This document shows positions 1 to 35,307 of a stretch of DNA of 35,307 bases, piece after piece (position 1 is the stretch's first letter; every line of letters begins with the position of its first letter). This stretch comes from Candidatus Kapaibacterium sp. (GTDB lineage: Bacteria; Bacteroidota; Ignavibacteria; Kapaibacteriales; UBA4661), in assembly GCA_004292595.1 (NCBI GenBank), contig RDXM01000113.1, forward strand, positions 1 through 35,307. The letters are read 5' to 3'. The notes under the pieces were generated by a model. That model searched no databases. It was not told the DNA's origin and saw nothing but the letters and a program-made list of their open reading frames with translations. The position numbers and the translations under genes were made by a program.

Positions 1-110
1 ACTATTTGCTTCTCCACGTCAGAAATCATGCACGATGCCGTCATAAAACTCTACATATACCGCATCAATACTCGAAAGCAACACTCTTAGGACACGACCC
101 AAGAGTTTTA

Positions 111-229
111 GGACTTTCGCAAAATGTGCTTTTGAAGCTCACAGACAGGAATGTCTGTGCCACCAAAGCCAGTATCTATCAGTTTTGTAGTGGCACAGGC
201 ATTCTTGACTGTGAGGTTTGCGAAAGTCC
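111..229. mobile_element. MITE-like palindromic element
   Basis: Terminal inverted repeats GGACTTTCGCAAA (111-123) and its exact complement (217-229) bound a 119-bp non-coding segment. The trinucleotide TTA flanks it on both sides (108-110 and 230-232), consistent with a short target duplication. Inside lies a second pair of 26-nt inverted arms (138-163 and 190-215) that differ at only three positions, so the transcript would fold into a long hairpin. It ends six bases beyond the epimerase stop and could also end that transcript. No transposase is present, so any movement would need one in trans. The assignment as a mobile element is inference from structure. Confidence 0.6.
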
Positions 230-235
230 TTAAGT

Positions 236-1255
236 TTATAGACGCGAGTGCTCAAAATCAATTACGCTGTGCAAAATTTGCTCCAGCGAATGCGTTGGTT
301 TCCAGCCTAGCAAGCCGTGAATGCGGGTATTATCGGGCATACGACGTTGCATATCTTCAAAGCCAGACGGATATGCCTCGCTATACGGCACAAGGCGAAT
401 ATCCGACGCACTGCCAGCCATTTCGCGCACTTTTTTTGCTAAGTCCATCATGCTAATTTCTTCGTTGCTGCCGATGTTGTAGAGCGTTCCGGGCGCACTG
501 CTGTGCAGGGAGAGACCGTAAATTGCCTCAATCACATCGCGCACATCGCAGAAACAACGGCTTTGTGTGCCGTCGCCAAAGACTTGGATTGCATCGCCGC
601 GCAATGCCTGTTGCACAAAGCGTGGAATCACCATGCCGTAGCGTCCTGTTTGCCGCGCACCAACGGTATTGAAGAGGCGGAAGGGAACAACTTCCAAGCC
701 GTATTCTTGGTGATATGCCAAGCCCAAAAATTCGTCAATCATTTTGCTGGCAGCATACGCCCAGCGTGATTTATTCGTTGTGCCGAGCAGCACGTCATCT
801 TCCTCGTTGAAGGGGATTTTTACGCCTTTTCCATACACTTCCGATGTACTTGCCAACATCACACGACAACCGTAGCGAAGCGCAGTTTTGAGGACAATTT
901 CACTGCCCATGATGTTCGTTTCGATCGTATGCACGGGCTTTTCAACAATAAGCTGTACGCCGACCGCCGCCGCCAAATGCACGACAATATCTGCCTGCGA
1001 CATAATGCGGTCAAGCACGATTTGGTTCATAATATCATCGCGGATGAAGTGAAAGCGCGATGGAGACTCGATCCCACGTTCCCGTTCATGCTGCGCACGG
1101 ACATGGGTGATATTTTCCATGCTGCCTGTGGACAGATTGTCCAATGCGTACACGGTATGCCCGTGCCGAAGAAGGTAGGACGACAGGTGCGAGCCGATAA
1201 ACCCTGCACCGCCCGTTACAACGAAGGTTTTAGGAGAAAAAGCTGAGGTATTCAA
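236..1255 (-). CDS. NAD-dependent epimerase/dehydratase (extended SDR, sugar nucleotide)
   Basis: A 339-residue extended short-chain dehydrogenase/reductase, probably a nucleotide-sugar epimerase, dehydratase or decarboxylase of the GalE/UDP-glucuronate decarboxylase/GDP-mannose dehydratase superfamily. The Rossmann glycine motif TGGAGFIGS is at residues 14-22. The catalytic set is visible as STS at 136-138 and Y167-x3-K171 (YAASK). NLSTG near residue 40 is typical of the nucleotide-binding loop. The product supplies an activated sugar for envelope polysaccharide in such families, but the exact substrate cannot be read. No in-frame ATG precedes the glycine motif, so the TTG at 1255 is the most likely start. 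The nearest minus-strand gene upstream ends 153 bp away, so it probably has its own promoter. Length is normal for the family. Confidence 0.88.
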   Translation of the reverse strand: MNTSAFSPKTFVVTGGAGFIGSHLSSYLLRHGHTVYALDNLSTGSMENITHVRAQHERERGIESPSRFHFIRDDIMNQIVLDRIMSQADIVVHLAAAVGVQLIVEKPVHTIETNIMGSEIVLKTALRYGCRVMLASTSEVYGKGVKIPFNEEDDVLLGTTNKSRWAYAASKMIDEFLGLAYHQEYGLEVVPFRLFNTVGARQTGRYGMVIPRFVQQALRGDAIQVFGDGTQSRCFCDVRDVIEAIYGLSLHSSAPGTLYNIGSNEEISMMDLAKKVREMAGSASDIRLVPYSEAYPSGFEDMQRRMPDNTRIHGLLGWKPTHSLEQILHSVIDFEHSRL

Positions 1256-1408
1256 GCGAGTGATTGATGAATGAGTGAATGAAGGAAATATGCGGGTTTT
1301 TGAGCTTGGATGTTTGGGTAAAATGAGCGTGTATCTGCTTTGTCCAGCATCGTTTCTGTTACAGCATCACAAATTACGTTCTTTTAGCGATTTACACAAA
1401 ATTTTATA

Positions 1409-2104
1409 TCAAAGTGCTTTTCCATATTGTTCAAGCCATTGTTGAGCTTTTTTATACTGCGGACAAGCGACAGATACAGCAAACCAAAAATGTTGTTTAT
1501 GGTGCATAAACTTTGTGTGAATAAGTTCGTGGAGCAAAACATAGTGCAAGACATACTCTGGTGCCTTGATAATACGCCAATTCACCGAAATATTGCCCTT
1601 GGGCGAACAGTTCCCCCATTTTGTTTGCTGACTGCGAATAAACAGTTTGTTATAAGAATAACCGTGTAAAGCCGATAAACACTCTGCTTCTTGAGCAATG
1701 TATGCCCGTGCAAAACGCTTATACCAACATTCTTGCACATTCGCATCCAATAAATCTTTACCAGATTGTACCGTGCAATGCCGATGATTGACCACAACAC
1801 GGTTCTGCAACCGCTCCGAATACACATACTGATACCTCTTGCCCAAAAGCATGATTTGATGCGGGTGTAGCGTCAAGTACGGCTTGTTTGCCTGCTGCGC
1901 CCGGAATCGCTCTTGTTGGCGGCGAATCCATTCGCCTTTTTGCTCCAAAAGCGCAATCGCTTCCACATCGCTCCAATGCTGTGGCACAACGATACGCACC
2001 GCCAAATCATCACTCACGCGAATCCGCACGTGCTTGACGCTGCGCCGCTCAATCGAATAGGGCAGCGAAACGTTAGCTGTATGTGTCACATGAGGTTTTA
2101 TCAT
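1409..2104 (-). CDS. YgjP/DUF45-family metallopeptidase in the hsd operon
   Basis: A 231-residue protein of the YgjP (DUF45, WLM-like) zincin family. The zinc motif HELIH is at residues 192-196, with a probable third ligand H202 just before FW at 206-207. The family block TKWGNCSPKGNISVNW is at 161-176. The family is predicted to be cytoplasmic zinc peptidases; substrates are unknown. The ATG at 2104 overlaps the hsdR stop as ATGA, indicating translational coupling, so this start is preferred to the in-frame GTG-like start at 2134. YgjP-like genes are often found beside type I restriction genes. A role in turning over or processing the restriction complex is a guess. Confidence 0.85.
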   Translation of the reverse strand: MIKPHVTHTANVSLPYSIERRSVKHVRIRVSDDLAVRIVVPQHWSDVEAIALLEQKGEWIRRQQERFRAQQANKPYLTLHPHQIMLLGKRYQYVYSERLQNRVVVNHRHCTVQSGKDLLDANVQECWYKRFARAYIAQEAECLSALHGYSYNKLFIRSQQTKWGNCSPKGNISVNWRIIKAPEYVLHYVLLHELIHTKFMHHKQHFWFAVSVACPQYKKAQQWLEQYGKAL

Positions 2105-5100
2105 CGCTCTAGCCGATAATGTTCCACAACCCACTTGAGTATTTCGTTCAATGCTTCGCTGTTCGTGCTTATGCCCAACGCAAAAAACGCATCGTCTTGT
2201 GCCAGCAGTTCCACGTCCAAAAGGAAATCACGTTGCATTTTGTCGCTCAGATGCCATTTCACGTAGCGACGGTCTTTGATCATCGTCGCAATCCGCTCGG
2301 CAAATGCTCGTGCCAACGGTTCATCAAACACCGCTTCGGCGGCGGATGCACGCTTGACAACGTGAAAAATATCAAACGTTCCTCGGTCGGCAAATCCCAT
2401 ACGCTGCGGCAGTGTGGCGGCGTTCACCAGTTCTTCGTAGAGCGTGTGAAGGTGCGCAAGCACGTCTTCGACCGAACTGTCTGCCTCGCGCTTTTTTTTC
2501 ACCAGTTCATCTAAACGTTCCTGAAACTCCGCATAAACAGGGCTTTGCGATTCATTTTGCCGAATGATAATCTCCACGTCGCGGATGATTTTTTCTGCCT
2601 TGTCGCTTGGACTCAGGTTTGTTTGTTGCAAATTGTTGATATACCGCTCGTCAATGATAATTTCCGGCAAATGCCCCTTGAAATTGAGCAACCGTGCGCT
2701 TTCCTGAATCAATCGGCGCGTTTTGGCGGCATAGACTTCGGCATCAAATTCAATACGCTTAAATTCATTCAAATACAATTCATAAATTTCGTTCAGCCAC
2801 TGATACTGCGTTCTGTACTCGCGGAGCGACGGATGCGGCGACAGTGCTTCATAGAGGCGCACGGCAGCATAATAACTCGCTTCAAATTCCGCTTGGTCGA
2901 GCCGCGCCAGTGCTTGCACCAGTTCAACGCTGCACTCGTAGCTATCGTTCAGCACCACGCCCGCAAACGGCTTCATTGCTTCTTCCATCACACCCGGAAA
3001 TGTTTCGGCAAGCGCCGCCACATCCTCAAATTCCGTTAGGTCTTCGGGGTTGTAGTCCAGTGCTGCCATGTAGTCCCGGAACACCCCGACGTAGTCCACC
3101 ACGCGCCCAAATTCCTTTGTTACCCGCGTCGAAGGCTCTTCGTAGGGGCGATTGGTGCGGGCAATGGCTTGCAGCAAGTTGTGGTCGCGTAAGGGACTGT
3201 CCAAATACATCGTTTGCTCAATCGGCGCATCAAATCCCGTGAGCAGCATATTGCAGACAATCAAAATTTTGACGTTGTTGCCGATTGCCCGCTCTTCGTC
3301 GGTCAGCCGCCGCTTGAAGTGTTTGATAACGGCTTTTTGTTCTGTTTCGCTCATGGTGTGGTCGCGGAAGAGTGCCGACCGCGCATCATCGTCATAGCTG
3401 CCTTCCGAAAAAATGATGCACAGTTCCGAGCGGTCAAAATGTGCCAAAAGTGCGTTGAAATACAGCACACACGCTTCTTTGTCGCACGCCACAATCTGCG
3501 CCTTGAATCCAAGCGGCTCGACGACGGCGCGAAAATCCTCCGCGATGTCGTTTGCCAAAACCGCCATACGCTCAGGATGCTTCAAAAACTGCTTCCATGC
3601 TTGCGTGCGCTGCCAGACGGTGTTGCGCTGTTCGTCCGTGAGGTCGGCGGTGATTTCGCGCCAGCCTTCGCGCAGTTTTTCTTTGTCCAAATGCCACTCT
3701 TGCGGTCCGAAGGTGTAGCGAATCGGCAGCGTTGCGCCGTCCTCGATAGCGTCTTGAATGCTGTATCGGTCTAAATATTTTTCGACAACCGCCGTGCCTT
3801 CCCGAAGACCAAACTCGCGGTGCGTCTTGCGAATAGGCGTACCCGTGAACGCAAAACGCCGTGCGTTCGGCAGTACGCCTTGCAGTTCGCTTTGATAATC
3901 GCCGTATTGGGTGCGGTGCGCTTCGTCTATCAGCACAATGACGTTTGTGCGGTCGTCCTTCAGTGCGCCCAATTCCCGGAATTTCTGAATCGTTGTGATA
4001 AACACGCCCGCCGGACGTTTGGCAATCGTGCTTTTGAGGTCGCCGATGTTCAGCAGCGTTGCCACATTGGGAAATTCACAATCGGCAAACGTATCGCCGA
4101 TTTGTGTTTTGAGGTTGCGCCTGTCCACGACGATATAGACTGTCGGGTTTTCCAAACGCACGTCTTCGCGGAGTTTGGTGGCGGTGTAGAGCATGGTCAG
4201 GCTTTTGCCGGAGCCTTGCGTGTGCCAAATAACGCCTTGCTTCAGGTCGCTTGCCGCGACGCGCTCCACGATTTTGTTGGCAGCGCGAACTTGCTGATAC
4301 CGCGCCACTTTTTTCACCGTGCCATGCTCCCGGCTGCGCTCAAAGACGAGAAAATGTTTCAGAATATCCAGCACCCGTGCGGGTTGCAGCAATCCCGCAA
4401 CGCCCCATTTCATCTGCTCCAAGGGGGCGCGTTTGCCGTCGGCGGTCTCATAATAGCCTATCTGAAATCGCGCCTCGCCGTCCTCTTCCACCCAAGGGCA
4501 GAAGGTGTTTTTCGCGCTCAAAAGCGGGTTGCCCGTGCGACTCCGGTCTATGGTCATATCGCGCCATTCGGCAAAATACGTTTTGGCTGCGCCCGGAATG
4601 CCGTATTTCGTGATTCTACCGTTGCAGGTTACGCCGAAAGCGTGTGCTGCCCAGAGCTGCGGGACTTTGCGGGGGTAATGCGAAAATTGCTTCACGCCCT
4701 CTTCCCACGTGGCTTTGCGCCGAGCGCGTTGTTTTGCCTCAATCGGCACAAGCGGAATCCCGTTCACCAGCAGCACGATGTCCGGCTTCACCACCTGCGC
4801 CCCCTGCACCCAATACTGCTGCGTTACAATGAGGCTGTTTGCAAAGGGCGCGTCGAAATCAATCACGCGGCAGGTGCGCGGCTTCCCGGCTATCATCACG
4901 CTTACGCCCTCGCGCAAGAGCCGCAGAAATGCTTCGTTGCCGATAACGGGGTCGGGGTGCCGGATATGCTGCAACAGCGTTTCTGCCGCATCGCTGGCTT
5001 GTGCGGCGGTGATGCCGTTGAACGCCGCAATGCGCTCCCGCAGAATCTCCTCAAGGACGGGATTCCCCAACGGACGCTTGTAGCGGGCGTTCAGTTCCTC

Positions 5101-5184
5101 GCGGGGAATCCAGTCCCAGCCCATTTGTTGCAGCCAGCCGCATATCGGCTCTTCGACGCTGTGCTGTTCGCTCAGGTGGGGCAT
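2101..5184 (-). CDS. hsdR: Type I restriction enzyme R subunit (HsdR)
   Basis: The 1027-residue motor and nuclease subunit of a type I restriction complex; it cleaves DNA after ATP-driven translocation. The N-terminal PD-(D/E)xK nuclease shows D135 and E149-x-K151 (EAK). Superfamily 2 helicase motifs follow: TQGSGKS at 322-328 (Walker A), DEAH at 420-423, TGTP at 447-450, with helicase domain 2 and a helical C-terminus after that. Length is normal. It starts three bases after the hsdS stop, with AGGAG inside the end of hsdS as ribosome site, and its stop overlaps the start of the YgjP-type peptidase. It appears intact. Confidence 0.96.
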   Translation of the reverse strand: MPHLSEQHSVEEPICGWLQQMGWDWIPREELNARYKRPLGNPVLEEILRERIAAFNGITAAQASDAAETLLQHIRHPDPVIGNEAFLRLLREGVSVMIAGKPRTCRVIDFDAPFANSLIVTQQYWVQGAQVVKPDIVLLVNGIPLVPIEAKQRARRKATWEEGVKQFSHYPRKVPQLWAAHAFGVTCNGRITKYGIPGAAKTYFAEWRDMTIDRSRTGNPLLSAKNTFCPWVEEDGEARFQIGYYETADGKRAPLEQMKWGVAGLLQPARVLDILKHFLVFERSREHGTVKKVARYQQVRAANKIVERVAASDLKQGVIWHTQGSGKSLTMLYTATKLREDVRLENPTVYIVVDRRNLKTQIGDTFADCEFPNVATLLNIGDLKSTIAKRPAGVFITTIQKFRELGALKDDRTNVIVLIDEAHRTQYGDYQSELQGVLPNARRFAFTGTPIRKTHREFGLREGTAVVEKYLDRYSIQDAIEDGATLPIRYTFGPQEWHLDKEKLREGWREITADLTDEQRNTVWQRTQAWKQFLKHPERMAVLANDIAEDFRAVVEPLGFKAQIVACDKEACVLYFNALLAHFDRSELCIIFSEGSYDDDARSALFRDHTMSETEQKAVIKHFKRRLTDEERAIGNNVKILIVCNMLLTGFDAPIEQTMYLDSPLRDHNLLQAIARTNRPYEEPSTRVTKEFGRVVDYVGVFRDYMAALDYNPEDLTEFEDVAALAETFPGVMEEAMKPFAGVVLNDSYECSVELVQALARLDQAEFEASYYAAVRLYEALSPHPSLREYRTQYQWLNEIYELYLNEFKRIEFDAEVYAAKTRRLIQESARLLNFKGHLPEIIIDERYINNLQQTNLSPSDKAEKIIRDVEIIIRQNESQSPVYAEFQERLDELVKKKREADSSVEDVLAHLHTLYEELVNAATLPQRMGFADRGTFDIFHVVKRASAAEAVFDEPLARAFAERIATMIKDRRYVKWHLSDKMQRDFLLDVELLAQDDAFFALGISTNSEALNEILKWVVEHYRLER

Positions 5185-5187
5185 TGC

Positions 5188-5802
5188 TTACGCTCCTTCG
5201 GTGTGGGGTGGTGGGGAAAAACTGCCGCCAAGCGCCGACACGGGTAGCTTGCCCGTCAAAAGCTGTTGCATCAGCCCTTGTTTGGTGCGGTGGAGTGCGG
5301 CGATTTTAGTGTGTGCTGCTTCAATAGTATCATCCACGCTGCTGAGTAGGTGCGCTATGGCGCGTTGTTCGGGGAGCGGGGGAAGTGGGATAATGAGCGA
5401 ATACGCATCATTCCGACTTAATCCCGGAACACCTGTTGCGCCTGAGAATTTTTCAAAACCACACGTCGATAGGGTATAATAAAGCCATTTCAAATCAACC
5501 TTCTTTACGAAAGCGGGTTTAATGGCTACATAAAATGCCGTATCTATCGGATAGAAGCTGACATCTGACCACGACACGCTCCCCGCCGTTCCTTTTCGGC
5601 CGATAATGATTCCGGGTCCTTTCACGATGTACGAATCGTGATAGCCCACAATACCATTAGAGCCATAAACCGGATGGCTTCCGTGCTTCCGCTCATCTTC
5701 GGGAAGCGGTTCACCATAGCGCAAATCAATGAGTGATTTGAGGCGAATAGGCGACCAATATTCAGGAATACCATGATTGATAAATTTTTGTAAAGCTCGC
5801 AT
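5188..5802 (-). CDS. hsdS: Half-size type I specificity subunit (HsdS), single TRD
   Basis: A 204-residue specificity subunit that recognises DNA for the HsdM2S methylase and the HsdR-bearing nuclease. Typical HsdS proteins are about 400 residues with two target-recognition domains. This one has a single TRD (roughly residues 14-150, including IIIGRKGTAG) and one conserved spacer (PLPPLPEQRAIAHLL into a long helix, about 150-195, ending LLTGKLP). Since hsdM ends six bases upstream and hsdR begins three bases downstream, no second half was lost locally. The simplest reading is a natural half subunit that dimerises, which would predict a bipartite palindromic target. The alternative is an old deletion. 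Confidence 0.9.
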   Translation of the reverse strand: MRALQKFINHGIPEYWSPIRLKSLIDLRYGEPLPEDERKHGSHPVYGSNGIVGYHDSYIVKGPGIIIGRKGTAGSVSWSDVSFYPIDTAFYVAIKPAFVKKVDLKWLYYTLSTCGFEKFSGATGVPGLSRNDAYSLIIPLPPLPEQRAIAHLLSSVDDTIEAAHTKIAALHRTKQGLMQQLLTGKLPVSALGGSFSPPPHTEGA

Positions 5803-5808
5803 TCGGAT

Positions 5809-7845
5809 TTATTGTATTACGGATGAAAGAAGATGCGTCAATTCGTTAGTTCTGCTCAACTCCAGATGTAATGCGGCTTCTACGTTTTTAATTGCCTCCT
5901 GCAAATCAATCGTTTCCTCCGGCTCGAAGGTATCGACATAGCGCGGGATATTGAGGTTGTAGTCGTTATCGGCAAGTTCGTTGTTGTCCACGATAGCGAA
6001 GTAGCGTTTGCGCTCTTGGGGAGAGCGCAGCACACGGCGGAGTTCTTCGGCGACGGACGCAATAGCGTTGCGCTCGCCTTGCGCCTGCTGCTCTGCGTTT
6101 GCGAGTTCGGCATCTTTTTTTGCCAGAAGGTCGGTGCGTTGTTGTTCGCGTTTGGCGAGTTCTGCGGCTTTTTTTGTGGGTTTGGCGTTTTTGCTGGTCT
6201 TCGCGGCTTCGTCCATTTCCTCGCGGAGTGCGTGAATCTGCGTTTGCAACTTGCTCAGGCGGTCGGCGTAGTCTTGTTCGATTTCGCTGCGGCGAAAGGC
6301 GAGGTCGTCGGCAATATCGGCGCGGAGGCGTTCGATTTCGGGCGGCAAAAACTGCTCCAAGACGGCGGGGTCGCCCCACGACTCCAGCAGCGCGGCAATG
6401 CGCATCACGTCGTGCGGGAGCAGGCGGTTCATGGCGGAATCTTCTTTGCACCAGCCGTCGCGGGCGGCATAGACCATCAAGATTTTATCGGCGCGTTCGG
6501 GGCGTTTGTTGTTGTTGAGAAATAAAATCGCGCCCGGAATACCCGTACCGTAAAAAAGTTTTGCGGGCAGCACGACGATAGCTTCCATCAGCATTTTGGG
6601 CGTTTTTACGTTGCCAATGGCGTTTTCCAGTCCCGTGATAAACTGCTTGCGGATGTGCCACTCGTCATCGGCCTTGCGATTTTGCCCGTCTTCTTCTTCG
6701 GTTTTGGCGGGCTGCCCGCGAAAAAGAACCCCTTGCGGACAGACCACGCCGGCGCGTCCCTGCTCGTTCATGGAGGTAACGATATGCTGCAAAAAGGCAA
6801 AATCGCCGTTGGAAAAGGGCGGAATACCGTAGAGAAAGCGGTTAAAGGGGTCGGCAAACGAGGTTTTATCGGGGTAGTGGAGCTGCGCCGAGCCGTCATT
6901 TTTGGCGGTGGATTTGCCTTGTTTATCTTTTTTGGGTTTGCCGTTGCTCCACCAATTATCGAGCGAAAAGGGGAAGTTTGCCATGACGACATCAAAGGTT
7001 TTGAGGTCTTTGCCGTCGAGGAATTTGGGGCTTTTGAGCGTATCGCCCTGTTCGATGGTTGCCTCGAGGTTGTGCAGAATCATATTGATATTGCAAATAG
7101 CCCAGGTGTTCCAGACGGTTTCTTGTCCGTGCAGTTGGAGCCGTCTCGCCTCACCGCCGCGCTCTTTGACGAACTTCGCGGCATGAATCAGAAAGCTGCC
7201 GGAGCCGCAGGTGGGGTCATACACATCGTCGCCTTCGGCGGGCTTGAGGTAGCGCGTGATAAGGCGCACGACTTCTTGCGGCGTGTAGAATTGTCCGGCA
7301 GTGGCACCGCCCTTGTTTTCATCGGCAAATTTGCCGATAAGGTATTCGTAGGCATCGCCCAGCACATCCGGCGAAGCGTTGTCATCGCTGAGATTGACGG
7401 CATCGAGATAGCTGACGAGAGTAATGAGCGTGTCCGAGGCAAGTTTTTTGTTGCCGGAGCCGTCGGGCGCAGGCTCGTTCCAACGCACGGTGTTGATAAT
7501 GCCTTTCAAGCGGGGATTTTTTTCGGCAATAGTTTCAACGGCTTTGGCAAGCGCGTCGTTCATTGTTGTTGGCACGGCAGAGCGAACATCGTTCCAGAAG
7601 CACCCGTCGGGGATCGTGTAATCATGCGCTTTGTCGAGAATAGTTTGATATTGTTGGGCATTTGGTTTTTTGCCATAGTCTTGGCGAAATTTCTCCAGCA
7701 CCCGTGCGGTTTCGACGGTGTAGTTATCGGAAAGGCGTTTGAAAAAGAGCAGGGTGAGGATATAGGATTTGTAATCTTCGACTTTGTCGCGGAGAATGTC
7801 CGCCATTCCCCAAAGGGTGCTGCCGAGTGCTTGTTTTGAGAGCAT
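5809..7845 (-). CDS. hsdM: Type I DNA methyltransferase M subunit (HsdM)
   Basis: A 678-residue adenine-N6 methyltransferase subunit. The N-terminal HsdM helical domain (about 1-150) is followed by the N6_Mtase domain. The SAM-binding motif DPTCGSGSF is at 210-218, with GQFYTPQEV just before it. The catalytic tetrad reads NFPF at 290-293, a variant of the usual NPPF/Y. The protein is about 150 residues longer than Escherichia coli HsdM, and the extra length is a charged alanine/lysine/glutamate-rich coiled coil at about 510-630. First gene of hsdM-hsdS-hsdR-ygjP. A 56-bp gap separates it from the ABC exporter upstream on the same strand, so read-through or a promoter in that gap are both possible. 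Confidence 0.95.
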   Translation of the reverse strand: MLSKQALGSTLWGMADILRDKVEDYKSYILTLLFFKRLSDNYTVETARVLEKFRQDYGKKPNAQQYQTILDKAHDYTIPDGCFWNDVRSAVPTTMNDALAKAVETIAEKNPRLKGIINTVRWNEPAPDGSGNKKLASDTLITLVSYLDAVNLSDDNASPDVLGDAYEYLIGKFADENKGGATAGQFYTPQEVVRLITRYLKPAEGDDVYDPTCGSGSFLIHAAKFVKERGGEARRLQLHGQETVWNTWAICNINMILHNLEATIEQGDTLKSPKFLDGKDLKTFDVVMANFPFSLDNWWSNGKPKKDKQGKSTAKNDGSAQLHYPDKTSFADPFNRFLYGIPPFSNGDFAFLQHIVTSMNEQGRAGVVCPQGVLFRGQPAKTEEEDGQNRKADDEWHIRKQFITGLENAIGNVKTPKMLMEAIVVLPAKLFYGTGIPGAILFLNNNKRPERADKILMVYAARDGWCKEDSAMNRLLPHDVMRIAALLESWGDPAVLEQFLPPEIERLRADIADDLAFRRSEIEQDYADRLSKLQTQIHALREEMDEAAKTSKNAKPTKKAAELAKREQQRTDLLAKKDAELANAEQQAQGERNAIASVAEELRRVLRSPQERKRYFAIVDNNELADNDYNLNIPRYVDTFEPEETIDLQEAIKNVEAALHLELSRTNELTHLLSSVIQ

Positions 7846-7901
7846 AAGATTTAGTATAGTGATGAAATTTTTATTCTACGCCTTTTGTCTGCTTTCCCGT
7901 C

Positions 7902-9719
7902 TCACGCCGCCGCTTCGCCAAACTGCAATGCGCACAACTTCGCATAAAAGCTCGTTTGGTCGGCAAGCAAGGATTCATGCGTTCCGGACTCGATAATCTT
8001 TCCTTTGCTGAACACAAAAATTGTATCGCACCGGCGAATCGTCGAGAGACGGTGCGCAATAATTATCGTCGTGCGACCCGTCATAAGCCGCTCCATTGCT
8101 TCTTGGATGAGGTGTTCGGTTTGCGAATCAAGCGAGCTAGTTGCTTCATCCAAAATGAGCATGGGCGGGTTTTTCAAAATTGCCCGCGCAATCGCCACGC
8201 GCTGACGTTGCCCGCCAGAGAGCTTCACGCCTCGCTCACCGACGAGCGTTTGCAATTTTTCGGGAAATTGTTCGATAAATTCTACGGCATTTGCCAAGCG
8301 GGCTGCCTCCCAAACCTCATCATCACTTGCGTTCAGCTTGCCGTAGCGAATATTTTCTGCAATCGTTCCGCCAAAGAGAACAATATCTTGCGGGACAATC
8401 CCAACACTCTCGCGTATTTCTCGCAAACTGAGGCTCTGTGCTGATTCGCCGTCGAAAAGAATCTGCCCGCTCTCTGGCGCGTAGAACCCCTGAATTAACG
8501 CCGCCGTCGTGCTTTTTCCCGCGCCCGATTCGCCCACAAACGCTACACGCTTGCCCGCTTGAATTGACAAGGAAACGTTCTGCAAGGCAGGTACATCCTT
8601 GCGTCCAGGATAAGCGAAGTGGATATTTTGAAACTCCACCGACTGCAAACGGCGTACTGACGGGCTTTCTGAGGCATTGTGGGTTTTATCCAAAAGTTCT
8701 GGCTGGGATTCCAAAATCTCACGGATGCGCACCGACGCGCCGAGTGTGCGTTGGATTTGCCCAAATAATTCCGCAAAACTGCCCAAAGCACCGCCCACAA
8801 ACGTTGTGTAAATAATGAACGACGTTAAGCCGCCCATCGTCATCGCGCCAGAGCGAACCAAACTGCCGCCGTACCAGAGTACACCAGCAATTCCGCCAAA
8901 AAGCACCATCAAAATAAACGACACAAACGCCGAGCGAATCCGCGCACCCGAAAGTGCCAAACCGACCGTATTCATAATTGCCGAATGGTAGCGCGTGGCT
9001 TCGTAGCGTTCATTCACAAACGATTTCACGCCCGCAATGGCTTGGAGCGATTCTTCGACAATCGTCGCGGCTTCGGCAAGCGCGTCCTGCGTTTTGGTGC
9101 TGTATTTGCGAATGAACTTGGCAAAGACAAGCGCGATAGCCACAATCACGGGCAGCACGAGCAGAATCATCACGGTAAGCTGAATGCTCGTCGAGGCAAT
9201 AAGTACAACGCTTCCAAGAAAAAAGACCATTTGCCGCAGCAATTCCAAAACGCTAAAAGTAAAGGTTTCCTGCACGAGCGATAAATCCGACGAAAGCCGT
9301 GAAGACAGCTCTCCGACACGCCTTTCGGCAAAAAAGCTCATGGGCAGTCTGATAATTCGCTCAAAAAGCTCTGTGCGCAAGCTGGCAAGCGTATTTTCGA
9401 TAATTGTTGCCAGCGACATTGACGTAAAATAGCGCGTTACGGACTGCACAAACAGCACCGCAAGCAATCCGCCGAAAATAAGGCTGACGGAATATTTCGC
9501 AGTAGATTCATTCAGCACGGCATCAATGAGCAGTTCAATCGCCTTCGGAAAGAGCAATGATGCGGCACTCGAGAGAACGAGTGCCAAAAGGGCGAAGGAA
9601 ATACGCCACTTGTGCGGAGCGAGAAAGGTGAGCAAAAAGCCCAGTTGTGCGCGGGATTGTTCGCGGGTGAGTTTGGGTGTGTCGTCATCATTGCGGCGGT
9701 GGTTGCGTCGTTTAGCCAT
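7902..9719 (-). CDS. MsbA-like ABC exporter (fused membrane and ATPase domains)
   Basis: A 605-residue type IV ABC half-transporter acting as a homodimer in the inner membrane. The basic N-terminus is followed by a six-helix transmembrane domain (about 35-330) and a nucleotide-binding domain. GESGAGKST is at 396-404 (Walker A), LSGGQ at 500-504 (signature), LILDEA at 521-526 (Walker B), and the switch histidine is H556. The family flips lipids such as lipid A precursors or exports hydrophobic compounds; the substrate cannot be told from sequence. It starts at an ATG and is divergent from the PpiD-like gene across a 419-bp gap. Confidence 0.92.
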   Translation of the reverse strand: MAKRRNHRRNDDDTPKLTREQSRAQLGFLLTFLAPHKWRISFALLALVLSSAASLLFPKAIELLIDAVLNESTAKYSVSLIFGGLLAVLFVQSVTRYFTSMSLATIIENTLASLRTELFERIIRLPMSFFAERRVGELSSRLSSDLSLVQETFTFSVLELLRQMVFFLGSVVLIASTSIQLTVMILLVLPVIVAIALVFAKFIRKYSTKTQDALAEAATIVEESLQAIAGVKSFVNERYEATRYHSAIMNTVGLALSGARIRSAFVSFILMVLFGGIAGVLWYGGSLVRSGAMTMGGLTSFIIYTTFVGGALGSFAELFGQIQRTLGASVRIREILESQPELLDKTHNASESPSVRRLQSVEFQNIHFAYPGRKDVPALQNVSLSIQAGKRVAFVGESGAGKSTTAALIQGFYAPESGQILFDGESAQSLSLREIRESVGIVPQDIVLFGGTIAENIRYGKLNASDDEVWEAARLANAVEFIEQFPEKLQTLVGERGVKLSGGQRQRVAIARAILKNPPMLILDEATSSLDSQTEHLIQEAMERLMTGRTTIIIAHRLSTIRRCDTIFVFSKGKIIESGTHESLLADQTSFYAKLCALQFGEAAA

Positions 9720-10138
9720 AGTTGGGGTGATTCAAATGAATGGTGAAATAGTCAATGGAACTTTTATCTGCTCAAAAAAACTCCTTACAAAAAAACGCTC
9801 TCCTCCACTCTCCTGCAAGACGTTTTTTTCTAAAGCGCATTCTTGCTTGCGATTGGTTTTCAAAATTCAGTATTTATCAGCATTGGAGGATGATTTTTCA
9901 TGGAAATATTCTTTGCCAAAAAGATTGTGAAGAGACGTGTGCGGCAAAGTTGTTGGAAAATCGGGAAGTAAACCGTAAATTTGTAATCTGTGCCAATTTT
10001 ACAAAAACGCTTTCTGGGTAAAGAATGTTCCGAACAAATATTCTCTGAAAGCCGCGTAAAATCTGGTTGAGAAAGCTAGTATGATAGCAAACAATTCAAT
10101 TATTCTTTTTATTCAGTTTTTGAAGGAGTTTACCTGCA
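9720..10138. other. Divergent intergenic region between exporter and PpiD-like genes
   Basis: 419 bp with no convincing gene. It must hold the promoters of both divergent neighbours, but no clear -35/-10 pair stands out. A run AAAAAAACG at 9789-9797 is complemented by CGTTTTTTT at 9821-9829 around a 23-nt loop, a hairpin that would end in U on either strand. A strong ribosome site GAAGGAG (10122-10128) lies ten bases before the ATG at 10139. A possible 88-codon frame here has no ribosome site and low-complexity content. Confidence 0.5.
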
Positions 10139-12295
10139 ATGGGTACACTTTCCAAAATGCGCACGATTTCGCCATATGTGTTAGTGGTGATTGCCGTGCT
10201 TTTTATCCTCTTTATGGTGATTTCGGATATTGACTTGCCGACCATCACCTCTCAAGGTCAGAATCTCGCAACGGCAAAGCTCGGTGAGGTCAATGGCGAA
10301 AAAATTATGTATGCAGAATTTGAACGCCGCGTGAAAGAACAAGCGGAAGTGGCGCGTCAGCAAAACCCAAACCAAGAAGATTTTGACGAAGCTCCCGTGC
10401 GCGAGCAAGTCTGGAACGATATGGTGGATGAAATTCTCCTGCGCCAAGAAGCGAAAAAACTTGGTATCACCGTCAGCAACGACGAAATTTTAGACGTATT
10501 ATTGGAAAACCCGCCCGATGTGTTGCGCCGTCCCTTCACGGATTCGGTCGGTCGCTTCAACCGCGATATGTATCTGGAGTATGTTACCAATCCTGACCTT
10601 ATCGCCCAACGCGGTAGCGCAGAGCAGGCAGCAAATTTCAAAAAATATCTTGTGCGCATTGAAGATGCCATTCGCCTAGATAAGCTCCAAAATAATATGC
10701 GTGCGGCGGTGGGCAGTGCGTTTGGCGCGATTGACCCGCTCTATGTGCAAAACCGCTTCACCACTGATAATTCCACACTTGATGCGGATATTCTTCAGTT
10801 GAATGCAAATCTTATTTCCGACAGTGCCGTAACTGTCGGTGCGGAAGAAATTGCAAACTACTACAAAGCGCATGAATCCTCGTATAAGCAAAAAGCAGTT
10901 CGCAAATTGAACTATGCTATCTTGCCGATTCTGCCGTCGCAAGCAGATTCGCAGCGCGTTCAGAAGCGTCTTGAGCGCATGATGGGCGACCTGAACACCG
11001 CACAAACTCCTGGACAGCGCGACACCGTTTTTGAACGCTTCGTGGGCGATTACGGTGGACAAACCGTTGATTACAAATTTGTGCAAGACGTTCCGCCACA
11101 AACACTTGTGATGCTGAACAATTTGCCTTTGCGCGGTGTTGTTGGTCCCATTCAAACACAACAAGGCACAACCTTTATTCGCTTGGACGACCGCCGCTCT
11201 GGTGTAAATGCGCAAACCAAAGCAAGCCATATTTTGCTGCAATTCGGCGCAAACAAGGACAGCGCAAAAGCAGAAGCTGTGCGCATTATGCAAGAAGCGC
11301 AATCGGGTAAAGATTTCAACGCTCTTGCAAAGCAATACTCGAAAGACCCCAGCGCAGCGCAAAATAGTGGCGATTTGGGCTTCTTCGGCAAAGGCATGAT
11401 GGTAAAGCCCTTTGAGGATGCGGCTGGTACGGCTGCTGTTGGTTCGATTGTTGGTCCAGTAGAAACCCAATTCGGCTGGCACATTATCAAAGTAACCGAC
11501 CGCAAGTCTGATGAAATCAAGTACAGCGAAGTTGTGCTGCAACCGACAATTAGCCAAGCAACGCGCAGCAGCCTCTTCCGTGCAGCAGCGAGCTTGAAAG
11601 AGCAAACTCAAGGCGGCGCAAAATTCTTGGAAGCCGCACAAAAGCTCGGTATTCAAGCTGGCGAAACAGCGTTCTTCCGCCGCATTTCGTCTATTTTGGG
11701 TTCGCGCACTTTGACAAATTTTGCCTTCGAGGGCAATGTAGGCGACCTCCACGACCCGCTTGAAATCAAGGGTACAGGCATTGTTGTTGCGCAAATCGCA
11801 CAAAGCCGCTTGGCTGGCATTAAGCCGCTCGAAGATGCCCGCGAGGAGATTCGCATGAAACTTCTCACCAGCAAAAAACTTGACGCGCTCAAGGGCAAAG
11901 CACAAGAAGTTTTTGCAAAAGTTTCTGGCTTGGATTCCTTGAACAAAGCAAAAAGTGTAGATTCTACGTTGATGGTAGTCAATTCGGCAGGTATTACTAA
12001 TAACGGTCGTGTGCCGCAGCTCGGCGCGGATGTTGCTCTTTCGGCAAACTTATTCGCACAAGCAGCGCAAGCGGGCGGGAAAATTATTGGTCCGATTCGC
12101 GGCGAGCGCGGCTACTACATTGCGCAAATCAAAGGCAGCAAACAAGCCGATGCAGCAGCGTTTGCCGCACAACGCACCACGCTTGCGCAAGCAGAACGCA
12201 CCAAAGCAATGGGACAGCCTTTCTTCAAATGGCGCAACGAACTTCGTGAACGCTCGGATATTGTTGATAATCGCAACAAGTATTTCCGCGACTAA
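10139..12295 (+). CDS. PpiD/SurA-like periplasmic peptidyl-prolyl isomerase
   Basis: A 718-residue membrane-anchored periplasmic folding factor. A short cytoplasmic segment and one transmembrane helix (about 12-28) are followed by a SurA-N-like helical domain (about 45-240, with DEILLRQEAKKLGI). A parvulin domain lies at about 360-457 (ASHILLQF, GDLGFFGKGMMVKPFEDA, FGWHIIKV). Residues about 253-352 look like a degenerate second parvulin (start of strand LNYAILP, end GTTFIRL) without the central signature. The family helps fold outer-membrane proteins in Gram-negatives. The start is fixed by GAAGGAG ten bases upstream. A terminator hairpin follows 142 bp after the stop, so it is probably transcribed alone. 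Confidence 0.9.
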   Translation: MGTLSKMRTISPYVLVVIAVLFILFMVISDIDLPTITSQGQNLATAKLGEVNGEKIMYAEFERRVKEQAEVARQQNPNQEDFDEAPVREQVWNDMVDEILLRQEAKKLGITVSNDEILDVLLENPPDVLRRPFTDSVGRFNRDMYLEYVTNPDLIAQRGSAEQAANFKKYLVRIEDAIRLDKLQNNMRAAVGSAFGAIDPLYVQNRFTTDNSTLDADILQLNANLISDSAVTVGAEEIANYYKAHESSYKQKAVRKLNYAILPILPSQADSQRVQKRLERMMGDLNTAQTPGQRDTVFERFVGDYGGQTVDYKFVQDVPPQTLVMLNNLPLRGVVGPIQTQQGTTFIRLDDRRSGVNAQTKASHILLQFGANKDSAKAEAVRIMQEAQSGKDFNALAKQYSKDPSAAQNSGDLGFFGKGMMVKPFEDAAGTAAVGSIVGPVETQFGWHIIKVTDRKSDEIKYSEVVLQPTISQATRSSLFRAAASLKEQTQGGAKFLEAAQKLGIQAGETAFFRRISSILGSRTLTNFAFEGNVGDLHDPLEIKGTGIVVAQIAQSRLAGIKPLEDAREEIRMKLLTSKKLDALKGKAQEVFAKVSGLDSLNKAKSVDSTLMVVNSAGITNNGRVPQLGADVALSANLFAQAAQAGGKIIGPIRGERGYYIAQIKGSKQADAAAFAAQRTTLAQAERTKAMGQPFFKWRNELRERSDIVDNRNKYFRD

Positions 12296-12437
12296 GAGCA
12301 AAATATTCTGGTTCTCCATAGTCTGGCTTGGAAGAGTACCCTAATGTGTTGCTTGGCTGTTGGAATATAACAGTTGAATACAGCCGCATCATTATCGTTT
12401 TTCCACCACCAACTATCTTAGAACCAATTTCTCGTAG

Positions 12438-12478
12438 AAAAGGCAGTTACTTGAACAGTAATTGCCTTTTTTGTTTTT
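12438..12478 (+). terminator. Intrinsic terminator after the PpiD-like gene
   Basis: A 14-bp stem AAAAGGCAGTTACT / AGTAATTGCCTTTT with one G-T wobble, a five-base loop, and a T-rich tail (TTTTTTGTTTTT) downstream on the plus strand. It lies between the PpiD-like gene and the next plus-strand gene and should separate their transcripts. Confidence 0.8.
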
Positions 12479-12533
12479 GACGAACATCGAACATATAGTC
12501 CAACTCCTTATACATCAACATTGATTGATAGAA

Positions 12534-14564
12534 ATGGCTTCCTCCCTTGCATTCAACAACCTTAGCGACGACGCACTGAAAGCACATTTTGGAACTGCGT
12601 CCTTCAACGCTGCACAAAAGCTCCTTGCGCAAGGTGCGGTGCTGAATACAGAATTTAATATCAGCGATAACGTTGTCTATGGAACGCTACTGCTTGATGG
12701 CGCAGAGCGCAACGTTGATATGAGCGAAAGCGCAAAAAGCGGGCTGGTGTGGGATTCTGATATTGAGAACAATCCCGAAGCAGCAGAAACTGCCGTTCTT
12801 GCAGCATTACTGCATTACCGGAATACAGACGAATATGCACGACGCTTTGGTAGCGGCGCAAGCTCTCATCATGGCGCATCTGTGGTTGCAAATGCTGGAA
12901 AACAGAAGGGCAAAAAAAACGCTTCGGATGCCAGCAAGAGTGCTACAAAAGCCACCAGCGCAAAAAACACGAAAAAAAATGTAAAAAAAGGCGTGGAAAG
13001 CACCTTGCAACCGCACTTAGAAATGCTTTCGACCAACGAACTCACGACGCTTATTGTGCAATTTGCCGAAAGCTATCCAGAGGTAAAACGCGATTTACTG
13101 ATTCGCTTCCGCACCAATAACGACGAGGTATTGCAGGAGCTTACCAAAGAAATTTTCAAGATATTTCCTAGGAAAAATGCTGAATTTAAGCGCTTCACCG
13201 CAACAGCATTTATGAAGCAGCTTCAAACCTTGCAATCAAGTATTGAACAGCTTCCGCGCAGCCAGCAGTGGCAACCGAAAACGGAGCTTGTTATTGGTCT
13301 CTTGGAGCTTTTTAGCGCGAGAATGCTGAACTCGCGGCGTATTGACGACACCTACGAGGCTCTCTCTAAGGATGTTCGTTCCATGAATCAAGAACGCCTT
13401 GCAAGCCCCGAACAGCGACACGCCTTTCTTGAGAAGCTCGCTCTTATTGTACGCAAACTCATCGTTACTCCCAACTACAGTGCGCGGAATGTCTTTCATT
13501 TTGCGCTAGAATTTTGCCTTGAGAAGGAGGATTACAACGCCCTCACCAAACAGTTTCTTGCCGCAACTAATACGTGGGAAAAGCAAGGATTAAAGCCGTA
13601 TTTGGAGATTATTTTTACCAAAACGCAGGATAAAGAAGCACGAATACAAATGCTGGAACACAACCTTGTGGGTATTGGCGATTATGTGCAGCTTGCGAAG
13701 TTTTGGCGCGACGAAGAGAACAACATCCCGAAAGCGATTGATATTGCCGAGCGCGGTGTACTGAACGTTTCTGGTACTGCGCAAATGAAATTCACGCTTC
13801 TGCAAATGCTTTCGGAACATTATGTTGCGGAAGGCAACTACGACGCGCTTTTGCGCATTTTCACTGAACACTTGAAAAACGATAGCAATGTTACGGTGTT
13901 CAATGCTTTCGGAATGTCAATTTTTCCTCGAAACACGATAGGAAAACCAGAAACGAACCCGCTTGAACCCTTCCGCCGCACGATGGACGCACTCGAACAT
14001 CCATTTTTTTCGCTGTTGCTCAAGCACTTCGTCAGCACAAACAATGACGAGCGCGTACACGAGCTTTTTCGCATCGCTCTTGAGCAAGGAAAATGGAGTA
14101 TTGCTATCATTATCGAATCAAAAAAATACTTGCGTCCTGCCGATGCTGCTGATATTCAGCAAAAAATGATTGCTGGCGCAATGAAGCTCTTGAAGGGAAA
14201 TAATAACTATGCTTTTTCGGATTTGGCGGCACCCTTGCTTGCGGGCATTTACTACGAACAAGGCGATATGGAAAAACTGTGGAAAACTATCGAAAAAAAC
14301 ATCCCAGAAATGATGAAATACGAGGAAACACTCGTTATTACGCACCCAGCAGAATACGTTTTGCTCTACAAAAAGCACGTTGATAGGTTGCTGAAAGAAC
14401 ATCGTTCCAATTATCAAATTGAGGCAATGCAAACGCTGCGACGGATTCGGCATATCCAAACCACTGTTTTGGGACAAGCCCGCGACTGGCACGAGTACAT
14501 CAAAAATATACGCGAATCCACCACAAAACTGCGAAATTTTCAAGCGGAATTAAATAAACTGTAA
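12534..14564 (+). CDS. Large protein with cysteine-less SWIM-like N-terminus
   Basis: A 676-residue protein without a confident family name. Residues about 20-95 resemble the layout of a SWIM zinc finger (helix, strands VLNTEFNISDNVVYGTLLL, then a helix AAETAVLAALLHY where CxH and the following helix would sit), but no cysteine is present there, so zinc could not be bound in the usual way. A lysine/alanine/serine-rich linker (about 110-155) leads to a long helical region, with ELTTLIVQFAESYPEVKRDLL as its first block, which looks like solenoid repeats. No signal peptide or transmembrane segment is evident. The ATG at 12534 is preferred to a TTG three codons upstream. It follows a terminator, so it should have its own promoter. 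The SWIM relation is inference. Confidence 0.75.
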   Translation: MASSLAFNNLSDDALKAHFGTASFNAAQKLLAQGAVLNTEFNISDNVVYGTLLLDGAERNVDMSESAKSGLVWDSDIENNPEAAETAVLAALLHYRNTDEYARRFGSGASSHHGASVVANAGKQKGKKNASDASKSATKATSAKNTKKNVKKGVESTLQPHLEMLSTNELTTLIVQFAESYPEVKRDLLIRFRTNNDEVLQELTKEIFKIFPRKNAEFKRFTATAFMKQLQTLQSSIEQLPRSQQWQPKTELVIGLLELFSARMLNSRRIDDTYEALSKDVRSMNQERLASPEQRHAFLEKLALIVRKLIVTPNYSARNVFHFALEFCLEKEDYNALTKQFLAATNTWEKQGLKPYLEIIFTKTQDKEARIQMLEHNLVGIGDYVQLAKFWRDEENNIPKAIDIAERGVLNVSGTAQMKFTLLQMLSEHYVAEGNYDALLRIFTEHLKNDSNVTVFNAFGMSIFPRNTIGKPETNPLEPFRRTMDALEHPFFSLLLKHFVSTNNDERVHELFRIALEQGKWSIAIIIESKKYLRPADAADIQQKMIAGAMKLLKGNNNYAFSDLAAPLLAGIYYEQGDMEKLWKTIEKNIPEMMKYEETLVITHPAEYVLLYKKHVDRLLKEHRSNYQIEAMQTLRRIRHIQTTVLGQARDWHEYIKNIRESTTKLRNFQAELNKL

Positions 14565-14688
14565 GTCTTAAATTTTCAAAATATTACGAACAAAATGACG
14601 ATACACCAGCAGGTACAAATGCTGGCTGCACCAAAACTCATGTACTCATTTCATCCAATACTTATTTTTTACTTATTCTTTTTGCTCT

Positions 14689-15006
14689 ATGAAAGAAATT
14701 ACACCGACAGAACTCAAAGCACTGATAGATTCGGGCGCAGATTTTCAGCTCATTGATGTCCGCGAACCGCATGAAATCGAGATTGCCACGATTGGTGGCG
14801 AAAATATTCCGCTCGGTAGCATCATGCAAAACACGGATAAAATTTCAGAGGAAAAGCAAGTAATTATCTATTGTCGAAGCGGCGGACGAAGCGGGCAGGC
14901 AGTTGCGGCATTGGAGCAATACTTGGAGCAGGATAATTTGTACAATCTCAAAGGTGGGATTTTGCGGTATGCAGACGACGTAGATTCGTCCTTGCAGAAA
15001 TATTAA
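14689..15006 (+). CDS. Single-domain rhodanese-like protein
   Basis: A 105-residue rhodanese domain, the usual size of GlpE/PspE-type single-domain sulfurtransferases. LIDVREPHEI is at 21-30 and the active-site loop CRSGGRS at 62-68 puts the persulfide-carrying cysteine at C62. There is no signal peptide, so it is cytoplasmic. The family moves sulfane sulfur from donors such as thiosulfate to acceptors, or shuttles it to partner proteins; the partner is not visible here. It starts at an ATG without a clear ribosome site, 124 bp after the previous gene, and converges with the next gene across a palindrome. Confidence 0.92.
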   Translation: MKEITPTELKALIDSGADFQLIDVREPHEIEIATIGGENIPLGSIMQNTDKISEEKQVIIYCRSGGRSGQAVAALEQYLEQDNLYNLKGGILRYADDVDSSLQKY

Positions 15007-15028
15007 AACATTCCGCTTTCCTCTCTGC

Positions 15029-15057
15029 GAAGCAAGGCAGCTGTGCTGCCTTGCTTC
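15029..15057. repeat. Palindromic repeat, CAAGGCAGC family, copy 1
   Basis: A perfect 13-bp inverted repeat GAAGCAAGGCAGC around a TGT loop, sitting between the convergent rhodanese and helical-protein genes. There is no T-tract, but the stem is strong and symmetric and could act as a bidirectional transcript end. The core CAAGGCAGC...GCTGCCTTG recurs at 35258-35277, so it looks like a dispersed REP-like sequence rather than a one-off terminator. Confidence 0.7.
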
Positions 15058-15095
15058 CAGTATGATTCAGCCAATAGTGCTGCTTTGATGCCCAC

Positions 15096-15983
15096 TTAAA
15101 TTTCCGCCACTGCGCGTTCAATGAGGCGGCGAGCAACGGTTTGTGTGCCAGTGTAATCAAAGTAGTTTGTGGTTGTGTCGAGGAATGCCGCGACGTAATC
15201 CAATTTATCGTCGGAAACATCAATGAAATTCTTCAAACTTCCAACAACACTTTCTGGGGTCAAGCCTTTGGAAGAAACAAAATTGCCCATCCAGCCTTTG
15301 ATGCTGCTGAATCCTTGTTGAATAAAACCAAGTTGTCCATCAGCACCACCGCCCGGAATTGCCGAAGCAATAGCCGAAAATGCGGGGTTGGAGGTTAAGT
15401 CTGCTGGCGCGAGTCCGCCGATAAATTGCTCCATTTTTTGCAAAAAGTCTGGACCAAGCGGAATCAAGCCGTCGAAGCACGTCAGTGCTGCCAAACGCAT
15501 GATAGATTCTTTGCCGTAATCGCCGACTGCACCCATAAATTCTGCAACGCCGTCGCCTGGAATACCGTTTGTTTTTGCGTAGGCAATGATTTCGGCAGAT
15601 ACTTTAATGCCGAAGTCAATCGCTTGTGCTTTGTCAGCTTTTGGTGTGAGTTTTTCCAAGAAACCGAGAAATGATACGCTTTCGCCGATTTTATTTGCCA
15701 ATGCTGCCGCACCCAATTTCCCGCCAACGCTGCTTGCGGTCTGGTACAGCCACACAGCGCGTTGATAGCCTTCAGCAGGGTCGTTGTAGAGCGTGATTGC
15801 ACGCTCGCCAATTTGCTGAATCATGCTTGGGTCGCTTTCGCCCGTTACGAGCGTAATCATATTTTCAAAACCAGAGATATTTTGCCATTCGCCCGGAACG
15901 ACGTAATCAAGGGCTTTCAAGGACATGACCGTTGCGCCACTTGTGGGTAATTCATTGACGAGTTCAAAGATTGGTTTGCTCAT
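15096..15983 (-). CDS. Conserved-looking helical protein of unknown function
   Basis: A 295-residue protein that I do not recognise. It is predominantly helical and slightly acidic, without signal peptide, transmembrane helix or cysteine motif (one Cys near the centre). A glycine-rich turn (IPGGGADGQLG) lies about two-thirds along, and the protein ends in an arginine-containing helix (RRLIERAVAEI). The start at the ATG 15983 gives MSKPIFELVNELP; a longer frame to 16061 would overlap the upstream lipoprotein gene and is unlikely. It begins 43 bp after that gene's stop on the same strand, so the two are probably cotranscribed. Confidence 0.8.
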   Translation of the reverse strand: MSKPIFELVNELPTSGATVMSLKALDYVVPGEWQNISGFENMITLVTGESDPSMIQQIGERAITLYNDPAEGYQRAVWLYQTASSVGGKLGAAALANKIGESVSFLGFLEKLTPKADKAQAIDFGIKVSAEIIAYAKTNGIPGDGVAEFMGAVGDYGKESIMRLAALTCFDGLIPLGPDFLQKMEQFIGGLAPADLTSNPAFSAIASAIPGGGADGQLGFIQQGFSSIKGWMGNFVSSKGLTPESVVGSLKNFIDVSDDKLDYVAAFLDTTTNYFDYTGTQTVARRLIERAVAEI

Positions 15984-16026
15984 TGTTGTAGTGTTAAGTA
16001 TTGAACGGTGAATGTTGAGTGTTGAA

Positions 16027-16545
16027 TTATTTTGTTGCTTGAAATGCCGCCAAGCCAGCAAGATTCACCTTTTCAAGCCATGCCTCGCGGTCTGCTTTGC
16101 CGAACTCTGGTGAGCGCGAAAGCACTTTTACTTGATAGCGTCCGCCGACAAGCAGTGCTGTTGCGGTGCTGCCTTGGTCCACGGCTGGGAAGCCGCCTAT
16201 TTTCTTGGTTGCGGACGTAAATTTTTCTGCGGCTTGCGGATTATTTGCCACATCAGAAATAGCAATCATCGCCATATCTTTGCCGTCTTTTTTCAGTTTA
16301 TATTCTGCAAAGCCTGTCTTTTCTTGGCTGGCACTGATGTCAAATCCAGCAACATCTTTTGGGAAAAACTTATTGAACGAGCCACCTTCTTCTGGCGTTG
16401 GCAATGCACCCGATTCCTGCGCTGCTTTTTTTGCTTCGATAGCTTCTTTGCTTTTTTTATCTGCTTCCGACCAACGCGGATCTTCTTTTTTACACGCAAC
16501 AAGACTCACACTGAGCAATAATGCGACCACGAGAACCCGGCGCAT
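16027..16545 (-). CDS. Small lipoprotein of unknown function
   Basis: A 172-residue protein with a classic lipoprotein signal: MRR, then a hydrophobic stretch, then the lipobox LVAC followed by KKED. After lipidation it would be anchored to a membrane facing the periplasm or exterior. A charged lysine/glutamate/alanine helix follows the cysteine. The rest is a small domain (FNKFFPKDVAGF, then alternating strands such as YKLKKDGKDMAMIAISDV) with no family I can name. Another ATG at 16572 adds nine residues with no better ribosome site; the shorter start gives the more typical signal peptide. Probably cotranscribed with the helical protein downstream. Confidence 0.8.
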   Translation of the reverse strand: MRRVLVVALLLSVSLVACKKEDPRWSEADKKSKEAIEAKKAAQESGALPTPEEGGSFNKFFPKDVAGFDISASQEKTGFAEYKLKKDGKDMAMIAISDVANNPQAAEKFTSATKKIGGFPAVDQGSTATALLVGGRYQVKVLSRSPEFGKADREAWLEKVNLAGLAAFQATK

Positions 16546-16615
16546 ATCAAATAACCAATGAGAAAATTTCATAATAACTGAAAAGAAATGGGAAAAAAGG
16601 AATTATCAAGGAAAG

Positions 16616-16666
16616 TGATTGGTTGCTTGGTGATTGGTTAAATGACCAACGAATAATGACCAACGA
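16616..16666. repeat. Short direct repeats upstream of the lipoprotein gene
   Basis: TGATTGGTT occurs at 16616-16624 and 16631-16639, followed by AATGACCAACGA at 16641-16652 and 16655-16666. The second pair contains the complement of the TTGGT core in the first. They lie between the PemK-like gene end and the lipoprotein start on the minus strand, where a promoter is expected. They could be operator half-sites or merely slipped low-complexity sequence. Confidence 0.4.
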
Positions 16667-16680
16667 CCTAACACACCAAT

Positions 16681-17001
16681 CTACATATCCAACCACGTGT
16701 ATAAGCGGTTTTGCAGGGCATCAAGGTCGCTGGGCGAAAGAACGCCAAGCGATTGGATAAATTGGCTTTTCATCACCGAATGAACGCGCTGGACGTTGAA
16801 AACGCCATCGCGCATATAGCGATTGACAATAGGCACATCGAAGCGAAATTCTTCAGGACGCGCTTCGTGAGGAATGACGGTGTAATACATCGGTTCATCT
16901 TCTTCATGCGCGGTATTCATCACCACCGCCATTGTCGGCGATTCCGACGGATGAAAGCGCACAAACCAGATGTCGCCGCGTTGGGGAATATTCATGCTCA
17001 T
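16681..17001 (-). CDS. PemK/MazF-fold protein, solitary, catalytic residues not conserved
   Basis: A 106-residue protein matching the outline of the PemK/MazF family: QRGDIWFVRF at 7-16, a second strand AVVMN at 25-29, YTVIPH at 40-45, then NVQRVHSVMKSQFIQSLGVLSP (the region that reads like VDQIRTVDKSRL..LG.LS in the family) and a C-terminal helix. MazF toxins cut single-stranded RNA with a conserved Arg after strand 1 (in KxRP) and a Thr/Ser in strand 3. Here those places read PTMA and IPHE, so RNase activity is doubtful. No antitoxin-sized gene adjoins it. The ATG at 17001 has GGAG nine bases upstream and is preferred to a TTG at 17016. Family call is inference from pattern. Confidence 0.65.
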   Translation of the reverse strand: MSMNIPQRGDIWFVRFHPSESPTMAVVMNTAHEEDEPMYYTVIPHEARPEEFRFDVPIVNRYMRDGVFNVQRVHSVMKSQFIQSLGVLSPSDLDALQNRLYTWLDM

Positions 17002-17122
17002 TGGTTCACACTCCAAAAGTTATGGACAGTTCTGTACGAATTATGTAGATATTCTTACCATCACGACAATGAAGCGCGGAGCATGAACGTTGCTCATCTT
17101 TGAGCAATGGTGTGTACTTGTT

Positions 17123-18391
17123 TTAGAACTCTTCGGTATGTTCACGGCGAATGCTTGCTCCCAGCGTATTTAGGCGTTTTTCAATGGCATCATAGCCACG
17201 GTCGAGGTGATAGACGCGCAGAATTTCACTGCGTCCCTCTGCCACGAGAGCCGCTAAAATCAGCGACGCACTGGCACGAAGGTCGGTGGACATCACCGTT
17301 GCACCGCTGAGTTTTTTACCGCCTTTGATAATGGCTGTATTGTCCGCCATTTCTACATCTGCACCCAAGCGCAGCAGCTCTGGCACGTGCTTAAAACGGT
17401 CGGTATAAATGGTATCGGTGATGCTAGATGTGCCTTGCGCCGTTAGCATATACGCCATCCATTGCGCTTGCAGGTCGGTTGGGAAGCCTGGATAGGGCGC
17501 GGTTGTGATGTCGGTTGGTTTGGGTGCTTCGGTCATGGTGAGCGTGATATTATCGCCATTGACATCAAGCTCGCAGCCAGATTCTTCCAGCTTTGCAATG
17601 ACCGCCGCAAGATGATACGGATTGATATTGTCAATCGTTACTTTCCCGTGCGTCATTGCTGCGGCAATAAGAAATGTTCCTGCTTCAATGCGGTCTGGTA
17701 TTGTTTCTTCGTTTACGGGTTTTAATTCGTTCACGCCTTCGATTTCAAGCGTTGTCGTGCCAATGCCTTCAATCTTTGCACCCATTTTCACGAGCATTCG
17801 CCCCAGTGCGGTTACTTCTGGCTCTAGGGCTGCGTTTGTGAGAATCGTTGTGCCTTTTGCTAGCACTGCCGCCATCATAACATTTTCCGTCGCGCCAACG
17901 CTCGAAATATCGAAGTGAAAACGCGCTGCACGCAAGCCGCCATGCGGTGCTTTAGCATTGACATAGCCATTTTCAATCGTAATTTCTGCACCCAATTTTT
18001 CCATGCCTTTTAAGTGCAAATCCACTGGACGCGGTCCCCATGCGCAACCGCCCGGCAAGGAAATACGTGCCTCGCCGTAGCGAGCTAGAATCGGACCCAA
18101 AACGTGGAAGGATGCACGCATTTTTTTGACGTGTTCGTACGGAGCTTCAAACGAGGTAATATTTGCTGTATCAACAAAGAGATCGTTGTTATTCAACTCG
18201 CAATGTGCGCCCATTGCCCCCATCAGGCGCGAGAGCGTCCAGACATCGCGGAGATTCGGAGTATTCGTGAGATGAAACACGCCTGGAGCAAGGAATGTTG
18301 CTGGCATGATAGCCAGAGAAGCGTTTTTCGCGCCAGAAATGGTAATACGACCATGAAGCGGTTTGCCGCCCGTAATAACGAATTTATCCAC
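17123..18391 (-). CDS. murA: UDP-N-acetylglucosamine 1-carboxyvinyltransferase (MurA)
   Basis: A 422-residue EPSP-synthase-fold enzyme that transfers enolpyruvate from phosphoenolpyruvate to UDP-GlcNAc, the first committed step of peptidoglycan synthesis in the cytoplasm. SGAKNA is at 19-24 with the conserved Lys-Asn. The catalytic loop LPGGCAWGPRPVD is at 112-124 with C116, so the protein should be fosfomycin-sensitive (the Asp variant gives resistance). PGFPTDLQAQ carries the catalytic Asp. Length is typical. The start is GTG (MDKFVITGG), the normal N-terminus for the family. It follows the PAP2 gene after 103 bp that contains a hairpin, so it may have its own promoter. Confidence 0.97.
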   Translation of the reverse strand: MDKFVITGGKPLHGRITISGAKNASLAIMPATFLAPGVFHLTNTPNLRDVWTLSRLMGAMGAHCELNNNDLFVDTANITSFEAPYEHVKKMRASFHVLGPILARYGEARISLPGGCAWGPRPVDLHLKGMEKLGAEITIENGYVNAKAPHGGLRAARFHFDISSVGATENVMMAAVLAKGTTILTNAALEPEVTALGRMLVKMGAKIEGIGTTTLEIEGVNELKPVNEETIPDRIEAGTFLIAAAMTHGKVTIDNINPYHLAAVIAKLEESGCELDVNGDNITLTMTEAPKPTDITTAPYPGFPTDLQAQWMAYMLTAQGTSSITDTIYTDRFKHVPELLRLGADVEMADNTAIIKGGKKLSGATVMSTDLRASASLILAALVAEGRSEILRVYHLDRGYDAIEKRLNTLGASIRREHTEEF

Positions 18392-18462
18392 AAAAACGAA
18401 AGAAAAGTGAAGGGAATACAGTTTGCTGCGCCGCTAAAATAGAGATTTTTTAATGAATTTCT

Positions 18463-18492
18463 GAGGAAATCTTTATCGGAAAAATCTTCCTC
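18463..18492 (-). terminator. Candidate hairpin after the PAP2 gene
   Basis: On the minus strand a stem GAGGAA / TTCCTC extends inward by several more pairs, with one mismatch and two wobbles, two bases after the PAP2 stop. No U-tract follows directly, so it may be a weak terminator or an mRNA end protector rather than a strong intrinsic terminator. Confidence 0.35.
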
Positions 18493-18494
18493 TC

Positions 18495-19241
18495 CTAATG
18501 TGCTACAGAGACCTTGAGCATACTTTTTAATAGACCAAATAACCCCGAAAATTTTACGGCAAAGTCAGAGATAATCAGAAAACCAAGCACGTACATTGGC
18601 ACTGGATACTGCTCAAAGATATCAACAACATAGTATAGCAATGTTTGCAGAAAGGTATTACGGTTGAGAACGTAAAAAGCCAGAAGCGTAAAGCCCACAC
18701 CAAGTGCTGTTCCCGCAAGAATATCACTTGCCCAGTGGTAGCCTGTTCCCATGCGAAAAAAACATAGTATTGCGGCAATGACTAAACCAATGATACCAGC
18801 TATGCGGTGTAGCAGAAACGTTCCCATCGCAACGGTAAACCACATCACGGCGTGGTCGCTGGGAAACGAGCCTTGCTCAGAAATATGTACTTTCATTCTT
18901 GTCCAAATGGCTGGGTCGAAGGGAATAAGCATTGGCGAGGCAGTCATAGGACGAGGCTGCTCGAAAAAATGCTGTAAGACACGCGCCGCCACAAACCCAG
19001 CAACCATCACGGCGAACAGAACAAGAACGCGACCGCGAATGTAGCGCTGCTGCTTGCCGTGTTCGCTTAAACTACCGATGTAGGTTTGCTGCGAATAGGT
19101 AGAAATACCAGAAAACCACAAACCAATTAACGTCAGCGCAGCTAGTTCCCACGAATCTTCTGCGCTATCAACAGCGAAGAAAAAGAGGTCTGCTGATTGC
19201 GCAACAAATTGGTTCGTCAGTTGAAAAAAATAAATATCCAT
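18495..19241 (-). CDS. PAP2-family membrane phosphatase
   Basis: A 248-residue integral membrane protein with about five or six hydrophobic segments and the PAP2 acid-phosphatase motifs: RP at 97-98 in the first motif, FPSDH at 126-130, and R163-x5-H169-x3-D173 in the third. The usual Lys of motif 1 is replaced by Q90, while the catalytic His pair and Asp are intact. Relatives dephosphorylate lipid substrates such as undecaprenyl pyrophosphate or phosphatidate at the outer face of the inner membrane. Lying before murA, a role in recycling the peptidoglycan lipid carrier is plausible but unproven. The start ATG 19241 follows the kinase gene by 52 bp. Confidence 0.88.
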   Translation of the reverse strand: MDIYFFQLTNQFVAQSADLFFFAVDSAEDSWELAALTLIGLWFSGISTYSQQTYIGSLSEHGKQQRYIRGRVLVLFAVMVAGFVAARVLQHFFEQPRPMTASPMLIPFDPAIWTRMKVHISEQGSFPSDHAVMWFTVAMGTFLLHRIAGIIGLVIAAILCFFRMGTGYHWASDILAGTALGVGFTLLAFYVLNRNTFLQTLLYYVVDIFEQYPVPMYVLGFLIISDFAVKFSGLFGLLKSMLKVSVAH

Positions 19242-19293
19242 GCTGAAACATCAAAAAAAACAATCGTAACAGTGTAGGTCTTCGTGTAGTCGT

Positions 19294-20448
19294 TTAATCT
19301 GCAACCGCAGTATCGCTTGGAATAGTGCTAGCGTCAGGGAATTCAATGACAAACATTGCGCCGTTGCCGAGTTCGGATTCGCACCAAATATTCGCGCCCA
19401 TTGCCTCGGTCAAGCGCTTCACGATAGAGAGTCCCAAGCCAGTAGAATGCTCGCCGCCAGTCGGCTTTGCGGACAAGCGGGCGAATTTCCCAAAAAGTTT
19501 CTTTTTGTCTTCTTCGCTAAAGCCGGGACCCTCGTCTTGCACTTCCACGCGCACACGCTTCTGCGCGGTATCTTGTTTCAAGCGCACCCAGATGCGCTTG
19601 TCCGAAGGCGAGTATTTTACGGCATTTGAAACAATATTATCCAAAATTTGAATCGTTAGTGTGGGGTCGGCATAGATTTGCGGTGCATCAGCATCCGTCT
19701 CAAAACTCAGCGTAATATTTTTCTTTGCTGCTGCAAGTTGATAGCGACTCACAACGTTGTCGAGCGACATAAGCACCTCGACAGGCATCATTTGGAGCGT
19801 GAGTTTTCCGTTCTCAATTTTATTCACATCCAGCAGATTCGTAATAATTTCAAACATGAAGTTCGACTGCGTTTCGATTTGGTGCGACATTTCGTCTAAA
19901 TCGTCCTCCGCCAATTCCACCTGTTTGCGCTTGACAATCATCTGCGCCATACCACGAATGGAACTGAGAGGATTTTTCAAATCATGCGCGGCAATTCCCA
20001 AAAACTCATTTTTTTCATCATTCAAGCGTTTGAGTTTTTCGTTTTGATGTGCTAAGGTTTCCAATGCCTGCCGAAGCGCAATGTGAACACGGACTCGCGC
20101 CAGCAATTCCGCCTTTTTGAAGGGTTTAGTCAAATAATCCACGGCACCAACATCAAAGGCTTTGGTGATGGATTCGGCATCGGCATGGACGGTCAAGAAA
20201 ACGACAGGAATATCTGCGATAGATTCGTGTTCTTTGAAGTATCGACATACTTCGTAGCCATTCATTTCGGGCATATTGATGTCGAGAAGCATCAAGTCGG
20301 GATGCTGCTGTTCGGCAAGCTGGATAGCTTGTTTCCCAGAATTAGCGACAATCGGCGTATAGCCGTTACTTTTCAAAATTGTCGAGACAATGTAGGTGTT
20401 TTCTTCAACGTCGTCCACGACCATAATACGTTTATTTGCAATTTCCAT
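19294..20448 (-). CDS. Receiver-histidine kinase hybrid, receiver first (paralog A)
   Basis: A 384-residue cytoplasmic protein with the order receiver, coiled linker, HisKA, HATPase_c. In the receiver, phospho-acceptor D56 lies in LLDINMP and conserved K108 in TKPF. The H-box HDLKNPLSSI has H155. The N-box has N271/N275 (NIVSNAVKYS), followed by DEGPGF and the lid-proximal STGLGLSIVK. It has no transmembrane or input domain and no DNA-binding output, so it must receive signals through its receiver or a partner. It shares sequence blocks with the two paralogs upstream. The ATG at 20448 is preferred to the TTG at 20460. Last gene of the signalling cluster. Confidence 0.93.
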   Translation of the reverse strand: MEIANKRIMVVDDVEENTYIVSTILKSNGYTPIVANSGKQAIQLAEQQHPDLMLLDINMPEMNGYEVCRYFKEHESIADIPVVFLTVHADAESITKAFDVGAVDYLTKPFKKAELLARVRVHIALRQALETLAHQNEKLKRLNDEKNEFLGIAAHDLKNPLSSIRGMAQMIVKRKQVELAEDDLDEMSHQIETQSNFMFEIITNLLDVNKIENGKLTLQMMPVEVLMSLDNVVSRYQLAAAKKNITLSFETDADAPQIYADPTLTIQILDNIVSNAVKYSPSDKRIWVRLKQDTAQKRVRVEVQDEGPGFSEEDKKKLFGKFARLSAKPTGGEHSTGLGLSIVKRLTEAMGANIWCESELGNGAMFVIEFPDASTIPSDTAVAD

Positions 20449-20690
20449 ATGCTCTACCAAAATGATAATGTGCGAGAAAAATTCACAATAAAAAATGCTT
20501 ACAAGGGGGAAAATACGATGCGATGAGTAGTATTTCTTCTCAAGGTTGTTTGCGTACCGTGCTACGTAGAAGAAAAGAAATAGGTACGACCTGCGACCGA
20601 AGCTAAAAAAGAGAACTTATTTTATTTCTACGAAACTACCAACGAGTGGGAGACCATTTGCCAAAAAATCTTTGTTTTGCTCTCTTTTGT

Positions 20691-22823
20691 TTATCCTTTT
20701 TTCTGTGCTGTTTGAGGCAATTCAAGAATAAAATTCGCCCCTTGACCGCGCTCGGATTCGCACCACACGCGCCCGTTCATCGCACCAGTGAGATGCTTCA
20801 CAATCGCCAAGCCCAAGCCCGTAGAATGCTCTCCGTTGGTGGGTTGTGCGGAAAGTTTTGCAAACTTAGTAAAAAGATGGGTTTTATCCTCTTCTGTCAA
20901 GCCAGGACCCTCATCTTTTATTTCAATGCGTACACACGCTTCCATTGCAAATTCGGCTGTGCCATTTTGCACTTTTTCCCATTCTTCGCGTGTCCAGATA
21001 TGGTTTGTGCGCAGCACCTCCGATTCGGACAGTCGCACCAATACTTGCTTTCCTTTTGGAGAGTATTTTATTGCATTAGAAAGTAAATTTTCAATAATCT
21101 CTATCGTTGCTATTTGGTCGGCAAAAACAAGGATTGGCGCACTGGGAACCTCTGTTTTGATGCGAATATCTTTCTGCAAAGCCACCTGCTCAAATCTATC
21201 AACAACGCTGGTAACAATAAAATTTGCTTGAAAGGTTGTGCTATCAAAGCTGAATTTGCCAGATTCTAGTGCGTCGGCACTAATAATTTTTACAATCATT
21301 TCAAACATCCGCTTTGCCGTGTCCAATATCACGCCCGACATAGTATGCACGAGCGCAGCAGGAACGACTGCGTCGTCGTGGGATTCGCTATGTAACGCCT
21401 CAGCAACGCCTTGAATCGCTGAGAGCGGGTTTTGCAAATCGTGGGCGGTGAGCGAGAGAAGTTCTGTTTTTTCCTTATCCATTTCGCGCAAACGCCGATT
21501 TTGCTCGGCAATTTCGAGCTGTGCAGTGCGAAGTTTTGTATTTGCTTCGGCAAGTTCTTCTGCGCGGCGGGCAAGCATCGCTTCTGAGCGTTGTTTTAAG
21601 CGAAAGCGCGTACCAAAAAGCAACAGTGCAATCACTAATAATGCCGCAATCACAATAAGTGCATTGCGCACAAATGCTTGCTGCCGAACATCTTTTTCCA
21701 GTGAAACAATCCGTTGTTCGCGCTGTCCGTATTCATATTGTGCGTTGTAGAGTGCGGACTGCTTGGCAGATTCTTCGTTGAAGAGCGAATCCGACATATT
21801 TTTGAATACGCGGTAATACTCCAACGATTGCTTGAAATTCCCCAAGCGTGAGGACGTTTCGGCAAGAATCCATAACGATTCTTTCATCTGCACACGAAGC
21901 TGCATTGATTGAGCGATATTATACGCCTGTTCAGCATTCAAGCGGGCTGGCGCGATTTGTCCCAGCGCGAGATAAATAACGCCAATACGGTTTTTTGTCG
22001 TGCTGATGTCTGATTCTTGGTGCAATTCTTCAAAAAGTGCGAGGGCTTTGGAGTAGTATTCAAGCGCGGTTTGATAATTTGCTAATTCCTTGAATTGCAA
22101 GCCCAAGTCCAAGTAGGTCGCGGCAATATTCGATTTTGCACCAATTTTTTCCCACATCTTGAGCGCACGAAGCCCATAGCCAAGCGACTCCGAGTAGTTT
22201 CCTTGCAAATGCCGTACTTGCATCATATTGAGCAAACAATACGCCAAGAGCCGCTCATCTTTCACTTTCTGTGCAATCTGGAAAGCGCGTTCTAAGTACT
22301 TTGAGGCTTCCTTTGCTTTTTGCTGCGAAATAAAAATACGCCCAATGGTATTCAGCGAATGTCCGATTTCGCGCTCGTCGCCAGACTTTTCGTCTAATTC
22401 CAGTGCTTTGAAAATATGCTCGGTTGATTTTGGATAATTTCCAAGATTACGATATGCCACACCAACAAAGCGATGCGTCCGCGAAACATCGGAATTAAAG
22501 TCATATTTATGAGCAACGTGGAGTGCTTCTTCGCCATAATTGATTGATGCTTGTGGATCTACCGCCCGCGATTCCCAGCACAATGCAAGCAAAATACGAT
22601 ACCGAGAAGAATCTGTATGCTGCGGCAATACAGCACGAAGAGAATCCAGAAGACGTGTTTGCGCAAAGAGGGGTGCCGAAGAATGTATGCACAGTGCGTG
22701 GATGCATAGCAGCCCCACGACGACAACTGCCACGGGCGTATATCTCGGCAAGAATCCTGCAACAGCTCGTGTTTGCGAGAATTCTTCTGATAAATAGCGG
22801 GCATGAAAGGGGTGGTGAAGCAT
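20691..22823 (-). CDS. TPR-domain transmembrane sensor histidine kinase
   Basis: A 710-residue membrane kinase. The N-terminal hydrophobic segment (about 30-50, ending SAPLFAQ) is a probable signal peptide, followed by about six tetratricopeptide repeats (75-345) in the periplasm. One transmembrane helix (386-404), a coiled coil (408-455), a HisKA domain with H461 in HDLQNPLSAI, and an HATPase_c domain (NLLSNAIKYS, DEGPGL, STGLGLAIVK) follow. The TPR array presumably binds a peptide or protein signal. It has no receiver of its own, so phosphotransfer to a neighbouring receiver is likely. It is separated by 242 bp from paralog A and by 176 bp from paralog B. Confidence 0.93.
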   Translation of the reverse strand: MLHHPFHARYLSEEFSQTRAVAGFLPRYTPVAVVVVGLLCIHALCIHSSAPLFAQTRLLDSLRAVLPQHTDSSRYRILLALCWESRAVDPQASINYGEEALHVAHKYDFNSDVSRTHRFVGVAYRNLGNYPKSTEHIFKALELDEKSGDEREIGHSLNTIGRIFISQQKAKEASKYLERAFQIAQKVKDERLLAYCLLNMMQVRHLQGNYSESLGYGLRALKMWEKIGAKSNIAATYLDLGLQFKELANYQTALEYYSKALALFEELHQESDISTTKNRIGVIYLALGQIAPARLNAEQAYNIAQSMQLRVQMKESLWILAETSSRLGNFKQSLEYYRVFKNMSDSLFNEESAKQSALYNAQYEYGQREQRIVSLEKDVRQQAFVRNALIVIAALLVIALLLFGTRFRLKQRSEAMLARRAEELAEANTKLRTAQLEIAEQNRRLREMDKEKTELLSLTAHDLQNPLSAIQGVAEALHSESHDDAVVPAALVHTMSGVILDTAKRMFEMIVKIISADALESGKFSFDSTTFQANFIVTSVVDRFEQVALQKDIRIKTEVPSAPILVFADQIATIEIIENLLSNAIKYSPKGKQVLVRLSESEVLRTNHIWTREEWEKVQNGTAEFAMEACVRIEIKDEGPGLTEEDKTHLFTKFAKLSAQPTNGEHSTGLGLAIVKHLTGAMNGRVWCESERGQGANFILELPQTAQKKG

Positions 22824-22895
22824 ACAACAATAATATAACCAGCAACATCAGCAACAATTTCTGATAAGTACATCACTCAATATAGTTTGCGTTAT

Positions 22896-22953
22896 ACCCT
22901 TCGACAAACTCAGGGTCAAGACCGCTTCCGACCTCATGCTCAGCCTGTCGAAG
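22896..22953. repeat. TTCGACA inverted-repeat element
   Basis: CTTCGACAAACTCAG in the left half and its near-complement (GCTCAGCCTGTCGAAGC, 22939-22953 side) form a 15-bp imperfect inverted repeat with three mismatches; the left half is itself bounded by ACCCT and AGGGT. It belongs to the widely scattered CTTCGACAxxCTCAG repeats seen in the intergenic DNA of many bacteria. It lies in the 176-bp gap between paralog B and the TPR kinase, where it may influence read-through. Confidence 0.65.
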
Positions 22954-22999
22954 CATCCTCAACTACATTTAGTCGCGTACTTACTCTTTACGTATTCGG

Positions 23000-24205
23000 T
23001 CATCCTTTAACGAAAGAGCTCGGAAAATCAATAATAAAATTTGCCCCATTCCCTACGGTACTTTCTAGCCTAATAGAAGCTCCCATGAGGTCAATGAGTT
23101 TTTTGGCAATAGACAAACCCAAGCCCGTAGAATGCTCCCCACCAGTAGGGCGAGCGGTGAGTTTTGAAAATTTTGTAAACAACAGCTTTTTATCTTCTTC
23201 GGTAAAGCCAGGTCCTTCATCTTGCACCGAAACGCGCACCACCTTTTTTTTATCTGTTGTTTCTTGAAGAGACGTTGTGCTTTCGTGAGGTGCTGCGTCC
23301 TCTACAATGTTTTGAAGCGAAAGAGAGACTGCCGTGCCATGCGGCGAGTATTTAATCGCGTTCGAGACGATATTATCTAAAATTTGGACGGTAATCGTCG
23401 GGTCAGCAACGACCACATATTCGCTTTCGTTGTCGGGCAAGCATAACGAGAGACTGATAGATTTACTTGCTGCAGCGTATTCGTAACGAGCAAGAAGAAT
23501 ATCACACGTTTTGTAAATATTGTATTCCTCCAACTGCAACGAGATATTACCTTCTTCAATACGGTTAACATCAAGCAAATTCGCAACAATCTCAAACATA
23601 AACTTTGCTGAATGCTTGATTTGCTCTGCCATTTCCGTTACTTCTTGCTCCGAAATATTGACTTCATAGCGCGAGACAATAAGCTCCGCTAAACCAGTAA
23701 TACCACTTAACGGATTTTTCAAGTCATGCGCCGCAATGCCGAGAAACTCGCTCTTTTCGCGGTTCAGGGCTTCCAAGTTCTCGTTTTGTTGGCGCAGTTT
23801 GGCTTGCGAGCGCTTCAATTCTACATGAACATTCACCCGCGCCAGCAGCTCTGGTGCGCGAAAGGGCTTAACGATGTAATCTATACCGCCCACCTGAAAA
23901 GCACGTTGGATATGCCCAGAATCGGAAACAGCTGTGAGAAACATAACAGGAATTTCTTCTACCAAAGGTTCTTTTTTCAGGAATTCGCACGTTTCAATAC
24001 CGTTCATGCCAGGCATATTGATGTCGAGCAGAATTAAATCTGGCTTCAGCTCCATTGCCAATTTAATGCACTCTGGACCAGATTTTGCTGTTGAATACTT
24101 ATAGCCAGCTTTTTTGATAATTGCCGAAGCAATCATTAAATTTTCATCAACATCATCCACGATAAGCACAAAACCCTTATGGGACTCAGCAGACACAACG
24201 CTCAT
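23000..24205 (-). CDS. Receiver-histidine kinase hybrid, receiver first (paralog B)
   Basis: 401 residues with receiver (D61 in LLDINMP, K113 in VKPF), a short coiled linker (about 130-150), HisKA with H160 in HDLKNPLSGI, and HATPase_c (NIVSNAIKYS, DEGPGF, GGEHSTGLGLSIAK). Closest in wording to paralog A, with identical H-box and ATP-lid phrases. There is an extra serine/threonine-rich insert between the N- and G-boxes. No membrane segment and no output domain. The ATG at 24205 has GGAG six bases upstream and is preferred to a TTG at 24217. Flanked on both sides by repeat elements that separate it from its cluster neighbours. Confidence 0.93.
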   Translation of the reverse strand: MSVVSAESHKGFVLIVDDVDENLMIASAIIKKAGYKYSTAKSGPECIKLAMELKPDLILLDINMPGMNGIETCEFLKKEPLVEEIPVMFLTAVSDSGHIQRAFQVGGIDYIVKPFRAPELLARVNVHVELKRSQAKLRQQNENLEALNREKSEFLGIAAHDLKNPLSGITGLAELIVSRYEVNISEQEVTEMAEQIKHSAKFMFEIVANLLDVNRIEEGNISLQLEEYNIYKTCDILLARYEYAAASKSISLSLCLPDNESEYVVVADPTITVQILDNIVSNAIKYSPHGTAVSLSLQNIVEDAAPHESTTSLQETTDKKKVVRVSVQDEGPGFTEEDKKLLFTKFSKLTARPTGGEHSTGLGLSIAKKLIDLMGASIRLESTVGNGANFIIDFPSSFVKG

Positions 24206-24245
24206 AACATTCTCCAAAAAGAGATTGTAGCAAAATCATATTTTA

Positions 24246-24440
24246 TACTTCTGAAGTTTAGATAAAATCACCCACTTTCGCCCTCATCCCCTGCCTGCTC
24301 CCAAAGGAAGAAGGAGCTAAGACAAAGAAAATCAAATACTTCTGAAGCTCTCTTCCTCTGGGAGAGGGCTCAAGTGAGGGCAAGCACAGAAGCAAGGTTT
24401 TATGCGGGTCGCAGAATTTTATCTCAACTTCAAATACTTG
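24246..24440. mobile_element. MITE-like inverted repeat between kinase paralogs
   Basis: The gap between two kinase genes is filled by an imperfect long inverted repeat. Outer arms GAAGTTTAGATAAAATC (24253 on) and the complement of GATTTTATCTCAACTTC-like sequence near 24415-24431 enclose inner arms at 24280-24316 and 24347-24381, each reading GCCCTCA...CTCCCA.AGG...GAGC in opposite directions. The inner motif resembles the common intergenic CCCTCTCCCAGAGGGAGAGG repeats of many genomes. No transposase is encoded. A 103-codon frame overlapping it is not believable as a gene. Confidence 0.55.
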
Positions 24441-24507
24441 AAACTTCGGAAATATGGATACTGATTGAGGAGTTCTCGCGGCTTTCAAGTCAAAAGTCTG
24501 CTGTTTC

Positions 24508-25713
24508 TCAGGCATTTTTACAAGGAAACTGAACAGTAAAGCACAGCGTCGTTGCTGTTCCGTCAGCAACGCTCACTACATCTACGGAATGTTCTACTGT
24601 TTCATACCAAACTTTGCCTTGCATTGCCTCGACTAAACGCTTCACAATAAACAATCCCAAACCCGTTGAACTTTCGCCGCCCGTTGGGCGATTGGAGAGC
24701 TTGCCAAATTTACTAAAAAGTTTTTGTTTTTCTTGCTCTGAGAGGAAACTTGTTTGATTTTGAATCGAAATCTGCACTGCTTCCGTCTTGGTTTCCGTCG
24801 TTGGCTGCTCGCTTTGTATGCGCTTCAGTGCTACACGAACAGCATGGTCTGGTGGCGAAAATTTAACGGCATTAGAAATCAAGTTATCAAATATTTGGCG
24901 CAATATCACGGCATCAGCATCAATCAACACCATCTCATTCGGTAGTATTGTCTCAAATCGTATGAGCTTTTCTTTTGCACGGTCGTCGTATTCTTGTATC
25001 ACTTTTGCTAAAACCCCGTTCACATCAAGGCTGATAATATTTGGCACAATTTCGCCAGATTCAATTTTGTTAATATCCAAGAGATTACCGATAATATCTG
25101 TCATGCGCCGTGCGGTATCGTATATTGCAGCAACATTTTTCAAAATATTATCGGGTGTCATTTTCGCAAAATGCTTTTTGATAATCACGCTTGCCGTCAT
25201 AATAGACGCAATCGGGTTTTTCAGGTCGTGTGCGGCAATCGAAAGAAGATTATTTTTCTCCTCGTTCAGCTGAATAAGCTGCTCGTTATTCAATGCAAGT
25301 TCATTGCGCATATCGGCAAGCGACAAGTGAACATGGACGCGCGAACACATTTCCTGTGCATGAAAAGGCTTGGTAATATAATCCACACCGCCAGCATCGA
25401 AGCCCTTGGTCATTGAGCGGACATCGGCAATCGCAGTAATAAAAATAACAGGAATATTTTCTGTCGTGGGATGCTCCTTGAGAACTTTACACAACGTGAA
25501 GCCATCCATCAGAGGCATCATCACATCAGAGAGAATCAAGTTCGGGAGCGGCTTTTGCGCTTGGGTGCGTACTCTACAAAATGTCAATGCTTCTTCGCCA
25601 GAATGTACTGTTGCTGTTTGATAGCCTTCGCCACGCAAAATCTCACTCGCAATGAGCAAGTTTTCTTCATGGTCATCAACAATCAAAATAAGCTGGTCGA
25701 ATGGATTCATCAT
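24508..25713 (-). CDS. Receiver-histidine kinase hybrid, receiver first (paralog C)
   Basis: 401 residues with receiver (D63 in LSDVMMP, K115 in TKPF), coiled linker, HisKA with H162 in HDLKNPIASI, and HATPase_c (NLISNAVKFS, STGLGLFIVK). The G1 box is altered: the usual DxGPGF reads QNQTSF, so the ATP-binding Asp is missing and kinase activity may be weak or absent, though the final G2 box is intact. It starts at tandem ATGs 25713/25710 with no clear ribosome site, 38 bp after the chemoreceptor stop, so the two are very likely cotranscribed. A longer GTG frame to 25746 is less likely. Confidence 0.92.
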   Translation of the reverse strand: MMNPFDQLILIVDDHEENLLIASEILRGEGYQTATVHSGEEALTFCRVRTQAQKPLPNLILSDVMMPLMDGFTLCKVLKEHPTTENIPVIFITAIADVRSMTKGFDAGGVDYITKPFHAQEMCSRVHVHLSLADMRNELALNNEQLIQLNEEKNNLLSIAAHDLKNPIASIMTASVIIKKHFAKMTPDNILKNVAAIYDTARRMTDIIGNLLDINKIESGEIVPNIISLDVNGVLAKVIQEYDDRAKEKLIRFETILPNEMVLIDADAVILRQIFDNLISNAVKFSPPDHAVRVALKRIQSEQPTTETKTEAVQISIQNQTSFLSEQEKQKLFSKFGKLSNRPTGGESSTGLGLFIVKRLVEAMQGKVWYETVEHSVDVVSVADGTATTLCFTVQFPCKNA

Positions 25714-25751
25714 AGTATCATCATGGTAGTAGTGTGATAATGACACGAAGA

Positions 25752-27665
25752 TTATAGTCTTGGTAGGCGATACGATTTTGACAAAGTATCTGTCTGCTCT
25801 ACGCGGAATAATCCTAAAAGCTGGCGCAAATCTGCCATCAAATTATCCAACTGCTCGCTGGCGCGGGCAATGCCAGAGGATGTTTCGGCGGTGCTTTGTG
25901 CCGATTGCGACATAGCATCAATACTTTTGGCAATTTCTTCCGTCGAGCCAGATTGCTGCTCGCTGGCATCGGCGATTTGCCGCACCATTGTTTGTACTTC
26001 TTGTGTTCCGCGAATAATTTGCTGCAAGGCATTTCCCGCTTGATTTGCCAGTTCAATCGCCGCATCACCTTGCGAACTACTTCTGCGAATAGACTGCACT
26101 GCCGCTTCCGAATCGTGCTGAAGCGTTTGAATCATGCTCGAAATCTGCTTGGTGGCTTCGGCGGTGCGCTCGGCGAGCTTGCGCACTTCATCGGCAACGA
26201 CCGCAAAGCCGCGCCCAGACTCGCCTGCACGAGCAGCTTCGATTGCCGCATTCAAGGCAAGCAGGTTTGTTTGGTCGGCAATTTCGGTAATCACCTGCAC
26301 CACATCGCCAATTTCTTGGCTCGAATTGCCCAAGCGCATAATTACGGCAGCAGACTGCTGAATCGCATCGCCAATATCGCGCATTGTTCCGAGTGTTCTT
26401 TGCAATACTTCCCCGCTTTGCAATGCCTGACGACGATTTTCTTCCGCTACATTCGAGGTGCGAAGCGCATTCTGAGCATTTTCCGCAACGGTCTGCGCCA
26501 TTTCTTCCACAGCGGCGGCAAGCTGCGAGGTTTGCGAGGATTGCTCTTCGGCAGTCGCGGCAAGCTGCATCGTTGCATTGCTAATATGCTTTGTGCCAGT
26601 ATTCACGCGCTCGGTGTTGTCTAAAATTTGCCGCACGACTTTATTCATTTGCTCAACGCTTGAATTAAAACCATGAAACAGCGTTGCTACGTCGTCGCCG
26701 GAGCGTTCTGCTTCGACGTGCGCCGTCAAATCACCACCAGAGAACAGACTCATTTCCTGCATGATGGTTTCCACACTGCGGCTCAAGTACTCTCCTTGCT
26801 CTTCAGCAGCAGCTTGCGCCTTCACCGCTTGTTTGCTGGCTTGCTCGGCAATAATAGTTTTTTCTTTCGCATTCTCACTCGCTCGGCGAATCGTCTCCAC
26901 CATTTGATTAAAACTTACGCCGAGCTTCCCGACCTCATCGTTGCTACGCACCTGCACGTGCGCATTCAAATCACCCTTGATAACCTCTCGCGCCGCTTGC
27001 TCAAGTTCTTCCACAGGATTTGAAATCAAACGCGCAATAACAATCGCCAGAAGAACAATAAATACGCCATTGAGAGCAATACCAATAAAACTATGCCGCA
27101 TGGATCGTTCAAAAAATTCATCGCTCAATTCCGCTTCTTTATTCCCACCTTTGGTGTTAAATTCCACGAGTTCATGGACTAAGACGCGAATAACATCGTA
27201 CTGCCGCCGAGCTACATTGAGCATCATATCTTTGGCTGCGTCCACTTGTCCAGCCATCAGAAGGTCTTCTGCCTTTTTTACATCGTTGTAGTATTCATCG
27301 GTATGCCGCTTCAATTCTTGATATTTTTCAGTTTCCCAACCTAGCGTGAGCAACGCAACATATTCTATTTCTTGCCGGGCATACTCCGTGCGCAAGGTGT
27401 CGGCGCGGCGAATAAAAAATGCTCGCTCGTTGGAGTCTGCATACATCAAACGCACCGCCGCCACACGACCAATCGCCATTGAGGACTGCATCGAAGTAAT
27501 CGCAATAATTGACGGCATCCAGTTTGTAGTGATATTTTTCGTGTATTGGTTCATTTGCTGCTTGTCTCGGTAGGTGAGATAATTCAACGCCAAGGCAGCA
27601 ACCAAGGCAAGTGCAAACACGCTCAGAATTTTAAAACGAATAGTACGATTTAAAAACCACGACAT
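25752..27665 (-). CDS. Methyl-accepting chemotaxis protein
   Basis: 637 residues: transmembrane helix 1 (about 11-30), a four-helix-bundle periplasmic sensor (31-190, with paired helices as in 4HB_MCP), transmembrane helix 2 (about 193-213), HAMP (about 213-265), and a long cytoplasmic signalling hairpin whose tip reads [21 protein letters not shown]. Receptors of this type normally act on CheA through CheW; neither gene is nearby. There is no CheR-tethering pentapeptide at the C-terminus (ends YRLPRL). It is the first gene of the cluster and is followed closely by paralog C. It could control that kinase instead of CheA, which would be unusual. Confidence 0.95.
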
Positions 27666-27747
27666 AAAGCATAGAAATAAAATAAAAAAATATGGCTTTT
27701 TCCCGTGAAAGCCTCTTGATTACGAGAACAAACATCATTGTCTGCAT

Positions 27748-27800
27748 AAAAAAACGCTCAATTATTGTACCGAAAACGCCATCAAACGGCATCATTGAGC
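27748..27800 (-). terminator. Intrinsic terminator after the MaoC-like gene
   Basis: Read on the minus strand, GCTCAAT pairs with ATTGAGC seven bases each side, with a second short stem TGCCG/TGGCG inside, and a run of seven T follows. It lies just after the MaoC-like stop and ahead of the chemoreceptor gene, separating the two transcripts. Confidence 0.55.
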
Positions 27801-27814
27801 TATGGTCGTGTTTT

Positions 27815-28684
27815 TTACGCAACCGAGCCCGTCAAATGCACCACCGTATCGCCTTTTTTATTCAGACTCGTAATGCGAAAATGAATCTCTGCGTCGCTTG
27901 TTTCGAGGTATTCGATATTTACTGTTGTCGGCATCATTACTGGCTTTGCGAATTGGACATCAATCTTTTTTACCTGCATTTTTTTGATATTTTCAATCAC
28001 CGACGCAAACATCGAAACAGAATACCAACCATGTACCAATTTTCCAGGCAAACCAAATGCTTTTGCCGCAAAACCAGCAATGTGAATCGGGTTAAAATCG
28101 CCCGAAACCTTGGCGTAGTCCCATCCGATGCTGTTTGGCATCACAATTTTTCCACCATCTTTTGCTGCCGAAAAATCTATCGGTTTCGGCGATTCCGTTT
28201 TTTCAGTAGAGGCTTCCGCAGCCTTCTCGCCACCACCGCGCTTGACAATGTAGCCACTTGTAATATGCGCAATTTTTGTCGCACCTTGCGAAATTTCTAC
28301 CGTAAACTGCGGAAACAACGATCCACCGTGCTTTCCAGGAATTTCTGCCGAAGCATAAATGCTGACGGGCTTGCTCACATCCAGCGCGTTCACTATCTCC
28401 AAACCATTGGTAATATGCACCATGCCTGGCGCGGGAAGCGGAAAGCCTGATTCCAGCATAAGCCGTATTTGCGCTCGTTGCGCCAAGCAATACAGCCATG
28501 AAGCAGGAACCGCGCCGCTTTGAAAGCCACAAAACGCCGTGTACGCCTTGACAGCTTCTGCATCCAGCGCAACGCTTTCAAAGTTCATTTCCACGCGAGC
28601 GGTTTCTTTTACGGGTGGATTTCCGCGCGTGAGCGTCATCATTACGGGTAAGAGCATTTGAGGAATTGTGCCGAGTTGAGCCAT
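27815..28684 (-). CDS. Double-hotdog MaoC-like dehydratase/hydratase
   Basis: 289 residues with two hotdog domains joined by a low-complexity linker (about 148-172). The second domain carries the hydratase-2 motif YAKVSGDFNPIH at 190-201 with catalytic Asp196 and His201, then LVHGWYSVSMF. This is the layout of bacterial MaoC-type (R)-enoyl-CoA hydratases, acting on fatty acyl-CoA or polyketide intermediates in the cytoplasm. The N-terminal hotdog lacks the motif and is structural. The ATG at 28684 is chosen because a longer frame would extend into the divergent promoter region. Divergent from the RND pump gene, with 221 bp between. Confidence 0.88.
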   Translation of the reverse strand: MAQLGTIPQMLLPVMMTLTRGNPPVKETARVEMNFESVALDAEAVKAYTAFCGFQSGAVPASWLYCLAQRAQIRLMLESGFPLPAPGMVHITNGLEIVNALDVSKPVSIYASAEIPGKHGGSLFPQFTVEISQGATKIAHITSGYIVKRGGGEKAAEASTEKTESPKPIDFSAAKDGGKIVMPNSIGWDYAKVSGDFNPIHIAGFAAKAFGLPGKLVHGWYSVSMFASVIENIKKMQVKKIDVQFAKPVMMPTTVNIEYLETSDAEIHFRITSLNKKGDTVVHLTGSVA

Positions 28685-28905
28685 GATTTGTTCCAAAAAG
28701 TGTGAGAATGGAAGAGTATTGTTTCTATAGTTGTTTCGATTTTTTTTCAAACAAGCTCAAAAGATACAGTATTTTTCTCATTGATGCAATCCACAAATGC
28801 AAACATTCCACAAATTTTTCCGTATTTTATGTATCGCTCTGTGTTTTGCTCAATGTTTTCTTCATTTTCTCACTTCACCGCTCACCTTTCAAGGAAATAC
28901 GCGCT

Positions 28906-31900
28906 ATGAGCCTCACTTCTACGAGCATTCAACGCCCCGTGTTGTCTATCGTTATGTCCATCACGATTGTCCTTTTTGGCGTGATTGGCTTTCTTTTTCT
29001 CGGTGTGCGCGAGTATCCGAGCGTGGATACGCCTGTGGTGACGGTGCAGACCGCCTACGCAGGCGCGAACCCTGATGTCATTGAGGCGCAAATCACCGAG
29101 CCTCTGGAAGAGGCACTGAGCGGGATTCCGGGCTTGCGCTCTATCAAATCCACGAGCCGCGAGCAGCGCAGCGTCATTACCGTCGAGTTTACCCTCGAAA
29201 CCGACCTTGAAACTGCCGCCAACGACGTGCGCGACCGTGTATCGCAGGCAGTGAGCCGCATTCCGCAAGATGCTGACCGCCCAATCGTGCAAAAAGCAGA
29301 TGCCGATGCGGTGCCGATTTTGTTTCTCAATATCAAAAGTGCGAAGCGAGATTTATTGCAGCTTTCCAAAATTGCCAATGATGTTTTTAAGGAAAATTTC
29401 CGCTCTATTCCAGGCGTTTCCGAAGTGCAGATTTGGGGCGAAAAGCTCTATGCTATGCGCCTTTGGCTCGACCCGCAACGCCTCGCTGCCTACCGCCTCA
29501 CGCCGCAGGATATTCGCGCCGCGCTCCAACGCGAGAACGTAGAATTGCCCTCAGGGCGCATCGAAGGGAACGTTACCGAACTCACCATGCGGACGATGGG
29601 GCGCATCAACTCGCTGGACGAATTTAACAACTTGGTGGTACGCGAAATTGACGGCAAAAAAGTTCGCCTTATGGATATTGGCTACGCCGAATTGGGTGCG
29701 GAAAATTACCGTACCTTGCTTCGCCGCGACGGTGTGCCAATGGTTGGAACGGTGCTGATTCCTCAGCCTGGCGCGAATTACGTGAAAATTGTGGATGAAT
29801 TTTATCGCCGTCTGGAAACGCTGAAAAAAAATGCTCCAGCGGATATTGAACTCGGCATTGGCTTCGACCAAACCAAATACATTCGCAATTCCATCACCGA
29901 AGTGATTGAAACCCTCGCCATTGCGTTTGTTCTCGTCGTGCTGATAATTTTCCTTTTCCTCCGCGACTGGCGTGCCACGCTTATTCCCGTGCTGGCAATT
30001 CCCGTTTCGCTCATTGGCGCGTTTTTCATCATGTACATTTCCAATTTTTCCATCAATATCCTCACCATGCTCGGAATCGTGCTGGCTATCGGGATTGTGG
30101 TGGACGATGCGATTGTGGTGCTGGAAAATATCTATGCGAAAATTGAAACAGGAATGGATTCAAAGCAAGCAGCCGTGCTAGGTGCAAAGGAAGTGTATTT
30201 GGCGGTCTTGGCAACGACCGTCGCGCTTGCCGCCGTGTTTTTGCCCGTTGTGTTCTTGCAAGGCGTTACGGGAAGGCTTTTCCGCGAGTTTGGCGTGGTG
30301 ATGGCGGGTTCGGTGGTGATTTCAGCCTTTGTCGCGCTCACGCTTACGCCCATGATGTGTTCGCGCCTCCTGAAACGCCACGAGAAACGAAGCCGCTTCT
30401 ACGAAGCAACCGAGCCGTTTTTCGTGAGTATGACCGAAAAATACCGCGCTGGATTAGCCGTGTTTATGCGGCATCGCTGGCTGGGCTTTGTGGGAATGGC
30501 GGTATCGCTGGGCTTGATTGTGCTGTTTGTTTCGCTTTTGCCAACGGAGGTTGCGCCGCTCGAAGACCGCTCTGGCTTGCGTCTTTCACTCACCGCGCCC
30601 GAAGGCACGTCGTTTCAAGCAATGGATGAAATGATGATAACCATGAGCGATACCGTGCGCTCTTACGTGCCAGAAAGCGAGGCAATTATAGCAGTAACCA
30701 CGCCCGGACTCGGCACAGGCGCGACCAATTCAGGCTTTGTGCGCATTATCCTTCCCGACCCCGACAAACGCGACCGCACCCAGCAAGACATCGCGGCAAT
30801 GCTCTCGCAAGTGGCGCGGCGGCGCAACGAGGCGCGTGTGGCGGTGCTGCAAGAACCAACGATTTCGACGGGCGGGCGCGGACGTGGGCTGCCACTTCAA
30901 TACGTGCTGCGTGGGCAGAGCATTGAGAAATTACGCGCTGTTCTGCCAAAATTTCTTGATGAAGCTCGCAAAAATCCGAAGTTCGATGTGGTGGATGTGG
31001 ATTTGAAATTCACCAAACCCGAAGCAATTATCGACATCAAGCGCAATGAAGCGCAGTCGCTCGGCGTTTCGACGTTGGATATTGCTGGAACGCTGCAAGC
31101 CGCTTTCTCAGGGCAACGTTTCGGCTATTTTCTCTACGATGGCAAACAGTACCAAATCATCGGGCAAGTCGGCAAGCGCGACCGCGACGCGCCTGTGGAT
31201 GTGCGCTCGCTTTACGTCCGCAACAATGCAGGACAGCTTATTCAAATGGATAATTTGATTTCCATTCGAGAACAAAGCGCGACCCCGCAACTCTACCGCT
31301 TCAATCGCTCCGTTGCGGCGACGGTTTCTGCCAGCATGGCGCGTGGCTACACGATTGGCGAAGGCATTCAAGCAATGGACGAGGTTGCAAAAAAAGTGCT
31401 GGATGAAACTTTCACGACAGGTCTGGACGGCGAGGCGCGTGATTTGACCGAGAGTTCGTCGAGTTTGGCGTTGGCGTTTATTCTCGCGCTTGTTCTGATT
31501 TACCTTGTTTTGGCGGCACAGTTCGAGAGCTTCCGCGACCCGCTTATTATCTTGCTGACCGTGCCGCTCGCCTTAGCTGGTGCGCTTCTCAGCTTGTGGT
31601 ATTTCAATCAAACCTTGAACATTTTTAGTCAAATCGGGATTATCATGCTCATCGGCTTGGTGGCAAAAAACGGTATTTTGATTGTGGAATTTGCCAACCA
31701 ACGCAAAGCGCACGGACTTTCGATTGCCGATGCCGTCCAAGAAGCAGCCGTAGAGCGGCTTCGACCGATTTTGATGACAAGTATTGCAATGGTCTTGGGA
31801 ACGCTCCCCATCGCACTCGCACTCGGCGCAGGCGCGGAAAGCCGTGTTTCGATGGGCATTGCGATTATTGGCGGGCTGGTCTTTTCGACGTTCCTGACCT

Positions 31901-32028
31901 TGTACATCATTCCCGCGCTCTACACCTACATCACGGGCAAAGGCGTTTCGATTGCGTTTGCGCACGAACCAACACCAACGCTTGCATCGCAGAGAGAAAA
32001 CGCCGAAACAGCGCATGAAACCTTGTAA
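28906..32028 (+). CDS. HAE1-type RND multidrug efflux pump (AcrB-like)
   Basis: A 1040-residue inner-membrane proton antiporter, the right length for AcrB-type trimers. The typical N-terminus (SIQRPVLSIVMSI) opens transmembrane helix 1. The porter segment (GIPGLRSIKSTSREQRSVITVEF) is followed by the GIVVDDAIVVLENI helix with the paired proton-relay Asp, and the second half repeats the layout (LIGLVAKNGILIVEFAN with the relay Lys). It pumps drugs, detergents or lipids out through an adaptor and an outer-membrane channel, none of which is encoded nearby. The start at ATG 28906 has AAGGAAAT upstream; a longer frame to 28702 would add 68 unconvincing residues. Convergent with the next gene, with five bases between stops. 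Confidence 0.95.
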   Translation: MSLTSTSIQRPVLSIVMSITIVLFGVIGFLFLGVREYPSVDTPVVTVQTAYAGANPDVIEAQITEPLEEALSGIPGLRSIKSTSREQRSVITVEFTLETDLETAANDVRDRVSQAVSRIPQDADRPIVQKADADAVPILFLNIKSAKRDLLQLSKIANDVFKENFRSIPGVSEVQIWGEKLYAMRLWLDPQRLAAYRLTPQDIRAALQRENVELPSGRIEGNVTELTMRTMGRINSLDEFNNLVVREIDGKKVRLMDIGYAELGAENYRTLLRRDGVPMVGTVLIPQPGANYVKIVDEFYRRLETLKKNAPADIELGIGFDQTKYIRNSITEVIETLAIAFVLVVLIIFLFLRDWRATLIPVLAIPVSLIGAFFIMYISNFSINILTMLGIVLAIGIVVDDAIVVLENIYAKIETGMDSKQAAVLGAKEVYLAVLATTVALAAVFLPVVFLQGVTGRLFREFGVVMAGSVVISAFVALTLTPMMCSRLLKRHEKRSRFYEATEPFFVSMTEKYRAGLAVFMRHRWLGFVGMAVSLGLIVLFVSLLPTEVAPLEDRSGLRLSLTAPEGTSFQAMDEMMITMSDTVRSYVPESEAIIAVTTPGLGTGATNSGFVRIILPDPDKRDRTQQDIAAMLSQVARRRNEARVAVLQEPTISTGGRGRGLPLQYVLRGQSIEKLRAVLPKFLDEARKNPKFDVVDVDLKFTKPEAIIDIKRNEAQSLGVSTLDIAGTLQAAFSGQRFGYFLYDGKQYQIIGQVGKRDRDAPVDVRSLYVRNNAGQLIQMDNLISIREQSATPQLYRFNRSVAATVSASMARGYTIGEGIQAMDEVAKKVLDETFTTGLDGEARDLTESSSSLALAFILALVLIYLVLAAQFESFRDPLIILLTVPLALAGALLSLWYFNQTLNIFSQIGIIMLIGLVAKNGILIVEFANQRKAHGLSIADAVQEAAVERLRPILMTSIAMVLGTLPIALALGAGAESRVSMGIAIIGGLVFSTFLTLYIIPALYTYITGKGVSIAFAHEPTPTLASQRENAETAHETL

Positions 32029-32033
32029 TTCGC

Positions 32034-32837
32034 CTACATCGTTTGTTTTCGCGCCGATACTTCCTCGAAGATTGCATCATATTTTGCGTGAACTGTTCCA
32101 AACATTCTATCCCAAATAAGCGTGTAGAGACCGTAGTTGCTCGTTGCGTACTTGTGGTGCATATTGTGATTCACCGATGTATTTATCCATTTGCCCAGCC
32201 AGTGTTTATGAAAATCCTTCGGATACAACTCGAATCCTAAGTGTCCGTAAGCGTTGTAGAACGTCATCATCCCCAGCCACGTCGCAATCATGCCGATTGT
32301 ATGCGGAATCGTGAAGGCAATCACTGGAAAAATGAGAAACTCCGTCAGTGCCTCGAAAGGATGAAAGGCAAAAGCAGCAAACGGCGTGGGGTTGTGCGAG
32401 GTATGATGCACCTTGTGGACAATCGGGTAGATTTTTTTTTGATGCACAATACGGTGCATAGCGTAAAAATAAACATCGTGGACAAAAAGCATCACGACAA
32501 CGCCACCAAGCCAGTAGGCGGCTTGCAGAGCAGTATTCGCGCCAACTATCTCGCTGACATCGCGGTGGACGTGCGTGTACGGGCGGACTTCTGGCAAATA
32601 CACCGCCGCCGCAATCGTTGCAAAAATGATAAACGTCATAAGTGAATACCCCACTTCGCGCTTGTAGTCTTGCGCAGAAGGATATTTTGTCTGAATTTTC
32701 CGATGCGCCCATTTTTCGCGGCGCACGATATACCACCACAGAAAAAATACACCTGCAATCACGCCGTAGCGCACCGAAAGAAAGGTCATCAGCAATGACC
32801 ATGTAAGCCAGTAATTGTCAATATCCAAGAGCATCAT
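32034..32837 (-). CDS. Fatty acid hydroxylase/sterol desaturase-family membrane protein
   Basis: 267 residues with several transmembrane helices and the histidine clusters of the diiron FA-hydroxylase superfamily: H120-x7-H128, HxxHH at 141-145, H199, and HNMHH at 224-228. Such enzymes oxidise C-H bonds of fatty acids, sterols or carotenoids using oxygen. The substrate is unknown here. The start at ATG 32837 has GAGG six bases upstream and is preferred to a TTG at 32888 upstream. The C-terminal half (YGHLGFELYP, LYTLIWDRMFGT) is also typical of the family. Confidence 0.88.
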   Translation of the reverse strand: MMLLDIDNYWLTWSLLMTFLSVRYGVIAGVFFLWWYIVRREKWAHRKIQTKYPSAQDYKREVGYSLMTFIIFATIAAAVYLPEVRPYTHVHRDVSEIVGANTALQAAYWLGGVVVMLFVHDVYFYAMHRIVHQKKIYPIVHKVHHTSHNPTPFAAFAFHPFEALTEFLIFPVIAFTIPHTIGMIATWLGMMTFYNAYGHLGFELYPKDFHKHWLGKWINTSVNHNMHHKYATSNYGLYTLIWDRMFGTVHAKYDAIFEEVSARKQTM

Positions 32838-32929
32838 AAAAAACCTCGGGAATGGAAGCTGAGAAAAGTCATCAGCTTGGTTGTACAAGTATGTATGTGC
32901 TTTGCAGCCGCAATATTACTGCATTTTCA

Positions 32930-33760
32930 CTATATTTTCACCACATTTCGCTCAATAATTTCACTCACACTGAGTTCTGCTTGATTGAAATAAATGGTGT
33001 TGTGGAAATCGCCCAGTTCGTGCAGCATTTGCGACAATTCCTGCTTTTGTTCGTGCGTCAAATTTCCCGTTACAAGAGAACTCATTTCCAGAAGCCGCAT
33101 GGATGCTTCCTCCACGAGCTTTTCCCCTTTGCGCGTGAGGCGCACCCGCTTCGAGCGTTTGTCGTCGGCATCGTCGGACTCCACGACAACGCCGTCAGCA
33201 ATCATGCGCTTCAACAGTTCTGTTCCTGTTGTTTTTTCGAGCAGATTAAAGTTGATAACGTCGGTTTTACGCGGGTTTCCGAGCGATTTTATTCCTGCTA
33301 AAATACCAAACTCCGTCGCATTGCTAATCACTAATCCTTGAAATGCTTTTTTGGTATAAAACATTGAAAAACGGTTCATGCGCGTCAAAAGCGCGGAAAT
33401 TTGCGCTTCTAAGGGCAGATATTGGTGATATTCCATCACATCTTCTTCACCGCGTCGCACACGCTTCTCAAACTCTGCACCCCGCTCCAATACTGCCTGA
33501 TACGTGGCTTGTACAGGCATTTTTTCTTGTTCTTTCTTGCCTTTTTTTACGTTCTCTTTCGTCACTTCTTTCAAAGGTAGAGGAGCTTTTTTGAGTTCTA
33601 TGCTTACGCGCTTATCATCGCTCACGCGACGGCTTAACCAGACAGCAAAGCGGCTGAAATCATGCTCTTTCGCATCTTTTTTCGCAAGGTCGTGGGATTC
33701 TTCCAGCACTTCAAATTCTTGCCAAAGGCTGATAAGTTCAAGAATGCGCGAGTATTTCAT
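32930..33760 (-). CDS. MarR-family transcriptional regulator with long N-terminus
   Basis: A 276-residue protein whose C-terminal half is a MarR winged helix: NATEFGILAGI (helix near 147-157), recognition helix about 175-192 (EKTTGTELLKRMIADGVV) and wing about 195-212 (DDADDKRSKRVRLTRKG). The first 110 residues are a charged, partly coiled extension not part of the core MarR fold, perhaps an oligomer or ligand-sensing region. It should bind DNA as a dimer; paired direct repeats 43-97 bp before its start are candidate sites for self-regulation and for the divergent SOUL gene. Confidence 0.85.
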   Translation of the reverse strand: MKYSRILELISLWQEFEVLEESHDLAKKDAKEHDFSRFAVWLSRRVSDDKRVSIELKKAPLPLKEVTKENVKKGKKEQEKMPVQATYQAVLERGAEFEKRVRRGEEDVMEYHQYLPLEAQISALLTRMNRFSMFYTKKAFQGLVISNATEFGILAGIKSLGNPRKTDVINFNLLEKTTGTELLKRMIADGVVVESDDADDKRSKRVRLTRKGEKLVEEASMRLLEMSSLVTGNLTHEQKQELSQMLHELGDFHNTIYFNQAELSVSEIIERNVVKI

Positions 33761-33802
33761 AGTAAAAATGAAAAATAAAAATTCAAAGTTGAATCATTTT
33801 AC

Positions 33803-33857
33803 TTGCAAATATAGTACGGTTTTGAATAACTTTGCAAATATAGTTCGCTATTGAATA
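33803..33857. promoter_or_regulatory. Two 26-bp direct repeats, candidate MarR operators
   Basis: Copies at 33803-33828 and 33832-33857, period 29, both beginning TTGCAAATATAGT and ending TTGAATA, differing at three central positions. Each has a loose inverted shape (TATAGT..C...GAATA). They lie between the MarR gene (minus strand) and the SOUL gene (plus strand), in an AT-rich divergent promoter. Binding by the MarR protein is inferred from position only. Confidence 0.6.
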
Positions 33858-33931
33858 TAATTTCTGACAAAGTAATTCAAAGTCGCACTACAATAAGTCG
33901 ATTTTCAGTGCGTCTTTCCAAGAAACCCGTT

Positions 33932-33951
33932 CTACCGTTCAGCAACGGTAG
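33932..33951 (+). other. Perfect hairpin in the SOUL gene leader
   Basis: CTACCGTT and AACGGTAG flank a CAGC loop, 60 bp before the SOUL start on the plus strand; GGAGGGGAAG follows directly. It may be part of the 5' untranslated region or a dispersed palindrome. No T-tract follows, so it is not an intrinsic terminator. Confidence 0.5.
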
Positions 33952-34011
33952 GAGGGGAAGACTTTTCGTAGAACATTTACCACGATTTTCAAAGCAATTT
34001 CACCAAAAACT

Positions 34012-34623
34012 ATGTTCATTCTCACTACCACCGTCGTCGCGCTTTTTCTTGCGTGGCAAACATACATGACCATTATGGCAAACAGCACCGAACAACAGCA
34101 ATACCGCGTTCTGGATGGGCGTGATAACGGATTTGAAATACGTTTTTATCCACCCGCACACCGCGCCAATGTGCAGGTAATGAGCCGCGAAGGAGATTAC
34201 GATTTTATGCGCAATCGCGGCTTCCGAGAGCTTGGCGGCTACATTTTCGGCAATAATGAACGCCGCGAGCAGATTGCCATGACTGCGCCTGTTGTGATGA
34301 CCGTCGGAGCAAGTGATAGCGGGCTTTCTGGCACGATGGCGTTTACGATGCCGCAGAATTTTTCGATGCAATCGCGCCCGCGCCCGAACTCAGAGTTTAT
34401 CGCCTTTACCACCACCGAGCCGATGTATGTGGCAGTCCTCAGCGTAAGCGGCTTTCCGCAGCTTGCGGACATGAACAAGCTCCGAGACCGCTTGTTTGCT
34501 CTCTTGCAGGCACAAGGTGTGCAGCACGACGGCAATGCAGAATACTTGTACTACAATCCGCCGACGCAAATGCTTGGTCGCCGGAACGAAGTATTGGTAC
34601 GCCTTGTGGGATTCACAGAGTAA
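34012..34623 (+). CDS. SOUL haem-binding-family protein, membrane-anchored
   Basis: 203 residues. The N-terminal hydrophobic segment (MFILTTTVVALFLAW) is a signal anchor, followed by the SOUL domain: YRVLDGRDNGFEIRFYPP, then RELGGYIFGNNERREQIAMTAPV, the typical block in which I-x-M-T-x-P is nearly invariant, and a C-terminal strand EVLVRLVGF. SOUL/HBP proteins bind haem or other hydrophobic ligands; the bacterial roles are poorly known. It faces the periplasm if the anchor holds. The next small exported protein starts 30 bp later on the same strand, so the two are probably cotranscribed. Confidence 0.9.
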   Translation: MFILTTTVVALFLAWQTYMTIMANSTEQQQYRVLDGRDNGFEIRFYPPAHRANVQVMSREGDYDFMRNRGFRELGGYIFGNNERREQIAMTAPVVMTVGASDSGLSGTMAFTMPQNFSMQSRPRPNSEFIAFTTTEPMYVAVLSVSGFPQLADMNKLRDRLFALLQAQGVQHDGNAEYLYYNPPTQMLGRRNEVLVRLVGFTE

Positions 34624-34653
34624 TTTGTACACTATCTTTCCTTTTTGAACATC

Positions 34654-35109
34654 ATGCTCCTTTTTACCCTCGCCCTTGTTGCCATGAGCTTTTCAGCCAT
34701 CACAGCCGATTTTTCGCTTGCTGACCAATTCGAGATACAGCAAAATGTTGAGTTCAAAGGAAAGCAAACAATCGTGATGATTGGCGACCGTGCGGGGCTG
34801 CAAGAAATGCCACGTTGGGAAGAATCGCTGAAGAAGCAATTACCTTCAGAGCCTCTTCACATCGTGCGTGTGGCGTATTTCAAAGGAATGCCATTTTTTG
34901 TGCCGAAAAGCTGGGCGCGGGATGAAGTGAAATCTACATACGCCAAAGCTCCCGTTTTATGCGATTGGGACGGTATTATGGGCGACAAATACGGCTACAA
35001 AGAAGGTTTTGCGGCACTCTTCGTGGATGCTTCAGGGCAAGTGCGGGCGCGGGTTGCGGGTGAATGTGCTGAAGGGCGCGTAAAATCATTTGTTCAGGGG
35101 ATTCGATAG
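34654..35109 (+). CDS. Small exported protein, thioredoxin-fold-like
   Basis: 151 residues with an N-terminal hydrophobic signal segment (MLLFTLALVAMSFSAITA). The rest reads like a thioredoxin or YtfJ-type domain: a strand QTIVMIGDR, a helix, VRVAYFKG, then DWDGIMGDKYGYKEGFAALFVDASGQVRARVAGE, the usual late strands. No CxxC or peroxidatic Cys motif is present, so redox catalysis is unlikely; cysteines are sparse (VLCDW, GECAEG). The ATG at 34654 is preferred to a TTG three codons upstream. Probably cotranscribed with the SOUL gene. Confidence 0.78.
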   Translation: MLLFTLALVAMSFSAITADFSLADQFEIQQNVEFKGKQTIVMIGDRAGLQEMPRWEESLKKQLPSEPLHIVRVAYFKGMPFFVPKSWARDEVKSTYAKAPVLCDWDGIMGDKYGYKEGFAALFVDASGQVRARVAGECAEGRVKSFVQGIR

Positions 35110-35167
35110 TATGCAGACCAAGTGGAAATGCAGTTCAAAACCAGGTATTTTGGAGAAAAAATATTGA

Positions 35168-35192
35168 GTGGCACAGACATTCTTGTCTGTGA
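35168..35192. repeat. Solo arm of the 111-229 element
   Basis: GTGGCACAGACATTCTTGTC and the next five bases match the right inner arm of the 111-229 element at 23 of 25 positions. The segment is itself a hairpin (CACAGAC, six-base loop, GTCTGTG). No terminal GGACTTTCGCAAA repeat is seen beside it, so it is a fragment or a related dispersed palindrome. Confidence 0.6.
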
Positions 35193-35257
35193 ATATCGCC
35201 TAGAGTCCGCACTAATACCGTTTCGATTGTAAAATGAATAGTTTCAATTCTCCGAAA

Positions 35258-35277
35258 CAAGGCAGCATGCTGCCTTG
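35258..35277. repeat. Palindromic repeat, CAAGGCAGC family, copy 2
   Basis: A perfect 20-bp palindrome CAAGGCAGCATGCTGCCTTG. It shares nine bases of each arm with the copy at 15029-15057, which differs only in the centre and in longer arms. The 198 bp after the last gene hold this repeat and the solo arm and nothing else that I can identify. Confidence 0.65.
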
Positions 35278-35307
35278 CTCAAATCAAAGTATTCAAAATA
35301 CAGTCAA

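Follow-up and report, generated by a model that had tools for sequence, protein, structure and literature searches.

The hsdMSR-ygjP operon and its peptidase

The window, that is the whole stretch of 35,307 bases analysed here, is one complete contig (C83) of a 4.6-Mb genome and carries on its minus strand a tightly packed operon in the order hsdM-hsdS-hsdR-ygjP. The domains by which a type I restriction system is recognized are present in both large subunits: HsdM (678 aa, 5809-7845) contains HsdM_N and N6_Mtase, and HsdR (1027 aa, 2101-5184) contains HSDR_N, SWI2/SNF2 and T1R_D3 and scores 516 bits with TIGR00348, being the single HsdR of this genome above the cut-off of the model. The hsdS gene (5188-5802) is of half size, encoding one Methylase_S specificity domain in 204 aa where two target recognition domains are normal, and the hsdS frames of three orthologous operons are 403-420 aa long; the short form could be either a natural self-pairing half-subunit or a decayed gene. 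The last gene, ygjP-like (1409-2104, ATG start, 231 aa), encodes a predicted zinc metallopeptidase of the minigluzincin type that matches PF01863, and its other neighbour is a NAD-dependent epimerase gene (Pfam).

The first-pass annotation had reported that the ATG of ygjP overlaps the stop codon of hsdR, which is exact: the ATGA lies at 2104-2101 of the minus strand, with the ATG at 2104-2102 and the TGA at 2103-2101. Its further statement that the peptidase is made in step with the nuclease carries little weight as evidence, since the hsdM/hsdS and hsdS/hsdR junctions of the window are tight as well (6 nt and 3 nt). Across 52 distinct hsdR-ygjP junctions (L067, whose hsdR has an internal stop, being excluded), the nearest possible start of ygjP was found at -4 in 18 and at -1 in 9, and all lay within -23 to +11 nt, under a nearest-start rule that is biased toward overlap. 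Given an operon that is tight at every junction, and the many types of junction encountered, the ATGA overlap was rejected as a signal in itself.

The identification of the product as a YgjP-type peptidase with a HELIH motif was borne out. The protein scored 156.2 bits with PF01863 (YgjP-like, cut-off 26), and the HELIH, the zinc-binding and catalytic motif at residues 192-196, is encoded at 1531-1517 (minus strand). H192, E193, H196 and H202 are invariant in 94 of 94 aligned YgjP; H202 (1499-1501, minus strand), which stands six residues past the last histidine of the motif, is the presumed third zinc ligand, and the complete HExxH-x5-H pattern was present in all 47 hsdR-linked rows and in all 77 unlinked ones. 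The same spacing is found in Wss1. The window peptidase is basic (net charge +16), as are linked and unlinked YgjP, with means of +12 and +15.7, respectively. No family for it or for five other hsdR-linked YgjP was found in PADLOC-DB 2.0.0, no NCBIfam model matched the window peptidase, and an AAA+ unfoldase domain was absent, by Pfam, from the window protein and from the products of its two neighbours, hsdR and the NAD-dependent epimerase gene.

In the AlphaFold model of the window peptidase (pLDDT 91.9, pTM 0.78), the catalytic domain occupies approximately residues 130-230. Its best fold neighbours were the minigluzincins abylysin (Z 13.9), jannalysin and selecase, all at Z 12-14 except for one selecase form at 7.2, followed by SPRTN at Z 9.6-9.8 (6mdw, Z 9.8, 2.4 Å over 93 residues). 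Wss1 scores of Z 8.0-8.5 are level with those of BlaR1 (8.5) and of the M48 relatives ZMPSTE24 and BepA (7.7-8.2), so that only the minigluzincins and SPRTN stand out in this comparison. Foldseek also ranked the minigluzincins first, with Wss1 entries, IrrE, one BlaR1 chain and SPRTN at ranks 8-17, and no M48-named entry appeared among the first 50 matches listed. Regarding the Pfam profiles, at E ≤ 1 WLM (Wss1) matched 83 of the 94 YgjP, SprT-like 76 and M48 2; the window protein itself stays under the gathering cut-offs of WLM (14.8 versus 26 bits) and SprT-like (15.6 versus 25.6 bits). An M48 identity, the label carried by E. coli relatives, was rejected, as the window protein had no match to PF01435 at E ≤ 1 and its best folds are those of the minigluzincins and then SPRTN. 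Motif and predicted fold together place the protein among the metalloproteases of the minigluzincin class, and we infer its activity from them.

The N-terminal part of the peptidase (residues 1-124, 1733-2104, minus strand) is predicted to be beta-rich. Modelled alone it reached a pLDDT of 77.9, and its matches to PDB entries were all weak and none convincing (best Z 3.9), which leaves room for a known fold. It should also be noted that C166, within a WGxC motif (1607-1609, minus strand), is near-invariant in the family and is found in 39 of the 47 linked rows; most of the core-only forms described below have WASC. Wss1 is described as being under cysteine-switch control (PMC4559962), and a comparable cysteine latch may exist at C166, an analogy worth checking.

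Occurrence of YgjP behind hsdR

PF01863 was detected in 183 of the 296 genomes of the phylum to which the window belongs, and HSDR_N in 230. The survey of adjacency and overlap proposed in the first-pass annotation was run on these genomes and revealed a pairing far above chance: among the 150 best-scoring rows of each family, a sample that favours typical members, at least 29 YgjP/HSDR_N pairs were no more than 10 kb apart, all on the same strand with YgjP 2.5-3.0 kb after HSDR_N, compared to approximately 0.2 expected with uniform placement and an assumed mean genome of 3.3 Mb. When 100 YgjP were drawn at random from the 150 best-scoring phylum rows and up to 9 kb upstream was inspected, 41 were located directly behind hsdR and 2 more had hsdR nearby. 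HsdR-YgjP fusions were not seen, the longest open frame among the 150 PF01863 matches listed being 405 aa.

The pairing also occurs outside this phylum. In a cross-phylum GTDB set made of the 80 best loci in a tblastn search with the window protein, 5 were linked and one more had an intervening gene. Among 518 matching plasmid records, six neighbourhoods were opened; three of them were linked, on plasmids of Runella (L064), Halorientalis (archaeal, L065) and Acetobacter (L071) with hsdR to ygjP offsets of -1, +1 and +2 nt, respectively, and the gene tables of the other three (Klebsiella, Rhizobium and Picosynechococcus) listed no hsdR. The Klebsiella copy (L063, plasmid NZ_CP092275.1, 11625-12717) is 99.9% identical to an hsdR-linked copy on an E. 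coli record and lies about 340 nt from IS26, no hsdR being listed before it. The window protein matches 355 Klebsiella plasmid records.

YgjP without hsdR directly in front accounted for 59 of the 100 in the phylum sample and for 75 of the 80 in the GTDB set. Out of 45 such loci with a close upstream gene, 10 upstream genes were scanned and none was a restriction gene; they encoded transporters, a tRNA synthetase and other enzymes, two having no match. Since unlinked YgjP are common and those checked are preceded by miscellaneous genes, the basic job of the family is not restriction. The pairing is thus strong, yet confined to part of the YgjP family. At the margin of these counts, L136 was scored as unlinked although its hsdR seems to be interrupted and a second frame stops 23 nt short of ygjP, and at L138 YgjP lies about 450 nt behind hsdR and groups with unlinked YgjP on the tree.

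In E. coli, 548 of 5426 genomes (about 10%) carry an hsdR of this kind, and in 536 the match covers 80% or more of the gene. The linked ygjP was found in 515 (504 at that coverage) of the 5426 by megablast with an E. coli copy, and in 562 (546) by a more sensitive search with a near-identical Klebsiella plasmid copy as query. When the rows of the hsdR search were sampled at even steps, an M48 or YgjP-like annotation was present under the match in 40 of 40. Among five E. coli alleles, the dN/dS of ygjP was 0.025-0.087 in nine of ten pairs, the tenth giving 0.26 at low dS, and that of hsdR was 0.024-0.062. In E. coli LR-33 (L067, 5720-9004), the annotation places an internal stop in hsdR, and hsdM and hsdS are separated by an IS3 element; ygjP is intact. 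Intact operons with all four genes are carried, for example, by Runella plasmid pRUNSL02 and by environmental E. coli such as P50; in the laboratory strain ATCC 8739 the annotation gives hsdS as frameshifted.

HsdR clades, co-inheritance and the hsdR-ygjP junction

When 60 HSDR_N rows were drawn from the best 150 regardless of YgjP, 10 had YgjP directly behind. On a tree of 90 HsdR (47 linked and 43 not), the linked label changed 5 times, compared to a mean of 30.4 after shuffling (0 of 500 as low). Restricting this tree to the 49 rows sampled by HsdR alone (10 linked, 39 not) left 3 changes, with 10 rows carrying the partner and 1 lacking it inside the YgjP clades, and 0 and 38, respectively, outside. 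Nine rows at contig ends, 13 of less than 800 aa (7 of them linked and 6 not) and 6 duplicates had been excluded. A larger tree was built from 118 HsdR, of which 65 have the partner and 53 lack it; L346 in it duplicates L085, and L343 and L344 are almost copies. This tree gave 6 changes compared to 39.0 after shuffling (0 of 500 as low), and 4 changes among its HsdR-sampled rows (28 with, 49 without). All trees were built with FastTree, and their long branches (the window in the 90-row tree, Halorientalis, EcoKI) are placed less surely.

These results narrow the statement that YgjP proteins are frequent neighbours of type I systems: the association is recurrent, and within the same operon, in specific HsdR clades, whereas no YgjP neighbour was found for EcoKI hsdR, in a 7-row HsdR clade that includes L253 or in a 32-row clade of the 90-row tree. 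A close relation of the linked HsdR to EcoR124I, the type IC enzyme, was considered and rejected: the EcoR124I structure 2w00 scored 608 bits with the unlinked L253 and only 119-130 bits with the linked HsdR tested (window, E. coli, L162), two HsdR of the other unlinked clade giving 108 and 122. EcoKI branches on the tree as a remote outgroup.

With the window HsdR as query, 147 of 395 genomes matched at E ≤ 1e-30, at most two HsdR candidates being scored per genome. Full-length orthologues with 55-58% identity were found in three genomes of two other families (G396, G363 and G148), and YgjP follows hsdR in all three, at offsets of -1, -1 and 0. Among the 30 loci nearest to the window HsdR, which is counted with them, hsdR is immediately followed by a gene of the YgjP family in 19 and by none in 10, and one was not judged. 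The partner-less ten (L330-L336 and L338-L340) form a single clade with HsdR of similar length, and L285, a related HsdR, also lacks a partner.

In 14 of the 19, all in one HsdR clade, the partner is reduced to a catalytic core of around 110 aa, the frame or its matched part measuring about 90-130 aa. HExxH is present in all 14 core-only forms and the exact HExxH-x5-H in 11; the six that were scanned all scored above the PF01863 cut-off while matching just the second half of the model. They are found directly behind hsdR at L341-L345 and L347-L355 and share the pattern KWASxSxxG...HExxH.

The two proteins have diverged together. Over 47 pairs, HsdR and YgjP distances correlated with r = 0.979, and after thinning to 21 pairs with HsdR below 60% identity with r = 0.885; in both cases 0 of 2000 permutations were as high. 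On a YgjP tree of 130 rows the linked label changed 14 times compared to 41 when shuffled. The window YgjP groups there with two unlinked proteins, and four YgjP without hsdR in front (L076, L096, L121 and L137) lie among the linked ones. These label changes and mixed groupings indicate that the pairing was gained or lost more than once. Regarding the window itself, its YgjP was matched in 6 of 7 congeners at only 27-32% identity, so that the gene presumably arrived with the operon. The genome also contains a second, unlinked YgjP (L002, contig C174), which belongs to another clade and is 22-23% identical to that of the window; judged by eye it sits after an IS30-type transposase-like gene, and its relatives on the tree come from six other genomes of the family.

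The position of ygjP is constant where the rest of the operon is not. In three operons orthologous to that of the window, the interval between hsdS and hsdR holds 1.8-3.2 kb of extra genes (L356, 2983-6043; L357, 5709-7499; L358, 5624-7831) and hsdR-ygjP is contiguous; the cargo consists of an AAA/McrBC pair, a RhuM-family gene between two 23S_rRNA_IVP genes, and a GmrSD gene. Similarly, the E. coli interval is empty (L323, L324), contains YecA (L066, L067, L325) or contains YecA and a cold-shock-domain protein (L322), and in these loci too ygjP overlaps the hsdR stop. DarTG is reported at this same position in the RRDM island of EPEC (PMC12255303). The sole insertion seen between hsdR and ygjP, at L242 (8431-9963), is a frame of 511 aa with a weak PD-(D/E)XK match. 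A junction that is fixed while the neighbouring slot varies is the strongest reason we have to regard ygjP as a working component of the operon and not as a passenger.

A candidate protease for DNA-engaged HsdR

Taken together, these results make a partnership between hsdR and ygjP nearly certain; that HsdR is the substrate is what we infer from it. As a tentative reading, which we hold to be somewhat short of evenly balanced, YgjP would join M, S and R as a fourth, near-obligate component in particular families of type I systems, a minigluzincin protease that acts on DNA-engaged HsdR for alleviation, for clearance or for both. Its targets would be HsdR molecules in translocation, stalled ones or those remaining on DNA, and cutting them would limit the harm done to unmodified host DNA (restriction alleviation), remove spent motor subunits, or do both. 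The proposal starts from a shared operon with tight coupling, a pairing that is specific to HsdR clades and deeply co-inherited, and an intact catalytic core under purifying selection (computed in E. coli). From there it passes to a metalloprotease of the minigluzincin class, as predicted from fold and motif, whose substrate would be HsdR or the HsdR-DNA complex and whose outcome would be either alleviation or post-cleavage clearance. It is the descent with HsdR, the retained core, a protease class that includes enzymes acting on DNA-bound proteins and the precedent of ClpXP that lead us to propose a dedicated protease.

In that precedent, ClpXP is reported to degrade the HsdR of EcoKI during long-lived translocation and not in the post-cleavage state (PMC4231737), so that the clearance variant gains no support from it. 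The first-pass annotation had suggested a part analogous to that of ClpXP in preventing self-restriction, and a proteolytic role comparable to restriction alleviation by ClpXP is the most economical reading: removal of DNA-engaged HsdR by proteolysis, as described for EcoKI, is what we propose for the window peptidase. ClpXP, however, is a host-wide, ATP-driven unfoldase-protease encoded elsewhere, whereas the small metallopeptidase is encoded inside the operon and by its predicted fold resembles more the single-chain DNA-directed proteases such as SPRTN. Restriction alleviation is attributed to ClpXP for types IA and IB and described for type IC as ClpXP-independent, non-proteolytic control of assembly (PMC4231737, PMC12707154). 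EcoR124I would thus share with the proposed system an independence from ClpXP, but its control is described as working without proteolysis, and its nearest HsdR among those tested (L253) lies in a partner-less clade.

According to PMC4559962, SPRTN and Wss1 count among the minigluzincins, and DNA binding activates Wss1. The window protein would have in common with them a minigluzincin-like catalytic domain; unlike them, it has its own N-terminal part and belongs to one operon instead of serving many clients. A broader version of the proposal, possible though doubtful, is that a sizeable fraction of the type I systems that are neither classical IA nor classical IC are M, S, R and P machines, in which P would be an SPRTN/Wss1-type protease with DNA-engaged HsdR as its single client, providing a built-in, ClpXP-independent alleviation, and would be core-only in some clades. 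Several observations count against a dedicated protease. Unlinked YgjP are common, partner-less relatives of the linked HsdR exist, and the pairing was repeatedly gained or lost; ygjP is intact beside an internally stopped hsdR in one E. coli strain; and, by analogy, ArdC, a SprT-like antirestriction protein, is reported to affect type I restriction with its protease activity dispensable (PMC7213743). The SprT-like domain is the point of likeness, ArdC being plasmid-borne and opposed to the host system, unlike the operon-encoded YgjP.

Other roles can be weighed on the same evidence. The peptidase could be delivered with HsdR as an effector of counter-counter-defence that cuts phage or plasmid proteins, such as DNA-mimic inhibitors, injected protective proteins or replication proteins, and so strengthens restriction. 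Its place in a restriction operon within the linked HsdR clades and its basic charge agree with such a role, as does the protection against 5 of the 27 phages tested that is reported for the whole EPEC island (PMC12255303); by contrast, a partner that follows the HsdR clade, with distances that track those of HsdR, points to an interaction facing HsdR, and a fast-changing phage target would predict more variable and exchangeable partners. We consider this role unlikely. Tight coupling, co-inheritance and retention of the catalytic core alone are also what a maturation or assembly factor would display, one that trims or chaperones HsdR, or frees R from M2S, to make the active enzyme. Such a factor is quite unlikely given the related HsdR of similar length without partner (L330-L336, L338-L340 and L285), which presumably fold and work unaided.

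Defence genes tend to cluster and unlinked YgjP are common, so ygjP might encode a general protease for DNA-protein crosslink repair that hitchhikes in defence operons; with the variable genes lying between hsdS and hsdR, and ygjP fixed behind hsdR and following its phylogeny, we find this very unlikely. A non-proteolytic nucleotide hydrolase is suggested by the name of a UTP pyrophosphatase family that COG1451 carries in the database, and nucleotide depletion is an established defence strategy. The predicted catalytic fold and the HExxH-x5-H are peptidase-like, and a hydrolase of this kind appears highly improbable.

Returning to the dedicated protease, the gene arrangement itself is already in print: an "M48" gene behind hsdR, conserved near RptR homologues according to a figure legend, is described in PMC12255303 (2025), where the EPEC RRDM island is given as RptR-hsdM-hsdS-DarTG-hsdR-M48. 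This island resembles the window in that its type I system, too, has hsdR followed by a metallopeptidase gene. The protein is named M48 there, whereas a different E. coli hsdR-linked "M48" protein (L066) matches PF01863; and that survey, as described, starts from RptR, whereas here the pairing was followed by HsdR clade in the phylum of the window, in E. coli and on plasmids (one archaeal). The same report states that hsdMSR alone behind its own promoter could not be cloned without inactivating mutations, from which its authors infer a need for regulation and turn to RptR; this failure fits the toxicity of an uncontrolled enzyme, though they read it toward RptR. What the present analysis adds is that the pairing is specific to certain HsdR clades, that its junction is constant, that one form is core-only and that the protein falls with minigluzincins and SPRTN. 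No paper on the function of YgjP beside type I restriction was found in the open-licence literature, the RptR and ArdC papers alone being relevant among those listed. COG1451 may already figure among the defence genes of earlier defence-island surveys.

Type I enzymes are among the oldest known restriction systems. In the accounts cited above, the way in which they avoid self-restriction is worked out only for some families, through ClpXP for IA and IB and through assembly control for IC. The presence of the hsdR-ygjP unit in about one tenth of E. coli genomes makes the proposal amenable to testing in that species. If true, an operon-borne protease would answer the question of self-cutting for whole families of type I systems, HsdR would be the first physiological client of the YgjP family, and the pair would give a simple model, in prokaryotes, of how SPRTN/Wss1-class proteases carry out DNA-directed proteolysis.
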